This document shows positions 1 through 63,543 of a stretch of 63,543 nt of DNA, piece by piece. Numbering within the stretch: position 1 is the first letter of the stretch; the number at the start of each line of letters is the position of its first letter. Below the pieces are notes generated by a model, which was given only the letters and a program-made list of their open reading frames with translations, was not told the origin of the DNA and ran no database searches. The stretch lies in NCBI GenBank assembly GCA_017616655.1, contig JAFZXU010000037.1, forward strand, positions 1-63,543, given 5' to 3'. The translations under genes and the position numbers were made by a program. The DNA is from Bacteroidales bacterium (lineage in GTDB: Bacteria > Bacteroidota > Bacteroidia > Bacteroidales > UBA932).

Positions 1-36
1 CGGAGGTCGCGAGTTCGAGCCTCGTCCGCACCGCCA
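1..36 (+). tRNA. 3' end of a tRNA, probably tRNA-Asp (cut by the window edge)
   Basis: Bases 9-25 form a T arm (GCGAG, loop TTCGAGC, CTCGT with one G-U pair). They are followed by the acceptor 3' strand CCGCACC (26-32), discriminator G33 and an encoded CCA (34-36). The 5' half lies outside the window. The variable region and T arm resemble bacterial tRNA-Asp, but without the anticodon the identity is a guess. Confidence 0.72.
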
Positions 37-81
37 AAATAAGAGCAGCGCAGAACGCTGCTCTTTTATTTTGGCGGTGCG
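27..81 (+). terminator. Long palindromic terminator behind the tRNA
   Basis: An arm at 27-50 pairs with 56-81 around a 5-nt loop; the 3' arm carries two extra bases. The core AAGAGCAGCG/CGCTGCTCTT is followed by a T-rich run. The outer arm repeats the last nine or ten bases of the tRNA, so the palindrome reaches into the tRNA 3' end. The same design follows the tRNA-Leu and tRNA-Thr genes of this window. Confidence 0.7.
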
Positions 82-171
82 ATAACGCACTTACTTTACA
101 CGGGGCTTTGCCCCGAACCCCACGTGCTTCGCACGGCCCGCAGAAGCGGGCTCGAGCCTCGTCCGCACCGC
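77..171. repeat. GC-rich hairpin cluster ending in a second copy of the tRNA 3' end
   Basis: Four short hairpins lie in a row: 77-81/86-90, 101-106/110-115, 124-127/131-134 and 137-141/146-150. They are followed at 152-171 by a 20-base exact copy of the tRNA 3' segment at 15-34 (TCGAGCCTCGTCCGCACCGC). The repeat could be a trace of integration at the tRNA or of local duplication. No integrase lies nearby. Confidence 0.55.
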
Positions 172-200
172 ATAAAAAAGCGACGCCGTGTTTATTTCCC

Positions 201-1631
201 TTACTCCAGGGTTCCTTCTTTGTCTTTCTTCTCCAAATCCTTCAAAGCGCGGATGGCCTGGGGAGAGAGTATCAGGATGACGATGACATTGATCCAGGTG
301 GTAAGGCCCACGCCGATATCGCCCATCTGCCAGACAACATTTGCCTCGCGCATTGCGCCGAAGATGACGGCGCCCACTATCATTAAGCGGTAAACCCAAA
401 TCGTCACTTTCTCGATGCGGCGATGGTCGCCCTTGCCGTAAGAGAAGAGGTACGCTATGCTGGATTCCGCATAGAGGTCGTATGCCATAAGGGTGGTGAA
501 GACGAAGAAGAAGAGGGCGATGGAGACGAAGGCCGCGCCGAAGCCGCCGAAGACGTTATCCACCGCGGACTGGGTGAATCCGACATAATTATTTCCCAAT
601 TCAGGCGCCGAAGAGACTATCATATCTCCCGAGGGGGCAAATACGTTATAGGTGCCGGAAGTGAGGATCATAAGGGCTGTCGCTGTGCAGACCAGAAGGG
701 TGTCGATATAGACCGAGAATGCCTGAACGAGGCCCTGCTTCGCAGGATGCGAGACATCCGCGCTTGCGGAGATGATGGCACCGCCGCCCTCGCCGGCCTC
801 ATTGGAGAAGAGGCCGCGCTTGACTCCGAATGCAATCGCGCTTCCCACTATTCCGCCAAAGACCGAGTGCATTCCGAAGGCGCTGGTGAAGATCATATTG
901 AAGACACCGGGAACAGCCTTGTAGTTGATGCAGATGATAATGAGCGAGAAAAGGATGTAAACCGCCGCCATAATCGGGGTGATGATCTCAGCCACGGTCG
1001 CGCTGCGCTTGATGCCGCCGGAGATGACCAGCAGAAGCAGGACGGCAAGTCCGATACCGCCATAAAGCGGATTAAGGTTGAAAGCGTTGTGGGCTGCAGA
1101 GGCCGCTCCGTTGGACTGCACGGTAACCAACAGGAGGCCGTAACCTATGATAGTAAAGACGGCGAACAGGATTCCCAGCCAGCGCTGCCTGAGTCCGTTG
1201 TCGATATAGCAGGTGGGGCCACCGCGCCATCCGGTATGATGCGGGAATTTGTAAATCTGCGCAAGGGTGGACTCCACGAATGCGGTGGAGGCGCCCAGGA
1301 AGGCGATTACCCACATCCAGAAAATGGCACCGGGACCGCCCATCGCGATGGCGGTTGCAACTCCCACTATATTGCCGGTACCCACGCGACCCGCGATAGC
1401 GAGGCAGAAGGCCTGGAATGATGAGACGCCCTTCGTCCCAGGCTCCGAAGCGGTGGCGTCGGAAACCGGCTCTTTCTTCTTGGAGAAGAGCAGTTTGACC
1501 ATCAGTTTGAGCCTGCGTACCTGGACGAACCGCGTCCGTATGGAGAAGTACAGACCGGCTGCGATAAGCAGGACAACCAGCGCCGGGCTCCATACGACAT
1601 CATTTACTGCGGAGACGATTTTTTCTAACAT
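201..1631 (-). CDS. Sodium:alanine/glycine symporter, AGCS family
   Basis: A 476-residue inner-membrane protein expected to import alanine or glycine with Na+. Residues 81-107 contain the AGCS signature (GTGNIVGVATAIAMGGPGAI followed by FWMW). About ten further hydrophobic segments fill the rest, and the C-terminus is short and charged. The ATG at 1631 was chosen because the protein then begins as AGCS members do and a TATATTTG promoter element ends seven bases upstream. A 41-residue extension to 1754 would run across that promoter. The gene stands alone and diverges from the TonB-type gene at 1717. Family is secure; substrate is inferred. Confidence 0.9.
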   Translation of the reverse strand: MLEKIVSAVNDVVWSPALVVLLIAAGLYFSIRTRFVQVRRLKLMVKLLFSKKKEPVSDATASEPGTKGVSSFQAFCLAIAGRVGTGNIVGVATAIAMGGPGAIFWMWVIAFLGASTAFVESTLAQIYKFPHHTGWRGGPTCYIDNGLRQRWLGILFAVFTIIGYGLLLVTVQSNGAASAAHNAFNLNPLYGGIGLAVLLLLVISGGIKRSATVAEIITPIMAAVYILFSLIIICINYKAVPGVFNMIFTSAFGMHSVFGGIVGSAIAFGVKRGLFSNEAGEGGGAIISASADVSHPAKQGLVQAFSVYIDTLLVCTATALMILTSGTYNVFAPSGDMIVSSAPELGNNYVGFTQSAVDNVFGGFGAAFVSIALFFFVFTTLMAYDLYAESSIAYLFSYGKGDHRRIEKVTIWVYRLMIVGAVIFGAMREANVVWQMGDIGVGLTTWINVIVILILSPQAIRALKDLEKKDKEGTLE

Positions 1632-1638
1632 AGTGTTG

Positions 1639-1646
1639 CAAATATA
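1639..1646 (-). promoter_or_regulatory. Bacteroidota -7 promoter element for the AGCS symporter
   Basis: TATATTTG on the minus strand matches TAnnTTTG. Only seven bases separate it from the ATG at 1631, so the transcript would start at or next to the start codon. Confidence 0.6.
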
Positions 1647-1716
1647 ATCAATTATTCCCGGAATTTTCCAACCTTTGGAGTCCGCTTTGCGTCTATTATG
1701 AAAAAGAGAGACAGAA

Positions 1717-4080
1717 ATGAAAAGAGCGATATTATTTTCAATCATGCTGCTCAATGCGGCATTCGCATTCGGTAAGAAAGACTGGAACGGGAAGGTAGTG
1801 GATTCAAAGGGAGAGCCGGTTCCCTACGCAAACGTGGCGGTGCTTTCCAAGGCAGATTCCTCCGTGGTATGCGGAGCCGTTACCGGGGAAGACGGCATAT
1901 ATAATATAGTAACGAAGGAGTCCGACGGCATCCTTATGGTGATGATGCTCGGATACAAAACCCTCTATCTGACGCCGGCGGACGGAGCGGTGATCACCCT
2001 TTCGGAGGATACCGAAATGCTGGAGGGCGCAGTCGCTTCCGCGGTGATGCCCAAGACCAAACTGACCGGCGAGGGACTTCAGACAAGCGTACGCGGTTCA
2101 GTCCTGGAAAACGTCGGAGACGCCAACGACGTGCTTGCCAAGACCCCTGGTCTGGTCAAAAGTCAGAATGGAATCGAGGTTATCGGCAAGGGGGCGCCGC
2201 TGGTATATATCAACGGACATAAAGTGACCGACCCGAGCGAACTTGAGCGCCTGCAAAGCAATGAGATCCAGAGCGTCGAGGTCATCGCAAACCCGGGAGC
2301 GCAGTACGCTGCCACCGTAAAGAGCGTAGTCCGTATCCGCACGATAAAGCGTCAGGGCGAAGGATTCGGTTTCAACCTCAACACATCCGACGCCCAGTCG
2401 CTCCGTTGGGCTGAAGGAAACAATGCCAGAGGGGCCCTCAACGTCAACTACCGCACCGGCGGAGTGGATATCTTCGGAGGAGTCAATTACAGCCACAGCA
2501 CCTACCGTCAGGATAGCTACGCCGAAACGACCACTTTCGGAGAGTCGTTCCTGCTTGAGAACAAGGGGGATATCCTCGGAATGGGCTTTACCAACCATAT
2601 GCACGGCAACGCCGGAGTGAACTGGCAGATGGCCGACAACCATTTCATCGGCGGCAAAGTGGAATGGGGCCGGACTCTGCGGCACGACGACCATACCGAA
2701 ATCGCAACTGACGTCTTTGAAAACGGCATCCAGACCGACAAGCTGACCACTTTTACCCGTGATACCATAGGCGTGTTCAATCCTTACAGCATCGGCAGCA
2801 ACATCTACTACAACGGCCTGATAGGCGACAAACTCGGAGTGGACGTCAACCTGGATTATTACGGAACCGCGGCCTCGAATCTCTCCACTTCTCAGGAAAA
2901 GAGCCCCATGACACACGACCGCAGCATAACTGCCGACAGCGACAACGACGCCCGTCTGTACGCAGTCAAGGCGATATTCTCCTATCCCCTTTGGATCGGA
3001 CAGCTGCAGGCCGGCACCGAAGAGTCGTTCACCCGCAGGTCGGAGAGGTACGCGATTAAAGGCATCGAGATACCCACCTCGGCTTCAAAGGTCATTGAAG
3101 ACAACTATGCAGGCTTCGCATCCTACGGCCTGATGCTGCCCAAGGTCGGAATGATCAACGCCGGAATCCGCTATGAATATGTCCGATACAGATATGACGA
3201 TGAAGTCTCGCCCCAGGACAGCATCGCACGCAACTACGGCAGATGGTTTCCCACAGTCTCCTATGCGGGCGCATTCGGAGACGTGCAGTTGATGCTCAAT
3301 TACAGCACGAAGACCAGAAGGCCCGACTTCGACAATCTCACCAGCGCCATACGTTACAACAACCGATACGCCTGGCAGAGCGGAAACGCGCAGCTTCAGC
3401 CTGAACTTACACACGACTTCAGCCTCACCGCCGTCTGGAAATACATAACCTTAGTGGCAGATTATACCCGCACCGACGACGCCATTATGACCTGGTCGGC
3501 GCCTTACGGGAATGAAGGAGTGATACTCGTCCAGCCGCGCAACATCGATTCTCCATACAGGACTCTCGCGGTTTATTTGAACCTGACCCCTACCATAGGT
3601 ATCTGGACGATGAATTATACTGTCGGACTCCAGCCGCAGTGGCTTACCATCACCGTTCCCGATCCCCGCGAGGCATCCGGGAAAAGGGAGACCAGCTTCA
3701 ACGGGAAACCCATCTTCGCCGCAGAACTCTTAAACACCTTCACGGTCAAGGGCGGCTGGCAGTTCGAGGCGGGAGTGTATGCTATCTCCAAAGGATATAC
3801 TACCAATGCTTATCTGAACAATATGCCGGTCAATATCACAGCTGCAATACAGAAGACCCTCCTTTCCGACGGCTCGCTGATTCTCCGCCTTGAAGGAGAC
3901 GACCTTGCCGGACTTGGCGGCAACGACATTAAGACCGACTTCGGCAACAACCGCATCGACCAGGCCAACTACTTCGACACCCAGAGGATCAAACTCTCCC
4001 TCCGATACAATTTCAACACAGCGAAGAGCAAGTACCGCGGTACCAGCGCCGGCGCCGACACCCGCAGCCGAATGAAGTAG
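1717..4080 (+). CDS. TonB-dependent-receptor-like outer membrane beta-barrel protein
   Basis: 787 residues. A signal peptide (about 1-19) is followed by a carboxypeptidase-regulatory-like beta-sandwich (about 22-100), a plug-like region (about 110-210, with GDANDVLAKTPGLV and the VYINGHKV strand) and a long C-terminal barrel (about 230-787) of the outer-membrane beta-barrel type common in Bacteroidota. No SusD-like partner or substrate gene is adjacent, so the ligand cannot be told. The N-terminal domain is typical of Bacteroidota receptors and is thought to act in the periplasm with TonB/ExbBD. Its start lies 85 bp from that of the divergent symporter. Confidence 0.85.
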   Translation: MKRAILFSIMLLNAAFAFGKKDWNGKVVDSKGEPVPYANVAVLSKADSSVVCGAVTGEDGIYNIVTKESDGILMVMMLGYKTLYLTPADGAVITLSEDTEMLEGAVASAVMPKTKLTGEGLQTSVRGSVLENVGDANDVLAKTPGLVKSQNGIEVIGKGAPLVYINGHKVTDPSELERLQSNEIQSVEVIANPGAQYAATVKSVVRIRTIKRQGEGFGFNLNTSDAQSLRWAEGNNARGALNVNYRTGGVDIFGGVNYSHSTYRQDSYAETTTFGESFLLENKGDILGMGFTNHMHGNAGVNWQMADNHFIGGKVEWGRTLRHDDHTEIATDVFENGIQTDKLTTFTRDTIGVFNPYSIGSNIYYNGLIGDKLGVDVNLDYYGTAASNLSTSQEKSPMTHDRSITADSDNDARLYAVKAIFSYPLWIGQLQAGTEESFTRRSERYAIKGIEIPTSASKVIEDNYAGFASYGLMLPKVGMINAGIRYEYVRYRYDDEVSPQDSIARNYGRWFPTVSYAGAFGDVQLMLNYSTKTRRPDFDNLTSAIRYNNRYAWQSGNAQLQPELTHDFSLTAVWKYITLVADYTRTDDAIMTWSAPYGNEGVILVQPRNIDSPYRTLAVYLNLTPTIGIWTMNYTVGLQPQWLTITVPDPREASGKRETSFNGKPIFAAELLNTFTVKGGWQFEAGVYAISKGYTTNAYLNNMPVNITAAIQKTLLSDGSLILRLEGDDLAGLGGNDIKTDFGNNRIDQANYFDTQRIKLSLRYNFNTAKSKYRGTSAGADTRSRMK

Positions 4081-4088
4081 TTTTTTCA

Positions 4089-4096
4089 TAACTTTG
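4089..4096 (+). promoter_or_regulatory. -7 promoter element, membrane methyltransferase
   Basis: TAACTTTG matches TAnnTTTG and ends seven bases before the ATG at 4104, again implying a leaderless or nearly leaderless transcript. Confidence 0.6.
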
Positions 4097-4103
4097 CAGA
4101 GTT

Positions 4104-4592
4104 ATGAGAAACATATTCGGATATCTTCTCGGACTCTGCCTCTTCATCATCGGAATCCCGGCCATAATGTGGCTGGTCTCCGGAAGGCCCTGGCCGTATG
4201 CACCTGAGTCGACCCTGCAAATCACAGTCGCTGTTCTGCTTGCCCTCGCCGGACTGGCGCTCAGCATCTGGAGCATAGTCTATATGCGCCGCGTCGGCAA
4301 GGGAAATCCCTTCGACGCCTACGGACACGAAGTGGCCCCCCGCACAAAGAACCTGATGACGGAGGGCCCCTACGGCATCTGCCGCAACCCGATGCTGCTC
4401 GGAGTCTATATCTTCGACCTCGGAGTGCTCATTTACCTTTGGGCCTGGTGGCCTCTGGCGGTATTTGCCGTGGAGGTAATCCTGCTGACCCTTCAGGTGC
4501 GCAGCGAAGAGAAGCGCCTTGAGACGGATTTCGGAGAGGAATACCTGGCCTACAGGCGCCAGGTCGGCCGCTTCCTGCCGCGATTATCATAA
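4104..4592 (+). CDS. Isoprenylcysteine/phospholipid methyltransferase-family membrane protein
   Basis: 162 residues with about four hydrophobic segments. Residues 88-97 (GPYGICRNPM) and the C-terminal EEKRLETDFGEEYLAYRRQV (about 135-154) are the conserved SAM-binding and headgroup-facing motifs of the ICMT/PEMT-like family. Bacterial members are small integral methyltransferases whose substrates are mostly unknown, so a specific reaction cannot be given. The gene is followed 18 bp later by pgeF, which has its own promoter element. Confidence 0.83.
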   Translation: MRNIFGYLLGLCLFIIGIPAIMWLVSGRPWPYAPESTLQITVAVLLALAGLALSIWSIVYMRRVGKGNPFDAYGHEVAPRTKNLMTEGPYGICRNPMLLGVYIFDLGVLIYLWAWWPLAVFAVEVILLTLQVRSEEKRLETDFGEEYLAYRRQVGRFLPRLS

Positions 4593-4598
4593 AATGAT

Positions 4599-4606
4599 TA
4601 TCTTTG
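4599..4606 (+). promoter_or_regulatory. -7 promoter element for pgeF
   Basis: TATCTTTG ends four bases before the ATG at 4611. The spacing would put the transcription start at or just after the start codon. Either the mRNA is leaderless or the gene is mainly read from upstream. Confidence 0.5.
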
Positions 4607-4610
4607 TTTT

Positions 4611-5309
4611 ATGATCGAAACAGGACCGGACCCTTTCAAATCCCTGCTCCGCTATGACCTCGGAGAGGGGGCGGAAGCCTTCACCGCGGGGCGGGATACT
4701 CCTCTGCCCTACCCTGTAGTCCAGGGGCACCAGGTACACGGAAGCCGCGTTGCCATAGTCGACCGGCCGGGAATGACGCGGGAGGATCTCGAGGGGTACG
4801 ACGCCTTCATCACCAATCTGCCCGGAGTGGCTATAGGAGCCCGCACCGCGGACTGCGTCCCTATACTGCTATACGACCCCGTCAAACGGGTCGTGGCTGC
4901 GGTGCACGCCGGATGGAAAGGGACCGTGCTGCGCGTATCTCACAATGCATTCGATGTGATGGCGCGCGAATTCGGGTGCAACCCTGCCGACTTTACCGCA
5001 GTCATAGGCCCCGCCATCGGCCCCGACAGTTTCCAGGTGGGCGAAGAGGTGGCGCTGAAATTCAAGCAGGAAGGGTTTCCGATAGACAGGATATGGTCGT
5101 TCCGCGGCCAGGGCGACGGCACCCCGATGTCGGGCGGGCATCACATCGACCTTTTCGAGGCGAACAAGTGGCTGCTCGAGGAGGAGGGAGTCCTGCCTGA
5201 GCGGATCCGGGTCTTCCCGATCGACACTTTCACAGATATTTCCTTCTACTCCGCAAGGCGCGAAGGGGCTGCCTGCGGAAGGAATATCAACTCCATAAAG
5301 CTTATTTAA
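4611..5309 (+). CDS. pgeF: Purine nucleoside phosphorylase / peptidoglycan editing factor (YfiH, multicopper-polyphenol-oxidase fold)
   Basis: 232 residues, full length for the family. The metal-site residues are present: H43 (QVHG), C82 (TADC) and H99 (HAGWKG). YfiH/PgeF proteins were long called laccases. Family members have been shown to cleave purine nucleosides, and the E. coli protein removes wrongly incorporated residues from peptidoglycan precursors. The call rests on motif and length; which activity matters here is not shown. It lies upstream of glpK, which has its own promoter. Confidence 0.9.
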   Translation: MIETGPDPFKSLLRYDLGEGAEAFTAGRDTPLPYPVVQGHQVHGSRVAIVDRPGMTREDLEGYDAFITNLPGVAIGARTADCVPILLYDPVKRVVAAVHAGWKGTVLRVSHNAFDVMAREFGCNPADFTAVIGPAIGPDSFQVGEEVALKFKQEGFPIDRIWSFRGQGDGTPMSGGHHIDLFEANKWLLEEEGVLPERIRVFPIDTFTDISFYSARREGAACGRNINSIKLI

Positions 5310-5312
5310 CTA

Positions 5313-6853
<1,541 letters not shown>

Positions 6854-6861
6854 GATTTCAG

Positions 6862-8286
6862 ATGTACGATGTAATAATTGTGGGTGCAGGCGTCATAGGC
6901 GCCACCATCGCCCGCAACCTTTCAAGATACAGCCTCAGAACCCTCATCATAGAGAAGAACTCCGACGTGGGCGACGAGACTTCCTGCGCCAACAGCGCCA
7001 TAGTCCACGCCGGTTACGACCCGCACCCCGGCACATTGAAGGCCGAATTGAACTATCCCGGCCATCTGATGTTCAGCCAGTTGTGTAAAGAACTCGATAT
7101 TGAGCTCAAACGCATCGGCTCCCTTACCATATCCACATCGGAAGAGGAATCGGCCAAACTCCGCGAACTCTATGATTATGGTATACAGAACGGCTGTGAA
7201 GTGGAAATAATAGGGCAGCAGAGGCTTCGCGAGATGGAACCATTCGTTACGAAAAAGGCCGTCGAGGCCCTCTGGGCCCCCACCGCAGGCATCATCAACC
7301 CCTTCGAGCTGGTGGTCGCACTTATGGAAAACGCGATGGACAACGGCGTGGAACTCCGTCTGGAAGAGAAGATTACCGGCATCGCGAAAGAGACCGGCGG
7401 CTTCATGGTTACCACCGACAAGGGTGAATATGAGGCCAGGGTGGTGATCAACTGCGCAGGCGTGGCCAGCGGCGAAATCAACAATATGGTGAGCGACAAA
7501 AAGGAGACTATCCGTCCCCGCAAGGGCGAATATTATGTGCTCGACCACTTCCCTGCGCCTTATGTCACCCACACCCTCTTCAGCGTCCCCTCCTCCAAGG
7601 GCAAAGGGGTGCTGGTAAGCCCCACCACCCACGGCAACTACCTTATCGGCCCCTCGAGTGAATTCACCGACTCGGCCGAAGACAAGGGCACCGACGCCCC
7701 CACCCTCAAGAATATCGTGGAGCAGGCCTACAGGCTGGTGGATGAGATTCCGATGCAATATGTAATCAGGGAGTTCAGCGGACTGAGGGCCTATCACGAC
7801 AGCGGAGATTTCGTCATAAACTCGCCGGTTCCCGGCTTCATCAATATGCTCGGCATCCAGTCTCCGGGCCTCGCCTCCAGCCCCGCGATAGGCGAAAAGG
7901 CCGTCAAGATGGTGGGCGAACTCCTGCCACTGCAGGAAAAAGCCGGCTGGAATCCCCGCCGCAGGCCCCTCTACAGGGTCAACACGCTTCCCGTCGAAAA
8001 GCGCCAGGCGCTGATTGCCACTAACCCGGATTTCGGCCAGATGGTCTGCCGGTGCGAGCAGGTAACCAAGGGTGAAGTGGTGGACTGCATCCGCCGCAAC
8101 TGCGGAGCGCGCAGCATCAAGGGGGTCAAGAAGAGGGTCCGTCCCGGCTTCGGCAAGTGCCAGGGAGGCTTCTGCGAGCCCCTGATAATGAGGATCCTGG
8201 CCGACGAACTCGGCAGGGACGAGAACCGGATCAACTACTCCAACAGGGGTTCCTTCATCCTGATGGAAAAGACTAAGGGAGAGTAG
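6862..8286 (+). CDS. FAD-dependent glycerol-3-phosphate dehydrogenase-like protein (GlpA/LhgO type) with BFD [2Fe-2S] domain
   Basis: 474 residues. A DAO-type FAD fold opens with GAGVIGATIARNLSRY. A C-terminal BFD-like domain supplies four cysteines, C396-x-C398 and C433-x4-C438, expected to hold a [2Fe-2S] cluster. Next to glpK and glpF the likely job is oxidation of glycerol-3-phosphate to dihydroxyacetone phosphate, passing electrons to the partner oxidoreductase encoded four bases downstream. GlpA-type enzymes of other bacteria use GlpB/GlpC to reach quinone; those genes are absent here. Hydroxyglutarate oxidase (LhgO) is a related alternative, but context favours glycerol-3-phosphate. 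Confidence 0.85.
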   Translation: MYDVIIVGAGVIGATIARNLSRYSLRTLIIEKNSDVGDETSCANSAIVHAGYDPHPGTLKAELNYPGHLMFSQLCKELDIELKRIGSLTISTSEEESAKLRELYDYGIQNGCEVEIIGQQRLREMEPFVTKKAVEALWAPTAGIINPFELVVALMENAMDNGVELRLEEKITGIAKETGGFMVTTDKGEYEARVVINCAGVASGEINNMVSDKKETIRPRKGEYYVLDHFPAPYVTHTLFSVPSSKGKGVLVSPTTHGNYLIGPSSEFTDSAEDKGTDAPTLKNIVEQAYRLVDEIPMQYVIREFSGLRAYHDSGDFVINSPVPGFINMLGIQSPGLASSPAIGEKAVKMVGELLPLQEKAGWNPRRRPLYRVNTLPVEKRQALIATNPDFGQMVCRCEQVTKGEVVDCIRRNCGARSIKGVKKRVRPGFGKCQGGFCEPLIMRILADELGRDENRINYSNRGSFILMEKTKGE

Positions 8287-8289
8287 GCT

Positions 8290-9672
8290 ATGAAGTATTT
8301 CGATCTAGTCATCATAGGTGCCGGCGCCGCCGGTCTTGCGGCTGCAGTGGAAGCTCACGACAACGGCATCCGCAGCATTCTCCTGCTGGAAAAGGACAAG
8401 TATCTGGGCGGCATACTGCTGCAGTGCATCCACAACGGATTCGGACTGCAGGAGTTCAAGGAGGAGCTTTCCGGCCCCGAGTATGCACAGAGGTTCGTGG
8501 ACCAGATTGCCTCCCGCGGCATCGAGACCCGCGTCAACTCGATGGTGGTCGACATCACCCGCGACCTGCAGGTGCACTACTCCTCGCTTGAGGAGGGATA
8601 CGTTGTGGTCCAGGCGAAAGCCATAATCTGCGCCACCGGCTGCAGCGAACGCACCCGCGGTTCGATTGCCACACCCGGCACGCGCCCCAGCGGCGTACTG
8701 ACAGCCGGCCTCGCACAGCGCTATATGAACATCGACGGCTATATGGTGGGCCGGCGCATCTTCATCCTCGGCAGCGGCGACATCGGCCTGATCATGGCCC
8801 GCCGCCTCACCCTAGAAGGGGCGAAGGTCCTCGGCGTTGCGGAGATAATGCCCACCACCAGCGGCCTCACCCGCAACATAGTGCAGTGCCTCAACGACTA
8901 CGGCATCCCCCTCTATCTGCACCACACCGTCAAGGAGATTATCGGCAGGGACCGTGTCGAGAAGGTCGTGATCTGCCCGGTGGACGACAACCTGCAGTTC
9001 ATCGAGGGCAGGGAGATGACATTCGACGTCGATACGGTGCTGCTTTCGGTTGGCCTTCTGCCGAACAATCCCCTGCTGGAGAAGATCGGAATCGCACTGC
9101 ATCCCAGGAGCAAAGGCCCCCTTGTGGACACCAACCTGCAGACCTCCATTCCCGGCATCTTCGCCTGCGGAAACGGCCTCTTCGTCCACGACCTTGTGGA
9201 CAAGGTTTCGTCCGAAGGACGCCGGGCGGGACGCAACGCCGCAGCCTATATCAAAGGTACGATGGAGGCCGCAACGGAAGAGTTCAAGGTTCCCGCCGTC
9301 GGTGGAGAGGGCCACACCCTGCCCGAGGAGGGCAAATTCATCTGCATAGTCTGCCCCCGCGGATGCCATCTGAGCGTGGATAAGGATTTCAAAGTCTGCG
9401 GCAACTCCTGCCCGCGCGGCGAGGCTTATGCCCTCAACGAGGTGAAGAACCCGACACGCACAATCACCTCCACCGTGGCCATCGACGGCTGCGAGCTCTG
9501 CAGGCTCCCCGTAATGACCTCCTCCCCCATCCCCAAGGGAATGATTTTCAGCGTTATGGAGGAGATTGGCAAGGTGAGGGCAAAAGTCCCCGTGCATATC
9601 AACGATGTCATAATTCCTAACGTGCTAGGCACCGGTTCGGACATTATCGCGACAAGAAACATCTTAAAATAA
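8290..9672 (+). CDS. NAD(P)/FAD-dependent oxidoreductase fused to a DUF1667 domain
   Basis: 460 residues. Residues 1 to about 330 are a pyridine-nucleotide-disulphide-oxidoreductase fold (FAD motif GAGAAG at 10-15, a second Rossmann motif GSGDIG, and a C-terminal TSIPGIFACGNGLF that contacts FAD). Residues about 352-460 match DUF1667, with a Cys cluster C352, C355, C359, C370 and C374 suited to iron-sulphur or metal binding. In clostridial glycerol clusters these two parts are, to my knowledge, separate genes beside a GlpA-like dehydrogenase. Here they are one protein. Probable role: electron acceptor from the dehydrogenase and reducer of NAD(P)+ or another carrier (inference). Confidence 0.83.
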   Translation: MKYFDLVIIGAGAAGLAAAVEAHDNGIRSILLLEKDKYLGGILLQCIHNGFGLQEFKEELSGPEYAQRFVDQIASRGIETRVNSMVVDITRDLQVHYSSLEEGYVVVQAKAIICATGCSERTRGSIATPGTRPSGVLTAGLAQRYMNIDGYMVGRRIFILGSGDIGLIMARRLTLEGAKVLGVAEIMPTTSGLTRNIVQCLNDYGIPLYLHHTVKEIIGRDRVEKVVICPVDDNLQFIEGREMTFDVDTVLLSVGLLPNNPLLEKIGIALHPRSKGPLVDTNLQTSIPGIFACGNGLFVHDLVDKVSSEGRRAGRNAAAYIKGTMEAATEEFKVPAVGGEGHTLPEEGKFICIVCPRGCHLSVDKDFKVCGNSCPRGEAYALNEVKNPTRTITSTVAIDGCELCRLPVMTSSPIPKGMIFSVMEEIGKVRAKVPVHINDVIIPNVLGTGSDIIATRNILK

Positions 9673-9678
9673 AAACAT

Positions 9679-10410
9679 ATGGAAGCGCTTTTCACAAAAT
9701 GCCTTTTTGAATTCATCGGCACCTTCATCCTGGTGCTGCTCGGCGACGGAGTGGTCGCAGGAGTGACGCTCAACAAAACCAAGGGATTCGGAGCCGGTTG
9801 GGTCGTAATAACGATGGCCTGGGGCTTCGCGGTAATGTGCGGAGTATTCGTGGCAGGTCCCGTCTCGGGAGCCCACCTCAACCCGGCTGTCACCCTCGGA
9901 CTCGCCATTGCCGGCAAGTTCCCCTGGGCAGGAGTATGCGGCTACATAATCGCGCAGATGCTGGGAGGATTCCTCGGAGCAGTAGCGGTTTACCTCTATT
10001 ACAAGGATCACTATGACGCCACCGAAGACGCCGACACCAAACTCGGCACCTTCTGCACCGCTCCCGCAATCCGCAACCTGGGACGCAATTTCTTCTGCGA
10101 GTTCCTGGGCACCTGGCTCCTCGTTTTTATCATCCTGGTATTCTCCACGGCCGGCGAGACTCCGGAAGTCGGAATGGGAAGCCTTGGCGCCATCCCCGTC
10201 ACCTGCCTCATCATGGCCATCGGCATGTCGCTGGGAAGCGCCACGGGATATGCCATCAACCCTGCCCGAGACCTCTCCCCGCGCCTTGCGCATGCAATCC
10301 TTCCCATCAAGGGGAAGAGGGACAGCGACTGGGGTTACAGCTGGGTTCCTGTGCTCGGCCCGGTTGCAGGAGGACTGGCAGCGGCTCTCACCTTCATCGC
10401 ATTATTCTGA
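9679..10410 (+). CDS. glpF: Glycerol uptake facilitator (aquaglyceroporin)
   Basis: 243 residues with six predicted membrane spans and two NPA half-helices: NPA at 68-70 (GAHLNPAVTLG) and NPARD at 194-198. The Asp after the second NPAR is characteristic of glycerol-conducting members rather than water-only aquaporins. It lets glycerol diffuse across the inner membrane to GlpK. It is the fourth gene of the glycerol operon, six bases after the oxidoreductase. Confidence 0.95.
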   Translation: MEALFTKCLFEFIGTFILVLLGDGVVAGVTLNKTKGFGAGWVVITMAWGFAVMCGVFVAGPVSGAHLNPAVTLGLAIAGKFPWAGVCGYIIAQMLGGFLGAVAVYLYYKDHYDATEDADTKLGTFCTAPAIRNLGRNFFCEFLGTWLLVFIILVFSTAGETPEVGMGSLGAIPVTCLIMAIGMSLGSATGYAINPARDLSPRLAHAILPIKGKRDSDWGYSWVPVLGPVAGGLAAALTFIALF

Positions 10411-10418
10411 TCTGACTG

Positions 10419-10832
10419 ATGAAAGAGTATCTCTATATCCTGGAGATGTCCACCCGCGACTACGAGTGCGACATCCAGGGAGTGGTCAACAACGCCAACT
10501 ATCAGCACTATTTCGAAGCCACGCGTCACCAGTGGCTGCGCGAGGAGGGCTTCTCCTTCAGCAAGTGGCACGAAGAGGGCATAGACCTCATGGTCTCGGA
10601 GATCAACATCAAATACAAGGTGCCTCTCCGGGGCCAGGAAGATTTCCTTTCCTGCTTCAATATGCGACGTGAAGGGCCGCGCTTCGTCTTCGACCAGGAT
10701 ATCTACCGCAAATCGGATATGACACTCTGCGCAAGCGGAAAGATCTCCTGCGTATGCCTGGTGAAGGGGCGCCTCACCCGCGGTGACGAGATAGCGCCCT
10801 ATTTCTCAAAGTACCTTACTCGTACGGAATAA
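10419..10832 (+). CDS. Acyl-CoA thioesterase, 4-hydroxybenzoyl-CoA-thioesterase (hotdog) family
   Basis: 137 residues. The N-terminal motif DYECDIQGVVNNANYQHYFE (about 14-33) has the conserved Asp18 and the Y/E/R pattern of YbgC/FadM-type thioesterases. It hydrolyses acyl-CoA or aromatic-CoA esters; substrate not predictable. It follows glpF by eight bases and may be read with the glycerol operon, though a metabolic link is not obvious. Its stop overlaps the end of the convergent head-GIN gene by 17 bp. Confidence 0.88.
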   Translation: MKEYLYILEMSTRDYECDIQGVVNNANYQHYFEATRHQWLREEGFSFSKWHEEGIDLMVSEINIKYKVPLRGQEDFLSCFNMRREGPRFVFDQDIYRKSDMTLCASGKISCVCLVKGRLTRGDEIAPYFSKYLTRTE

Positions 10833-11535
10833 TCCGTCCTTTGTCCTTGGCCTTCAGTTTGCCGTAGTAGTGTTCGCCGCGGGTATAGATCGTGCTGGCC
10901 TCCTCCGCCGCGCCGAACGCCTCCCTGCCGGCCTCGACATATGCGACCGAAGTGCCGAAAGTGAATATCTTCAGGTTGTCCGCAGCGATGGGGCCCTTCT
11001 CCGTGCCTATGACGCAAGAGCCCTTCGCGTCGATGTCGGCAGTATCGCATACGCAGTCGACCTCGATAAAATCGGAGCCCTCAGCCTTGATCACCAGATC
11101 CACCATGGCCATCACTGAATAGACGTGATTGGCTCCCTTGGTCTCGATTGTGAGTTTTGGACCAATGTCTCCGCGTCCGAACTTGAAATAGGAGGTTCCC
11201 TCCATCTTGAGATAATTCAGCATCGGAATGAAGGGAAGAGTCACCTTTACCCGTGGTGAAGCGGCATCGCGCAACAGGCCGGCGGTAGCCGTGACCGTAA
11301 TTACTTTCTTGCCGTCCTTGACCTTGACCAGCTTAAGCAGGTTGCTGTCGCCGGTGATGGTCATCACGTTGCTTTCGTCGTTTATCTCCACATCCACGTT
11401 GCCTTTGATGACGATTTTCCCGGCGCTCGTTTTGATTCCCCGGGTTATGGTCTGTTCACTTCCGGAAAGGGATCCGGGGCTGCAGCTGCACAGGAGGAAG
11501 AGGGCGGCTGCAAAAAGTAGGAATTCCTTTTTCAT
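10816..11535 (-). CDS. Head-GIN domain (DUF2807-like) lipoprotein
   Basis: 239 residues. An N-terminal lipoprotein signal ends in LCSC (C18), followed by a repetitive beta-rich body with alternating short strands (VEINDESNVMTITGD, LKMEGTSYFKFG, FIEVDCVCDTADIDAKGSCV) like the auto-transporter-adhesin head-GIN domain common in Bacteroidota. The function of this surface or periplasmic family is unknown. The ATG at 11535 gives the best signal peptide; 11547 would add four residues and still clear xerD by a base or two. Convergent with the thioesterase, with a 17-bp overlap. Confidence 0.8.
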   Translation of the reverse strand: MKKEFLLFAAALFLLCSCSPGSLSGSEQTITRGIKTSAGKIVIKGNVDVEINDESNVMTITGDSNLLKLVKVKDGKKVITVTATAGLLRDAASPRVKVTLPFIPMLNYLKMEGTSYFKFGRGDIGPKLTIETKGANHVYSVMAMVDLVIKAEGSDFIEVDCVCDTADIDAKGSCVIGTEKGPIAADNLKIFTFGTSVAYVEAGREAFGAAEEASTIYTRGEHYYGKLKAKDKGRIIPYE

Positions 11536-11543
11536 ATAACGAT

Positions 11544-12449
11544 TCATTTGTTTGTTTTCGGGTGGTATTTCAGAATGGTTTCCTGCCACTTGCGGGTGTC
11601 TATGTGGGTGTATATCTCCGTGGTCAGGATGCTTTCGTGGCCAAGCATCTCCTGCACTGTACGCAAGTCTGCGCCGTTTTCCACAAGATGCGTCGCGAAG
11701 GAGTGGCGGAAAGTGTGGGGAGATATCTCCTTCCTGACTCCCGCGGCTTCCGCCTGCTTCTTCACCAGGTTGAAGATGGAGACGCGGCTGAGCCGCCCCC
11801 CTTTCCGGTTGATGAAGACATTGTCCTCGGCCTCGCGCTGAACGGGCCAGGTACGGCGTATGTCGAGCCACATCAGCAGATTCTTTATTGCCGGGCCGCT
11901 GATTGGCACCAGTCTCTGCTTGCTCCCCTTTCCGGTGACCTTGATGAACTGTTCTCCGAGAAAGAGGTTGGAGATGCGCAGGTCGGAAGCTTCGCTTACG
12001 CGCAGGCCGCAGGAGTACAGCACCTCCAGAATGGCGCGGTCACGCTGCCCTTCCGGACGGGAAAGATCCACGGAATCAAGAATTGCAAAGACTTCGTCGA
12101 CCGAGAGGACTTCGGGCAGATGGGGGTTGATCTTGGGGGCCTGAAGCTTGTCGCAGGGATTGTCGGACAGCTTGCCCTCGGCGTCGAGAAAGCGGTAGAG
12201 AGCCTTGACGGAACTGGTCAGGCGAGCCTGGGAGCGTTTCGAGATGCCCTTGTCATAGGCCGATTCAAGAAAGGATGCGAGGTCCTCGAGTGTGGCGTTT
12301 TCCGGAGCGGAGACGCCTTTTCCGTTGAGAAATGCCAACAGGTTTGCACCGTCGCGGCAGTAAGCCTCGACTGTGTTTCCAGAGAGCGACCTCTCAAGCT
12401 TCAGATAGCTTTTGAAATCCGATAGAGTATTATCTGTCCCGCCCTTCAT
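11544..12449 (-). CDS. xerD: Tyrosine recombinase XerD-like
   Basis: 301 residues with the SAM-like N-terminal domain (about 8-95) and catalytic domain (about 112-295). The full active set is visible: R150 (CGLRVSEAS), K174 (GKGSKQR), H245 and R248 (HTFRHSFATHL), H271 (LGHESI) and the nucleophile Y280 (TEIYTHID). Length and context (single copy, housekeeping neighbours, no attachment site) suggest chromosome dimer resolution at dif rather than an element-borne integrase. No dif-like site was identified. Divergent from maeB. Confidence 0.88.
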   Translation of the reverse strand: MKGGTDNTLSDFKSYLKLERSLSGNTVEAYCRDGANLLAFLNGKGVSAPENATLEDLASFLESAYDKGISKRSQARLTSSVKALYRFLDAEGKLSDNPCDKLQAPKINPHLPEVLSVDEVFAILDSVDLSRPEGQRDRAILEVLYSCGLRVSEASDLRISNLFLGEQFIKVTGKGSKQRLVPISGPAIKNLLMWLDIRRTWPVQREAEDNVFINRKGGRLSRVSIFNLVKKQAEAAGVRKEISPHTFRHSFATHLVENGADLRTVQEMLGHESILTTEIYTHIDTRKWQETILKYHPKTNK

Positions 12450-12450
12450 A

Positions 12451-12482
12451 TTGGCAAATTTACTAAATAACTATTATATTTG
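12451..12482 (+). promoter_or_regulatory. Promoter of the malic enzyme gene
   Basis: TTGG at 12451 and TATATTTG at 12475-12482 give a -33/-7 pair with 20-base spacing. The ATG at 12490 follows after seven bases, so the mRNA is probably leaderless. Confidence 0.6.
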
Positions 12483-12489
12483 TATCAAT

Positions 12490-13668
12490 ATGGACTATCG
12501 TAAGGAATCCCTGAAAAAACATGCACAGTGGCGCGGCAAGATCGAGGTAAGCTGCCGCGTTCCGGTCTCCTGCAGGGAGGAGCTCAGCCTGGCCTACACC
12601 CCCGGTGTGGCAGAGCCATGCCTCGCAATTCACGAAGACGTTGAAAAGTCGTTCGACCTCACCAGAAGGTGGAACACCGTGCCGGTGATAACCGACGGCA
12701 CCGCGGTGCTCGGCCTTGGCGACATCGGACCCGAGGCGGGAATGCCCGTGATGGAGGGCAAGTGCGCCCTCTTCAAGGCCTACGGAGATGTGGATGCCAT
12801 CCCCCTCTGCATCAGGAGCAAGGACACCGAGGAGATAATCCGCACCATCAAGCTGATCGCAGGCTCCTTCGGCGGCATCAACCTGGAGGACATTGCCGCT
12901 CCGCGCTGCTTCGAAATCGAGAAGCGGCTCCTGGAGGAACTCGACATCCCCGTCTTCCACGACGACCAGCACGGCACTGCGATAGTGCTCTCGGCAGCCC
13001 TCCTCAACGCCCTCAAACTCTCGGGCAGGAAGATCGAAGAGGTGAGCATCGTAATTAACGGCGCAGGTGCGGCCGGCATCGCCATTGCCTACTTCCTGAT
13101 GGACCTCGGGGCAAAGGAGATAACCGTCTGCGACAGGACGGGCATAATCCGCGACTGTGAGCCCTACAACGCCCCCAAGCGGGAGCTGGCGCGCATCATC
13201 AATCCCGAGGGACGCAGCGGCTCGCTGGCCGATGCGATGAAAGGCACGGATATCTTCATCGGCGTCTCCGGCCCGGGCCTCGTGAGCCCCGAAATGGTCC
13301 GCTCGATGGCGCCCAGGCCGCTTATCTTCCCGATGGCCAACCCCGTACCGGAAATAGGCTATTATGAGGCGCTCGAGGCGGGAGCCTTCATCGTGGGCAC
13401 AGGCAGCAGCGCTTTCCCCAACCAGATAAACAATGTGCTTGTCTTCCCCGGCCTCTTCCGCGGAGCGCTCGACGCAAGGGCGCGCACCATAAACCGCCAG
13501 ATGCTAGTTGCCGCGGCCCGCGCCCTGCAGGGCTGCATCGGCGACGGCGAACTCGCCAAGGAGCACATCATCCCCTTCGCATGGGACAAAAGGGCGCACG
13601 AAGCGGTTGCGGCAGCCGTAAAGCAGGCGGCCATCGATTCCGGAGTCAGCAAATTATACAGCAAATAG
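12490..13668 (+). CDS. maeB: NAD(P)-dependent malic enzyme (short form)
   Basis: 392 residues, the length of malic enzymes lacking a phosphotransacetylase tail. Seen: [11 protein letters not shown] with catalytic Tyr36, K91 in [13 protein letters not shown], metal-binding FHDDQHGTA (156-164) and the Rossmann motif GAGAAG (191-196). It converts malate to pyruvate and CO2 with reduction of NAD(P)+. The upstream ATG at 12412 would place 26 unrelated residues inside xerD and the promoter, so 12490 is used. A small gene follows two bases later. Confidence 0.94.
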
Positions 13669-13670
13669 AT

Positions 13671-14111
13671 ATGGCATACAAACTCTCAATCAAACTGCCA
13701 GAAGGGTGGCAGCAGGAGACCACCGTGGCAAAGGAGGAGGACGGCAGCGAGATAACCCATCTCGAAGCGCATCTTCCCGACGACAAGAACGAAAAGGACC
13801 TGGCGCTGATCGACATCTGCCTCGGTCCCATGCCCGAAGACACCACAGCCGCCGACGAGGCTTACGCCAACTATGTGGATATGGTGGGATTCGACAAGGA
13901 GGACGGCGAGGATTACGATCCCCTCGTGGAGTGGCCCTTCCAGAAAAAGAAGGCCTACGGATTCGAAGCCCTATGCGACGACGATTCCCCGATTCGCGTG
14001 ATGTGCGTGGAAATCAAGAAGAAACTGCTGGCGGTAATAACCGTCATCGGGCAGGACGACGAGACTCTCGTCGAAGCCATAACCCTCGTGGACAAGTTCC
14101 TGAGGGTGTAG
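13671..14111 (+). CDS. Unknown small acidic protein
   Basis: 146 residues, no signal peptide or membrane segment. Strongly acidic (for example DGSEITHLEAHLPDDKNEKD), with an alpha/beta composition and a basic-hydrophobic C-terminal strand (KKKLLAVITVIGQDDE). I do not recognise a family. It starts two bases after the maeB stop, so it is very likely co-transcribed with it. The ATG at 13671 is the only one that avoids overlap with maeB. Convergent with the purine permease. Confidence 0.75.
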   Translation: MAYKLSIKLPEGWQQETTVAKEEDGSEITHLEAHLPDDKNEKDLALIDICLGPMPEDTTAADEAYANYVDMVGFDKEDGEDYDPLVEWPFQKKKAYGFEALCDDDSPIRVMCVEIKKKLLAVITVIGQDDETLVEAITLVDKFLRV

Positions 14112-14120
14112 AAGGTTCCT

Positions 14121-15425
14121 TTACAGGAAAATATACTTGAGAACTGCCAGCCCTGCGAGAACCCACATCGCGGGGCTGATTTTTTTGAACCTTCCGCAGA
14201 GGGCGTTGACCGCCACGTAGGAGATGATTCCCAGCAGTATGCCGTCCGAGATGCTGTAAGCGAGCGGCATCATCACAATGGAGACGAATGCGGGGAAGCC
14301 TTCGGTAAGGTCGTCGAAATCAATCTCCTTTATGGAGGTGATCATCATCAGGCCGACCACTATGAGGGCGGGAGCCGTAGCCTGCGAAGGGATGGAGAGG
14401 AATGCGGGCGCGAAGAAGAGGGCGAGGGCGAAGCAGATTGCGGTAGTGAAGGCCGTAAGGCCGGTTTTACCGCCCTGAAGCACTCCGGAGGCAGATTCCA
14501 CAAAGGCTATCGTGGAAGATGTGCCGAGAATCGAGGAGGCGGTGGTGCCTACCGAGTCGGCCACGAACATCTTGTTGAGATCTTCCACCCTGCCGTCCTT
14601 GTCTATCATTCCCGCCTTGGTGGAGATGCCGATCAGGGTGCCGGTGGTGCTGAAGACATCTATGAAAAGGAAAGAACAGACCACTACGAACATATCGACC
14701 GTGAATATCTTGTCCCACTCGAACTGGAGGAAAGTGGGGGCCACTGAAGGCGGCGTGGAGATAAACCCGTCCATATGGGTCACTCCGAGAGGAATGCCGA
14801 TCAGGGTAGCGGCTACAATGCCGATAAGGCTCGCGCCCTTGACATTGAGCGCCATCAGCACGGCAATCACGATAAGGCCCGTTATCGCCACCAGCACTCC
14901 GGGACTGGTAATCTCGCCGATGGTCACCAGGGAACTCTCGCTGTTGACTATCAGGCCCGCATTTTGAAGTCCCACAAAGGCGATGAAAAGGCCGATACCG
15001 GCTCCGAATGCCTTCTTGAGCGAGTCCGGAATGGAGTGAGCTATGAGCGTCCTTACCTTTGTCGCAGTCAGGATCATCAGCACGATGCCCTCGATGAAGA
15101 CTGCGGTCAGGGCGAAGCGCCAGCTGTAGCCCATCATCAGGCAGATGGTGAAGACGAAGAAGGCGTTGGCGCCCATTCCGGGAGCCAGGCCGAAAGGCTT
15201 CTTGGCATAGAGCGCCATTATCAGCGTGCCGATTACCGCGGCGATGCAGGTGGCGGTAAAGACAGCGCCGTTGTCCATCCCCTGCGAGGCAAGATGCGAA
15301 AAGATGTCCGGATTGACTGCCAGGATATAGGCCATCGTCAGGAAGGAGGTCAGGCCTGCGAGGATTTCAGTCCTCACGGAATGCTTCTGCGGGTCGAAGC
15401 CGAAGAGTCTGGTCAGGAGTTTCAT
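14121..15425 (-). CDS. Purine permease, NCS2 / AzgA-like family (guanine/hypoxanthine)
   Basis: 434 residues, about 12-14 hydrophobic segments. The N-terminus (RLFGFDPQKHSVRTEILAGL then SFLTMAYILAVNPDIF) and GLAPGMGANAFFVFTICLMM are hallmarks of the AzgA-like branch that imports hypoxanthine, guanine or adenine by proton symport. The gene follows the DUF5020 barrel protein by 15 bases on the same strand, suggesting a two-gene unit for purine or nucleoside uptake across both membranes. Substrate within the purines is not determined. Confidence 0.9.
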   Translation of the reverse strand: MKLLTRLFGFDPQKHSVRTEILAGLTSFLTMAYILAVNPDIFSHLASQGMDNGAVFTATCIAAVIGTLIMALYAKKPFGLAPGMGANAFFVFTICLMMGYSWRFALTAVFIEGIVLMILTATKVRTLIAHSIPDSLKKAFGAGIGLFIAFVGLQNAGLIVNSESSLVTIGEITSPGVLVAITGLIVIAVLMALNVKGASLIGIVAATLIGIPLGVTHMDGFISTPPSVAPTFLQFEWDKIFTVDMFVVVCSFLFIDVFSTTGTLIGISTKAGMIDKDGRVEDLNKMFVADSVGTTASSILGTSSTIAFVESASGVLQGGKTGLTAFTTAICFALALFFAPAFLSIPSQATAPALIVVGLMMITSIKEIDFDDLTEGFPAFVSIVMMPLAYSISDGILLGIISYVAVNALCGRFKKISPAMWVLAGLAVLKYIFL

Positions 15426-15440
15426 AAGAGATCGGTCAGG

Positions 15441-16178
15441 CTAAAAGTCCCACTTGACTCCGAGGCAGGGACGGCATCTGAAGCCGAAGACGCCGGCAAA
15501 GTTATAGGATAGCTCCGCCTCCCCCCCGATATTGAGGTTGTCACAGCCGAAGAGGGAACCTATGCGGTACCAGATCTGGGGTTCGGAAAGGATGGAAAAA
15601 AATGATGAATCCCCGTTCGAAGAGGGACTGTCATCATAGGTCAGGTACTGGTCATTCCCCCAGAAATCCGCAAAACCCGTGAACTGGAGTCCCTTGAGTC
15701 CGAAAAGGTCGTTGAGTGTCCAGACACCGGTAAGCTTGACAGGCACCGTAGCTTCACCGAGGCCGCAGTGAAGGTCGTACATCAGCGCCAGCGACGCGGT
15801 TTTGGAGAAGTCGGCATTGTGGAAGGAATACTTTCCGCCGAAGCACCAGATGCCTGCGCCCCACGTACTGCCGTCATACTCAATGTGAAAGCTGAAATCC
15901 TTCATCGGGGTGTCCTGCCAGAAATTGAGTCCCCTCTCCACCTCGAAATAGCTGCCGTTTATGGCGCTGGCGATGCCCCTGTCCCGGTTGTCAGCCTCTG
16001 TAAAATAATGGTCGATGAAGAAGAAGGTATCTCCCCACTTGTCGGGCTTGAACATACTGAAAGTGGTGGTGACATACTGACGGTCAGAACCAAAATCGTA
16101 CATTACCTGAAGGTTGGTCTGGGCGTGCGACTGAACGCAGAAACAGAGCGCAAAAAGGGCTATGAAGGCTTTTTTCAT
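15441..16178 (-). CDS. DUF5020-type outer membrane protein, Tsx-like
   Basis: 245 residues with a cleavable signal peptide (about 1-19, ending QSHAQ). The body is amphipathic beta-strands with aromatic residues and ends WDF, as in outer-membrane barrels. The start of the mature protein (NLQVMYDFGSDRQYVTTTFS) and its size resemble DUF5020, which I recall as related to nucleoside-specific Tsx channels. The purine permease gene 15 bases downstream fits that role. Assignment to the domain family is from memory and moderately sure. Confidence 0.7.
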   Translation of the reverse strand: MKKAFIALFALCFCVQSHAQTNLQVMYDFGSDRQYVTTTFSMFKPDKWGDTFFFIDHYFTEADNRDRGIASAINGSYFEVERGLNFWQDTPMKDFSFHIEYDGSTWGAGIWCFGGKYSFHNADFSKTASLALMYDLHCGLGEATVPVKLTGVWTLNDLFGLKGLQFTGFADFWGNDQYLTYDDSPSSNGDSSFFSILSEPQIWYRIGSLFGCDNLNIGGEAELSYNFAGVFGFRCRPCLGVKWDF

Positions 16179-16244
16179 CTTGGAAATTCTGTGGCTTTTA
16201 TACGGAAAAAGCCTGCCGGCTCACGCCGTCAAGCTCTTTTCAAG

Positions 16245-16316
16245 TAGCCCCGAGCAGAATCGAACTGCTATCTAAAGTTTAGGAAACTTCCATTCTATCC
16301 GTTGAACTACAGGGCC
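16245..16316 (-). tRNA. tRNA-Arg (anticodon CCT)
   Basis: 72 nt. Acceptor GGCCCTG pairs with CGGGGCT (one G-U and one U-G pair), discriminator A. The anticodon loop TTCCTAA lies in a GAAGT/ACTTT stem, and the T arm is GCAGT-TCGATTC-TGC. No CCA is encoded. It begins only nine bases after the rpmF stop on the same strand, so it is probably part of the DUF177-rpmF transcript and released by processing. An AGCCGGCAGGCT palindrome with a T run follows at about 16206-16221. Confidence 0.93.
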
Positions 16317-16325
16317 TCCTTGCGC

Positions 16326-16508
16326 TTAGGCGTTGGTTTTGTCGATGACCTGACGTCCGCGGTAGTAACCGCACTCAGGGCATACGTGGTGATACATCAC
16401 CGTAGCGCCGCAATTGGAGCAAACAGCCATCTGGGGAACCACGGCCTTGTCGTGAGTCCTTCTCTTATCCCTGCGCTGCTTGGAAATCTTGTGTTTAGGA
16501 TGTGCCAT
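16326..16508 (-). CDS. rpmF: 50S ribosomal protein L32
   Basis: 60 residues beginning MAHPKHKISKQRRDKRRTHD, the conserved L32 start, with a zinc ribbon C30-x2-C33 and C43-x2-C46. It follows DUF177 by 21 bases, the usual gene pair. The normal downstream plsX/fabH genes are missing and a tRNA-Arg gene takes their place. Confidence 0.97.
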   Translation of the reverse strand: MAHPKHKISKQRRDKRRTHDKAVVPQMAVCSNCGATVMYHHVCPECGYYRGRQVIDKTNA

Positions 16509-16529
16509 ATCAAACAGTTTTTAATATTA

Positions 16530-17054
16530 TTATTTCTTCAACAAATCTTTCAGGCCGCTGAAGGGACGCTCCCCCTTCTCCTCCCCTTCGTTTCCTGCGG
16601 AGGTGGAAAGGCGGCTTATCATATCCGGGTTGCATTTGCCCTCCGGATGGACCTTCATTATCGGAAGACTGAGGCAGATGTAGTCGTAGACGAACTGGCT
16701 GATGTCAATCTCTCCCTCGTTCTCGTCGACCACGACGACATCCTCCTCATCGGAAGATTCGTCCACGTCGACGGAGCCGAAGCCGACAGTCAGTTCGCGC
16801 TCCATATCCACCTTCAGCGCCAGGTCGTCGAGGCAGCGGTCGCATTCCACGACCACGAAGCCTGCCGCCCGGCAAAGCACGCTCATGATGGTGCCGCGCC
16901 TCAGTGCGTTAGCCTTGACGGTGCAGTCCGCATCCTTAATCTGAGTGTTTCCGAAAGCCTGAAAGAACTCGCCCCCGATCTCGAAGGTGAACGTATGGCC
17001 CTCCTTGGGAAGTCCCTTTACGGGAATGATGATATTCTGTGCCTTTTCGTCCAT
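16530..17054 (-). CDS. yceD: DUF177 (YceD) protein
   Basis: 174 residues. Central CDRCLDDL (C71 and C74) and an acidic stretch (VDVDESSDEEDVVVVDENEG) are typical of DUF177. In other bacteria the yceD gene precedes rpmF and the protein is linked to 23S rRNA/ribosome assembly. The same order is seen here. A TATATTTG element at 17072-17079 lies 17 bases upstream of the ATG. Confidence 0.9.
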   Translation of the reverse strand: MDEKAQNIIIPVKGLPKEGHTFTFEIGGEFFQAFGNTQIKDADCTVKANALRRGTIMSVLCRAAGFVVVECDRCLDDLALKVDMERELTVGFGSVDVDESSDEEDVVVVDENEGEIDISQFVYDYICLSLPIMKVHPEGKCNPDMISRLSTSAGNEGEEKGERPFSGLKDLLKK

Positions 17055-17071
17055 CTTGCAAAATTGGGCTG

Positions 17072-17079
17072 CAAATATA
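17072..17079 (-). promoter_or_regulatory. -7 element for the DUF177-rpmF-tRNA-Arg unit
   Basis: TATATTTG on the minus strand, 17 bases before the yceD start at 17054. Confidence 0.55.
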
Positions 17080-17098
17080 GTAAATTATTTTCAAAAGC

Positions 17099-18895
<1,797 letters not shown>

Positions 18896-18915
18896 AAATT
18901 CAGTCAATGAAACTG

Positions 18916-18943
18916 CAAAAGTACAGTTTTTTTCGTACATTTG
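18916..18943. promoter_or_regulatory. Overlapping divergent promoters of typA and pyrG
   Basis: TACTTTTG on the minus strand at 18916-18923 (towards typA, ATG 18895) and TACATTTG on the plus strand at 18936-18943 (towards pyrG, ATG 18968). The two -7 elements are 12 bases apart, so polymerases bound at one would block the other. Confidence 0.6.
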
Positions 18944-18967
18944 AATCCCGGATTATTCTTCCGGACC

Positions 18968-20584
18968 ATGAACACCAAATACATCTTCATCTCGGGAGGC
19001 GTGGCTTCTTCCCTCGGAAAGGGCATTATCGCCGCTTCCCTCGCCAAACTCCTTCAGGCACGTGGCCTGAGAGTTACCATCCAGAAATTCGATCCCTACC
19101 TCAACATCGACCCCGGCACCCTGAATCCCTACGAGCACGGGGAGTGCTACGTCACTGAAGACGGTGCCGAGACCGACCTCGACCTCGGCCACTACGAACG
19201 CTTCCTCGGAGTCTATACCTCCCAGGCCAACAACGTGACGACGGGCCGCATATACAACACCGTCATCACCCGCGAGAGAGAGGGCGCATACCTCGGCAAG
19301 ACTGTCCAGATAGTTCCTCATATCACGGATGAAATAAAGCGCAGGATGCTCCTGCTGGGCGAAACCGGGCAGTATGACGTCATCATCACTGAGATAGGAG
19401 GCACGGTGGGCGACATCGAGAGCCAGCCCTTCATAGAGGCGGTGCGCCAGCTCAGGTGGGAGCTTCCGGAGAAGGATTCCCTCTCAATACACCTCACCCT
19501 GATTCCCTACCTCAGCGCTGCAAAGGAGCTGAAGACCAAGCCCACCCAGCACTCGGTCCACGAACTGGAGTCGCTCGGAGTCCATCCCGACATAATAGTC
19601 TGCCGTACCGAGAAGGAGCTTTCACCGGAGATCCGCCACAAGATCGCCCTCTTCTGCAACGTCAAGCCGGGCCACGTCATCCAGTCGATAGACGCATGGA
19701 CGATTTATCAGGTTCCCCTCAACATGGAGGCCGAGAAGCTCGACAGGATGGTCGCCGAAAGGCTCGGGATAGAGTGGCTTCCGGAGCCTCATCTGGAGCC
19801 GCTGAAGGATTTCCTGTTCCATCTGAAGAATCCCGAAAAGGAGGTCGACATCGCGCTGGTAGGCAAATACGTGGAGCTGCAGGATGCCTACAAGAGCATC
19901 CTCGAGAGCTTCGTCCACGCAGGGGCCGCCTGCAGGTGCAGGGTCAAGGTACACTCCATCCATTCGGAGTATCTCAATGCCGAGAATCTTGTCGAAAAGC
20001 TTTCCCCGATGGACGGAATCCTCGTGGCTCCCGGTTTCGGCGAGCGCGGTCTGGAAGGTAAGGTCCTCGCCATCAGATATGCCAGGGAGAACGGCATCCC
20101 CTTCTTCGGCATCTGCCTCGGAATGCAGATGGCGGTGGTGGAGTTCGCCCGCAACGTGCTGGGTTACACCGACTCCGCCTCCACGGAGGTCAATCCCGAT
20201 ACCCCGCACCCCGTCATCGATATGATGGAGGAGCAGAAAAAGATCACCGTCAAGGGCGGAACGATGCGTCTGGGCGCCTACAAATGCCGTCTGGCAAAGG
20301 ACTCGCTTGCATACAGGATATACGGGGCCGAAGAGATTTCAGAGCGTCACCGCCACCGCTACGAATTCAACAACGCCTACCTGGAGGAGATGAAGCGGGC
20401 AGGCCTTTCGGCGAGCGGTACCAACCCCGATACCGGCCTGGTGGAGATAATCGAACTCCCATCCCATCCCTTCTTCATCGGAGTGCAGTTCCACCCCGAA
20501 TACAAGAGTACGCCTGAAAAACCGCAGCCCATATTCGTCAATTTCATAAAGGCCGCGATCCGCAAACGGGAAGGGAAAGCTTAG
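18968..20584 (+). CDS. pyrG: CTP synthase
   Basis: 538 residues. The N-terminal synthetase domain opens KYIFISGGVASSLGKG with the phosphate-binding loop, followed by FDPYLNIDPGTLNPYEHGE. The C-terminal class I glutamine amidotransferase has the nucleophile in FFGICLGMQMAV and the HPE of GVQFHPEYKS. It makes CTP from UTP, ATP and glutamine. The ATG at 18968 fits the family start; an in-frame start at 18941 overlaps the promoter. Convergent with the DUF4249 gene, with a 4-bp overlap of stops. Confidence 0.98.
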   Translation: MNTKYIFISGGVASSLGKGIIAASLAKLLQARGLRVTIQKFDPYLNIDPGTLNPYEHGECYVTEDGAETDLDLGHYERFLGVYTSQANNVTTGRIYNTVITREREGAYLGKTVQIVPHITDEIKRRMLLLGETGQYDVIITEIGGTVGDIESQPFIEAVRQLRWELPEKDSLSIHLTLIPYLSAAKELKTKPTQHSVHELESLGVHPDIIVCRTEKELSPEIRHKIALFCNVKPGHVIQSIDAWTIYQVPLNMEAEKLDRMVAERLGIEWLPEPHLEPLKDFLFHLKNPEKEVDIALVGKYVELQDAYKSILESFVHAGAACRCRVKVHSIHSEYLNAENLVEKLSPMDGILVAPGFGERGLEGKVLAIRYARENGIPFFGICLGMQMAVVEFARNVLGYTDSASTEVNPDTPHPVIDMMEEQKKITVKGGTMRLGAYKCRLAKDSLAYRIYGAEEISERHRHRYEFNNAYLEEMKRAGLSASGTNPDTGLVEIIELPSHPFFIGVQFHPEYKSTPEKPQPIFVNFIKAAIRKREGKA

Positions 20585-21519
20585 AACGGGAAAGAGAAGA
20601 GTTTCTTGTAATAGGGCCTCAGAGGCTCCTCGATGACCACGGAAGCCGAGGAAGAGGAGCAGGCCACGAAGTAACCCATCGCATTCTTGCCCTCTATGTT
20701 GGTCGGGCAGTTGGCCGGCTGCGACTGCAGCATCGGGATTGCCGCTCCCACCGTGCTGGAAATGAAGCCCATATAGAAATCAAAGTAGTCTTTGGGGATG
20801 GTATAGACATTCAGGGTGAAGACATCTCCCGTCTCGAGATACTTGCCGCAGTCGCCGTACATCTGCCTTGTCAGGCCGGTCTGATAAAGGGTGGTTATAG
20901 GGAAGCAGACCACCTTCTGGCCGTTGAAATACTTGTCGTCTATGGCCAGGGAGAGGGCCATGGGAAAGACGGCCTCGTTGAGCCGCGCGCTGGCGTAATA
21001 GTAGTTTACAGAAGGCATATCCTCGCCCCAGACCGCTATGGTCCAGAGGCTGTCCATCTGCGACACCTGGCCTCCGGCATACATGTAATCCACCGCATCC
21101 ACCCTGAAGCCGGGCTGCTCCATGGTCGAGACAGCCTCGTAATGGTTCAGCTCCCCGTCTATGGTCGCATCGATTTCGAGTTTGTAGGTGCCGCCGGGTA
21201 CGCCGCAGAAGCCCTCCGGGCCCACATATCGGCCGCTGCCGACGGAGTCTTCGGTAAAGACATAACTTCTAGTGCCGTCGCTGACGGAGACCTTCGCCCC
21301 CGACACCGCCGGCGGAACTTCCTCCACGAAATAGTCTATGGATTCCGTCAGCAGGACGCACTGGGGGACATCGGGCTGATCAGTCAGCATCGCCTCCACC
21401 ACCAGGTAGGTCCGGTCCATATTCCGCGTGTGGACATCCACCTCCTCGCTGCATCCCGACAGGAACGCGATGCAGAAGCTGAAGAGCAGAATCAGGGTTA
21501 TTCTATCAGAAGTACACAT
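20581..21519 (-). CDS. DUF4249-type lipoprotein, partner of the TonB receptor
   Basis: 312 residues. The lipoprotein signal ends FLSGC (C23), followed by a region rich in beta-strands with YLVVEAMLTDQ, the typical DUF4249 opening, and Ig-like repeats (VSDGTRSYVFTEDSVGSGRY). DUF4249 genes sit directly behind TonB-dependent receptors in Bacteroidota and are thought to be their periplasm- or surface-facing partner. Here the start overlaps the receptor gene by 14 bp, implying translational coupling. The ligand is unknown. Confidence 0.85.
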   Translation of the reverse strand: MCTSDRITLILLFSFCIAFLSGCSEEVDVHTRNMDRTYLVVEAMLTDQPDVPQCVLLTESIDYFVEEVPPAVSGAKVSVSDGTRSYVFTEDSVGSGRYVGPEGFCGVPGGTYKLEIDATIDGELNHYEAVSTMEQPGFRVDAVDYMYAGGQVSQMDSLWTIAVWGEDMPSVNYYYASARLNEAVFPMALSLAIDDKYFNGQKVVCFPITTLYQTGLTRQMYGDCGKYLETGDVFTLNVYTIPKDYFDFYMGFISSTVGAAIPMLQSQPANCPTNIEGKNAMGYFVACSSSSASVVIEEPLRPYYKKLFSFPF

Positions 21520-23863
21520 TGTAGGAAAGGGACGGGATTAACGTGAAAAGATATACCTTCATCGCCTTGGGTCTGGACTCGGATTCGTCGTAGAGGAAGG
21601 CCAGGGACCAGGCGTTGTGACGAGAATATGCGTTATAGAGCGAGAGGTTCCACTCGCTGCCCCAGTGCTTGTTCTCAACCCTGCGCCTGCTCTTGTACGT
21701 CACGGAGAGGTCCATCCTGTGGTAATTGGGCATCGTATCGTCGTTGCGGGAGGAGTAGATGGAGGAAGAGGAACCTCCGTAGACGAAACGCCCTACCGGG
21801 AAGGTGGTGGGAGCGCCGCTGTAGAAGACCCAGTCGGTGGAGAGGGCGAGTCTCTTGCTTATGTCGTAGGAGAGCACGAAATTGATGGAGTGCTCGTGAT
21901 TCAGCGGAGAACGGTAAATCTTGCCTCCGTTGAGTTCCGGGATATCGTACATCGCGCGGGACCAGGTGTATGAGAGCCAGCCGCCCAGGCGGGCGAAATC
22001 GTAGCGCAGCATGAACTCGGTGCCGTACGACCAGGATTTACCGAAGCGGAGCAGACCCTCGCGGTTGACATCGTCGAAGATAAAACCGGGATTCTCCTTG
22101 AAATCCATCGTATTCTTGTTGTTCTTGTAGAAGGCTTCGGCGGAGAACTCCAGCGCCTGGTTCACGAAAAGCGAATTGAATCCGGCGGAGAACTGGTCGG
22201 AGCATTGCGGCAGGACATTGGGCGAAGCCATGAACCAGGCATCCACAGGGGTGCCCGAAACGCTGATCGGGACCTGTTGGATATATTGGTAAGACCTTGC
22301 ATAAGAGGCCTTCAGCGAGAAATCGGGAGTAATCGAGAGGGATGCGGATGCCCTCGGTTCGAACCTGGTGTAGGTCTTTATTCTCTCCCCTTTTCCGAAC
22401 TCGACCGTTTCGGTCAGTTCGTGGGTATCGGGATCGTAATAACGCTGCTCAGCCTTGCCCAGCGAAGAGAAAGAGGAGACCCTGAAACCGTAACGGAGCG
22501 TCAGCGGGCCCGCTTTCTGCTCGTTCTGAAGATATACCGACGGCATTATGCCGTAGCTCTGCGGCATATGGAGCGCCTGGACTATCGACTCCTCTCCGGA
22601 GGGGGTAACGTCGCCCGGATCCATCCTGTAAAATGCCAGGTTGATGCCGGCCTGCACCGTATTGGAAGGGTTGATGTACCAGGTGATGCCGTACTTGAGG
22701 CCGCTCTCCCTTATCACCGTCAGGTAGTTGAAACTGGTGCTGCTCATCTCGCAGTCGAGACCGGCGTTGTAACGGGAGTTGTAGAGCGAGGTATTGAAGA
22801 AGACTTTCGGGGAGAACTCGTGGCTCCAGTGGAGGGTCTGGGTATTGTTCGCGAAGCTGAACTTCATCAGGTCGAGGTCGAAGGCCTCCATCGACATTCC
22901 GAAGATGTCGCGGCCGCTGAAGGCGCTCAGATAGACCCTGTCCTTCGGACCGGCTATCCAGCTGAGCTTGGCGTTCATATCGTAGAAGAACATCTGGGTA
23001 TTCTTGGGCATGCTCTCCCCGAAGAGGGGGAAGAACATATCCATGTAGGTCCTGCGGCCAGCGAGCATGAAGGAGAGCTTGTCCTTGATTACAGGCCCCT
23101 CCACGGAGGCTTTGGCAGTTATGAGGCCCACCGAGAGGTTGCCCTTGTAAACACTGTTGCTGCCGTCGCGGGTATTGACTTCAAGCACGGAGGAGAGACG
23201 GCCGCCGAAGGTGGCGGGAAAATCCCCCTTGTAGAGATGCGCGTTCTTGACGGCATCCCCGTTGAACATCGACATGAAACCGAGGAAATGGCCCGAATTG
23301 TAGAGCGGCGCGCCGTCCATCAGCACGAGGTTCTGGTCGATGCCTCCTCCCCTGACGCTGAATCCGGTGGAACCTTCGCTCGGGGTCTGGACACCCGGCA
23401 TCATCTGGATCACCCTGATCACGTCGGCCTCGCCCATCAGGGCCGGCAGTTTGCGGATAATGTCTCCCGTCACGCTCTCCTTTCCCATCTGCGGCAGTAC
23501 CAGTTGCTCGCGCTTGCTGGTGGAGAAGACCTTGGCCGCCTCCAGCATCTCGCGGTCCTCCTTCAGTTCGAAATCGTATTTCAGCGGTCCCTGCAGGTTC
23601 AGCGTCACCCCGGCGGTGACATATCCGGCATAGGAGCACTTGATAACCTGCTCCCTTCGATCCACCTGCAGCGAGTAGAATCCGTAATTGTTGGTCGAGA
23701 CTCCGGCCTTCAGATCCTCAGTGAAGACCACCGCTCCGATGAGCGGTTCTCCGCTGGATGCATCTTTCACATAGCCCGACAAGACCGCCTTCTGGGCCCC
23801 GGCAGGGAGCGCTCCTGTCAGAAATGTCAGGAGGATTATCGCTATTCTCGACGAAAAACGCAT
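21506..23863 (-). CDS. TonB-dependent receptor (DUF4249-associated)
   Basis: 785 residues. Signal peptide about 1-23 (ending GALPAGA), carboxypeptidase-regulatory-like domain about 27-105 (SGYVKDASSGEPLIGAVV), plug about 120-220 (VIRVIQMMPGVQTPSEGSTG followed by FSVRGGG and ending around LEVNTRDG), and a C-terminal 22-strand-type barrel ending in YNVYF. The start at 23863 gives a proper signal peptide, six residues shorter than the longest frame. Substrate unknown; it forms an operon with the overlapping DUF4249 gene. Confidence 0.92.
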   Translation of the reverse strand: MRFSSRIAIILLTFLTGALPAGAQKAVLSGYVKDASSGEPLIGAVVFTEDLKAGVSTNNYGFYSLQVDRREQVIKCSYAGYVTAGVTLNLQGPLKYDFELKEDREMLEAAKVFSTSKREQLVLPQMGKESVTGDIIRKLPALMGEADVIRVIQMMPGVQTPSEGSTGFSVRGGGIDQNLVLMDGAPLYNSGHFLGFMSMFNGDAVKNAHLYKGDFPATFGGRLSSVLEVNTRDGSNSVYKGNLSVGLITAKASVEGPVIKDKLSFMLAGRRTYMDMFFPLFGESMPKNTQMFFYDMNAKLSWIAGPKDRVYLSAFSGRDIFGMSMEAFDLDLMKFSFANNTQTLHWSHEFSPKVFFNTSLYNSRYNAGLDCEMSSTSFNYLTVIRESGLKYGITWYINPSNTVQAGINLAFYRMDPGDVTPSGEESIVQALHMPQSYGIMPSVYLQNEQKAGPLTLRYGFRVSSFSSLGKAEQRYYDPDTHELTETVEFGKGERIKTYTRFEPRASASLSITPDFSLKASYARSYQYIQQVPISVSGTPVDAWFMASPNVLPQCSDQFSAGFNSLFVNQALEFSAEAFYKNNKNTMDFKENPGFIFDDVNREGLLRFGKSWSYGTEFMLRYDFARLGGWLSYTWSRAMYDIPELNGGKIYRSPLNHEHSINFVLSYDISKRLALSTDWVFYSGAPTTFPVGRFVYGGSSSSIYSSRNDDTMPNYHRMDLSVTYKSRRRVENKHWGSEWNLSLYNAYSRHNAWSLAFLYDESESRPKAMKVYLFTLIPSLSYNVYF

Positions 23864-23924
23864 TCGGTTATTATGCCGCAATAATTAAGCCACAATGGCC
23901 TGCGGCATATTCCGGGATAATAAT

Positions 23925-23932
23925 TATCTTTG
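23925..23932 (+). promoter_or_regulatory. -7 element for bcp
   Basis: TATCTTTG, 20 bases before the ATG at 23953. Confidence 0.6.
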
Positions 23933-23952
23933 GGAACAATTTGTTTATTAAT

Positions 23953-24408
23953 ATGCTTAAGATTGGAGACAAGATGCCCTCGTTCGAGGTCGTGGACCAG
24001 GACGGAAAGGGCGTGAAATCAGAGGATTTCATCGGTAGGGGCCGCAAGACCATCATCTATTTCTATCCCAAGGACAACACCTCCGGCTGCACCGCCGAGG
24101 CCTGCAGTTTCAGGGACAATTATGCCGAACTGACAGCTGCCGGCTACAACGTGGTGGGCGTCAGCAAGGACAGCGCGAAGTCGCACACCGGATTCCGCGC
24201 GAAGTATGAACTTCCGTTCCGCCTGCTGGCCGACACCTCGCTGCAGATGCTTCAGGATTTCGGGGCCTGGGGCGAAAAGAAGATGTACGGCAAAACCACT
24301 ATGGGCACCCTGCGCCGTACCTTCATCTTCGACGAAAACGGCATCCTCGAACGCATAATCGAAAAGGTGGACACCAAGAATGCCGCCGGCCAGATCCTGG
24401 AGGGATAG
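23953..24408 (+). CDS. bcp: Thiol peroxidase, Bcp/peroxiredoxin Q
   Basis: 151 residues, normal for the family. Peroxidatic C46 in DNTSGCTAEACSFRD with C51 five residues later as the resolving cysteine. The thioredoxin fold ends with TFIFDENGILERII. It reduces H2O2 and alkyl hydroperoxides in the cytoplasm. Start at the first ATG after the promoter. A small membrane-anchored protein gene follows three bases later. Confidence 0.96.
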   Translation: MLKIGDKMPSFEVVDQDGKGVKSEDFIGRGRKTIIYFYPKDNTSGCTAEACSFRDNYAELTAAGYNVVGVSKDSAKSHTGFRAKYELPFRLLADTSLQMLQDFGAWGEKKMYGKTTMGTLRRTFIFDENGILERIIEKVDTKNAAGQILEG

Positions 24409-24411
24409 GAT

Positions 24412-24789
24412 ATGAAGAAACTGATTATCACGCTGTTGGTTCTTCTCGCAATAGCAGCCGTCGCAGTCATCACCTGCCCCGACAAGCAGGATCACAAAGA
24501 GGCAATAATGAAGGTCCTCAACGAGAAGATCGACGATTCCCTTATGACCGAAGATGAAGACGAATCTATTCTCAATTCGATTTTCGGATCCATCGGCTCA
24601 AGCATCGCCGGCTATTTCATAGACAACCGCCTTATCGTGGAGAACCACTTCCTTTACAGTACCGGAAAAGTAAAGCGCCTCAACGGGGAACAGGAAAGGA
24701 TTTCTTTCGGGATCTTCGGTCACGTCTTCACTTTCAGCAAAGAAGACCTTGACAAAGCCTTGGATAGCGCGCAACAGCCTGGAGACTAA
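24412..24789 (+). CDS. Unknown membrane-anchored protein (possibly DUF4359-like)
   Basis: 125 residues. One hydrophobic segment at about 4-20 (signal anchor or signal peptide), then CPDKQDHKEAIMKVLNEKID, a Gly/Ser-rich patch (FGSIGSSIAGYFIDNRL), and a strand-rich end (ISFGIFGHVFTFSKED). The opening resembles DUF4359 proteins as I remember them, but this is uncertain. It begins three bases after bcp, so it shares its transcript. Confidence 0.65.
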   Translation: MKKLIITLLVLLAIAAVAVITCPDKQDHKEAIMKVLNEKIDDSLMTEDEDESILNSIFGSIGSSIAGYFIDNRLIVENHFLYSTGKVKRLNGEQERISFGIFGHVFTFSKEDLDKALDSAQQPGD

Positions 24790-24808
24790 CTATCTAGCGC
24801 TCTGATAC

Positions 24809-24854
24809 TTACGCATTCTCCCTGCTTAGATTTGCGAGCAGGGAGAATGCGTAA
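24809..24854. repeat. REP-like hairpin downstream of the RAYT gene
   Basis: A perfect 17-bp inverted repeat, TTACGCATTCTCCCTGC at 24809-24825 and its complement at 24838-24854, with a 12-base loop. It begins four bases past the RAYT stop. A close variant lies on the other side of the gene. Confidence 0.75.
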
Positions 24855-24858
24855 AGAT

Positions 24859-25794
24859 CTATCTACCAGCGACATAACCTCCAGGCAACCGAAGGTACTT
24901 TTCAATCTGACGACGGGTAGCCCCTGTCGTAGCCGCCAGAAAAGCCGTCATTTCATATCGTTCTCTCTCCGAGCGTCTTAATAGATCTTCAACAGAGGTG
25001 ATTCTGTTTGTTTTTTGAAGGACATCGGTTATTCGGTTGTATATCTTGTCTGAATACCCGGCAAACTCCTCCTTGAATGCATACTCGCTGCCTGTTGTCG
25101 TGTTAATCGCCATTACCATTTTTTCGTAACTGCCAAATCTGGCGATCAGGTTTGTGTAATCAATACAGTTATACTGATTAATAATCAAATCAGTTAACTG
25201 AAGGCGTTCATCGTATGCCAACGAAGAAAAAATCCGATTCAACTGAACATATCCGAGAGGGCGGCATGCAAGTCGAGTTGCTTTGATTTCCTTGACTGCC
25301 TGCCGCATATGCGCGCTTGCCCTTTCCAAACGCATAGATTCCGAAAATGGAAACCGGCTATCGGCAAAAGCCAGAAAGTTCCAGCGGGATTGCTCCGCCC
25401 GGGAAACCATCCGTCTCTCAACAGGATTACAATAAACATACGCTATAGCACTTCTTATTGACTTGTCGGTCACTTTCGAAGCCAATCCATAAGATTTAGG
25501 GAAAACTTGTCCCCGTTTATCATACCACGCATTGTGACGCTTGGCGAACCAACTGGTATACAGAGTAACGAACGCCTCAAGTTCGTCCCTGCTATCAGTT
25601 TGAACCAAAACATGTATATGATCAACCATAAGACACAGAGCGAGTATTCTCACATTGTAACGTCTGGCTGCAACTGCAAAGACTGTAAAGAATACCAGAT
25701 AGTCCTTTACAGAATAAAACAACAAAAAGCCGCCGATTGTCCTTTGATACACGTGCTGAACAGCACCTGGAACAAAACTAATTCTTCCCTTCAT
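24859..25794 (-). CDS. REP-associated tyrosine transposase (RAYT), Y1/IS200-like HUH family
   Basis: 311 residues. HUH motif H59-I-H61 in LMVDHIHVLVQ and a candidate catalytic Tyr119 in AYVYCNPVERR. A C-terminal extension of about 150 residues is unusual beside short RAYTs of about 165 residues; it includes SVEDLLRRSERERYEMTAFL, which looks like a DNA-binding helix region. RAYTs cut REP hairpins. Two REP-like hairpins flank this gene, and the last codons (LPGGYVAG) are part of the sequence shared with the far REP (CCTCCAGG). The gene is more AT-rich than its neighbours. A TATTTTTG element lies at 25818-25825. Confidence 0.86.
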   Translation of the reverse strand: MKGRISFVPGAVQHVYQRTIGGFLLFYSVKDYLVFFTVFAVAARRYNVRILALCLMVDHIHVLVQTDSRDELEAFVTLYTSWFAKRHNAWYDKRGQVFPKSYGLASKVTDKSIRSAIAYVYCNPVERRMVSRAEQSRWNFLAFADSRFPFSESMRLERASAHMRQAVKEIKATRLACRPLGYVQLNRIFSSLAYDERLQLTDLIINQYNCIDYTNLIARFGSYEKMVMAINTTTGSEYAFKEEFAGYSDKIYNRITDVLQKTNRITSVEDLLRRSERERYEMTAFLAATTGATRRQIEKYLRLPGGYVAGR

Positions 25795-25817
25795 ACCAAC
25801 TTCTCATTATAGACATA

Positions 25818-25825
25818 CAAAAATA
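25818..25825 (-). promoter_or_regulatory. -7 element for the RAYT gene
   Basis: TATTTTTG on the minus strand, 23 bases before the start codon at 25794. Confidence 0.5.
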
Positions 25826-25861
25826 CTATACTCTGCCGGCGATTTCCAAATCTTTTTTAAA

Positions 25862-25970
25862 GGCTGGAGGATATATGGCTGATTATTAAGACCTTACTTC
25901 ATCTCCCTGCTTTAATCTCAAGGCAGGGAGATGGAGTAATTAACTAACAATCAGAGAGTTAACCTCCAGG
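25862..25970. repeat. REP-like structured element upstream of the RAYT gene
   Basis: The core hairpin at 25894-25910/25923-25939 (TTACTTCATCTCCCTGC, 16 of 17 paired plus one wobble) is a variant of the hairpin at 24809. It is enclosed by a second pair, CTGGAGG at 25864-25870 and CCTCCAG at 25963-25969. The rest of the 300-base gap (25826-26064) shows only a G-rich stretch around 26010-26060 before the tRNA-Leu terminator. Confidence 0.65.
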
Positions 25971-26064
25971 CCATATCCATCGAAGCAGCGAGACGCCGCC
26001 TCTGCAGCACGGATGCGCGAGGGGGTTCGGGGGAGAATCCTCCGTCAAGAACGGGTGCCCCGAT

Positions 26065-26111
26065 GGGCACTAAAAAAGGGAACCGTTTTTCGGTTCCCTT
26101 TTTTAGTGCCC
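26065..26111 (-). terminator. Palindromic terminator of tRNA-Leu
   Basis: A perfect 21-bp inverted repeat (26065-26085 and 26091-26111) around a five-base loop, with A and T tracts on the two sides. It works in either direction and includes the last bases of the tRNA acceptor and the discriminator. Confidence 0.8.
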
Positions 26112-26192
26112 AGGACAAGACTCGAACTTGCACGCCCTTTTACGAGCACCAGCCCCTCAAGCTGGCGTGTCTACCAATTTCACCACCTGGGC
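26107..26192 (-). tRNA. tRNA-Leu (anticodon GAG)
   Basis: 86 nt, class II. Acceptor GCCCAGG/CCTGGGC, D loop with GGTAGACACG, anticodon loop TTGAGGG (34-36 = GAG) in a CCAGC/GCTGG stem, long variable arm (TGCTCGTAAAAGGGCGTG), T loop TTCGAGT, discriminator A. No CCA is encoded. Confidence 0.95.
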
Positions 26193-26237
26193 GGTGATTG
26201 GGACTGCAAAGGTACACTTTATTTCTAACGCTGCAAA

Positions 26238-27152
26238 TTATTTTTGCGATTTTTTGAATAACGCTCCGCTCATCCAGGCGAGAGCGGCTTCGAGCGGGCA
26301 GTCCGTGAGTTCATCCGGTTCGATCGGGTCGTCACAGAAAACCTCCCCGGTGCGCGCCACGTCACAGCTTTCCGTCAAAACGAGTTTGGAGCCGTCAGGC
26401 ATGGGATGGGGTGTGTTTGCCGAGGCATAACCGGCTGTCGGAGCGCCGAACGAACGGGCATTCTCCAGGCCGCGGAAACAGAGCAGCACCGCCTCGCCTG
26501 AGCTGGCAGTATGATCATCCGTGAGCAGGGCGACAGGGCAGTCGACCTGAGGCTGAGCCTCAAGAGCTATGCTTCGCAAAACGAACTCTCGGCTGACAGG
26601 CATGGAGAATCTGCGCTGCCTGAACTGCAGCAGAACGCCGTCAGGCAGGAAACGATGGAGGGCCGCAATCATTGGATACATATTGCCGCCGGTATTGCCT
26701 CTCAGGTCGATTATTACCCCTGGAACAGATTCCGGAATGGCATCCAGCACGGCATGGGCATACCTTCTGTTCTCCTCGGAGTCCTGACCGCTGAAGGCCG
26801 GCAATCTCACCAGCACGATTCCCTGCTCAATCACCTCAACCTTAGGCGCCAAAGACTTGTCCTCCTCTGCGCGCGATTCCTGATTCTCTTTGGTCGAGAT
26901 AAATGAATGCTTTCCTCCGGCAACCCTGAGTGCCGCCCGCGTAACCTCATAGGCCTCCTCCATTGTTGCCGGAGCAGCGGCCAGCGCCTCCGCCTTTGCG
27001 CTCTCCCACTCCTCTCCCGATGCAAACAGCCCCTTCCTGTCCATCAGTTTCACAGCCTTGCGGACATACGCCTTTTCCGGCGACGAGAAGGCACAGCCGA
27101 CCGTCATTGCCATCACTCCGGCAAAAACAATCATTAAAACCAATCGTTTCAT
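26238..27152 (-). CDS. S41-family (C-terminal processing/tricorn-type) peptidase, lipoprotein
   Basis: 304 residues with lipobox TVGC (C20). Seen: GGKHSF (His82), IIDLRGNTGGNMYPMI (about 148-162) and the nucleophile region TDDHTASSGEAVLL (Ser217/218), followed by GAPTAGYASAN. There is no PDZ domain. In CtpA-type enzymes a Lys follows the last Gly; here it is Tyr242, as in tricorn-like S41 members that use a Ser/His arrangement. Probably an envelope peptidase of unknown substrate. Divergent from the alpha/beta hydrolase gene at 27224. Confidence 0.85.
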   Translation of the reverse strand: MKRLVLMIVFAGVMAMTVGCAFSSPEKAYVRKAVKLMDRKGLFASGEEWESAKAEALAAAPATMEEAYEVTRAALRVAGGKHSFISTKENQESRAEEDKSLAPKVEVIEQGIVLVRLPAFSGQDSEENRRYAHAVLDAIPESVPGVIIDLRGNTGGNMYPMIAALHRFLPDGVLLQFRQRRFSMPVSREFVLRSIALEAQPQVDCPVALLTDDHTASSGEAVLLCFRGLENARSFGAPTAGYASANTPHPMPDGSKLVLTESCDVARTGEVFCDDPIEPDELTDCPLEAALAWMSGALFKKSQK

Positions 27153-27173
27153 CGTTACCTTTTTATTTACTCA

Positions 27174-27201
27174 CAAACATACCCATTTTTTCCTAACTTT
27201 G
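27174..27201. promoter_or_regulatory. Divergent promoters of the S41 peptidase and alpha/beta hydrolase genes
   Basis: TATGTTTG on the minus strand (27174-27181) and TAACTTTG on the plus strand (27194-27201). They are 12 bases apart, the same arrangement as at typA/pyrG. Confidence 0.55.
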
Positions 27202-27223
27202 TGAGACATATTATTCCTGATCG

Positions 27224-28195
27224 ATGAAACGGTTTCTCCTTATTTCGGCTCTCCTGCTCTGCGTCTTCGGCCTTCAGGCTCAGGACCTTGGCAAATTCCA
27301 CCGCGGCCTCGATTCGCTGGTATTCGAGTACCAGCCCCTCGCCGACAAACCCATCACCCTCTATTATTACATCCCCACGCAGGGTGATGTCCGCAAGATG
27401 AAGGTGCTTTTCTCCTTCCACGGCGCCGAGCGCAGCGGCCTCAACCCGATTATCTGCTGGCAGGAATTCGCGGAGAGGGATGGATTCGTAGTCCTCTCGC
27501 CCCAGTTCATACGCAGCCTCTACGACGAGAACCAGTACCAGTTCGGCAACGTCTTCAAGACCCGCGAATGCAAGGAACTCAATCCCGAGGATCAGTGGAT
27601 TTACAGCGTCGTGGAGCCGATGTTCGACTTCTTCAAGAAGGAGACGGGCAACCGTTCGAGGAAATATGACATCCAGGGCCACTCCGCCGGCGGACAGTTT
27701 GTCCACCGCTTCCTGATAGCCAAGCCCGACGCACGTGTCAGGAAGGCCGTAGCCTCCAATCCCGGCCACTGGACCTGGATCTCCGACGACGGCAACGTCA
27801 ATGGATATACCGATTCCACGATATGGCCCTATACCGTAAAAGGCACCCCCTTTGATGACGCGCGCCATAAGAAGGCCTATTTCAAGCGGAGGATGGTGGT
27901 GCACAACGGAGTTTGCGACACGCTGACCGCGGGAGAGTATATCGCCACCGATCCGCAGGCACTTGCGGAGGGAGAATACCGCTATAAACGCGGTCTGAAC
28001 TACTACAAGGCGATGAAGGAGTACGCAGCCGGCAAGGGTTACCGGTTCCGCTGGAAGAGCGTGCAGATCGAGGGGATTGGCCATGCGGGACGCGGAGTGG
28101 TTTACGGCACCTACCGCACCGACGGGAAGGGCAAGAAGGTCTATTCCGCCGACAATTACACCAAAACCGGAGCATACTCGCTTATTTACGAATAA
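27224..28195 (+). CDS. Secreted alpha/beta hydrolase
   Basis: 323 residues. Signal peptide about 1-20 (ending GLQAQ). The alpha/beta-hydrolase core has FSFHGAERSG (oxyanion region, about 63-72), nucleophile S154 in IQGHSAGGQFVHRF and a late His in IEGIGHAGRG. The first gene of a three-gene rightward unit with an SGNH hydrolase and a flippase-like protein. Likely an esterase acting on polysaccharide esters or lipids in the periplasm; no substrate evidence. Confidence 0.85.
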   Translation: MKRFLLISALLLCVFGLQAQDLGKFHRGLDSLVFEYQPLADKPITLYYYIPTQGDVRKMKVLFSFHGAERSGLNPIICWQEFAERDGFVVLSPQFIRSLYDENQYQFGNVFKTRECKELNPEDQWIYSVVEPMFDFFKKETGNRSRKYDIQGHSAGGQFVHRFLIAKPDARVRKAVASNPGHWTWISDDGNVNGYTDSTIWPYTVKGTPFDDARHKKAYFKRRMVVHNGVCDTLTAGEYIATDPQALAEGEYRYKRGLNYYKAMKEYAAGKGYRFRWKSVQIEGIGHAGRGVVYGTYRTDGKGKKVYSADNYTKTGAYSLIYE

Positions 28196-28209
28196 ACAAC
28201 TGATACCAT

Positions 28210-29379
28210 ATGAAACGCTTACTTCTTATCATTGCGGCCACCCTGGCAATCGCTTCCTGCGGCACCAACGGCAAACTCGTCAAATACGATGACGCGCACT
28301 TCGCCGCCCTTCAGGAGAGGATCGACAACCACACCACCCCCAACAAGGTAAAATGCTATTATACCGAGGCCACCGACCTCAACCTCGTGGGCAAGCTCAT
28401 AGAGGGCACTCCCAACCCCTACGCCCGAGTGGATACCGTCAAATACAAAGGTTTCACCCCCGGCGAGAACCGTCAGGTGCGCTCCGCAGCAGGCCTTGCG
28501 GTCCTTTTCAAGACCAATTCGAGCGTCATCACCGTGAAGACGAAGTGGGGTCAGCTCTACACCGCCGCCAACACGATGCCGCTGGCCTACTCCGGATACG
28601 ACCTCTATATCAAGGACGCCAAAGGCGAGTGGACCTGGGCGGGTGACTGCAACGCTCTGCCCGGCGAGGACGACAAGGAAGTGGTCGTAGTACGCAATAT
28701 GGAACGCGAGATGCACGAGTGCCTCCTCTATCTGCCGATGTACAGCGAAATCTACTCCTGCAATGTGGGAGTCGAGGAGGGTTCGACCATCGAACCGCTG
28801 GAAGGCGCGTTCCGCCACCGCATAGTATTCCACGGTTCGAGTTTCACCCAGGGCATCAGCATCAGCCGCGCCGGAATGGCCTATCCCCTTCAGTTCATGC
28901 GCCATACGGGGCTCCAGGTGCTGCCTCTCGGATGCAGCGGCAACAGCAAACTGCAGCAGTACTTCGCTGACGTCTTCGTGGATACGGATGCCGACGCCTT
29001 TGTGTTCGACTCCTTCTCCAATCCGGATTACAAGACCATCAAGGCGCGCCTCATTCCCTTCATCGACAAGCTGATTGCAGCCCATCCGGGCAAGCCGATC
29101 ATCTTCCAGCAGACCATCTGGCGCGAGCACCGCAACTTCAATAAATACACGGACGCCGTAGAGCAGGCCAAGATGGATATGGTCACCACTATGTTCCACG
29201 ACATCCTCAAGGATCCCAAGTACAAGGATGTCTATCTGGTATTCCCCGACGCATGCGAGAAGGGCAGCCATGAATATAGCGTCGACGGCACCCATCCGGA
29301 CGACCACGGCTACTACCTCTGGGCAAAATCCATCGAAAAGCCGATTCTGAAGATCCTCCGCAAATACGGCATCAAATAA
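28210..29379 (+). CDS. SGNH/GDSL hydrolase lipoprotein with N-terminal GxDLY domain
   Basis: 389 residues, lipobox AIASC (C17). An N-terminal beta-sandwich carries the SGYDLYIKD motif (about 128-136) that names the GxDLY domain. The SGNH domain follows with block I HGSSFTQG (208-215, nucleophile about Ser211) and block V DGTHPDDHG (D359 and H362 as the rest of the triad). These two-domain proteins are secreted esterases, probably deacetylases. Start 14 bases after the preceding hydrolase gene. Confidence 0.9.
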   Translation: MKRLLLIIAATLAIASCGTNGKLVKYDDAHFAALQERIDNHTTPNKVKCYYTEATDLNLVGKLIEGTPNPYARVDTVKYKGFTPGENRQVRSAAGLAVLFKTNSSVITVKTKWGQLYTAANTMPLAYSGYDLYIKDAKGEWTWAGDCNALPGEDDKEVVVVRNMEREMHECLLYLPMYSEIYSCNVGVEEGSTIEPLEGAFRHRIVFHGSSFTQGISISRAGMAYPLQFMRHTGLQVLPLGCSGNSKLQQYFADVFVDTDADAFVFDSFSNPDYKTIKARLIPFIDKLIAAHPGKPIIFQQTIWREHRNFNKYTDAVEQAKMDMVTTMFHDILKDPKYKDVYLVFPDACEKGSHEYSVDGTHPDDHGYYLWAKSIEKPILKILRKYGIK

Positions 29380-29400
29380 GCTGATATTCAAGCGGTTGAG

Positions 29401-30387
29401 ATGAAAAAGAGAGTCTCGGACATAATTAAGTACACGCTGGCCGCAGCCGTGGCCGGCGTGCTGCTTTATTTCGTTCTGCGCAACATCAACTGGTCGCTCG
29501 TGGCTGAGGGACTGGCGCACTGCAAGTGGGGATTCATCCTTCTTATGGTGTTGGCCAACATAATTTCCGTGGTTTTCCGCGCTGTCCGCTGGAGGCTTCT
29601 CACCAACCCCGTCGCCCCCGGTGAGAGGCGTATGACGGTCATCAACGCCTACTTTATCGGCAATATGTTCAACAGCCTGCTGCCCGGCAGCGGAGAATTC
29701 ATCCGTTGCGGCTTCATACGCACTTCCGAAGCCTCATACCAGAAGGTCCTCGGCACGGTCCTCACGGAGCGCATCTGGGACGCCATCTCCCTTATTATCC
29801 TGACAATCATAGCATTGTCCGCCGGAAGCGAGGCATTCGCCACCTTCTGCCGCGAGAATGTATGGGAGCCGATGAGGGCCTCGCTCATGGCGAAATGGTG
29901 GATCGTTCCCGCCGTGGCGGGAGGCGTAATACTGCTTGTGGCGCTTTACAGGATACTGAAGAAGCGGATTCCCTCACTTCAGAAGGTGGGCAGTTTCTTC
30001 AAGGGGCTGCTGGAGGGCCTCCTCTCCTTCCGTAATATGAAGAACAAGGGGACATTCCTGCTGCTGACAGTGGGAATATGGGTGATGTACTGGATAGGAA
30101 TGCACTGCGTGCTGCTGGCGATGCCCGAGCTCTGCCACCTGCATCCGGCTGATTCACTTATGCTTACCGTCACCGGAAACCTGGCTTCGGTAATCCCTGC
30201 GCCCGGCTCGATCGGGGCGTACCATTACCTCATAACTGAGGCTGTTGCCAATATTTATTCGGCAACAAAGGAGACCGGCCTGCTCTATGCGGTGCTTAAC
30301 CACGAACCTGTGCTCCTCACCCACCTCACCTTCGGCTTCATCTGCTACCTGGCCCAAAGGGCCTACATTAGAAAGAAGAGGCCCTAA
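29401..30387 (+). CDS. Lysylphosphatidylglycerol-synthase-TM / UPF0104 flippase-like membrane protein
   Basis: 328 residues with about eight transmembrane segments. FRAVRWRLL (about 59-67) and the GNMFNSLLPGSGEFIRCGFI motif (about 86-105), plus SVIPAPGSIGAYHYL near the end, are the family signature seen in the MprF flippase part and in YbhN-like proteins. It lacks the cytosolic synthetase domain. It probably moves a lipid or glycolipid across the inner membrane; substrate unknown. Confidence 0.87.
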   Translation: MKKRVSDIIKYTLAAAVAGVLLYFVLRNINWSLVAEGLAHCKWGFILLMVLANIISVVFRAVRWRLLTNPVAPGERRMTVINAYFIGNMFNSLLPGSGEFIRCGFIRTSEASYQKVLGTVLTERIWDAISLIILTIIALSAGSEAFATFCRENVWEPMRASLMAKWWIVPAVAGGVILLVALYRILKKRIPSLQKVGSFFKGLLEGLLSFRNMKNKGTFLLLTVGIWVMYWIGMHCVLLAMPELCHLHPADSLMLTVTGNLASVIPAPGSIGAYHYLITEAVANIYSATKETGLLYAVLNHEPVLLTHLTFGFICYLAQRAYIRKKRP

Positions 30388-30459
30388 ATGGCGGGCGGGA
30401 TATGATTTCGAGGAGCTTGTTTCTGCTCATCGAAATCATATACCAGAGCCATAGGGCCT
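30380..30459. terminator. Nested inverted repeats between convergent genes
   Basis: An inner 12-bp pair ATATGATTTCGA (30400-30411) with its complement at 30430-30441, and an outer AGGCCCTA/TAGGGCCT pair at 30380-30387/30452-30459. No T run follows, so termination is a guess based on position between the flippase-like gene and ygiQ. Confidence 0.4.
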
Positions 30460-30467
30460 GAATAATC

Positions 30468-32174
30468 TTATTTGAAGAACCAGGACTTCTGGCGGCGCTT
30501 GGATTCCTGGTCGCGTGCGACGTAGAGTTTCTCGCCGGTATAGGGATCAAGTCCGGTATAGAACATTACCGAACTCAGGGTCATCGGGGTCGGTGTGAGG
30601 TCCTGCACCTGCTCCAGATGGAAATTGAGCGACCTGGTCTCGCGGCTGAGCCGCTTCATATCCTCCTCCGTACAACCCGGATGGCTTGAGATGAAGTAGG
30701 GAATCAGCTGGTACTTCAGCCCCTCCTCCGCGCAGATGCGGCGAAAGTCGGAATTAAGTTTGCGGAAGAGTTCGAACGAGGGTTTGCGCATCAGTTTCAG
30801 CACATGGTCCTCGGTGTGCTCGGGAGCCACCTTCAGGCGGCCGGAGGTGTGGTTCACGATGACATCGCGCAGATATCTGTCGTCATCCTTCTCGAAAAGA
30901 TCGTAGCGGATTCCGCTGCCTATGAAAGCCTTCTTCACCCCTTTCACCTTTGCAACCGACTGATACAGAGCCAGGAGCCGTGCATGACTGTTGTCCAGGT
31001 TGGCGCAGGGATGCGGATGGAGGCAGGAAGGCCTGACGCACTTGGCGCAGAGCGAAAGGTCGCGTCCGCCCATCCCGTACATATTGGCCGAAGGGCCGCC
31101 GATGTCGGAAATGTAGCCGCGGAAATCGGGCATCTTCGTCACCTTCGCCACCTCCGCGAGTATCGATTTCTCGCTGCGCGAACTGATGAATTTGCCCTGA
31201 TGTGCAGATATGGTGCAGAAGGCGCAGCCTCCGAAGCAGCCGCGGTGGATGTTCACCGAGTGCTTTATCATCTCATATGCGGCTATGGTCTTGCCGGCAT
31301 AGCGCGGATGCGGCAGCCTGGTGTAGGGCAGATCGAAACTGTTGTCAAGTTCCTCCTGGGTCAGTCGGGTGTGCGGCGGATTGATCACCACATACCTGTC
31401 GCCCGTCTTCTCCACCAGTACCGACTTCTGTTCGAGGCGGTTGCTCTCCACCTCCATCTTCACGAAGTTCTCGCAGAAGGCCTCATTCGAAGCGCAGCAC
31501 TCCTCGAACGAGTGCAGCATCATCCTATCCTCTTCGGGAATGCGGGAGACATACTTCTCATCCGCCATGAATGAGACCTGTTTCAGCTTGCGGAGCAGGT
31601 TGGCGTTGTAGCCGTTGCGCAGGGCGCGGGCCACTTCGCAGATGACCTTGTCGCCCATTCCGTAGATCAGCAGGTCCGCCCCGCTATCCACCAGGACGGA
31701 GGGCTTGAGAGTGTCGCTCCAGTAATCATAATGGGTAAGGCGGCGGAGGGAAGCCTCGATGCCGCCAATCACCACGGGAACGTGGGGATAGAGCTGCTTC
31801 AGAATGCGGGTATAGACCGTCACGGCGTAATCCGGACGCATACCAGCCTTTCCGCCGGGAGTGTAGGCGTCGTCGCTGCGGCGGCGCAGGTTCGCGGTGT
31901 AATGGTTCACCATCGAATCCATCGCCCCTGCCGAGACCCCGAAGAAGAGGCGCGGCGCACCCAGTTTCCTGAAGTCGCGAAGGTCGTCCCTCCAGTTTGG
32001 CTGCGGCACCAGCGCCACCCGGTATCCCTGCTGCTGAAGCAGACGCCCTATCACCGCCCCTCCGAAGGAAGGGTGGTCCACATAGGCATCGCCGTTGAAA
32101 AGGATCACATCCAGGAAGTCCCAGCCGAGGGCTTCGACCTCCTTCACGGATGTAGGCAGGAAATCGGATGACAT
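30468..32174 (-). CDS. ygiQ: YgiQ-family radical SAM protein
   Basis: 568 residues. Radical-SAM cluster motif C313-x3-C317-x2-C320 (GCFGGCAFCTISAHQG), the N-terminal YgiQ region (LGWDFLDVILFNGDAYVDHP) and the C-terminal PAEHTEDHVLKLM-like segment are present. It is shorter than many YgiQ proteins, ending soon after LYVARDQESKRRQKSWFF, so the usual C-terminal low-complexity tail is absent. Function unknown. It follows corA by 11 bases on the same strand. Confidence 0.92.
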   Translation of the reverse strand: MSSDFLPTSVKEVEALGWDFLDVILFNGDAYVDHPSFGGAVIGRLLQQQGYRVALVPQPNWRDDLRDFRKLGAPRLFFGVSAGAMDSMVNHYTANLRRRSDDAYTPGGKAGMRPDYAVTVYTRILKQLYPHVPVVIGGIEASLRRLTHYDYWSDTLKPSVLVDSGADLLIYGMGDKVICEVARALRNGYNANLLRKLKQVSFMADEKYVSRIPEEDRMMLHSFEECCASNEAFCENFVKMEVESNRLEQKSVLVEKTGDRYVVINPPHTRLTQEELDNSFDLPYTRLPHPRYAGKTIAAYEMIKHSVNIHRGCFGGCAFCTISAHQGKFISSRSEKSILAEVAKVTKMPDFRGYISDIGGPSANMYGMGGRDLSLCAKCVRPSCLHPHPCANLDNSHARLLALYQSVAKVKGVKKAFIGSGIRYDLFEKDDDRYLRDVIVNHTSGRLKVAPEHTEDHVLKLMRKPSFELFRKLNSDFRRICAEEGLKYQLIPYFISSHPGCTEEDMKRLSRETRSLNFHLEQVQDLTPTPMTLSSVMFYTGLDPYTGEKLYVARDQESKRRQKSWFFK

Positions 32175-32185
32175 ACCGGGCCGCT

Positions 32186-33133
32186 TTACATCATCTTGCG
32201 GCGGCGGAAGATGACGATGGCAACTATGACCGTAAGAATCATAACTGCCGCGGTCACGAGCATATCCCAGTTGCCGCCCACCAGGGGCAGCTTGATATTC
32301 ATACCGTAGATGCTGGCCACCAGCGTAGGAGGCATCAGGAGCAGCGAAACCACGGTGAATATCTTCATTATCTTGTTCTGCTCCAGGTTGATAAGACCCA
32401 GGACAGTGTTCTGCAGATACTCCAGACGCTCGAAGCTGAAGTTGGTATGGTTGATCAGAGAGTTGACGTCCTTGAGCATTATGTTGAACTTGGCAGTCAC
32501 GCTCTTGGGAGTCTTGTCACTCTTGAGGAGGCTCGACATCATACGCTGCTTGTCCACGATGTTCTCGCGTACGATCATCGTGTTTTCCTGCAACTGGTTG
32601 ATGTCGATCAGGAAGTCGTCGCCAACGTCTTCGCCCAAGCTCACCCTGCGGCTGTATTGAGCTATCTCCTTGGACATCAGCTCGATCATATCGGCATCGA
32701 GGTCGGTCCTGTTCTCGAGAATGCCGCAGAGGATGTGGAATCCGGTGGGATAGAGCTTGCTGTTGGCCACCATACGGCGCTGGATGTCGGTGAAGCTGCG
32801 CAGGGGCACCTGGCGGATGGATGTGAAGGTATTGCCGGTCAGCATAAAGGAGACCGACTCCATCGAGTAGTTCTCAGGACCCGGAATAAGGAAGTCCGTG
32901 TTGATGGAGATGTATTTGGCAGTTTCGAAGTAACGGGATGAACTCTCGATCTCCTCCGCCTGCGCGCGGCTCTGGAGATTGACTCCCAGGAACTCCTCGA
33001 CCTCCCTCTTCTCATCCCCGTCAGGATCGAACAGGTCGAGCCACAGCGCGTCACGCGCCGTGATCTGCTTCAGTATATCTGTGGATTCTGCTGTAAGAAT
33101 CTGTCCGTTTGAGTTATAAAAAATCTGAACCAT
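32186..33133 (-). CDS. corA: Magnesium/cobalt transporter CorA
   Basis: 315 residues: a large cytoplasmic N-terminal domain, two C-terminal transmembrane helices and the pore motif YGMN (GMN at 277-279). Mg2+ channel of the inner membrane. The ATG at 33133 is used; the longer reading adds 17 residues with no CorA character. A TACTTTTG promoter lies at 33298-33305, leaving a leader of roughly 160 bases that could hold a regulatory element. Confidence 0.95.
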   Translation of the reverse strand: MVQIFYNSNGQILTAESTDILKQITARDALWLDLFDPDGDEKREVEEFLGVNLQSRAQAEEIESSSRYFETAKYISINTDFLIPGPENYSMESVSFMLTGNTFTSIRQVPLRSFTDIQRRMVANSKLYPTGFHILCGILENRTDLDADMIELMSKEIAQYSRRVSLGEDVGDDFLIDINQLQENTMIVRENIVDKQRMMSSLLKSDKTPKSVTAKFNIMLKDVNSLINHTNFSFERLEYLQNTVLGLINLEQNKIMKIFTVVSLLLMPPTLVASIYGMNIKLPLVGGNWDMLVTAAVMILTVIVAIVIFRRRKMM

Positions 33134-33305
33134 AGCCCTCAAGCAACTAATAGGTTTGTATTCCGTGGATTGACTGGGATACAACTATCTGGCTCGGGGC
33201 TTGGCCCTCCTTATGCCAAGGAAATTCTTTATGTAATCAAAACGGATCATTCAGTATTGTTTCTTGCGGATGGCCGGACCATTCTCCGACCAATCTGCAA
33301 AAGTA
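33134..33305 (-). promoter_or_regulatory. corA promoter and long 5' leader
   Basis: TACTTTTG at 33298-33305 (minus strand) is the nearest -7 element. The leader to 33133 contains no obvious ORF. I see a weak CTTGGC/GCCAAG hairpin around 33194-33216 but no known Mg2+ riboswitch pattern. Confidence 0.4.
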
Positions 33306-33316
33306 GGAATTATTTT

Positions 33317-33886
33317 CTAAAAACAAAGATGCTCGAGCAGAATTTTGATACCGAGGGCGAGCAGGATAACACCGCCCAGGAGGTTTGTCCAGCGTCCGGC
33401 GAAAGAGCCGACGCGTTTGCCTCCGGCGAGGCCGAGGGCGGCCGCCAAAGCAGTGACCGCTGCGATTATAAGCGACGCCCAGGCAGCGCGGCCGCAGGTC
33501 ATCTGAAGCATCGCGAAGGAGATTCCGACGGCCAGGGCGTCGATGCTGGTGGCCATTGACGAGATTATCAGTTTGCCTGGTTTGAGAAGGTCGACGTCGC
33601 TCTTTTCTTCGCGGTTCAGGAGGGCGTTTATTATCATTTCGCCGCCGATGTAGGCCAGGAGGGCGAAGGCCACCCAGTGATCGTAGCGCTCGATGTAATG
33701 GCTGAAGGTGGAGCCCAGCGCCCAGCCTATGAAGGTGAAGCCGCCCTGGAAAAGGGCGAAGCTTCCGATTATGGACAGCCTCTTTCCAAGGCCCGTTTTT
33801 CCCATGCAGGCCCCTCCCACCATCGATACTGCCAGCGTATCGAAGCATAGGCCTATGGCAATGAGAAGTATTTCTAATAAGGTCAT
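33317..33886 (-). CDS. mntP: Manganese efflux pump MntP
   Basis: 189 residues, six predicted helices in two repeats. The first helix carries GLCFDTLAVSMVGGACMG and the fourth SSMATSIDALAVGISFAM, with the paired Asp residues needed for Mn2+ export. It lies behind the symporter gene on the same strand, separated by a long inverted repeat. No yybP-ykoY Mn riboswitch pattern was found upstream. Confidence 0.94.
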   Translation of the reverse strand: MTLLEILLIAIGLCFDTLAVSMVGGACMGKTGLGKRLSIIGSFALFQGGFTFIGWALGSTFSHYIERYDHWVAFALLAYIGGEMIINALLNREEKSDVDLLKPGKLIISSMATSIDALAVGISFAMLQMTCGRAAWASLIIAAVTALAAALGLAGGKRVGSFAGRWTNLLGGVILLALGIKILLEHLCF

Positions 33887-33896
33887 TATTATCTGT

Positions 33897-34030
33897 ATGT
33901 CAAGGAATCAGTTGTATCTCTCCAGGAACCTGTGCCACCCTCGGCAACATAAGAGGGAGGGGCCCACGAAGTGGGAGGGGTCGAGCGGAGCGAGACGGTT
34001 ATCGGAGAGATGCAGCTGATTCCTTGACAT
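33897..34030. repeat. 27-bp inverted repeat around an 80-base loop
   Basis: Arm 33897-33923 (ATGTCAAGGAATCAGTTGTA then TCTCTCC) and arm 34004-34030 are complementary at 25 of 27 positions. The right arm encodes the last codons of the symporter, whose stop is at 33999. The loop holds the hairpins CCCAC/GTGGG (33963-33975) and GCTCCGCTCG-type repeats. It could be a terminator, an attenuator before mntP, or the ends of a small insertion. Confidence 0.6.
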
Positions 34031-35537
34031 TATTTTTTATTCTAAACAACCACATCAAAACAAAGGTCAGCAATCCGTTTACTATGAGCAAGGTAAAGCC
34101 GAGGTCGAAACCGAGGTAGCGCTTGCCGAGTATATTGAAGGCCAGGCAGAGCAGCGGGGAGGCAACAGCGATCCAGGGAGTCGCCTTGTCGCGAGCTTTG
34201 CATCGCGTGAGGATTCCGAAGAAGAAAATGCCCAGCAGAGGGCCGTAGGTATAGGATGCCAGTTTGTAAACCAGATTGATTACCGAATCGTTGCTGAGCA
34301 GATAGAGGGCCAGGATTATGAAGAAGAAGGCAGCGGCCACGCAGGCGTGCACATACTTTCGGACAAGTTCCTTGCCCTTGTCCGTCAGGTCTTCACGCTT
34401 GTCGAACCGCAGGAAATCCACGCAGATGGAGGTGGTCAGCGAGGTCATCGCCGCACCGGCGCTGGGATAGGCCGCCGAGATGAGGCCGATGAGGAAGAAG
34501 AGGCAGACCCCGAAGCCGAGACAGCGGCTCGCCACGGCCGGGAAGAGTTCGTCGGTACGAGTGATGCCAAGGGCCTCGAAACCGCCCTTCGACGATGCAT
34601 AGATGCAGAGCAGAGCACCCAGCAGGAGGAAGAAGAGATTCACCGCCAATATGATGATGCTGGTGGTGTACATATTCTTCTTTGCCGCCCGTAAATCCTT
34701 GCAGGCGAGGCTCTTCTGAATCATCGCCTGGTCGAGGCCGGTCATCGCTATGGTGATGAAGATGCCGGCGAAGAATTGCTTGAGGGCATTTGTTCCGGTG
34801 CTCCAGTTCCAGTCGAACCAGTCGAGGTAACCGTGGCCGGGAGTCAGGGGATTCTCAGAGGAGGCCAGGGCGCTCCACATGGCTCCGCCGCTCCAGCCCA
34901 TATCCCGACAGATATGCCAGATGGCCAGGCCGACCGCAAGCAGCATGAAGGTGGTCTGCAGCACGTCGGTCCAAATTATGGTCTTGACTCCGCCGCGGAA
35001 GGTGTAGAGGTAAAGCAGCACCAGGAAAACCAGAGTCACGACGGCGAAGACGAAGGTACTTGAGGTGGCCTTCGCGAAGCCGGCGGGAATGAAGGTATTG
35101 AACACCACCATCACAGCCAGGATGCGCACTGCAGCCCCCAGGAGGCGCGAAAGCATAAAGAAGGAGGTCCCGGTTATATGGCTTTTCCGTCCCAGGCGCT
35201 CGCCCAGATAGGTATAGATCGAGGTCAGGTTCTTCTTGTAATAGAGCGGCAGCAGCACCTCCGCCACTACGGCGTAGCCACACACAAACCCCAGCACCAA
35301 AGGCATATAGAAGAAGTTCTGCGCCCATACGTTGCCCGGCACGGAGATGAAGGTCACGCCCGAGATGGAGGCGCCTACCATCCCGTAGGCCACCACCGGC
35401 CAGGGAGCCTTGCGGTCGCCGGAAAAGAAGGAGGAACTTCCCGCCTTGCGGGCCGTCAGGTGGGAAATGAGGAAAAGCAGCGCCGTATAAGCCGCAAAGG
35501 CTATCAGGAACCAGTGGAATGGAAAGCCGTTCTGCAT
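33999..35537 (-). CDS. Sodium:solute symporter (SSS family)
   Basis: 512 residues, about 13 transmembrane segments. AYGMVGASISGVTFISVPGN (about 51-70) and the Na+-site region AAYPSAGAAMTSLTTSICVD (about 360-379) are typical SSS features. Substrate unknown; in Bacteroidota similar proteins beside MurNAc or sialic-acid genes import amino sugars, and here murQ and an amino-sugar kinase are three and four genes upstream. It follows recR by four bases, making it the apparent last gene of the TPP-riboswitch operon. Its 3' end lies in a long inverted repeat. Confidence 0.88.
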   Translation of the reverse strand: MQNGFPFHWFLIAFAAYTALLFLISHLTARKAGSSSFFSGDRKAPWPVVAYGMVGASISGVTFISVPGNVWAQNFFYMPLVLGFVCGYAVVAEVLLPLYYKKNLTSIYTYLGERLGRKSHITGTSFFMLSRLLGAAVRILAVMVVFNTFIPAGFAKATSSTFVFAVVTLVFLVLLYLYTFRGGVKTIIWTDVLQTTFMLLAVGLAIWHICRDMGWSGGAMWSALASSENPLTPGHGYLDWFDWNWSTGTNALKQFFAGIFITIAMTGLDQAMIQKSLACKDLRAAKKNMYTTSIIILAVNLFFLLLGALLCIYASSKGGFEALGITRTDELFPAVASRCLGFGVCLFFLIGLISAAYPSAGAAMTSLTTSICVDFLRFDKREDLTDKGKELVRKYVHACVAAAFFFIILALYLLSNDSVINLVYKLASYTYGPLLGIFFFGILTRCKARDKATPWIAVASPLLCLAFNILGKRYLGFDLGFTLLIVNGLLTFVLMWLFRIKNNVKESAASLR

Positions 35538-35541
35538 AGTG

Positions 35542-36150
35542 TCAAGGCTTGAAAGGCTGGCGCATCTGCATCGAGCGGCCGAGGGTCAGTTCGTCGGTAT
35601 ATTCCAAATCGTCCCCGAACCCGACTCCGCGGGCTATGGAAGTGACCTCCACGGGGAGTGAGGCAATCTGCTTGTAGATGAAGAACGAGGTGGTCTCCCC
35701 CTCTATCCCTGTGCTCAGCGCTAGCACGACCTCCTTCACTCCGCCGGCCGAGATGCGGGCAACCAGTTCCTGTATGGGGAGATCGGAAGGACCGATGCCC
35801 TCCATCGGGGAGATAATGCCGCCGAGGATATGGTAGAGGCCGTTGTACTGCCCCGTATTCTCGATGCTGAACACATCGCGGAGGCTCTCCACCACGCAAA
35901 TTACAGAGTGGTCGCGGCGGGCATCGGAGCAGATCGGGCAGACTCCGTCGTCGGAAATCATATTGCACTCGGGGCAGTAGCGGATGCCGCTCTTGAGGTT
36001 CAGGAAGGCGTTGGAGAAGCGCTCCACATCGACGCCGTCACGGCCGAGCATATGCAGGGCCAGGCGGAGCGCCGTCCTGCGTCCCACTCCGGGCAGGGTA
36101 GCGAACTGGTCCACCGCCTCGTCGAGCAGCTGTGATCCGAATTTATTCAT
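35542..36150 (-). CDS. recR: Recombination protein RecR
   Basis: 202 residues: helix-hairpin-helix (LPGVGRRTALRLALHML), zinc finger C59, C62, C71, C74, and Toprim domain from about 83 (VICVVESLRDVFSIENTGQY). RecFOR gap repair. The ATG at 36150 overlaps the murQ stop by eight bases (ATGAATAA); another in-frame ATG lies at 36156. The overlap suggests translational coupling to murQ, an odd partner. Confidence 0.96.
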   Translation of the reverse strand: MNKFGSQLLDEAVDQFATLPGVGRRTALRLALHMLGRDGVDVERFSNAFLNLKSGIRYCPECNMISDDGVCPICSDARRDHSVICVVESLRDVFSIENTGQYNGLYHILGGIISPMEGIGPSDLPIQELVARISAGGVKEVVLALSTGIEGETTSFFIYKQIASLPVEVTSIARGVGFGDDLEYTDELTLGRSMQMRQPFKP

Positions 36151-36967
36151 TGACATTGTTCTGAGTCTTAAATCGTTGTACGGCCTCACGGACCGAGCCG
36201 GCCTCCAGCAGCAGATTGCGGGCGGCCTCCTCGTCCTTCAGGCCTGTCTCTTCCATCACGAAACGGGCTCCACGCTCGACCAGCTTGTCGTTGGTGAGCT
36301 GCATATCGACCATACGGTTGCCGTGCACGTGGCCGAGGCGGATCATCACGGAAGTAGATATCATATTGAGGATCAGCTTCTCGGCAGTGCCGGCCTTCAT
36401 CCGGGTGCTGCCCGTGACGAATTCTGGCCCCACCACGGCGACTATCGGGACGGTGGCGACTTCGGCTGCGGGAGTATCGGGGTTGCAGGTGATGCAGGCG
36501 GTAAGCAGACCCGCTTCGGTGGCATGCCTGAGAGCCCCGAGCACATAGGGCGTATGGCCGGAAGCGGAAAGGCCGATCAGGGTATCGTCGGGGCCTGGAC
36601 CGAAGGGCAGCAGGTCGTTCCATCCGGCATCTTTACTGTCTTCCGCCCCCTCCACTGCCTTGCGGATGGCGCCGTCTCCACCGGCTATCACCGCGAGGAA
36701 GAGGTCGCTGTCGGCCCCGTAGGTGGGAGGGATTTCGGAGGCGTCAACGACGCCGAGACGGCCGCTGGTGCCGGAACCGGCATAAAAGACGCGCCCGCCG
36801 CGGCGGACACGCTCCACGATAGCGTCCACAAGCTTTGCTATGGCCGGAATGCACCCTGCCACCACGCGAGGCACACGCTGGTCTTCCCGGTTTATCTCCT
36901 CGAGAAGAAGCCTGGTCGGCGTATGCTCCAGATTGGAGTATCGGGAGGGTTGTTCCGTAACCTTCAT
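36143..36967 (-). CDS. murQ: N-acetylmuramic acid 6-phosphate etherase
   Basis: 274 residues, SIS fold. GSGTSGRLGVVDASEIPPTY at 64-83 with E78 as the likely catalytic acid, and the family motif STRMKAGTAEKLILNMIST. It cleaves the lactyl ether of MurNAc-6-phosphate to give GlcNAc-6-phosphate, completing cell-wall sugar recycling. The ATG at 36967 follows the kinase stop by four bases; the longer frame to 36994 overlaps it. Confidence 0.96.
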   Translation of the reverse strand: MKVTEQPSRYSNLEHTPTRLLLEEINREDQRVPRVVAGCIPAIAKLVDAIVERVRRGGRVFYAGSGTSGRLGVVDASEIPPTYGADSDLFLAVIAGGDGAIRKAVEGAEDSKDAGWNDLLPFGPGPDDTLIGLSASGHTPYVLGALRHATEAGLLTACITCNPDTPAAEVATVPIVAVVGPEFVTGSTRMKAGTAEKLILNMISTSVMIRLGHVHGNRMVDMQLTNDKLVERGARFVMEETGLKDEEAARNLLLEAGSVREAVQRFKTQNNVNE

Positions 36968-36971
36968 ATTA

Positions 36972-37805
36972 TCAGCCTTTATGATACTTTGCAAGCAGGT
37001 CTGCGGGTTTCTTGACGATAGTACCCGGACGCATCCCTAGCGCCTTGAGGCAGGACTCCAGATGATCACGGAAAACCCAGGCCACCGAGCCGGTGAAATT
37101 GACGGGATAACGGCGATAATCGTACTGCGCGACATTGCGGGTCAGGAAGGTCTCGAATCCCTTGCGCAGCAGATTCCTGCAGTAGGGATGGTTGGCGTAC
37201 TCTCCTATGAAGGGGAGGAATGAAGCCAGGTAACGGCTCGGAAGGGGATCCCTGTAAACCTTCTGAACTACAGTGGGATAATCGAGTCCGTAACGGCGTA
37301 CTAGTTCCGATGAGAGGTTCTGGGGCAGCAGTCCCTTCACGAAGTCAGAAAGCAGTTGCTTGCCGAACCAGGCTCCGCTCGCCTCGTCGCCGAGGATGAA
37401 GCCGCCGGCCCGCACGTTGGCGGCGATGGACTTGCCGTCGTAGAAGCAGCTGTTGGAGCCGGTGCCGAGTATGCAGACAATGCCTGGCTCGTTGCCGCAA
37501 AGCGCGCGGGCAGCTGCCATCAGGTCGGAATCAGCGTGGCACTGGGCAGCGGGGAAAAGACGCTTCAAGGCGCCGCATACCGGCGCTCCAGCCTCTTCTG
37601 AAACTATTCCCGCGCCATAATACCACACCTCGGAGACTTCATCGGAGGGGAGTGCCGAGAGTTTCTCGCTGATGCTTGCATATATCTCATCCTCAGAGAG
37701 GAATACCGGATTGATGCCGGGGGTGGTAATCCCCTTCACGGCTCCGTTTTCACTTATGGCCCTCCAGTCCACCTTGGTCGAACCGCCGTCAGCTATTACT
37801 ATCAT
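36972..37805 (-). CDS. BadF/BadG-type amino-sugar kinase (GlcNAc/MurNAc kinase, MurK-like)
   Basis: 277 residues. Actin-like ATPase fold: ADGGSTKVDWRAI (phosphate 1, about 5-17), CILGTGSNSCFYDGKSI (phosphate 2), and GGFILGDEASGAWFGKQLL typical of N-acetylglucosamine kinases. Next to murQ the likely substrate is MurNAc, as in the MurT-MurK-MurQ pathway described for Tannerella, making MurNAc-6-phosphate. Overlaps pnuT by four bases (ATGA). An alternative is glucosamine/GlcNAc kinase. Confidence 0.88.
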   Translation of the reverse strand: MIVIADGGSTKVDWRAISENGAVKGITTPGINPVFLSEDEIYASISEKLSALPSDEVSEVWYYGAGIVSEEAGAPVCGALKRLFPAAQCHADSDLMAAARALCGNEPGIVCILGTGSNSCFYDGKSIAANVRAGGFILGDEASGAWFGKQLLSDFVKGLLPQNLSSELVRRYGLDYPTVVQKVYRDPLPSRYLASFLPFIGEYANHPYCRNLLRKGFETFLTRNVAQYDYRRYPVNFTGSVAWVFRDHLESCLKALGMRPGTIVKKPADLLAKYHKG

Positions 37806-38461
37806 TTTATCTCTTTTTCGTCAAAATAAACCCCGTTGCGTCTCCAGTGCCGCAGCCCTATGAATGCCGTCACGAGATAGCACCCATAGAGGGCAGCCAT
37901 CCAGTAAAGGCCTCCGAAAATGAACATCGCTACGGAAACCAGATTAACCAAAATCCAAAGATACCAATTTTCCAGATACGAACGGCTCACCCAGTACATC
38001 GCAATCATACTGAGCACCGCCATCGATGTATCGAGCAGCACCTGGCCGTGGTAGGGTTGTGCTCCCGCCGCATGGTCCACATAACTGAAAAGCGGCATCA
38101 GAAGTGCCGTGGCCGCGATTGCAACGGCCAGGCTGATGATAAGCGTCTTTCTTGAAGGCCTCACTATCCGCAAGGCATCCCCTTCCGCAGCACTGCCGTC
38201 CGAACTCCGCTGAAGCGCATTGAGCCTGCGCCACTGGATAATTCCGTAAACAGAAGTGGCGATATAATATACCTGCAGCAGCGCCATCGCGGGGAAGGCA
38301 CCGTGCAGGTAAACTGCTATATTCAGAAGGGCGGCTACGATGCAGAGCACCCACATCACGTCGGATTTCAGCACCTCCAGTACCACATAGGCAAGGCCGA
38401 TGAATACGGCGGCTATCTCCAGCCAGCCGAAGAGGTCCAAAGTGGAGAAGTAATCCGCCAT
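37802..38461 (-). CDS. pnuT: PnuC-family vitamin transporter, probably the thiamine transporter PnuT
   Basis: 219 residues, seven predicted helices, with the PnuC-type WxxW-like aromatic helices (YWVSRSYLENWYLWILVNLV). PnuC proteins carry nicotinamide riboside. The Bacteroidota paralogue PnuT is defined by its place behind a TPP-riboswitch-controlled outer-membrane receptor, as here, 13 bases downstream of that receptor gene. The usual third gene, thiamine pyrophosphokinase, is not present; the amino-sugar kinase follows instead. Confidence 0.88.
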   Translation of the reverse strand: MADYFSTLDLFGWLEIAAVFIGLAYVVLEVLKSDVMWVLCIVAALLNIAVYLHGAFPAMALLQVYYIATSVYGIIQWRRLNALQRSSDGSAAEGDALRIVRPSRKTLIISLAVAIAATALLMPLFSYVDHAAGAQPYHGQVLLDTSMAVLSMIAMYWVSRSYLENWYLWILVNLVSVAMFIFGGLYWMAALYGCYLVTAFIGLRHWRRNGVYFDEKEIK

Positions 38462-38474
38462 AAGCCCCTGACCG

Positions 38475-40613
38475 CTAAATGGTTATGGTTATCTTGCCGA
38501 TGAGACTCACCGGGGCCTGCGGGAAGAGCCCGGCCTCCGTATAGGTGGTGCCGTCCATGAACGTCGCCCTGTAAACCCAGGCGTCGGCCTCATACAGCCT
38601 GCTCAGCAGGTTCTCCCCGAAGAGGGAGAGCTTGAGCCACTTGGTGACGGTGTAGTGGACCTGTGCCGAAAGGACGTCGTATGCCTTCAGGCTGCGCTCC
38701 TCGCAGGAGGTGTTGTCCCAGTACTGCTTGCCCACATATTTCCAGGCCACCTTCATTTCGAGAGGCTTTATGGGATTGATGGTCAGCGCGGCCATTCCGA
38801 CCAGCGAGGGAGAGAAGAGCATATCGGTCTCGTCGTAATGTTCCTTTTTCTGTCCCAGATAGTTCCAGTCGATGTTATTGTCATACAGATCGACATAGGT
38901 GTCGTAACCAAGTATCCTGTTGCGGCTGAGGGTGGCGTTTCCTTCGAGTTTGATCCATTTCGCAAAGCGCGCTCCGGCACTGATCTCCACGCCGCGGCGG
39001 TAACTGCGGTCCACATTCTGCTTTATGGCATAGCCTGTCTCGGAGAGGAGTCCAGTCTCAAGCAGCTGGCCGCGGTATTCCATCATGTAGCCGTTGACCG
39101 CAAAGGCATAACCGCCGTTGTCGAAGGTATATCCGAATTCGAAATCGGTCATCTTCTCGGGTCTTATCTCATCCGCCCTGCCGGCCTTGATGGCCTCCTT
39201 GATGTCACTGCGGGAGGGTTCCTTGTGGCCGCGGGCAACCGAAGCATAGACGGATGCCGAGGGGGTCAAACGATAGGAAAGGCCTCCTTTCGGATTGAAG
39301 AAGCCGTGCTTGTAATCATAATCCAGTATGGCGTGGTCCTTGTCAGGGCCCTCCATATCGAACGAGACGTGGCGGTACTGCAGGTCGCCATATATGGTAA
39401 GCCGCTCGATCCCCTTCCACTCGGCGCGGGCGAAGGTGCTGAAATCGCGCTTCAGGCCGTTGTTGCGGTAATACTCGTCATCCTTTTTATTGTCCTCCCG
39501 GGTAATGTAATATCCGTAATGGTCGCCGTTGTAGAGGGAGTAGGCGAAGTTGAACACAGCCGAAAGCTTGCTGCTGTTCCATTTGAAACTGGTATTTCCG
39601 GCGTAGTAGCGGTTGTCCATCGCCTGGCGGAGGAGGTATTCCCCTTTCAATCCCGTTTCCTTGTTCTTGGTCTTGAAGTTCTCGTAATAGCCCATTCCGT
39701 CGGTCATATGGAGCGTGGTGGTCCAGATGAAATTGGGAGTCACCTGATGGCTGTAGATGCCCTGGATATGCTGCTGAAGGTAGTTGTCGGAGTCACCGCG
39801 GTAGCCCTCTATCTGTCCCTTGCAGACTGTGGGGTTGTAGCGGCGGTTGGTCTCCAGCATCTCGGGAGGACATCCCTCCCAGGTGATACCGGAGTGCTGC
39901 GAACCGAGGATGTAGTTGAACTTCAGGGAGTTGTTCTCGCCGAGGTAGTCCACAGTTGCAAAGACTGAGTGGAGCCTTGCCCAGGCGTTGTCGAGATATC
40001 CTTCGGTAGTATTGTAGGAGTAGCGGATGTCGGCCGAGAAACCGTTGTCGGTGCGGCCTGTTCCGGTGGCGATCGTACCTGTTCCCGTAAGCCACTGTCC
40101 ACCCGAGAGTTCAACGGTGGTGTAAGGGTTGCTGCTTGGAAGTTTGGTCTGCATGTTGATGCTGCCGCCGAAGGCTCCCGGGCCGTTGACGGAGGTTCCG
40201 ATACCCCTCTGCAGCTGCACCGAGTTGAGCATTCCGGCCATTCCGGGGATATTGACCCAGAAGACCTCCTGCGATTCGGCATCGTTGAGGGTGATGCCGT
40301 TGATGGTGACGTTGATGCGGGTGGCGTCGCTGCCGCGGAGGCGCATCTTGGAATAGCCCAGGCCGGTCCCGCCTTCATTGGTGGTGACGACCGAGGGCTG
40401 CAGCGAAAGGGTCATCGGAAGCGACTGCAGGGTACTGGCCGACTGGAGTTCTTCGCGGTTGAGGTCGGAATAGGCGACCGGTGTGCTGCTCCCCGCACGG
40501 AACGCGGAGACGACGGTGCTGTCGAGAGTGTCGTGTTTGGTGATGTCGTCCTGTGCCTGTGCACAGGTGAGACCGAGCAGCAGGAGCGCTGCGGCAAGAA
40601 GTGTTCTTTTCAT
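38475..40613 (-). CDS. TonB-dependent receptor for thiamine (TPP-riboswitch controlled)
   Basis: 712 residues. Signal peptide about 1-20 (ending CAQAQ), TonB-box-like DSTVVSAFRAG, a plug domain (MRLRGSDATRINVTINGITL; VQLQRGIGTSVNGPGAFGGS) and a barrel ending LIGKITITI. Unlike the other receptors here it lacks the carboxypeptidase-regulatory N-terminal domain. Its role in thiamine or TPP uptake rests on the riboswitch upstream and pnuT downstream. The start codon lies six bases after the riboswitch. Confidence 0.92.
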   Translation of the reverse strand: MKRTLLAAALLLLGLTCAQAQDDITKHDTLDSTVVSAFRAGSSTPVAYSDLNREELQSASTLQSLPMTLSLQPSVVTTNEGGTGLGYSKMRLRGSDATRINVTINGITLNDAESQEVFWVNIPGMAGMLNSVQLQRGIGTSVNGPGAFGGSINMQTKLPSSNPYTTVELSGGQWLTGTGTIATGTGRTDNGFSADIRYSYNTTEGYLDNAWARLHSVFATVDYLGENNSLKFNYILGSQHSGITWEGCPPEMLETNRRYNPTVCKGQIEGYRGDSDNYLQQHIQGIYSHQVTPNFIWTTTLHMTDGMGYYENFKTKNKETGLKGEYLLRQAMDNRYYAGNTSFKWNSSKLSAVFNFAYSLYNGDHYGYYITREDNKKDDEYYRNNGLKRDFSTFARAEWKGIERLTIYGDLQYRHVSFDMEGPDKDHAILDYDYKHGFFNPKGGLSYRLTPSASVYASVARGHKEPSRSDIKEAIKAGRADEIRPEKMTDFEFGYTFDNGGYAFAVNGYMMEYRGQLLETGLLSETGYAIKQNVDRSYRRGVEISAGARFAKWIKLEGNATLSRNRILGYDTYVDLYDNNIDWNYLGQKKEHYDETDMLFSPSLVGMAALTINPIKPLEMKVAWKYVGKQYWDNTSCEERSLKAYDVLSAQVHYTVTKWLKLSLFGENLLSRLYEADAWVYRATFMDGTTYTEAGLFPQAPVSLIGKITITI

Positions 40614-40618
40614 ATTCT

Positions 40619-40700
40619 CTTTCCTACGCCGGTATTACCCGGATCAGGTTAACAATAAGGGTATGATCTCAGCCCAATAGTTGAGCACCCCGTGGAATTA
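40619..40700 (-). promoter_or_regulatory. TPP (THI-box) riboswitch
   Basis: On the minus strand the conserved THI-box parts appear in order: GGGGTGC (40685-40691), GGGCTGAGA ending at 40667, ACCC, AACCTGATCCGGGTAAT and GCGTAGGAA (ending near 40622). The 3' end runs straight into the receptor start (GGAAAGAGAATATG), so ligand binding would hide the ribosome-binding region and control translation. Confidence 0.95.
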
Positions 40701-40705
40701 TGACG

Positions 40706-40732
40706 CAAATATAAGTTTTTATAGTAACTTTG
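40706..40732. promoter_or_regulatory. Divergent promoters: thiamine operon and glutamine cyclotransferase
   Basis: TATATTTG on the minus strand at 40706-40713, just before the riboswitch, and TAACTTTG on the plus strand at 40725-40732, 20 bases before the ATG at 40753. Eleven bases separate the two elements. Confidence 0.65.
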
Positions 40733-40752
40733 TGAAGCATTAATTTGTACGG

Positions 40753-41517
40753 ATGATATTCAAGGTATTGTCAACAGCCTTAGCTGCCGTCCTCCTGGCG
40801 GGAGGAGCCGATGTCTTTGCCCAGACGCCGAAGAGGTACACATGCAAGGTGGAGGAGACGTTCCGCCACGATGCGGGCGCCTACACCCAGGGACTCTTCT
40901 TTTTCAAGGGCAAACTCTACGAATCGGCCGGGCAGTACGGTGAATCCACCCTCCGCGAAGTCGACCTCCAGAGCGGAGTCGCAACCCGCCGGTTCCAGTT
41001 CGACCGCCGGATCTTCGCCGAAGGTGCCTGCGTACTCAACTGCCGCATCTATGTGCTTTCCTGGAAGGAGCACACCTGCTTCGTCTTCAATCCGGAGAAC
41101 TTCAACAAGCTGGGATCGTTCCGCTACAACGGCGAGGGATGGGGTCTCACCACCGACGGCAAGAGTCTGATAATGAGCGACGGAAGCAATGTCATCCGCT
41201 ACCGCGACCCCAAGACTTTCCAGGTTACGAAGGAGATAAAGGTCAAGATAAACGGCCGCGACTTAGAGTACCTCAACGAGCTTGAATACATCGACGGCAA
41301 GATCTGGGCGAACGTTTACGGCTCCGACGCCATCGTGATCATCGACCCCGCCACCGGAGTCGTCACGGCAACCGTGGACTGCTCCGGCCTTCTCCCCGCC
41401 AATCTCCGCAAGCCCTCGACCGACGTCTTCAACGGCATTGCATACAATCCCGCCGACGGCGGCATCTACGTCACCGGCAAATACTGGCCGAGGCTCTACA
41501 GGATTTCACTGAAATAA
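40753..41517 (+). CDS. Glutaminyl-peptide cyclotransferase (plant/bacterial beta-propeller type), secreted
   Basis: 254 residues. Signal peptide about 1-23 (ending ADVFA). The glutamine-cyclotransferase pattern is clear: AYTQGLFFFKGKLYESAGQY, then GEGWGLTTDGKSLIMSDGS, LEYLNELEYIDGKIWANVYG and NGIAYNPADGGIYVTGKYWP, the repeated blades of a five-bladed propeller. It converts N-terminal Gln of exported proteins to pyroglutamate. In Bacteroidota many lipid-free exported proteins carry pyroglutamate after signal cleavage; several signal peptides here end in AQ. Confidence 0.93.
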   Translation: MIFKVLSTALAAVLLAGGADVFAQTPKRYTCKVEETFRHDAGAYTQGLFFFKGKLYESAGQYGESTLREVDLQSGVATRRFQFDRRIFAEGACVLNCRIYVLSWKEHTCFVFNPENFNKLGSFRYNGEGWGLTTDGKSLIMSDGSNVIRYRDPKTFQVTKEIKVKINGRDLEYLNELEYIDGKIWANVYGSDAIVIIDPATGVVTATVDCSGLLPANLRKPSTDVFNGIAYNPADGGIYVTGKYWPRLYRISLK

Positions 41518-41552
41518 CAACCATTTTATCTTTAACCAATACCAACGACATT

Positions 41553-41705
41553 ATGAAGAAAAGCATTTACACTGCGCCGCTTGCGGAAGTTTCCGAAGTG
41601 ATGGCCATGGCCGTCCTCTGCGCAAGCAACGAAGGTACCAATGAGGACTTCAGCAAGGGTACCGGCTTCTCTTTCGACCTGTTCGAGGGTGTCAAACCAT
41701 TCTAG
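41553..41705 (+). CDS. Small unknown peptide ahead of the BspA-like gene
   Basis: 50 residues, beginning MKKSIYTAPLAEVSEVMAMA and ending FDLFEGVKPF; one Cys (C23, VLCASNEG), acidic middle. It has no clear signal peptide. The pattern MKK-x-Y-x-AP-x-x-E-V is familiar from short peptides in gut Bacteroidales, whose function I do not know. The ATG at 41553 and the stop TAG at 41703-41705 leave 12 bases to the next ATG. The AGGAGG ribosome-binding site of the next gene overlaps the stop, so the two genes look coupled. Confidence 0.65.
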   Translation: MKKSIYTAPLAEVSEVMAMAVLCASNEGTNEDFSKGTGFSFDLFEGVKPF

Positions 41706-41717
41706 GAGGACAGGATT

Positions 41718-43730
41718 ATGAAGAAAGCATTATTCGCAATGGCATTCGCGGCCCTTTTTGCGGTCGGCTGCCAGATTTCGGATTTCGCTCCCGACATGAA
41801 GAAGGAGCTGAAAGTTTTCACGGGTACCATCGCAGATGACGCCACCCGTGCCGCTCTCCTCGCCGACGGCGACATATATCACGTAACATGGTCTCTGAAC
41901 GACAGGATCATGATCAACGACGAATATGAGTTCACCGCCACCGTGGGCGACGCGACCACTACCTACTTCGTACAGGACACCACCGGTGCACGTCCCGACG
42001 ATCCTCCGACAGGCCCCTACAAGGCTGTTTATCCTTTCTCCGTCGGCCGCGGTATGCCCGGTGTGCAGAATTATGTTGCGGGAGGCGTTGAAATCATCCC
42101 CATGTATGCAGAGTCCGACAACGAGAATCTCTCGTTCAAGAACATGATAGGTATCCTGAAACTCAACGTCAAGACCGGTGAAACGGGCGTCGTCGTCAAG
42201 AAGATCGTCATGACTGCCGACCAGCCGATGAGCGGCGAATATGAAGTTGTGAACAACGCAGCCGTAGTCAGCGGCACCGCCGGCGTCACTGTCAACTGCG
42301 GCGAGGGCGTGGCCATAGGAGCGGATCCCGTTCCCTTCTTCGTGACCGTTCCCGCCAACACCTATACCGGAATGACCATCAAGGTCTACACCACCGACGG
42401 CAAGGTCGCTTCCGTCAAGATGAAGTCAGGCGCAAGCGTCACCGTGGAGCGTTCGAAGTATTATGAGGCTGATTTCTCCTTCAACGGCTTCACTCCCATT
42501 GAAGGCGTAGGCGGAGTGGCTCTCCTCCCTTCAGGCCCCGATTTCAACACCATCATCAAGCAGGTCGTAACGGAAGATGAACTGGCTACCTATGCGACAA
42601 TTGACGAGACAAATGTAACGAGAATCGTCTTCAATACTCTCAGCGCAGAGACCGAAGGCCTGGAGATACAGGATCTCTCTTCCGACAAGCCTGTCTACCT
42701 TGTATATGACAAGGCTTCCGGTGTCGTAAGCATCAATACTCCCGCAGAGAAACTCAAGACTCCTGCCGACGCATCCTATATGTTCGCATATTTCGGTTCG
42801 ATGAAGTACATCGACAACCTGAAGTGCCTCGATACAGAAGATGCAGAGCTTATGAACCATATGTTCTGCCTTACCGGAGGCACCAACCGCGAACTTCGTG
42901 AGCTTGACCTGAGCAATTTCAACACCTCGAATGTAACCAACATGCGTTCGATGTTCAACGGCCTGCGCAATGTCACCAGTCTCGATGTCAGCAGTTTCGA
43001 CACTTCCAACGTGGAGGAGATGACCTATATGTTCCAGTATTGCATCAACCTCAAGGAACTCGACCTGAGCAACTTCAATACCGAGATGGTAGAGAGCATG
43101 TCCTACATGTTCGGATACTGCTATGCCCTCGAGAATCTGAATGTCAGCAGCTTCAACACTGAGAACTGCCTCAACCTCGGTTATATGTTCTACTATTGCG
43201 AATCGCTGATCAACCTCGACCTCAGCAGCTTCAATACCGAGAACGCAACCAACCTGGGCCGTATCTTCCAGCACTGCCACAACCTGCTCGAGGTCAAGAC
43301 CCCGAACTTCAGCTTCGCTTCCGCTACCGAAGTGCGTTCGTTCTACAACCGTTGCGATGCTATCCAGAAGATCGACGTCAGCATGCTGGAGGGATGTGAG
43401 AACTTCACCAGCAGCTCTACCACCGGCTACTTCTTCTGGTGCGTAAAGAGCCTTAGGGAACTCTACTGCGGCGACGTATTCCACTTCAGTACGCGTCCTA
43501 CGCAGTTCTTCAGCGCAACCAACTCTTCGTTCGAGATGCGTCCCGGTTCGGTATTCGGTGGATTCACCATCTATTGCGACCAGGATATCGCAGACTGGTT
43601 CGCAACCACAGGCCTCCGCTGGCTCCCCGTAGGATACAACTCCGACGGAGTTCCTACCGACCCCATCCCCGTCACCTTCAAGCACTACAAGACGGGTAAC
43701 GAACTTCAGGTTGAATGGTCTGCTCCTTAA
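41718..43730 (+). CDS. Lipoprotein with fimbrillin-like N-terminus and BspA-type (DUF285) leucine-rich repeats
   Basis: 670 residues. Lipobox FAVGC (C18). Residues about 30-265 are a beta-rich region like fimbrillin/Mfa-like proteins (VTWSLNDRIMIND; FVTVPANTYTGMTIKVYTTD). Residues about 385-560 hold around six 23-24-residue DUF285 repeats of the form LDLSNFNTSNVTNMRSMF. The last part (about 600-670) is probably another domain. BspA-like repeats in oral and gut Bacteroidota bind host matrix proteins or other bacteria, so an adhesive role is likely. AGGAGG at 41704-41709 is a strong ribosome-binding site. Confidence 0.85.
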   Translation: MKKALFAMAFAALFAVGCQISDFAPDMKKELKVFTGTIADDATRAALLADGDIYHVTWSLNDRIMINDEYEFTATVGDATTTYFVQDTTGARPDDPPTGPYKAVYPFSVGRGMPGVQNYVAGGVEIIPMYAESDNENLSFKNMIGILKLNVKTGETGVVVKKIVMTADQPMSGEYEVVNNAAVVSGTAGVTVNCGEGVAIGADPVPFFVTVPANTYTGMTIKVYTTDGKVASVKMKSGASVTVERSKYYEADFSFNGFTPIEGVGGVALLPSGPDFNTIIKQVVTEDELATYATIDETNVTRIVFNTLSAETEGLEIQDLSSDKPVYLVYDKASGVVSINTPAEKLKTPADASYMFAYFGSMKYIDNLKCLDTEDAELMNHMFCLTGGTNRELRELDLSNFNTSNVTNMRSMFNGLRNVTSLDVSSFDTSNVEEMTYMFQYCINLKELDLSNFNTEMVESMSYMFGYCYALENLNVSSFNTENCLNLGYMFYYCESLINLDLSSFNTENATNLGRIFQHCHNLLEVKTPNFSFASATEVRSFYNRCDAIQKIDVSMLEGCENFTSSSTTGYFFWCVKSLRELYCGDVFHFSTRPTQFFSATNSSFEMRPGSVFGGFTIYCDQDIADWFATTGLRWLPVGYNSDGVPTDPIPVTFKHYKTGNELQVEWSAP

Positions 43731-43753
43731 TGGATTGCCCCATACGATATTAA

Positions 43754-43785
43754 AAATCCCGGAGGCTTGAGCTTCGGGATTCTTT
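43754..43785. terminator. Bidirectional terminator between BspA-like and macB genes
   Basis: AATCCCGGAGGC TTGA GCTTCGGGATT hairpin (about 43755-43781), flanked by A-rich sequence on the left and T-rich on the right, between two convergent genes. Confidence 0.7.
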
Positions 43786-45003
43786 CTATTCGTACCTGAG
43801 GGCGTCTATCGGATTCAATCGGGAGGCCTTTCGGGCCGGATACCAACCGAAGAAAATTCCCGTAACCGTACAGACGAGGAACGAAAGCACGATCGAGAAT
43901 GGCTGGACCGCGGTCGGCATATTGAACAGCGATATCACCTTGGAAGCCACCACGCCCAGTATGACTCCGATTAATCCGCCCAGGACGCTGATAATCACCG
44001 ACTCTATGAGGAACTGCCAGAGGATGTGACGTCCCTTGGCGCCGATCGACATGCGGAGTCCGATCTCGCGCGTGCGCTCGGTAACCGAAACATACATGAT
44101 GTTCATGATGCCTATACCACCCACTATGAGGGAGATTCCTGCAACGCAGGCAAGGAGCACGGTAAGCATATCCATCACGGATGACATCGTCTCCATCATC
44201 TCCTGCTGGGAACGGACGTTGAAGTCGTTGTCCTGCCCTATCTTGATGTCGTGGTTGGTCTGGAGAATCCGTGTTATCTCGTCGATGGCCTGGTCGGTGT
44301 ACTCCTCGGAGATGGCCGAGCAGGTGATGCCCTGGATGTAGTTGATGGCGAGGATGCGTTTCTGCACGGTGGTATAGGGCGCGATAATCAGGTCGTCCTG
44401 GTCCATTCCCATGCCATTGTATCCGCGAGACTGAAGCACTCCCACAATCTTCATCGGGGTCTTGTTGAAACGGATCACCTGCCCGAGGGGTTCCTCGCCG
44501 TCGGGGAAGAGTTCGCTCACGACGGTGCTTCCCACCACGCAGACCTTGGAGGCGTGCTTGATGTCGCTCTCGTCGAAGACCGAGCCGCTCTCAACAGTAT
44601 ATCCGCGAATCTCGAGATAATCGGCATTTGTGCCGTACATCGTAGTCGGAGTATTGTTGGAACCCTTGATAGCCTGCCCGGAAGCGCTCATCGTAGGAGT
44701 AATCTTGTCCACGTAACTCGCTTCGCGGACTATCGATTCGTAATCCTCCATCTTGAGGGTCTGCATGCTCGAACCGCTCTGGCGGACGCCGCCGAAACGG
44801 CCGTTGCCGGGGCTCACCGTAATCATATTGGAACCCATAGAGCCAATCTCGTCGCGGATGCTCTGCTTGCTTCCTGCTCCGATGGCCAGCATTGCGATGA
44901 CGGAGGCGACGCCGATGATGATACCGAGCATCGTCAGGAAGCCGCGCGTCTTGTTGTTGAGCAGCGCCTTGACAGCTATCTTTATCAAATTACCGAAATC
45001 CAT
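43786..45003 (-). CDS. macB: MacB-like ABC transporter permease
   Basis: 405 residues: N-terminal helix (FLTMLGIIIGVASVIAMLAI), a periplasmic MacB domain (about 50-270) and three C-terminal helices with the conserved GIGIMNIMYVSVTERTREIG and GWYPARKASRLNPIDALRYE. There is no fused ATPase; that is encoded two bases upstream. It drives mechanotransmission-type export with MacA and TolC. The ATG at 45003 was preferred to 45024, which overlaps the ATPase gene. Confidence 0.93.
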   Translation of the reverse strand: MDFGNLIKIAVKALLNNKTRGFLTMLGIIIGVASVIAMLAIGAGSKQSIRDEIGSMGSNMITVSPGNGRFGGVRQSGSSMQTLKMEDYESIVREASYVDKITPTMSASGQAIKGSNNTPTTMYGTNADYLEIRGYTVESGSVFDESDIKHASKVCVVGSTVVSELFPDGEEPLGQVIRFNKTPMKIVGVLQSRGYNGMGMDQDDLIIAPYTTVQKRILAINYIQGITCSAISEEYTDQAIDEITRILQTNHDIKIGQDNDFNVRSQQEMMETMSSVMDMLTVLLACVAGISLIVGGIGIMNIMYVSVTERTREIGLRMSIGAKGRHILWQFLIESVIISVLGGLIGVILGVVASKVISLFNMPTAVQPFSIVLSFLVCTVTGIFFGWYPARKASRLNPIDALRYE

Positions 45004-45005
45004 AC

Positions 45006-45743
45006 CTAATCCTCCTCTTTCCAATTTGCAAGCACTTCGTCCGCCGACTGGATATTGTCGTTGCGGACATCGGAGATGATGCGGCCGTCGCGCAGGGTGA
45101 TGGTGCGGCTGCTGAACTGCTCCAGATCGGGATTATGGGTTACGAAAAGAATGGTCTTGCCCGCCCTGTGAAGCTTCTGGAAGAGGGCCAGCACCTCGTA
45201 CGACTTCTTGCTGTCGAGGTTACCGGTAGCCTCGTCGGCCAGGATGATGACCGGGTCGTTGACAAGGGCGCGGGCTATGGCCACACGCTGCTGCTGACCT
45301 CCGGAAAGCTGGTTGGACTTGTGCATCAGGCGGTCCTCAAGGCCTACGGCGGTAAGAGCTTCAATTGCCCTGCGGCGCCGCTCCGATGCGGAGACGTCGC
45401 GGTTGTACATCAGCGGCAGCTCCACATTCTCCACCGAAGTGGTCTTCGGCAACAGATTGTAGTTCTGGAAGATGAAGCCGATCTTGCGGTTGCGCAGGGT
45501 GGCGCGGTCGTTCTTTCCCATATTGCGCACCGAAACGCCGTCAAGGTAGTACTCGCCTGCGGTCGGCACATCCAGGCAACCCAGAATATTGAGCAACGTG
45601 GATTTGCCGGAGCCGCTGGAGCCTACTATGGTCACGAACTCGCCGGAGTCGATGGAGAAAGAGAGGCCGCGGAGGGCGCGCACCACCTCGTCACCCACGA
45701 TAAACTCGCGTTTGAGCCCTACGGTTCTGATAATCTCTGCCAT
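45006..45743 (-). CDS. ABC transporter ATP-binding protein (MacB/LolD type)
   Basis: 245 residues. Walker A GSSGSGKST (41-49), Q-loop FQNYNLLPKTTSVENVELPL, signature LSGGQQQRVAIARAL, Walker B VIILADEATGNLDS and H-loop FVTHNPDL. It pairs with the permease two bases downstream and the adaptor two bases upstream to make a tripartite efflux pump. Confidence 0.95.
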   Translation of the reverse strand: MAEIIRTVGLKREFIVGDEVVRALRGLSFSIDSGEFVTIVGSSGSGKSTLLNILGCLDVPTAGEYYLDGVSVRNMGKNDRATLRNRKIGFIFQNYNLLPKTTSVENVELPLMYNRDVSASERRRRAIEALTAVGLEDRLMHKSNQLSGGQQQRVAIARALVNDPVIILADEATGNLDSKKSYEVLALFQKLHRAGKTILFVTHNPDLEQFSSRTITLRDGRIISDVRNDNIQSADEVLANWKEED

Positions 45744-45745
45744 CT

Positions 45746-46942
45746 TTACTTCGTTCGCTTATTGTCTTCCCTTCCCGGAGGTTTGGGCATGAAGGGGTTG
45801 CCGCCGCTCTGCGGCTGCTTCATATCGGGTTTGTCGGGCATCTTGCCGCCCTTCTTTGCGCTGACGAGTTTGGTACCGGTGACCACCCTGTCGCCTAAAT
45901 TCAAGCCGGATGTAATCTCGGTGAGGACGCCGTCGGTGACACCCAGTTCGACTGCGACAGGAGTGAGCTTGCCGTCAGCCTCCTGACGCCATACGCAGTT
46001 CTCGGGAGTCTCGCCTTCGAATCCTTCGGGGGTGAAGCGGAGCGCCCTTACAGGCACTGCGAGGACATCCTGCTTGTCGAGAGTATAGATGGTGACGCTT
46101 GCCGTAAGTCCGGGTTTGAGCTTGAGATCCGGATTGGGGGCATCGATGACCACCTCATAGGTCACGACGTTGGAGGTAGTGGTAGCCTGGAGGCGCACCT
46201 GGGTCACGGTACCATTGAAGGTATCGTCGGGATATGCGTCCACGGTAAAGTCAACCCTTTGTCCCTCAAGGACTTCTCCAATATCCGCCTCATCTACCGT
46301 AGCAATCACCCTCATGGCGCGGAGGTCCTCCGCGATGGTGAATAGCGTCGGGGTGCTGAAGCCGGAAGCCACGGTCTGTCCCTCGTCCACGGCACGGTTG
46401 AGCACCACGCCGTTGATGGGAGAATAGATCCTGGCATAGCCGATATTGGTCTGGGCCCTCTTGTAGGAGGCCTGTGCCTGCTGGTATGCATACTTACTGC
46501 GCTGATAGGAATAGAGCGCGCTCTCATATTCCGAATCGCTCACGAAACCGTCGTCGTGGAGTCCCTTGGAGCGGTTGTAGGCCGACTCCTGATACTCGAA
46601 CTCCGCCTTTGCCGAATTGAGATTTGCAAGGGAGGAAGCCAGTTCGGACTGGAGCACCGAGCGGTCGAGTTCGGCAATCAGCTGTCCGGCCTTGACCTCT
46701 GAATTGAAGTCGACATATATCTTGGAGATGATGCCGGAGACCTGGGTACCGACATCGACTGTCGAGATGGGTTCTACCGTTCCGGTGGCCGTCACACTGC
46801 TGGAGATGCGCGTAGGCGCCATAGTGGTGGTCTGGTAAACCAGGATCTGCTTCTCCTTGCGGCCGAAGATCAGATAGAGTGCTACGGCTGCGGCCAGAAC
46901 GGCCAGGCAGATCCAAAGTATGGTTTTAGTGCTCTTTTTCAT
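45746..46942 (-). CDS. macA: Periplasmic adaptor subunit (MacA / HlyD family)
   Basis: 398 residues: signal anchor at about 8-26, then a barrel-sandwich/lipoyl start (TVEPISTVDVGTQVSGIISK), a long coiled-coil hairpin (about 90-165, LASSLANLNSAKAEFEYQES) and a beta-barrel (MRVIATVDEADIGEVLEGQ). The tail is Pro/Lys-rich (MPDKPDMKQPQSGGNPFMPK). It links the MacB permease to the TolC-like channel. Confidence 0.93.
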   Translation of the reverse strand: MKKSTKTILWICLAVLAAAVALYLIFGRKEKQILVYQTTTMAPTRISSSVTATGTVEPISTVDVGTQVSGIISKIYVDFNSEVKAGQLIAELDRSVLQSELASSLANLNSAKAEFEYQESAYNRSKGLHDDGFVSDSEYESALYSYQRSKYAYQQAQASYKRAQTNIGYARIYSPINGVVLNRAVDEGQTVASGFSTPTLFTIAEDLRAMRVIATVDEADIGEVLEGQRVDFTVDAYPDDTFNGTVTQVRLQATTTSNVVTYEVVIDAPNPDLKLKPGLTASVTIYTLDKQDVLAVPVRALRFTPEGFEGETPENCVWRQEADGKLTPVAVELGVTDGVLTEITSGLNLGDRVVTGTKLVSAKKGGKMPDKPDMKQPQSGGNPFMPKPPGREDNKRTK

Positions 46943-46948
46943 CTATGC

Positions 46949-48295
46949 TTAAAGATCGATTGGTTCGTTCATATAGCGGCCAAGCACCTTGATGGCGAGA
47001 ATGGCCTGATATTTTGCCTGAAGCTGCTGCGACAGGGCGGAGATGTAACTGTTCTTCTCGTTGAGCAGGTCGACGGCCGTTACGGCTCCGCGTTCGAACT
47101 GCCCCTGAACAATGGCATAACTCTGCTCTGAAGCTTCGCGCTGCTCCGTTGCGGCTATGAATTTCTGCTGTGCGGAGAGGGCCTCGTTGCGGAGCGATTC
47201 GAGCGAATTGAGCAGCTGCTTCTCGGCGCTGGCGTTCTGGAGTTCGCTGGCGCGGTTCTGCAGTTTGGCCTTGGCCACGTTGCTGCGTGTCTGCCAACCG
47301 TTGAAGATGGGGACGCTGAGACTCAGGCCGATACCCTCATTAAGCCCCTGTGCGAGACGGGTTCCGTAATCGGAACCGATGATGGCGGAAGTACCGGCAT
47401 TCGCATTGAGTGAAACTGAGGGCAGATAGGAACCCTTTGCGATCTCCACTGCCAGTTCTGATGATTCCACCGCAATCCGGCTGCTCTTCATTCCGGGCAG
47501 ATCCTCGAGCGCGATGTTGTAAATCTCACTGAGAGAAGGAATTACGGCATATGTAACATCATCCGTAATATCGGGATAAAGGATGTCGAAGTTCTCCGCC
47601 ATTCCCAGTTCGAGAAGCTGTTTCAGAGAGAGACGCGCCGTGGAAAGGGAGTTCTCGGCAGAGACTACCTTATAAGTGGATGACGCATACTCCGACTTGA
47701 GCTGTGCCACCGCGCCGCGGGTGAGGGAGCCGGCCTTCATAAGGGCCTCTCCCCTCTCGTACTGGGTACGGGAGAGCTGCTCGGCGTCGCGGGCTATCTG
47801 CAGCTGTTCCATGCAGTACATAACCTGCAGATATGCCTGGGCCACAGATATTTCCAGGTCGATCTTGGCCTGCTCCAGGTCGCATTCCGCAGCCTTGCCC
47901 TGCAGGGTCTGCTGCTGGATGGTGCGGCGAAGCTTGCCGCCCTGATAAAGCGACAGGTTCGAGCCGAGGCTGAAATTGCTGCCCACCGTCTTGCCGGGCA
48001 GACCTGCATTCAGACCCGAAGAAAAACTGAGTGAAGGGAGCATCTGCCCCTTTGCCTGTTCGAGGGAGACATCAGCCGTCTCCTTTGAAATCTCCTGCGA
48101 AAGCACCTGGATATTGTTGGCTTTCGCATAATCAATACACTGTTTAAGCGTCCAGGGCGCAGCCATCAAGGCCGGATCGGAGGTGCGTATCACTCCGACC
48201 GGGGTGAGGTCTTGCGCCGACAGTGGCGAGGATTCCCCGGGAAGGAGTATCCCCGCCACTGTCAAGAACGCCAGAATAACTGATTTGCGTTCCAT
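46949..48295 (-). CDS. TolC-family outer membrane channel
   Basis: 448 residues. Signal peptide about 1-28, then two OEP repeats: PWTLKQCIDYAKANNIQVLS near the start and SLSVPIFNGWQTRSNVAKAK with long helices (SAEKQLLNSLESLRNEALSA) in the second half. The outer-membrane exit duct for the MacA-MacB pump encoded directly downstream (gap six bases). Confidence 0.93.
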   Translation of the reverse strand: MERKSVILAFLTVAGILLPGESSPLSAQDLTPVGVIRTSDPALMAAPWTLKQCIDYAKANNIQVLSQEISKETADVSLEQAKGQMLPSLSFSSGLNAGLPGKTVGSNFSLGSNLSLYQGGKLRRTIQQQTLQGKAAECDLEQAKIDLEISVAQAYLQVMYCMEQLQIARDAEQLSRTQYERGEALMKAGSLTRGAVAQLKSEYASSTYKVVSAENSLSTARLSLKQLLELGMAENFDILYPDITDDVTYAVIPSLSEIYNIALEDLPGMKSSRIAVESSELAVEIAKGSYLPSVSLNANAGTSAIIGSDYGTRLAQGLNEGIGLSLSVPIFNGWQTRSNVAKAKLQNRASELQNASAEKQLLNSLESLRNEALSAQQKFIAATEQREASEQSYAIVQGQFERGAVTAVDLLNEKNSYISALSQQLQAKYQAILAIKVLGRYMNEPIDL

Positions 48296-48301
48296 ATATT
48301 A

Positions 48302-48970
48302 TTACATATTGTTCAAATTGTCCGGACCGTTGTTTCCGTCATTGTTGTCGCGGCGGCGACGCTCGCCTCTGCGATGATCTCCGTCCATGCGGCGTTCCTG
48401 CTGCTCCTTCATACGCATCTCACGCTTGACAGCCTCCTCTGCCTCCCATTTCTCCCAGGTCGCATACTGCTCCGGAGTGAGGATCTTCTTATACTTCTTT
48501 GCTATGCGCTCATGACGCTCCTGCTCTGCAGCGCGCTGTTCTTCCATACGTTCCTGCATACGGGCCTGCATCTCGGCGCGCTGCTCCTCGCTCATCTCGC
48601 GGCGAGGACGCTGCCCGTTGCCGTCGGGACGCCCGCCCATTCCGGGGCCCATTCCGTCAGGACGCCTGCCGCCCATACCGGGGCCGCCGAAACCGCCGAA
48701 GTTACCCTCTTCCATCTGCTCCTCATACATGTCGCGATGGAACCTGAGAATTTTCTTGTACTGTTTTTCAGAGAGTCCTACCACTTCGTTGAGACGGTCG
48801 GCAGTGCGTTTCGCCATTTTTTCGGGATCCATCTGTTCGCGGTTTCCCCTGCCGCGCTGCCAGAACTGCTGCGGAGCTTCGGGAGGAGTCTGAACATCCT
48901 GTGCCATTGAGACTTGAGGTGCGGCGACAAAGAGAAATGCCGCGCCGAAAAGGGTAAAAAGTCGTTTCAT
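48302..48970 (-). CDS. Spy/CpxP-like periplasmic protein with two LTxxQ-type motifs
   Basis: 222 residues. Signal peptide about 1-23 (ending SMAQ). LSEKQ at 66-70 and LTPEQ at 164-168 match the LTxxQ motif of Spy/CpxP chaperone-sensors. Between them lies a Gly/Pro-rich segment (about 90-122), then a very charged helix (EEQRAEMQARMQERMEEQRA) and an Arg-rich tail. First gene of the efflux operon, six bases before tolC. By analogy it may sense or bind misfolded protein or toxic compounds handled by the pump (inference). The ATG at 48970 is set by the signal peptide and the TAAATTTG promoter at 48977. Confidence 0.75.
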   Translation of the reverse strand: MKRLFTLFGAAFLFVAAPQVSMAQDVQTPPEAPQQFWQRGRGNREQMDPEKMAKRTADRLNEVVGLSEKQYKKILRFHRDMYEEQMEEGNFGGFGGPGMGGRRPDGMGPGMGGRPDGNGQRPRREMSEEQRAEMQARMQERMEEQRAAEQERHERIAKKYKKILTPEQYATWEKWEAEEAVKREMRMKEQQERRMDGDHRRGERRRRDNNDGNNGPDNLNNM

Positions 48971-48976
48971 AATCGT

Positions 48977-48984
48977 CAAATTTA
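48977..48984 (-). promoter_or_regulatory. -7 element for the Spy-like/TolC/MacAB operon
   Basis: TAAATTTG on the minus strand, six bases before the ATG at 48970; again nearly leaderless. Confidence 0.5.
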
Positions 48985-49059
48985 CAATTTTTATGGCTTT
49001 CGTATTACAATAATTTGACCAAAACAGATCGAGATTGTTTAAAAACCATAAAAACTTTC

Positions 49060-49067
49060 TATCTTTG
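49060..49067 (+). promoter_or_regulatory. -7 element for tRNA-Thr
   Basis: TATCTTTG, ending 12 bases before the mature tRNA 5' end; an ATTGTTT stretch at 49034-49040 is a possible -33 element. Confidence 0.6.
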
Positions 49068-49079
49068 CAGTCCAAACAA

Positions 49080-49152
49080 GCCACTTTAGCTCAGTCGGTA
49101 GAGCAGCGCATTCGTAATGCGCAGGTCGTCAGTTCGAGCCTGATGAGTGGCT
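49080..49152 (+). tRNA. tRNA-Thr (anticodon CGT)
   Basis: 73 nt. Acceptor GCCACTT/GAGTGGC (one U-G pair), D loop AGTCGGTAGAG, anticodon loop TTCGTAA in a GCGCA/TGCGC stem, T arm GTCAG-TTCGAGC-CTGAT, discriminator T. No CCA encoded. Confidence 0.95.
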
Positions 49153-49191
49153 CATTAAAAAAGGCAGCATGTTGCTGCCTTTTTTAATGAG
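49151..49191 (+). terminator. Palindromic terminator of tRNA-Thr
   Basis: CTCATTAAAAAAGGCAGCA and its complement flank a 2-3-base loop. A and T tracts on either side make it bidirectional. The outer arm begins inside the last two bases of the tRNA. Confidence 0.8.
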
Positions 49192-49214
49192 TCCCGGTGA
49201 AATGACCCTGTTCC

Positions 49215-49655
49215 TTAGAATGTCAGGGCGACGCCGGAAGGGCCATATTTCAGAATCAGGTGGTCGTTGATCCGCTGCTGGGCTTTAATCATGTTAAACT
49301 CATTGATCAGCAGCCATATACCTCCTACAGCCGTAACCAGCTCCCCTACGGCCATAATTGCCGTTCCCGGAGTTCCGATAGAGACGGTGCCGTCATAGTT
49401 GGACTCGGCTGTCATAACCCCGACTACTGCACCGGTAAAAGTAACGGCCGCTCCGGAAAGAGAGATTATCATCGCATACTTGCGTGAATCCAGCTTGTGA
49501 TTCTGGTCGTCGAGAAGCCGTGCATACTCTGCATTCCACATAATAGTCTCCGGATTACCGTTTTCAGGAGAAGGCATGTACTGCGGACGTACCTGGGCGC
49601 TGGAAAGAGCCGAAGAGGAAACAACAAGGATCAGGACAAGAAGTATTCTTTTCAT
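49215..49655 (-). CDS. Unknown exported small membrane protein
   Basis: 146 residues. Signal peptide about 1-20 (ending ALSSAQ), a polar linker (RPQYMPSPENGNPETIMWNA) and two Gly/Ala-rich hydrophobic segments (about 62-82 and 97-118). No family recognised. Single gene with a TATCTTTG element at 49679-49686; convergent with tRNA-Thr. Confidence 0.75.
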   Translation of the reverse strand: MKRILLVLILVVSSSALSSAQVRPQYMPSPENGNPETIMWNAEYARLLDDQNHKLDSRKYAMIISLSGAAVTFTGAVVGVMTAESNYDGTVSIGTPGTAIMAVGELVTAVGGIWLLINEFNMIKAQQRINDHLILKYGPSGVALTF

Positions 49656-49678
49656 ATAACAGGTTTTAATGATTTCTT

Positions 49679-49686
49679 CAAAGATA
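49679..49686 (-). promoter_or_regulatory. -7 element for the small exported protein gene
   Basis: TATCTTTG on the minus strand, 23 bases upstream of the ATG at 49655. Confidence 0.55.
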
Positions 49687-49746
49687 GCGAATATTCAAAT
49701 AATTTCCTAACTTCGTGGAACGAAGAACAACCAATCCCACACCGAT

Positions 49747-50802
49747 ATGAAATATCTTAAAATCCTTGTATGCGTGCTCTGTTTCACCGCTTTAAGTTCC
49801 TATGCGGCAAGCGCGCAGGAGAATGACAAACACAATTTCAACAAGATTGAAAAACTGGTCGACGATGTCCTGGTCTATGAGAAGTTGGGTGATATTGCCT
49901 ATATCGACAAGGTCCGCCTTGCCGGCCCTCCCAAGTACTATCAGGCCAGGGAAAAGAGTGAATTCCTCGACTCCCTCCGAGGCAACCAGCTCAAGTTCTA
50001 TGCATATCTCTTCTTCCCCAAGGAGGTGAAGCAGGGCAAGAAATACCCGATGGTGATATTTACCCACGGAGGCATCCACGCCCACCAGACTACGGCCTCG
50101 ATTGCCCATATCTTCCGCGAACTGCTGGCACAGGGCTATATCGTGGTTTCTGCTGATTACCGCGGTTCTACCGGATACGGCAAGGATTTTTATGAAGCGA
50201 TCGACTACGGCGGACTCGAAAATGAGGATATTCTCACTATGCGCGACTATATGGTAGAGAATTACTCGGTGGTGGATGAGAGCCGCATCGGCCTGCTCGG
50301 CTGGAGCCACGGAGGAATGATTTCCCTGATGAATATCCTCCAGTGGCCCGACAAGTACACCTGCGCCTATGCAGGAGTGCCCGTCAGCGACGTAGGCTAC
50401 AGGCTTTCATACCAGGATCCGGGATACACCAAGAACTTCACCCAGAAATATCACGTCAACGCGACTCCCCAGGAGAATCCTGCGGAGTATGCCCGCCGTT
50501 CCCCGGTGAGTTATGCGAAGAACCTCCGCAAACCCCTTATGATCACCACCTGCCTCAATGACGACGACGTCAGCTGGACCGAGGTCAACCATATGATCGA
50601 GGCCCTGAAGGCGGAGGGAAAGGATTTTGAATATGAGATTTATCCCAAGATGCAGGGCGCGCACCACTTCGAGCGCATCGACATCAAGGAGGCTACCGAC
50701 ATCAGGTTCAAGACTTATCAGTTCCTTGCCCGCTACCTCAAGCCGAAGCATCCTTTCAAGAATACCAATGAGCTCCGCAAGGCATCATACTTCTTCTATT
50801 AG
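49747..50802 (+). CDS. Secreted S9-like (prolyl oligopeptidase family) peptidase / alpha-beta hydrolase
   Basis: 351 residues. Signal peptide about 1-23 (ending ASAQ). Single catalytic domain without a propeller: THGGIHAHQTT (about 106-116), SADYRGSTGYGKDFYEAIDY (typical S9 strand), nucleophile S187 in GLLGWSHGGM, an Asp in TTCLNDDDVSW and the final His in QGAHHFER. The first of a three-gene run with a VanX-like dipeptidase and a cysteine hydrolase. Substrate unknown. Confidence 0.87.
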   Translation: MKYLKILVCVLCFTALSSYAASAQENDKHNFNKIEKLVDDVLVYEKLGDIAYIDKVRLAGPPKYYQAREKSEFLDSLRGNQLKFYAYLFFPKEVKQGKKYPMVIFTHGGIHAHQTTASIAHIFRELLAQGYIVVSADYRGSTGYGKDFYEAIDYGGLENEDILTMRDYMVENYSVVDESRIGLLGWSHGGMISLMNILQWPDKYTCAYAGVPVSDVGYRLSYQDPGYTKNFTQKYHVNATPQENPAEYARRSPVSYAKNLRKPLMITTCLNDDDVSWTEVNHMIEALKAEGKDFEYEIYPKMQGAHHFERIDIKEATDIRFKTYQFLARYLKPKHPFKNTNELRKASYFFY

Positions 50803-50803
50803 A

Positions 50804-51526
50804 ATGAAACGCTTTCTCCTCGCAGCGGCTATCCTGCCGCTGCTTGCTTTATGTGCATTCGGCCAGCAGCGCCGATACTGGAGCGTGGACGACTGGTTCC
50901 GCTGCAACCTGGGTCCTGATACACCCAAGGAGGCCGAGATGCGCGCAGCCGGCCTTATCGACATCCACGATCTCGACTCAACTTTTGCGGTCAAGATGGT
51001 TTACTGCGGCCCCTACAATTTTATGGGGCATCAACTCTATCACGGCTTTACAAAGGCTATGATGCGTCCCGAACTGGCAAAGAAGCTGGTTGCGGCCAAC
51101 AAGCAGCTGAAGGAACTGCGCCCCACCCTCAACATTATCATATATGATGCGGCCCGGCCCATCTCGATCCAGAAAGAGATGTGGGATGCCGTAGTAGGCA
51201 CTCCCGCCTCCGGATATGTGGCCAACCCCTACAAGGGTCACGGCCTGCACAACTACGGCGCTGCGGTGGACGTGGCCATCATAGACTGCACCGGCGCCCC
51301 GATTCCTATGGGTTCGGAGTATGACTTCTTCGGCGCTGAGGCCCGTACCGACGACGAAGCCAACCTTCTCAAGAGCGGCAAAATCACCCGCAGGGAACTC
51401 GACAACAGACTGCTGCTCAGGAAGGTGATGGAGGCCCAGGGGCTGAAGAAGATCACTTCAGAATGGTGGCATTTCAACCTGATGTCGGCCTCGGAGGCCC
51501 AGAAGAAACTGAAGATTATCGAATAA
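50804..51526 (+). CDS. D-alanyl-D-alanine dipeptidase family protein (VanX/DdpX-like, M15D)
   Basis: 240 residues. Signal peptide about 1-20. Zinc ligands H149, D156 (HGLHNYGAAVD) and H223 with catalytic E220 (SEWWHFN); R118 in YDAARPIS fits the substrate-stabilising Arg. VanX enzymes split D-Ala-D-Ala. Here the protein is exported and not beside vanHA, so cell-wall peptide recycling is more likely than vancomycin resistance. Its ATG overlaps the end region of the S9 gene by a single-base gap; the longer upstream reading is in the wrong frame of that gene. Confidence 0.92.
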   Translation: MKRFLLAAAILPLLALCAFGQQRRYWSVDDWFRCNLGPDTPKEAEMRAAGLIDIHDLDSTFAVKMVYCGPYNFMGHQLYHGFTKAMMRPELAKKLVAANKQLKELRPTLNIIIYDAARPISIQKEMWDAVVGTPASGYVANPYKGHGLHNYGAAVDVAIIDCTGAPIPMGSEYDFFGAEARTDDEANLLKSGKITRRELDNRLLLRKVMEAQGLKKITSEWWHFNLMSASEAQKKLKIIE

Positions 51527-51538
51527 ACACAATTAAAG

Positions 51539-52090
51539 ATGAAGAAACTTGACAAACCCGCTATCCTCGTTGTGGATATGCTCAACGATTTCGTGTACGG
51601 TGCTCTCGCCTGCGACCGCGGAAAGGCCATCGTTCCTGCTACTGCAAAGCTTCTTAAGGCTGCGCGCAAGGCCGGGGTACCTGTGATATTTTGCAACGAC
51701 TGCCATCTTCCCGGCATCGACCGCGAGCTTAAGCTTTGGGGCGACCACGCCATCAAGGGGACTCCCGGAGCCGAGGTGATCCCGGAGCTGGAACTCTGCG
51801 ACAAGGATTATGTAGTTCCCAAGCGGCGTTACAGCGGCTTCTTCCAGACGGACCTGGACATCCTTCTCAAGGAGCTGGGCGTCAAGACCGTGGTCATTTC
51901 CGGCCTTCACACCCACATGTGCTGCCGTCATACCTCAGCCGATGCCTACTGCCTCGGTTATGATGTCGTGGTGGCAAAGGAGGCTACCAACTCCTTCACT
52001 GAGGAAGATTATCTCGGCGGCCTGGCATATCTCAAGACATGCTACGGTGCTGAAGCCTACACCAACAGGCAGCTCATCGGAATGTTCTAA
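51539..52090 (+). CDS. Cysteine hydrolase, isochorismatase/nicotinamidase superfamily
   Basis: 183 residues, no signal peptide. Catalytic triad candidates D13 (ILVVDMLNDF), K95 (YVVPKRRYSGF) and C128 (GLHTHMCCRHT). The Cys-Cys pair at 128-129 is a small oddity. Family members hydrolyse nicotinamide, isochorismate or other amides. The metal-binding motif of true nicotinamidases (D-x-H after strand 2) is replaced by NDCH, so nicotinamidase is possible but unproven. Twelve bases behind the VanX-like gene. Confidence 0.88.
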   Translation: MKKLDKPAILVVDMLNDFVYGALACDRGKAIVPATAKLLKAARKAGVPVIFCNDCHLPGIDRELKLWGDHAIKGTPGAEVIPELELCDKDYVVPKRRYSGFFQTDLDILLKELGVKTVVISGLHTHMCCRHTSADAYCLGYDVVVAKEATNSFTEEDYLGGLAYLKTCYGAEAYTNRQLIGMF

Positions 52091-52097
52091 AAAGAAA

Positions 52098-52451
52098 AAG
52101 GCGGGACGGTAAGCCGAATTCTGTACCCGGTGCATTTATCAATGTACCGGGTTTCCGTCATTTATCTGATGCAACCTACCCCCCGGCATCGGGCGGGCCG
52201 CCCTCATCTGCCGGTATATTTGGTCTTGCAGCCCTCCGCGGCGTACCCCGGTGGCGTCGCCGACACCGGTCGTGAGCTCTTGCCTCGCGTTTTCACCCTT
52301 ACCGGAATGAGGAATCAACTTCCTCCTCCGGCGGTTGTTTTCTGTTACGCCTGCCAAAAGATTGCTCCCTTCTGCGCTTTCCGCAGGGAGGCGCCCTGCG
52401 CTGTCCGGACTTTCCTCCCCCCTTTCGGGAGGCGACGGAATGTCCCGCCTT
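52098..52451 (-). ncRNA. rnpB: RNase P RNA (class A)
   Basis: Read on the minus strand it starts GGCGGGACATTCCGTCGCC, then GAGGAAAGTCCGGAC (the conserved P4/CR-I block) and an inner ACCG-rich region. It closes with CAGAATTCGGCTTACCGTCC and CGCC, where the last bases pair with the first (P1). About 354 nt. A TATCTTTG element lies at 52458-52465. Protein reading frames drawn across it are not genes. Confidence 0.94.
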
Positions 52452-52457
52452 GGGCCG

Positions 52458-52485
52458 CAAAGATAACTCATATTTATTATATTTG
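52458..52485. promoter_or_regulatory. Divergent promoters of rnpB and the ABC exporter
   Basis: TATCTTTG on the minus strand at 52458-52465 and TATATTTG on the plus strand at 52478-52485, 12 bases apart; the ABC gene starts at 52506. Confidence 0.6.
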
Positions 52486-52505
52486 CATCCATCAAACGAT
52501 TACCG

Positions 52506-54317
52506 ATGAATATTTTCCAGTTATTCAAGAAGATCAGCCGCTTTGTCAAGCCCTACCGATGGCTGGTCATCATTACGCTGATCATGACGCTGATCGGCTC
52601 ACTTATGGCTCAGGTCAACGCCATCGTGCTCGACCGTACCGTAGATGCCATCAACGCCCTTATCGGCACCAATTTCACCTGGGGACAGGCAGCCCGGATC
52701 CTCACGATCATCAGCATCGTGCTGCTCGGCAAGGAGATAATCTCGGCCCTGATCACTTTCGCCCAGAACTACTACGGTGAACGGATGCGCATTTTTATCT
52801 CGCGCGATCTGGCCCAGAGCGTCATAGAGAAGGTGCTGACCTTCCGCATGGCCTATTTCAACACCGACGAGAATGCGACCGGCAAGCTCCAGGCCCGAAT
52901 CGACCAGGGCGTGAGCAGCATCTCACGCACGGTGCAGAACTTCTTCATCGACCTGCTGCCTCTCTTCACCAGCGCCCTTCTGGCACTGATCCTGATGTTC
53001 GCGGCCAACGTATATGTGGGTCTGGTGGCCCTCGGCATCGTGCCAATCTACTTCTGGATCACCTACCGCCAGGCGCGGAGGCTCAAGGGATGGAGGCGTG
53101 AGATGCGCGGGCACCTTGAATCCAAGAGCCAGGGTATCAAGAACATAATCGACTCCATCAACGTCATAAAGAGCTTCAACCGCGAGAAGATTGAGGCGCA
53201 GAAACAGCTTGACATCCAGAACCAGGTGACCGACAACCAGATGAAGACCCGCAAGGTGGCCTTCTACTACAACGGCCTCAAGAGCTTCGTCAAGCAGGTG
53301 GGTACGGTGCTGGTGATTATCCTGACGGCATATCTGGTGCTGATACAATATCCCGGAATGACAATCGGTAAGATAATGTACCACATAATGCTCTTCAGCA
53401 ACGTCATCGCCCCGATAACCCAGCTGCAGCGCATTTTCGACGACGTCAACGACGCCCTCATATACGCGGAAGGCTTCTTCGGGATCCTCGACTCCGAGGA
53501 GGAGGTCGAGCCGAGCGGATCATACCGCCCCGAGAAGGTACTCGGCAACATCGAGATCTCGCATGTGGACTTTACCTATCCCAACGGCAACAAGGCGCTG
53601 TACGACGTCAGCATGAAAATCGACAGCGGCAAGATAACCGCACTGGTGGGTCTGAGCGGAGCCGGAAAATCGACGGTGGTCAACCTGCTCGACAAATTCT
53701 ACGTGCCGGACTGCGGCGTGATCACCCTCGACGGCGTGGACCTGCGGGAGTGGGATACACAATTCCTGAGGGACAACATCGGACTGGTGCTGCAGCGCAA
53801 CCACATTTTCGACGGCACCATCGAGGAAAACATCCGCTACGGCAGGCCCGACGCCACCTTCGAAGAGGTGCAGGAGGCTGCCCGCAAGGCATATATCTAC
53901 GACCAGATAATGGCCCTGCCAAAGGGCTTCGAAAACAAGGCGGCGGATCTCTCCGGCGGCCAGCAGCAGCGCATCGCCATCGCCAGGATGTTCCTCAAGA
54001 ACCCGCCCATCATCTTCCTCGACGAGCCTACCGCATCGCTCGACGCCATCGCCACCGAGCAGATCAAGGCCAGCATCGACGCCATCAAGAAGAACCGCAC
54101 GGTCATAATGATATCGCACTCCATATCGCAGATCATCGACAGCGACTACATATATGCGCTGCAGAAGGGCCGTGTGGAGCAGGGCGGAGACCCCGACGAG
54201 GTTTACAGGCAGGGAGGCGTTTACAAGGATATCGTTGACGCTTCGGCCCGCAGCCTCAACATCGAGAAACTGGCCCAGACGGTGGACCGCGACGGGGACG
54301 GAAAGATGGATTCATAG
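52506..54317 (+). CDS. ABC exporter, fused membrane and ATPase domains (ABCB/MsbA-like)
   Basis: 603 residues: six helices (about 18-310), then the nucleotide-binding domain with Walker A GLSGAGKST, Q-loop LVLQRNHIFDGTIEENIRYG, signature LSGGQQQRIAIARMFL, Walker B PIIFLDEPTASLDA and H-loop MISHSIS. It works as a homodimer exporting lipids or drugs. The last ten residues (VDRDGDGKMD) form a DxDxDG calcium-loop-like motif, unusual for this family. Followed 15 bases later by pdxB. Confidence 0.92.
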   Translation: MNIFQLFKKISRFVKPYRWLVIITLIMTLIGSLMAQVNAIVLDRTVDAINALIGTNFTWGQAARILTIISIVLLGKEIISALITFAQNYYGERMRIFISRDLAQSVIEKVLTFRMAYFNTDENATGKLQARIDQGVSSISRTVQNFFIDLLPLFTSALLALILMFAANVYVGLVALGIVPIYFWITYRQARRLKGWRREMRGHLESKSQGIKNIIDSINVIKSFNREKIEAQKQLDIQNQVTDNQMKTRKVAFYYNGLKSFVKQVGTVLVIILTAYLVLIQYPGMTIGKIMYHIMLFSNVIAPITQLQRIFDDVNDALIYAEGFFGILDSEEEVEPSGSYRPEKVLGNIEISHVDFTYPNGNKALYDVSMKIDSGKITALVGLSGAGKSTVVNLLDKFYVPDCGVITLDGVDLREWDTQFLRDNIGLVLQRNHIFDGTIEENIRYGRPDATFEEVQEAARKAYIYDQIMALPKGFENKAADLSGGQQQRIAIARMFLKNPPIIFLDEPTASLDAIATEQIKASIDAIKKNRTVIMISHSISQIIDSDYIYALQKGRVEQGGDPDEVYRQGGVYKDIVDASARSLNIEKLAQTVDRDGDGKMDS

Positions 54318-54332
54318 CATTCCGAAGCAGGT

Positions 54333-55496
54333 ATGAAAATAGTCGCTGACGACAGGATTCCTTTCTTACGGGGTGTGTTCGAGCCCTTTGCCGAGGTGGT
54401 TTACCTGCCCGGGAAGGCCATCGACAATGCTGCCGTCAGGGATGCCGACGCCCTCCTGGTCAGGACCCGCACCCGCTGCGACAAAACCCTGCTGGAAGGC
54501 TCACGCGTTAAGGCAATCGCCTCTGCCACAATAGGTTTCGACCATATCGACACCTCCTGGTGCGAGAGTGCCGGAATTGCCTGGAGCGCAGCTCCCGGAT
54601 GCAACGCAGACTCCGTGGCGCAGTATGTCGCCTCGACCCTGTGCGTACTTGCCGGAAGACGCGGCCTCAGTTTCGAAAAGATGACGCTGGGAGTTGTGGG
54701 AGTCGGACACGTAGGAAGCAAAGTCGCCGGAATCGGACGCGCCCTCGGGATGCGGGTGCTGCTAAACGACCCGCCGCGCGAGAGGGCCCAGGCGGCAGGC
54801 GAAGATGCATCGGAGCGCTTCGTTCCGCTCGATGAAGTGATTGCTGGAAGCGACATTATTACCCTCCACGTGCCGCTAACCCGCGTAGGAGAAGATGTCA
54901 CCTGGCATCTCTTCGACGAAGAGAGACTCTCCTGCCTGCGCTCCGGACAGATTCTCATCAACACCTCCCGCGGAGAGGTTGTGGACGGCGCTGCACTGAA
55001 GGAACGGATTATGAAAGACCCGAGGCACAGTTGCTGCCTCTGCTCCTGCTCCGCCGTGCTGGACGTATGGGAAGACGAACCCTTAATCGATCACGGGCTG
55101 CTGCAGGCCGTCGAACTTGGCACCCCTCACATTGCCGGTTACAGCGCCGACGGCAAGGCGGCAGGCACTACAGCGGCGGTAAGATTCATCTCCTCTGTGC
55201 TCGGTCTGCCACCGGTTTCCTGGAATCCCCCGTCCCTGCCGGAACCTGAAGGCGGGCTTTCGTTTACCCTTGACGCCGCCGGAAAGAGCCGTCAGGATGT
55301 TTTGTGCGAAGCGCTGCTTCACACCTACGATATCAGGCGTGACAGCACCACCCTCGCCTCCGATATCACCTCTTTTGAGAAACTGCGCGGCGAGTATCCC
55401 GTCCGACGCGAGATGAAATCATTCACGGTCAGGCTGTTACATTCCGACGAGGCCACATCGGCGGCTTTGGAAGCGCTGGGATTCCGACTCTGCTGA
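54333..55496 (+). CDS. pdxB: Erythronate-4-phosphate dehydrogenase
   Basis: 387 residues. D-2-hydroxyacid dehydrogenase fold with ASATIGFDHIDTSWCESAGI and the NAD motif GVVGVGHVGSKVAGIGRALG. The later catalytic segment INTSRGEVVDG and the GTPHIAGYSADGKAAGT histidine, plus a C-terminal PdxB dimerisation domain, separate it from plain SerA. It performs the second step of DXP-dependent vitamin B6 synthesis. A small CysCxCxC cluster (CCLCSCS, about 231-237) is unusual but may be incidental. Confidence 0.93.
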   Translation: MKIVADDRIPFLRGVFEPFAEVVYLPGKAIDNAAVRDADALLVRTRTRCDKTLLEGSRVKAIASATIGFDHIDTSWCESAGIAWSAAPGCNADSVAQYVASTLCVLAGRRGLSFEKMTLGVVGVGHVGSKVAGIGRALGMRVLLNDPPRERAQAAGEDASERFVPLDEVIAGSDIITLHVPLTRVGEDVTWHLFDEERLSCLRSGQILINTSRGEVVDGAALKERIMKDPRHSCCLCSCSAVLDVWEDEPLIDHGLLQAVELGTPHIAGYSADGKAAGTTAAVRFISSVLGLPPVSWNPPSLPEPEGGLSFTLDAAGKSRQDVLCEALLHTYDIRRDSTTLASDITSFEKLRGEYPVRREMKSFTVRLLHSDEATSAALEALGFRLC

Positions 55497-55504
55497 AGCC
55501 GCTT

Positions 55505-55576
55505 TAACCGTTTATAAACGTTTAGCGTTTTTTGCCTTTCCGACAAAATCGGATGGTGCGTTTTTATTTGTCGGAA
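55505..55576 (+). terminator. Hairpins between pdxB and the lipoprotein gene
   Basis: The palindrome CGTTTATAAACG (55509-55520) and AACG-TTTA-GCGTTTTTT form a plausible pdxB terminator. Further on, TTCCGACAAA (55538-55547) pairs with TTTGTCGGAA (55567-55576) around a 19-base loop. The rest of the gap up to 55645 holds a TATATTGC that only partly matches a -7 element. Confidence 0.45.
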
Positions 55577-55645
55577 TTGGCACTCCATTCGGGCGGAATC
55601 GCACTATATTGCGGCGTCAAACAATTTAACAAAGGAGGTTTTACT

Positions 55646-56707
55646 ATGAAGAAAAGATTTGTGGTGACGGCAGTACTGACCTCCGTCATCCTTGCATCCT
55701 GCAACATCGACCCCGCCGGGAGGGAGTCCCGGCTTGATTTGAGCTTTGCCGAGCCGCTCAGTTCCCCTGACACCAGGGCAGGCGTAGCAGCCGACAGCAA
55801 CTCCTTCATCCTGTCCATTGCAGGGATGAACGGAGAGACTGTATATAAAGGTGCGTACGGTTCGAGGCCGGCCGGCCTGACCTTGAAATCCGGCACCTAT
55901 GAGGTCTCCGTAGTGTCGCAGGAATTCGTACTGCCGGCCTTCGAGAAACCCCAGTACGGTGATTCCCAGATCGTCCTGGCCGCGAACGGAGAACCGGTCA
56001 GAGTCGCCTTCCTCTGCAGGATGACAAACGCAGGAATCAGGATTTCCCTGACCGATGCCTTCAAGGCGAAGTATCCTGCAGGCATCCTTCTGCTGAAGCA
56101 GGATGCGGGGAGCCTCGCCTACACCTACTCAGAAAGCCGCACAGGCTATTTCAAGGCGGGGGATGTGGGTTTCTACTATGTCAACGGAGGAAGCGAGACG
56201 CCGCTCTTCAACCGCCAGGTCAATTCCGGGGAGAGGCATTCGCTCACTTTGAACGCCTCCTCCGAGGAGAGCGCATCGGGGTTCAGCATCAAGGTGGACA
56301 CCACCACTCTGGCCATCGTGGAAATGGTGACCGTAGGCCAGGAATATGCCGGAGCGGACGGATCATCTGCCCAGAAGGCAATGAGCATCAGCCAGGCGGC
56401 AAGCCATCCGGGGGACACTCTATGGGTATGGGGTTATATAGTCGGAGGGGATTTGACGACCTCATCTGTCAATTTCGACGGGCCGTTCGAGAAGAGTTCC
56501 AATATGGCGATCGCCGCATCTGCGTCTGAGAGGAGATTCGCCAACTGCTTTCCGGTTGAACTCTCCAAAGCCGCGGTAAAGAATGCCCTTAACCTGGTGG
56601 ATAACCCGGGCAATCTCGGAAAGAGAGTGTGTCTTAAAGGCAAAGTGGCAACCTATTTCGGCCTTACCGGCCTGAAATCGGTGTCGGAATTCGAATTGGG
56701 AGAGTGA
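55646..56707 (+). CDS. Bacteroidota lipoprotein, DUF4493-like with C-terminal OB-fold-like (DUF6359-like) domain
   Basis: 353 residues, lipobox ILASC (C19). Residues about 50-230 resemble DUF4493-type adhesin-associated repeats (LTLKSGTYEVSVVSQEFVLP; GYFKAGDVGFYYVNGG). Residues about 250-353 (SAQKAMSISQAASHPGDTLW; GKRVCLKGKVATYFGLTGLK) look like the OB-fold domain often at the end of such proteins. Role unknown, perhaps surface assembly. A strong AAAGGAGG ribosome-binding site (55631-55638) fixes the start. It ends exactly next to the convergent STAS gene, with no gap. Confidence 0.75.
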   Translation: MKKRFVVTAVLTSVILASCNIDPAGRESRLDLSFAEPLSSPDTRAGVAADSNSFILSIAGMNGETVYKGAYGSRPAGLTLKSGTYEVSVVSQEFVLPAFEKPQYGDSQIVLAANGEPVRVAFLCRMTNAGIRISLTDAFKAKYPAGILLLKQDAGSLAYTYSESRTGYFKAGDVGFYYVNGGSETPLFNRQVNSGERHSLTLNASSEESASGFSIKVDTTTLAIVEMVTVGQEYAGADGSSAQKAMSISQAASHPGDTLWVWGYIVGGDLTTSSVNFDGPFEKSSNMAIAASASERRFANCFPVELSKAAVKNALNLVDNPGNLGKRVCLKGKVATYFGLTGLKSVSEFELGE

Positions 56708-57010
56708 CTATTCCACCTCGAAAAGGTTCAGGAATCCGGTCATCATGAATACGCTCCGGATCGAGTCGTTCATCCCCTTGATGACCACCCTGCCGCCTTT
56801 CGCCTGAGAGGCCTTGCGTATCGTAAGGAAGGTCCGGAGACCGGAGCTGCTGATGTAGCTCATCTCTTCGCAATCGAGAATGATGCTCTTGTCAGCCTCC
56901 GCGAGGAGGGGTTCAACGGCTTTGTTGACATCCATGAATGCAGCTGTGTCGAACCTCCCGATGAAGGAAATGATAATTGTCTCTTCCTGCCTGTTGATTT
57001 TGATTTCCAT
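56708..57010 (-). CDS. STAS-domain anti-sigma factor antagonist (RsbV/SpoIIAA-like)
   Basis: 100 residues, one STAS domain. MEIKINRQEETIIISFIGRF gives the first strands; YISSSGLRTFLTI (52-64) contains the phosphorylatable serine region, Ser56 aligning with SpoIIAA Ser58 (SSG). In the usual switch the dephosphorylated form binds the RsbW-type kinase and frees its target. It is the last gene of the five-gene alarmone/partner-switch operon, six bases after the kinase. Confidence 0.9.
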   Translation of the reverse strand: MEIKINRQEETIIISFIGRFDTAAFMDVNKAVEPLLAEADKSIILDCEEMSYISSSGLRTFLTIRKASQAKGGRVVIKGMNDSIRSVFMMTGFLNLFEVE

Positions 57011-57016
57011 ATAATG

Positions 57017-57442
57017 TCAGATTTTTTTTGTCATTGTAAGGATATTCCTGCCGTTCGATCGCCTGTATGATACAGAATCCATAAGAGTCCGGATCAGATG
57101 GATGCCCAGGCCGCCCACCTTCCGCTCCTCCACGCCGAGGGTGGTGTCGGCCTCGGGGGCCTCGACGGGATTGAAGGGGGTGCCGGTATCCGACACGGCG
57201 AGCTCGAGGCACGATTTGCTGATTGATGCATCAATCTCGACCAGCCCTGAGGTTCCTTCCGGATAGGCATACATCATAACATTGGAGACAGCCTCCTCCA
57301 GAGCGAGATTGATGCCCATAGCCACCTCGGCAGGCATATTCATACCGGCTGTGATCTCTTCCAGGAAGGCCGGAATGGAAGGTATCTCCTTTACGTCGTT
57401 ATGGAGTACGAGGCGGCGTTTCCTCACTGATTTGCAACACAC
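57017..57442 (-). CDS. RsbW/SpoIIAB-type anti-sigma serine kinase
   Basis: 141 residues, GHKL ATPase fold. N box NLALEEAVSNVMMYAYP, G1 box VSDTGTPFNP, G2 region KVGGLGIHLIRTLMD. These kinases phosphorylate a STAS partner and hold a sigma factor or another target. The start is GTG at 57442 (CAC on the plus strand), four bases after the APH-like gene. No sigma factor gene is nearby. Confidence 0.9.
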   Translation of the reverse strand: MCCKSVRKRRLVLHNDVKEIPSIPAFLEEITAGMNMPAEVAMGINLALEEAVSNVMMYAYPEGTSGLVEIDASISKSCLELAVSDTGTPFNPVEAPEADTTLGVEERKVGGLGIHLIRTLMDSVSYRRSNGRNILTMTKKI

Positions 57443-57446
57443 GGTT

Positions 57447-58283
57447 CTATCTCAAGATTGATTCCAGAGCGGCACGGAACTCCGGCATAGGCCGGCGCGT
57501 ATCACGCTCGATTATTATGGTTTTAAGTCCGGCGAAGGGCCGCACCTCCTCCTCGATGGAGGAAAGAGGCCTGTCGGATCCGAAATAAGCGGGAGCGAAG
57601 GCTTCCCAAAAACGGCGGGCGGTGGCGTTGTCCATATGGAACGCTTCACGGGTGAACGACTCCAGGTTCAGGTTTCCGGTAAGATAGACCATTCCGAGGT
57701 CGAACAGCGGATTGCCGCAGCAGAAGTCGCCCAAATCTATGAAGTAGCGCTTATCGCCCACGAAGATGGCATTTCCGAACTGGAGGTCGCCGTGAAGGGC
57801 GTTGTCCGTATCGGGAACGTCGGAGATGAAACGCTCCAGACGCTCCTTTTCAGGAGAAGTGAAGAAGGGATTTTCCTCCAGAAGGCGGAAATAGTTCTCT
57901 TTCACGTCGTTGAACTGGCTCCTGTCAAGAATGACCGAGTGAAGGCTGCGGCACATTTCCGCGAACTCCTCAGCATAGCGGACCACCTGGGAGGGGTCGT
58001 CACCGACTGCGCGGGCGTATGAGACCTTTCCTTCGATCCTTCGGAACCGGATGCCGTACCTTCCGTCGGGAGTGACGACATAATCTCCCGGTTCAGGAGT
58101 GGGAATGCCGATTTCATATGCCTTGCGGGCCATCTGCATCTCCTGAAGCGGCTGCGTCACCTTACCGGGAAAGTAGAGTTTGAGCATAACCGAAGGATTG
58201 CTCCTGTGATTGTAGCTCTCACCGTTGGCGCCCTCTCCGGCCGCAACGTAGTCATTCATATCTATTAGGACAGGGTCATTCAT
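57447..58283 (-). CDS. Aminoglycoside-phosphotransferase-like kinase (TIGR02172-like)
   Basis: 278 residues. Kinase-like fold: ATP-lysine in SVMLKLYFPGKV, HGDLQFGNAIF (Brenner motif with catalytic Asp and Asn) and IDLGDFCCGNPLFDLGMVYL (metal-binding Asp). The family, as I recall, is expanded in Fibrobacter and gut Bacteroidota under TIGR02172, with no known substrate. The ATG at 58283 overlaps the HD gene by four bases (ATGA), so the two are translated together. Resistance to aminoglycosides is possible for the fold but not suggested by context. Confidence 0.82.
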   Translation of the reverse strand: MNDPVLIDMNDYVAAGEGANGESYNHRSNPSVMLKLYFPGKVTQPLQEMQMARKAYEIGIPTPEPGDYVVTPDGRYGIRFRRIEGKVSYARAVGDDPSQVVRYAEEFAEMCRSLHSVILDRSQFNDVKENYFRLLEENPFFTSPEKERLERFISDVPDTDNALHGDLQFGNAIFVGDKRYFIDLGDFCCGNPLFDLGMVYLTGNLNLESFTREAFHMDNATARRFWEAFAPAYFGSDRPLSSIEEEVRPFAGLKTIIIERDTRRPMPEFRAALESILR

Positions 58284-58867
58284 TTTTTGCCGAATACCTT
58301 GTTTATCAAATGCTCGAACTCTCTGAAGGCATCCGTGTCGGAGAGCTCCCTGAGGGAATCCGCAAGTCCGCGGTAATGCCATTCGTGTTCGGAACGCTCT
58401 TTCACGTGGAAGAGATTCCAGAGGGAATCGCCCACCTTCTCGTAATCCCGGGCTATAGCCCTCATATTTGAGAGTTTGTCCCCTATCGCCACTATCTTCA
58501 CATCGCGCGGAGCCGATGCCAGTTTCTCGATTGCCTTCTGCTTGCGGAAATGCCAGGAGAGGCTTTCATCCTGCTCGGCGACCTCCACGTCGGTCTCCTT
58601 CTCCACTATGTCGGCTATCCTGTCGCCGAATGCGGCGCGGATATCATCCGCCGTAAACGGGGTGTCCTCCACCACGTCGTGAAGCGCCGCTGCGGCCAGA
58701 AGCTCCTGATCCGGGGTGATGGTGGCCACTATGGCCACCGCCTCCAGCGGATGTACTATGTAAGGGAAGCCCTTTCCCCTCCGTTCAATACCGGAATGCG
58801 CCCTTACGGCGAATCCTATCGCCCTGTCAAGCAGTTCCGTGTCGATATGTCCCTTGTCCTTTCCCAT
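58280..58867 (-). CDS. Stand-alone RelA/SpoT-type HD (p)ppGpp hydrolase (small alarmone hydrolase)
   Basis: 195 residues. The residues known to form the hydrolase site of RelSeq (R44, H53, H77, D78, E81, D82, D144, N148) have counterparts at R30, H39, H63, D64, E67, D68, D130 and N134 with identical spacing. Motifs: YIVHPLEAV, ALHDVVEDT, GDKLSNMRAI. No synthetase, TGS or ACT domain. It should remove the 3' pyrophosphate from ppGpp with Mn2+. Sits four bases after the synthetase gene. A role as neutraliser of that synthetase is plausible. Confidence 0.88.
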   Translation of the reverse strand: MGKDKGHIDTELLDRAIGFAVRAHSGIERRGKGFPYIVHPLEAVAIVATITPDQELLAAAALHDVVEDTPFTADDIRAAFGDRIADIVEKETDVEVAEQDESLSWHFRKQKAIEKLASAPRDVKIVAIGDKLSNMRAIARDYEKVGDSLWNLFHVKERSEHEWHYRGLADSLRELSDTDAFREFEHLINKVFGKK

Positions 58868-58871
58868 ACCG

Positions 58872-59984
58872 TTACTTCTTTTTATTCATAAATGGAAGAT
58901 CTGCAGTCTGTTCCATAACCATGTCGGCCATCACTTCGTTTGCGGGGTTCGGTCCGTTCAAGGCATCGAACAGATACTTCAGGCCGGCCTTTCCGCCGCC
59001 GGAACCGAGGATGAAGGCTATGCATAGATTCTGGGGCCCTATCGAAGAGGAAATAATGTCGATATCCGTCACTCCCATCTGGTAGCAGGCAATCTGGTAA
59101 GCCGCATCCGACCATTTGCGGATGAAACTGTCCACATCACCGAGGGTGGAGAAGCGGAAAAGCTTGAATACCTGAAGGAAATTCAGGAGCGAAACCTCGT
59201 GGATCTCGGCCTGGTTGATAGCCGCTATGCGCCTGTTCAGGGGGCGGAACGGCTCCAGCATAAGATAACTGCGGAAGGAATCGCCGTCCAGAGGTACCTC
59301 GCTGAGGTTTCCGGAGGCCACCATAGACTGTATCTTGCGACGGTAGTCGGCTATTTCCACACGGATGCGGCTGAACTCGTCGTCCACCAATTCGAGCATT
59401 CCGGCCAGACGGCTCAGATTGCGCAGATAGCCCTTGGGGACCTCGAAACCTGACTTGTAGCCGATATCGTGGTTCATATTTGCCCAGGCGTGCTGGAGGA
59501 CGGTGCGCATCTGCACCTCGAAGCGGACATCGTTGAGTTCGGGATACTCGTCGCTCTTGTAGACATTCTTGGGGATGCGGCAGATGTAGTGCAGGGAGAG
59601 ATAGCCGAAACTGTCTATCTCGTGCAACTTTCGCTTATCCACCGAGTTATCCCAATCTATGTCGAAGTAACGCTCAACCAGGGAAGCCACCTTATCGACG
59701 TCGTCTGCATAGAAGGTGACCACCCTCAGGCCGACTATGTCGGTCAAATCCAGCACGGAGTTGTATTTGGCGCCTTTGAGAGCAAGTTTTCCCGCCAGCG
59801 AATTCCTGGTCTTGACCCTCTGCTCCACGGCGGCTACGATGATGCCGGCCTCTTCGAAGAAACCGCGGAGCTTCTCCTGAAGCGCCGGAGCCATCTTTGA
59901 AAAGAGCGGAAAGAGCCTGTCGTACTCCTCCAATATCGCCTCGCAGTGGGGGTCGAGGTTGTATTCAAAATTGTTGATGTCCAC
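58872..59984 (-). CDS. Stand-alone RelA/SpoT-type (p)ppGpp synthetase domain protein
   Basis: 370 residues. RelA/SpoT synthetase motifs at about 60-180: TDIVGLRVVTFYADDVDKV (D82, D94, D95), SFGYLSLHYICRIPK (Y128, H132, with Leu for the usual Arg/Gln), RFEVQMRTVLQHAWANMNHD (E156, Q158, H165). No HD domain precedes and no TGS/ACT follows; instead about 190 residues of mixed helix (GYLRNLSRLAGMLELVDDEF; FLQVFKLFRFSTLGDVDSFI) form an unrecognised C-terminal part. Expected to move pyrophosphate from ATP to GDP/GTP, or to tRNA if of the toxSAS type. Start is GTG at 59984. Confidence 0.88.
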   Translation of the reverse strand: MDINNFEYNLDPHCEAILEEYDRLFPLFSKMAPALQEKLRGFFEEAGIIVAAVEQRVKTRNSLAGKLALKGAKYNSVLDLTDIVGLRVVTFYADDVDKVASLVERYFDIDWDNSVDKRKLHEIDSFGYLSLHYICRIPKNVYKSDEYPELNDVRFEVQMRTVLQHAWANMNHDIGYKSGFEVPKGYLRNLSRLAGMLELVDDEFSRIRVEIADYRRKIQSMVASGNLSEVPLDGDSFRSYLMLEPFRPLNRRIAAINQAEIHEVSLLNFLQVFKLFRFSTLGDVDSFIRKWSDAAYQIACYQMGVTDIDIISSSIGPQNLCIAFILGSGGGKAGLKYLFDALNGPNPANEVMADMVMEQTADLPFMNKKK

Positions 59985-60005
59985 GTTTTTAACCTATGAA
60001 TTGAA

Positions 60006-60053
60006 CAAAGATACAAAACAGTGCCGATAATTGAAACTTTTTGAGTACTTTTG
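60006..60053. promoter_or_regulatory. Divergent promoters: alarmone operon and nitroreductase
   Basis: TATCTTTG on the minus strand (60006-60013), 21 bases before the synthetase GTG at 59984, and TACTTTTG on the plus strand (60046-60053), six bases before the nitroreductase ATG. The 32-base gap between them is the place to look for a shared operator; I see no clear palindrome there. Confidence 0.6.
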
Positions 60054-60059
60054 AAAACT

Positions 60060-60695
60060 ATGAAAAGAATATCAGCACTCCTGATCGCCTTTGCGGCGAT
60101 AATGATGGTCGCAGTCTCCTGCAAGGACTGCAAGCCCGCCCCCAAGAGCGCCCTTGAGGTAATCAAGGCCCGAACGAGTATCCGCAGTTTCACCGGTGAG
60201 AAGCTTACCGAGGAACAAATCAACACCCTTCTCGACGCTGCGATGGCAGCACCCACGGCTGCAGACATCCGCCCCTGGAGGTTCGTGGTCATTACTGACG
60301 AGGCCACCAAAGACGGCCTCTATGAAGGCGAGCACCACAAAAGCATGGTCAATACCGCCGGTGCCGTCATCATCGTCTGCGGCGAGACCACTCGCATGGC
60401 ACGTCCCCGCGGCGCAGCCGAAGATGCTCCGCTGGAGGAGAAGCCGGTACGCTACTGGTTCGAGGACTGCTCCGCAGCCACCGAGAACCTGCTCCTTGCC
60501 GCTACCGCCCTCGACCTTGGTGCTGTGTGGCTCTCCTGCTACCCCAACGATAAGAGCGTGGAGCGCATCAGCAACTATCTCGGCCTGCCTGCCAACGTGG
60601 TTCCACTCGCAATAGTTCCAGTGGGAATTCCCGCAGAGAACCCCGAGCCCAAGGACAAGTGGAATCCTGACAACATCCACTACGAGAAGTGGTAG
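60060..60695 (+). CDS. Nitroreductase-family lipoprotein
   Basis: 211 residues. Lipobox AVSC (C21), unusual because nitroreductases are mostly cytoplasmic, though exported forms occur in Bacteroidota. FMN-binding motifs: RTSIRSFTGEKLTEEQINTL (about 38-57), AAMAAPTAADIRPWRFVVI, and GAVWLSCYPNDKSVERISNY near the C-terminus. It probably reduces quinones or nitro compounds in the envelope. A strong terminator follows. Confidence 0.88.
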   Translation: MKRISALLIAFAAIMMVAVSCKDCKPAPKSALEVIKARTSIRSFTGEKLTEEQINTLLDAAMAAPTAADIRPWRFVVITDEATKDGLYEGEHHKSMVNTAGAVIIVCGETTRMARPRGAAEDAPLEEKPVRYWFEDCSAATENLLLAATALDLGAVWLSCYPNDKSVERISNYLGLPANVVPLAIVPVGIPAENPEPKDKWNPDNIHYEKW

Positions 60696-60718
60696 GCGCC
60701 ATACTTAACTGACAAAAG

Positions 60719-60755
60719 AATGACATCCTGTCCATCCGGGATGTCATTTTTTCTT
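60719..60755 (+). terminator. Terminator after the nitroreductase gene
   Basis: AATGACATCC (60719-60728) pairs with GGATGTCATT (60739-60748), followed by a T/C run (TTTTTCTTTTTT). Confidence 0.85.
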
Positions 60756-60820
60756 TTTTCCCCCTCTGGCACCGGAGTTGTCCGAAGAGGGGCAAACAAC
60801 CTTTTAAAAACTATTGCATT

Positions 60821-61252
60821 ATGGTACCTGTTAGAAGAAATGAGCAAAGCTGGTTGCCGGACATCTTCAATGATTTCTTTGACAACCGATGGATGGAAAG
60901 GGCCAATTGCACCGCCCCTGCCATCAACGTTATCGAAAACGAAAAGGAATATGATGTGGAACTCGCCGCTCCGGGCCTTACCAAGGAGGACTTCAACATC
61001 CAGCTCGACGCCGAGGGCAACCTCGTCATCAATATGGAGAAGAAGAACGACAAGGAGGAGAAGAAGCATCACGGACGCTTCCTGCGCCGCGAATTCTCAT
61101 ACGAGAAGTTCCAGCAGACCCTGATGCTTCCTGAAGATGCCGACATCGAGAAGATCGGCGCATCGATGGAGCACGGCGTCCTCAACGTCCACATCCCCAA
61201 GATCGAGAAGGTCGCCAAACCCGAAATCAACAAACAGATCGAAATCAGGTAA
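60821..61252 (+). CDS. Small heat-shock protein, Hsp20/alpha-crystallin family
   Basis: 143 residues. Alpha-crystallin domain about 35-130 (PAINVIENEKEYDVELAAPG, LRREFSYEKFQQTLMLPED, and the closing GVLNVHIPKI) with a short N-terminal arm (LPDIFNDFFDNRWM), and a basic C-terminus with IEIR in place of the usual IxI tail. ATP-independent holdase. The leader (60756-60820) has a CCCCTCT/AGAGGGG hairpin at 60761-60792 but no proven thermosensor. Confidence 0.95.
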   Translation: MVPVRRNEQSWLPDIFNDFFDNRWMERANCTAPAINVIENEKEYDVELAAPGLTKEDFNIQLDAEGNLVINMEKKNDKEEKKHHGRFLRREFSYEKFQQTLMLPEDADIEKIGASMEHGVLNVHIPKIEKVAKPEINKQIEIR

Positions 61253-61256
61253 TCCC

Positions 61257-61335
61257 GTCCCTTCACCCGCAGATGCCCGGTCAAGCCGGGCATGACGAAG
61301 GCGCTCCTTGACAGGGGCGCCTTCGTCGCGTGAAG
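61257..61335. repeat. Cloverleaf-like palindromic element with a 15-base direct repeat
   Basis: Two hairpins, TGCCCGG/CCGGGCA (61274-61292) and GACGAAGGCGC/GCGCCTTCGTC (61294-61327), are enclosed by CTTCAC/GTGAAG (61261-61266/61330-61335). The first 15 bases (GTCCCTTCACCCGCA, 61257-61271) recur at 63507-63521. A REP-like intergenic repeat is likely; it may also terminate hsp20. Confidence 0.6.
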
Positions 61336-61390
61336 TATTAATTGATATTCATCATATCACAAGCCAGAACATGAATGAATGGATAAACTA

Positions 61391-61615
61391 TTACAATAGT
61401 CCTGCCCTTTCTAGTTCATCACAAAAATCAATAAGATCCTGTCCCTTCAGACTATCCTCGTATTTCATTAAAAGTTTGTGAGCTTTTTCCATATTTCCAC
61501 TTTTTGCGGCAGATACAACTTCTTTGGCAGCCTTTTCTCCAGTGGAAGCGCAAGAGCAGATTAATAACGAAGAGATTAATAATATTAATACTAAATGAAA
61601 AGTTCTTTTTCTCAT
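61391..61615 (-). CDS. Unknown small lipoprotein
   Basis: 74 residues, lipobox ICSC (C22, in LLICSCAST), followed by a helical repeat-like stretch (AAKEVVSAAKSGNMEKAHKL; LLMKYEDSLKGQDLIDFCDE) similar to a single TPR unit. AT-rich. Last gene of a leftward three-gene group with short gaps (five and six bases). Confidence 0.65.
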   Translation of the reverse strand: MRKRTFHLVLILLISSLLICSCASTGEKAAKEVVSAAKSGNMEKAHKLLMKYEDSLKGQDLIDFCDELERAGLL

Positions 61616-61620
61616 AACAA

Positions 61621-62232
61621 CTATTTTTTTATCACTTTTGAGAGTATGGTAAATGCTCCTACAAAGCCTAAGAACACCATAATGAGGAAATTTAAAAGAT
61701 TAAAACGATAATAGTCATCAACTTCTCCAAATTCAATCAATGAAGCGAATCCCAATCCAAGCAGAATCGAAAAAAGAACAACCTTACGTTGTCGCTTATT
61801 ATTCTCAATAATTAGTTGATTTGATGCTTGGTTTAATCTTTCTATAAAATAATTCAGTCTTCCTCTAATATCTGACGCATACTCGACATCTTTAATAGAT
61901 GATTTGATTCTTTTTAGATTGTTGATTGTGTCTTCAAATGTATTGCCAGATAACACTACCTGCAAGGGTTCTCCTGATTGTAGTTGTTCAATTAATTGTT
62001 CTAGGTACTGTTTAACGCGAATTAGCATCATGCTTTCTTGTGATGATTCACCTTTAGGAACAACTATGCAGGCATCTTTGATTTGCATTAATACTAAAGA
62101 TATTATTTCACGAGATGTCTTTTTGGATGTATCATCCCAATTCTCGGCAAACAAACTGAGGATTCCATCTACAGCAGCTTTTTCAGCTGTTTCATCCCGT
62201 TTAAGCATAAATGAATCGTTTATAATTCCCAT
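61621..62232 (-). CDS. Unknown membrane protein, cytoplasmic helical part with two C-terminal TM segments
   Basis: 203 residues. Residues 1 to about 150 are soluble and helical (IRVKQYLEQLIEQLQSGEPL; RLNYFIERLNQASNQLIIEN, probably coiled coil). Two transmembrane segments follow at about 152-168 and 177-197. No family recognised. Base composition is clearly more AT-rich than the rest of the window, which suggests acquisition by transfer. Confidence 0.65.
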   Translation of the reverse strand: MGIINDSFMLKRDETAEKAAVDGILSLFAENWDDTSKKTSREIISLVLMQIKDACIVVPKGESSQESMMLIRVKQYLEQLIEQLQSGEPLQVVLSGNTFEDTINNLKRIKSSIKDVEYASDIRGRLNYFIERLNQASNQLIIENNKRQRKVVLFSILLGLGFASLIEFGEVDDYYRFNLLNFLIMVFLGFVGAFTILSKVIKK

Positions 62233-62238
62233 AACACT

Positions 62239-62433
62239 CTACTTCGTTATTTTCTCAATTATCTTGAAGTTCATAAGCATGTCGGACAATGGCAATATCC
62301 GTGAATCTCCATTATCAATTATTTGTTCAACTACTGGATTTTTCCCACCTATGACTTTGTATCTTATTACAGTACCATTGTCATAGGTTACCTGATAAAT
62401 AGGGCCTAGTTCAAGATGAAGCATTAATTCCAT
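62239..62433 (-). CDS. Unknown small protein
   Basis: 64 residues, no membrane segment: GPIYQVTYDNGTVIRYKVIG looks like a short beta-hairpin domain. First gene of the AT-rich group, six bases before the membrane protein. Not recognised; it could be a small SH3-like domain. Confidence 0.55.
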   Translation of the reverse strand: MELMLHLELGPIYQVTYDNGTVIRYKVIGGKNPVVEQIIDNGDSRILPLSDMLMNFKIIEKITK

Positions 62434-62807
62434 AAGGCTACTACGTTATTATTCCTTTAGACTCCTATCAAGGCACAATAAATAAAAAAGTGTGGAGCCA
62501 ACTTTCGTTTATTTTGTGGGAGGCTGTGGAAGGGCCGAAACGCAATAAACTACTGATAACTCCACACCCGGCCTGATATGGAGTCTTGCCCGTAAGAAGA
62601 GCAATCAGCATAACCAATGCACGAGTGAAAAAGAATCCGTAATCCTGCGTAATAGAAAACTTCCACATTTCCCACAAAGGATACGAAAACACTTTCGCTA
62701 ATATGTCTACCCCGCTGGGGTTTTGCAAATATATGAAATAGACATTAAGAATCCAAAACTAAGAACGTTATATCCTCTCAAGATGACAATCTAGTGCCGA
62801 ATCATTC
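62434..62807. other. Gap of about 370 bases without a convincing gene
   Basis: AT-rich. Contains GTGTGGAG (62490-62497) and its complement CTCCACAC (62560-62567) enclosing a purine-rich stretch. An 86-codon open frame (62468-62728, minus strand) has no start context, no promoter element and an odd composition, and is not called. It may be remnant DNA of the islet. Confidence 0.4.
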
Positions 62808-63083
62808 TCATCTGTAGTGCCCAAAAACCGAAAGGACCAGGACCTCTTTTGATTCTTCATAGACCTTATAAACCAGTCGGTGTTCTTTCGTGATTCGTCT
62901 GGAGTAAACAGAGCCACCGAATCCTTTCAAAGGCTCTAATTGTCCAGTACCGGACTTGGGATGTTCTTGTAGTTCATCTATGAGACCGGCGAGTTTGTGA
63001 AGCGACAGAGGGGCTTTCTTTTGAAGCTCCTTCAAATCCTTCTTAGCGTCTTCTGTGAATACTATGGAATAACTATGCCTCAT
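62808..63083 (-). CDS. yoeB: Toxin, YoeB/RelE-type mRNA interferase
   Basis: 91 residues, YoeB family: SIVFTEDAKKDLKELQKKAP, PLKGFGGSVYSRRITKEHRL and the closing VYEESKEVLVLSVFGHYR. The catalytic pattern (Glu/Arg in the SRRI-x-x-x-HRLVY block, and His-Tyr near the C-terminus) is kept. It cuts mRNA on the ribosome when free of its antitoxin. Overlaps the antitoxin gene by 11 bases. Confidence 0.92.
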   Translation of the reverse strand: MRHSYSIVFTEDAKKDLKELQKKAPLSLHKLAGLIDELQEHPKSGTGQLEPLKGFGGSVYSRRITKEHRLVYKVYEESKEVLVLSVFGHYR

Positions 63084-63339
63084 TAATCATCCGGGCGAGG
63101 AATTCCCCGCTGCTCTCCCCTTCTTTCATCCTGCTCACCTTACCGGATTCATAATCGGCAATGCCCTGACGGATCTTTGCGTCAAGAGTGGCATGGTCTA
63201 TAAGCGTATCGCCGTCAGAGATGGGCACAAGGCGATAGCTGCCGTGAGACCTTGAAGTAATCACGACTTCGTTAATGCGCGCCAAATCAAAGTATTTCCT
63301 CTGATTGGCCCTGAACTCCCTGCTGCTGACTATAACCAT
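63073..63339 (-). CDS. yefM: Antitoxin, YefM/Phd family
   Basis: 88 residues. Phd-type N-terminal DNA-binding part (VIVSSREFRANQRKYFDLAR, then EVVITSRSHGSYRLVPI) and a flexible C-terminus that would wrap the toxin. It normally represses its own operon. A 17-bp palindrome upstream is a good operator. Confidence 0.9.
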   Translation of the reverse strand: MVIVSSREFRANQRKYFDLARINEVVITSRSHGSYRLVPISDGDTLIDHATLDAKIRQGIADYESGKVSRMKEGESSGEFLARMINEA

Positions 63340-63363
63340 TTCTTAATAGTAATCAGTTCACCG

Positions 63364-63402
63364 CAAAGATAATCTTTTTTCATAATGTACCAAAATGGTA
63401 CA
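63364..63402 (-). promoter_or_regulatory. yefM-yoeB promoter with palindromic operator
   Basis: TATCTTTG on the minus strand (63364-63371) is the -7 element. TGTACCA-AAA-TGGTACA at 63386-63402 is a perfect 7-bp inverted repeat just upstream, in the -33 region, and resembles the TGTACA-containing operators of YefM. Confidence 0.7.
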
Positions 63403-63421
63403 CATATTTATTCAATAATAA

Positions 63422-63521
63422 GGCCGCTTCAGCGGCCCGGCGGAGCATGGCGTCCCGGCCATGCGGGAGCCGCGGGGGATATAGGGGGCAGCGCCCCCTC
63501 ACGGGAGTCCCTTCACCCGCA
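63422..63521. repeat. GC-rich hairpin cluster at the window end
   Basis: Hairpins GGCCGCT/AGCGGCC (63422-63437), GCATGGC/GCCATGC (63445-63464) and GGGGGC/GCCCCC (63484-63498), then the 15-base repeat (63507-63521) also seen at 61257. The cluster resembles those at 77-150 and about 33955-33995, and separates the AT-rich islet from the next region. Confidence 0.55.
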
Positions 63522-63543
63522 CGAAAAAGCCAGCCTTCCGGCC

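Follow-up and report, generated by a model that had tools for sequence, protein, structure and literature searches.

In the SiaABCD system of Pseudomonas aeruginosa, the phosphorylation state of a STAS-related protein depends on a phosphatase and a kinase, and the unphosphorylated form of this switch protein binds and activates a nucleotide-messenger synthase; the genes of the system are co-transcribed (PMC8457831). The same source describes the pairs HsbA-HsbD and BgrV-BgrR, in which STAS proteins modulate a diguanylate cyclase. Among the small alarmone synthetases (SAS), DsRel (SAS-TPR) of Treponema denticola is described as having a C-terminal domain of ~180 aa that represses SAS activity; this organism also has a separate small alarmone hydrolase (SAH), a class to which ATFaRel of C. 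marina is also assigned (PMC10434055).

Organisation and conservation of the operon

The window, i.e., the whole stretch of 63,543 nucleotides of a Bacteroidales genome analysed here, contains a five-gene operon on the reverse strand (56708-59984). All genes point leftward, in the order SYN (58872-59984, 370 aa, GTG start), HD (58280-58867, 195 aa), APH (57447-58283, 278 aa), RsbW (57017-57442, 141 aa, GTG start) and STAS (56708-57010, 100 aa, RsbV/SpoIIAA-like). The gaps are of 4 bases between SYN and HD, 4 between APH and RsbW, and 6 between RsbW and STAS, while HD and APH overlap by 4 bases, the start of APH lying inside an ATGA that overlaps the HD stop. These values confirm the genes, their order and their spacing as given in the initial annotation, which also placed them under one TAnnTTTG promoter. 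This element is present: TATCTTTG (TAnnTTTG; 60006-60013, reverse strand), a Bacteroidales-type promoter -7 element, is separated from the SYN start codon by 21 bases. The motif is frequent in the window (41 matches vs 16.6 expected), so a single match upstream of the operon proves little; the support comes from its recurrence 5' of SYN in relatives, where it was found near the SYN start in 47/80 loci with SYN as first module gene, in 1/17 loci with SYN behind another module gene, and upstream of HD in 10/93 (loci not deduplicated in these three counts). The neighbouring genes examined encode a nitroreductase, Hsp20, a 2-hydroxyacid dehydrogenase and a DUF4493/DUF6359 protein, and a YoeB/YefM-type toxin-antitoxin pair lies ~3 kb upstream of the operon.

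The five-gene set is a real, conserved module. Of the distinct SYN loci, 76 have sufficient flanking sequence; among these, HD is present in 73, APH in 68, RsbW in 71, a SpoIIE-type PP2C phosphatase in 71 and STAS in 70. The full set of six parts occurs in 64 loci, which bears out the proposed link between alarmone enzymes, APH-like kinase and partner switch, and at least one part is missing in the other 12. The clustering recurs in five families of Bacteroidales, but the order of the genes, which had been put forward for a conservation check, is permuted. Matches, partial ones included, occur in 103 of the 299 genomes of one family. In relatives, including those that share the gene order of the window, RsbW usually forms the C-terminal part of a sensor protein, Cache-PP2C-RsbW, and 11 fusions of HD with APH were counted in the 76 loci.

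The module can also be found in parts. HD was not found beside SYN in three of the 76 loci (L048, L087, L094), nor in the SYN-STAS loci of two genomes (G021, G006), where the kinase and the phosphatase lie elsewhere (HD was looked for at these loci themselves), and in the f101 genomes the switch and SYN-HD are located apart. An NMT1/Cache-PP2C/RsbW/STAS set occurs without SYN in four genomes (G026, G035, G040, G042), and a PP2C with STAS in G033; SYN is thus not the sole possible output of the switch. In G026 and G035, the SYN-less switch adjoins a transporter that, by eye, resembles an amino-acid ABC importer. A K+/H+-type antiporter (Na_H_Exchanger+TrkA_C) is present in 25/76 loci, mostly adjoining STAS, and was not found in the other 51, where SYN-HD-APH mostly persist. 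In comparisons of distance matrices, the partial correlation of STAS with APH (0.44) exceeds that with SYN (0.27).

The alarmone enzymes and the APH kinase

SYN matches PF04607 (E 4.7e-17) and has the catalytic fold and conserved residue pattern of RelQ/RelP, which marks it, from sequence and predicted structure, as a putative stand-alone alarmone synthetase whose fold resembles that of RelQ/RelP and which carries an additional domain at its C-terminus. Its score against the equivalog of the GTP diphosphokinase YjbM (RelQ) is 62.8 bits, where the cut-off is 320; by this measure, SYN is related to RelQ but is not a RelQ orthologue. In structural comparison, its fold appears nearer to SAS1/SAS2, with CapRel and FaRel2 more distant. 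The C-terminal domain (about residues 215-370; 58875-59342, reverse strand) comprises about 150 extra residues, is conserved, and is confidently predicted to be helical. Searches with it returned no convincing known match, and it is a candidate regulatory or binding domain.

The HD protein matches HD_4 (E 1.3e-19), with Lmo0812 as best solved relative (E 7.6e-24). Seven residues (H39, H63, D64, E67, D68, D130 and N134) are invariant across 17 sequences, and we take them to include the metal ligands of HD domains and the ED catalytic pair. With these motifs, the protein classifies as a small alarmone hydrolase. Judging from their intact active sites, SYN and HD would synthesise and degrade (p)ppGpp-type alarmones as a pair separate from two ribosome-type enzymes, since the genome also encodes two complete long RSHs (HD-SYN-TGS-ACT, 799 and 721 aa). 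The description of the operon as a bifunctional Rel/SpoT split into two enzymes was rejected, because it requires that no long RSH be encoded elsewhere. The third protein matches the family APH (E 4.8e-15) and, when the short start at 58262 is used, narrowly passes the cut-off of TIGR02172 (228.3 bits vs 228.2). Its motifs HGD-x4-N and IDLxD are kept at 96-100% in 114 rows, and it probably modifies a small molecule or a protein that tunes the output.

The partner switch and its possible target

RsbW matches HATPase_c_2 (E 9.1e-28), with RsbW 6m36 as the closest solved relative (E 2.6e-8), and its N-, G1- and G2-box residues are conserved across 118 rows, as in GHKL serine kinases. Its counterpart in relatives is the C-terminal domain of Cache-PP2C-RsbW. 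The STAS protein matches PF01740 (E 7.2e-17), and the genome gave no second STAS match. Its predicted phosphorylation site, S55 (codon at 56846-56848, reverse strand), aligns with the serine of SpoIIAA that is phosphorylated, and this position is a serine in 100% of 118 STAS rows. The initial annotation called the switch complete; the kinase and the antagonist are indeed there with intact motifs, but the Cache sensor and the PP2C phosphatase, usually fused to RsbW in relatives, are missing from the operon. One SpoIIE-type protein was found in the genome, a Cache-PP2C without RsbW domain encoded on contig C14, where its gene overlaps that of an NhaC-type antiporter. With it, the system has the kinase boxes, the STAS serine and the phosphatase of a partner switch, a PP2C being present in 71/76 loci.

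The search for SigB/F/G-type sigma factors gave none over the family cut-off in the genome (best 122 bits vs 234.35), which speaks against the suggested control of a sigma factor of these types, and we do not file the system as a sigma-factor switch. That alarmones feed the switch, as initially suggested, is possible, but the reverse direction is favoured because the usual sensor, an extracytoplasmic-type Cache domain, is fused to PP2C and RsbW, and because of the Sia, Hsb and Bgr precedents. On balance, we lean towards the reading that a membrane-sensor partner switch controls its own alarmone pool and that the operon provides the output half of this switch. From the domains, the Cache domain would sense an extracytoplasmic ligand, possibly delivered in some loci by an NMT1-type binding protein. 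The conserved motifs suggest that S55 is phosphorylated by RsbW and dephosphorylated by the attached PP2C. One form of STAS would then bind an enzyme of the module and shift net alarmone synthesis; its most likely partner would be SYN, through the C-terminal domain, with the HD/APH pair as the alternative. STAS would thereby tune the dedicated SYN/HD pair in the way that diguanylate cyclases are tuned by SiaC, HsbA and BgrV. In the genome of the window, the Cache-PP2C of C14 presumably acts in trans. Several observations weigh against this reading: the switches without SYN, the separate location of switch and SYN-HD in the f101 genomes, the 12 loci with a part missing, the closer tracking of STAS with APH than with SYN, and the lack of a PP2C in the operon itself. 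A more specific version, which we advance only tentatively, is that an extracytoplasmic ligand controls a dedicated alarmone pool by way of phosphorylated STAS docking on the new C-terminal domain of SYN, which would make it a new class of signalling circuit. With the same reserve, such a circuit might be to alarmones what the known partner switches are to c-di-GMP, with an integrated hydrolase and APH kinase, and often accompanied by ion antiporters.

These companions could instead be the main target. The switch might act on a cation/proton antiporter, an ABC importer or a transcription factor, with the alarmone enzymes as a parallel co-regulated output or as a feed into the switch. The antiporters beside STAS, the overlap of the Cache-PP2C and antiporter genes on C14, and the ABC transporter next to the SYN-less switches are consistent with this, but SYN-HD-APH mostly persist in the 51 loci where no antiporter was found, and G021 and G006 keep STAS with SYN, away from kinase and phosphatase. 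We consider this explanation rather unlikely. The absence of the phosphatase from the operon could also mean that the operon is decaying, the loss of Cache-PP2C leaving a kinase that keeps STAS phosphorylated and the switch locked: in the nearest relative (G013), the Cache part is already lost from the fusion, and the window has lost the PP2C too. Decay is nonetheless improbable, given the intact motifs of RsbW and STAS, the Cache-PP2C encoded on C14 and its 70% identical homologue in G013. Nor is the situation unique, since L041 (G031) and L052 (G025) have a stand-alone RsbW with no PP2C in the fetched stretch, and their genomes have SpoIIE matches on other contigs.

We give as little weight to a toxin-antitoxin or abortive infection system, in which SYN would be a toxic small alarmone synthetase, HD its hydrolase antitoxin, and the remaining proteins regulators. 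The two genes adjoin, as we take those of FaRel and ATfaRel to do, a YoeB/YefM-type pair is close by, and SYN matches the PADLOC candidate family PDC-S33 (E 3.3e-15, 54 bits). This match is no good evidence for the anti-phage module first envisaged, because it covers only residues 35-168, the synthetase domain common to RSH enzymes. None of 25 matching phage records and none of 56 matching plasmid records covers 80% of SYN. The wide presence in the family surveyed, the loci with no HD beside SYN and the fold, apparently closer to SAS1/SAS2 than to that of CapRel or FaRel2, also argue against this explanation.

Comparison with described systems

If the output reading is right, the alarmone level could be under the control of an outside signal, bypassing the usual ribosome-based route. 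Across a large group of Bacteroidales from rumen and gut, ppGpp-type alarmones would then depend not only on starved ribosomes but also on a chemical cue from outside, acting via protein phosphorylation. Partner switching would extend from sigma factors and c-di-GMP to alarmones, TIGR02172 kinases and a conserved domain without known relative would gain a function, and a simple reconstituted system would become testable. In our literature search, no paper was found that describes an alarmone synthetase as the target of a partner switch.

The families of kinase, STAS protein and PP2C, with their conserved motifs, are shared with RsbU-RsbV-RsbW and SpoIIE-SpoIIAA-SpoIIAB, from which the system differs in that no SigB/F/G passes the cut-off in the genome. 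SYN shares the catalytic fold and residue pattern of RelQ/RelP (SAS1/SAS2) and differs in its extra C-terminal residues and in its switch operon. It resembles DsRel as a SAS with a C-terminal extension in an organism with a separate SAH, but the T. denticola SAS has four TPR motifs, this species has no long RSH, and its genes TDE1711 and TDE1690 are not adjacent, with no partner switch mentioned in the account cited above. HsbA-HsbD and BgrV-BgrR use c-di-GMP instead of alarmones, and their description there mentions no hydrolase or APH partner. With SiaABCD, as described in the cited work, the module shares a phosphatase, a kinase, a STAS-type protein and a putative messenger synthase, here encoded together in 64/76 loci (the genome of the window has the phosphatase on a different contig). 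DUF1987 serves as switch protein there and PF01740 here, phosphatase and kinase are here usually one polypeptide, an APH kinase is added, and the output is a diguanylate cyclase there and a candidate alarmone synthetase with its hydrolase here. A RelA_SpoT synthetase thus occupies the place of the GGDEF diguanylate cyclase, so that the module would work like SiaABCD without being a member of that system.

Organisation and conservation of the module

The operon (56708-59984, minus strand) encodes a RelA_SpoT-domain protein (SYN, 370 aa), an HD protein of hydrolase type (HD, 195 aa), a kinase-fold protein (APH, 278 aa), a GHKL kinase (RsbW, 141 aa) and a STAS protein (STAS, 100 aa), with intergenic gaps of 4, -4, 4 and 6 bases. 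A TATCTTTG element lies 21 bases 5' of SYN. Such elements are found near the SYN start in 47/80 loci where SYN comes first vs 1/17 where it does not, and in 10/93 HD controls (loci not deduplicated in either comparison). Given this enrichment, the operon is likely a single transcription unit beginning at SYN. The window also carries, on the minus strand, overlapping genes for a YoeB-type toxin (62808-63083) and a Phd/YefM-type antitoxin (63073-63339).

SYN was found in 35 of 100 relatives, made up of the own genome, 29 of the 39 other genomes of the genus, one strong match in another genus and four weak matches. Matches were found in 103/299 genomes of the family (own included, some partial). 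With a threshold of E 1e-30, 10/393 genomes of the order matched: the own one, eight with nearly full-length hits and one with a partial hit. In the phylum, with E 1e-20, the total was 13/395, the own genome and twelve with partial hits. In a pattern scan of named genomes, the best 80 of at least 551 relatives have titles of Bacteroidales, Bacteroidia, Bacteroidaceae or Prevotellaceae, and many are ruminant-derived.

Among the fetched loci scanned, SYN exceeded 400 bits in 128. Counting loci alike at 98% DNA identity once left 121, and 76 of these had enough flanking sequence (≥5 kb upstream, ≥6 kb downstream); the window falls outside this last set because its upstream flank is only 3.6 kb. 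The 76 loci contain HD (73), APH (68), RsbW (71), PP2C (71), Cache (69) and STAS (70), and 64 have all parts including PP2C, i.e., the alarmone, kinase and switch set proposed in the initial annotation is real and conserved. Gene order is not fixed across families: SYN-HD-APH-[Cache=PP2C=RsbW]-STAS (= marks fusions) is the order in family f2 and the commonest in f1, STAS-SYN-HD=APH that of f79 and f81, and STAS-SYN-APH-HD that of f41. In part of the genus, HD is fused to APH and DAGK to RsbW, and Cache=PP2C is a protein of its own; the fusion of RsbW to a diacylglycerol-kinase/YegS-like lipid kinase, seen in locus L047 (7818-9119), is common there. In locus L127, Cache=PP2C=RsbW and STAS are duplicated in tandem behind a single SYN-HD-APH set.

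Phosphatase and other alarmone enzymes of the genome

Most relatives carry RsbW as the C-terminal end of a larger protein, Cache-PP2C-RsbW, about 710-740 aa long, and the nearest relative (G013) has a 471-aa PP2C-RsbW without Cache; the window operon retains the RsbW part alone. RsbW also stands alone in loci L041 (G031) and L052 (G025), with no PP2C in the fetched stretches and SpoIIE matches on other contigs of both genomes. A single SpoIIE protein was found in the window genome, a Cache-PP2C of 588 aa; its gene, on contig C14, overlaps an NhaC-type antiporter gene. A 70% identical homologue is encoded in G013, near a phosphofructokinase gene that matches its C14 counterpart at 98% identity. 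The phosphatase therefore probably acts in trans. Alternatively, the MAG (93% complete) may be misassembled at the junction where just the RsbW part is kept. In locus L074 (4017-9037) a Cache-PP2C gene overlaps an NhaC antiporter gene, with a cytidylate-kinase-like gene two genes beyond the pair; in other loci such genes lie between SYN and HD.

The proposal that SYN and HD represent a split Rel does not hold, as the genome also encodes two long RSHs (799 and 721 aa) with HD, synthetase, TGS and ACT domains. The remaining two of its four PF04607 genes are the window SYN and that of a SYN-HD pair at the end of a 4.2-kb contig (L054, G000:C26:1-4212), 65% identical to the window SYN. This pair may be a second copy (paralogue) or a contaminant (listed contamination, 4.6%). 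A SAS gene about 33% identical to SYN lies within a phage-like Bacteroides plasmid (L247, 5013-6086).

Candidate targets of the switch

The window genome encodes one STAS protein and two HATPase_c_2 proteins, the second lying, as judged by eye, within an unrelated iron-sulfur/PHP gene group. The module has the sequence features of partner switches and lacks the sigma-target one; a SigB/F/G search of the genome gave nothing above cut-off. Among the sampled genomes of the genus, all 29 with SYN had both a SpoIIE hit above 100 bits and a STAS-only protein, vs 3/10 of those lacking SYN (p 8e-6, with no correction for relatedness or completeness). STAS adjoins SYN in G021 and G006, with RsbW and Cache-PP2C on another contig, an arrangement that probably reflects one event. 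Counting against SYN as the target, in G026 and G035 a SYN-less switch adjoins an ABC transporter, and in family f101 the switch is located apart from SYN-HD. ABC transporter genes that by eye resemble the amino-acid type lie beside the SYN-less switch (L234, L235) and, in an f101 genome (L201, 7844-10359), immediately 5' of SYN; their ATPases have a long C-terminal extension.

Distance-matrix partial correlations over 60 loci (STAS-APH 0.44, PP2C-RsbW 0.42, SYN-APH 0.34, STAS-SYN 0.27) are no more than suggestive, and APH may be the STAS partner. Further genes counted in the 76 loci encode antiporters (25), NMT1 (12), cytidylate-kinase-like proteins (9) and DAGK (8). The antiporter, of K+/H+ type with TrkA_C and mostly adjoining STAS in these 25/76 SYN modules, is a possible effector. 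One is seen in L102 (14952-16451), others elsewhere. Judged from sequence, the module would most likely be a signal-driven partner switch governing a dedicated alarmone pool, the STAS-enzyme contact being hypothetical.

Comparison with c-di-GMP partner switches

A literature search found no paper linking a partner switch with an alarmone synthetase; going by their listing alone, some papers share terms. In the excerpted text of PMC8457831, SiaA and SiaB set the phosphorylation of SiaC, which activates the cyclase SiaD when unphosphorylated, and HsbD and BgrR are likewise modulated by HsbA and BgrV. From that excerpt, SiaABCD, HsbA-HsbD and BgrV-BgrR appear to follow the same logic as the module, in which an alarmone synthetase and hydrolase replace the cyclase. 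The module falls outside SiaABCD, because it has no GGDEF and PF01740 replaces the DUF1987 switch protein of that system.
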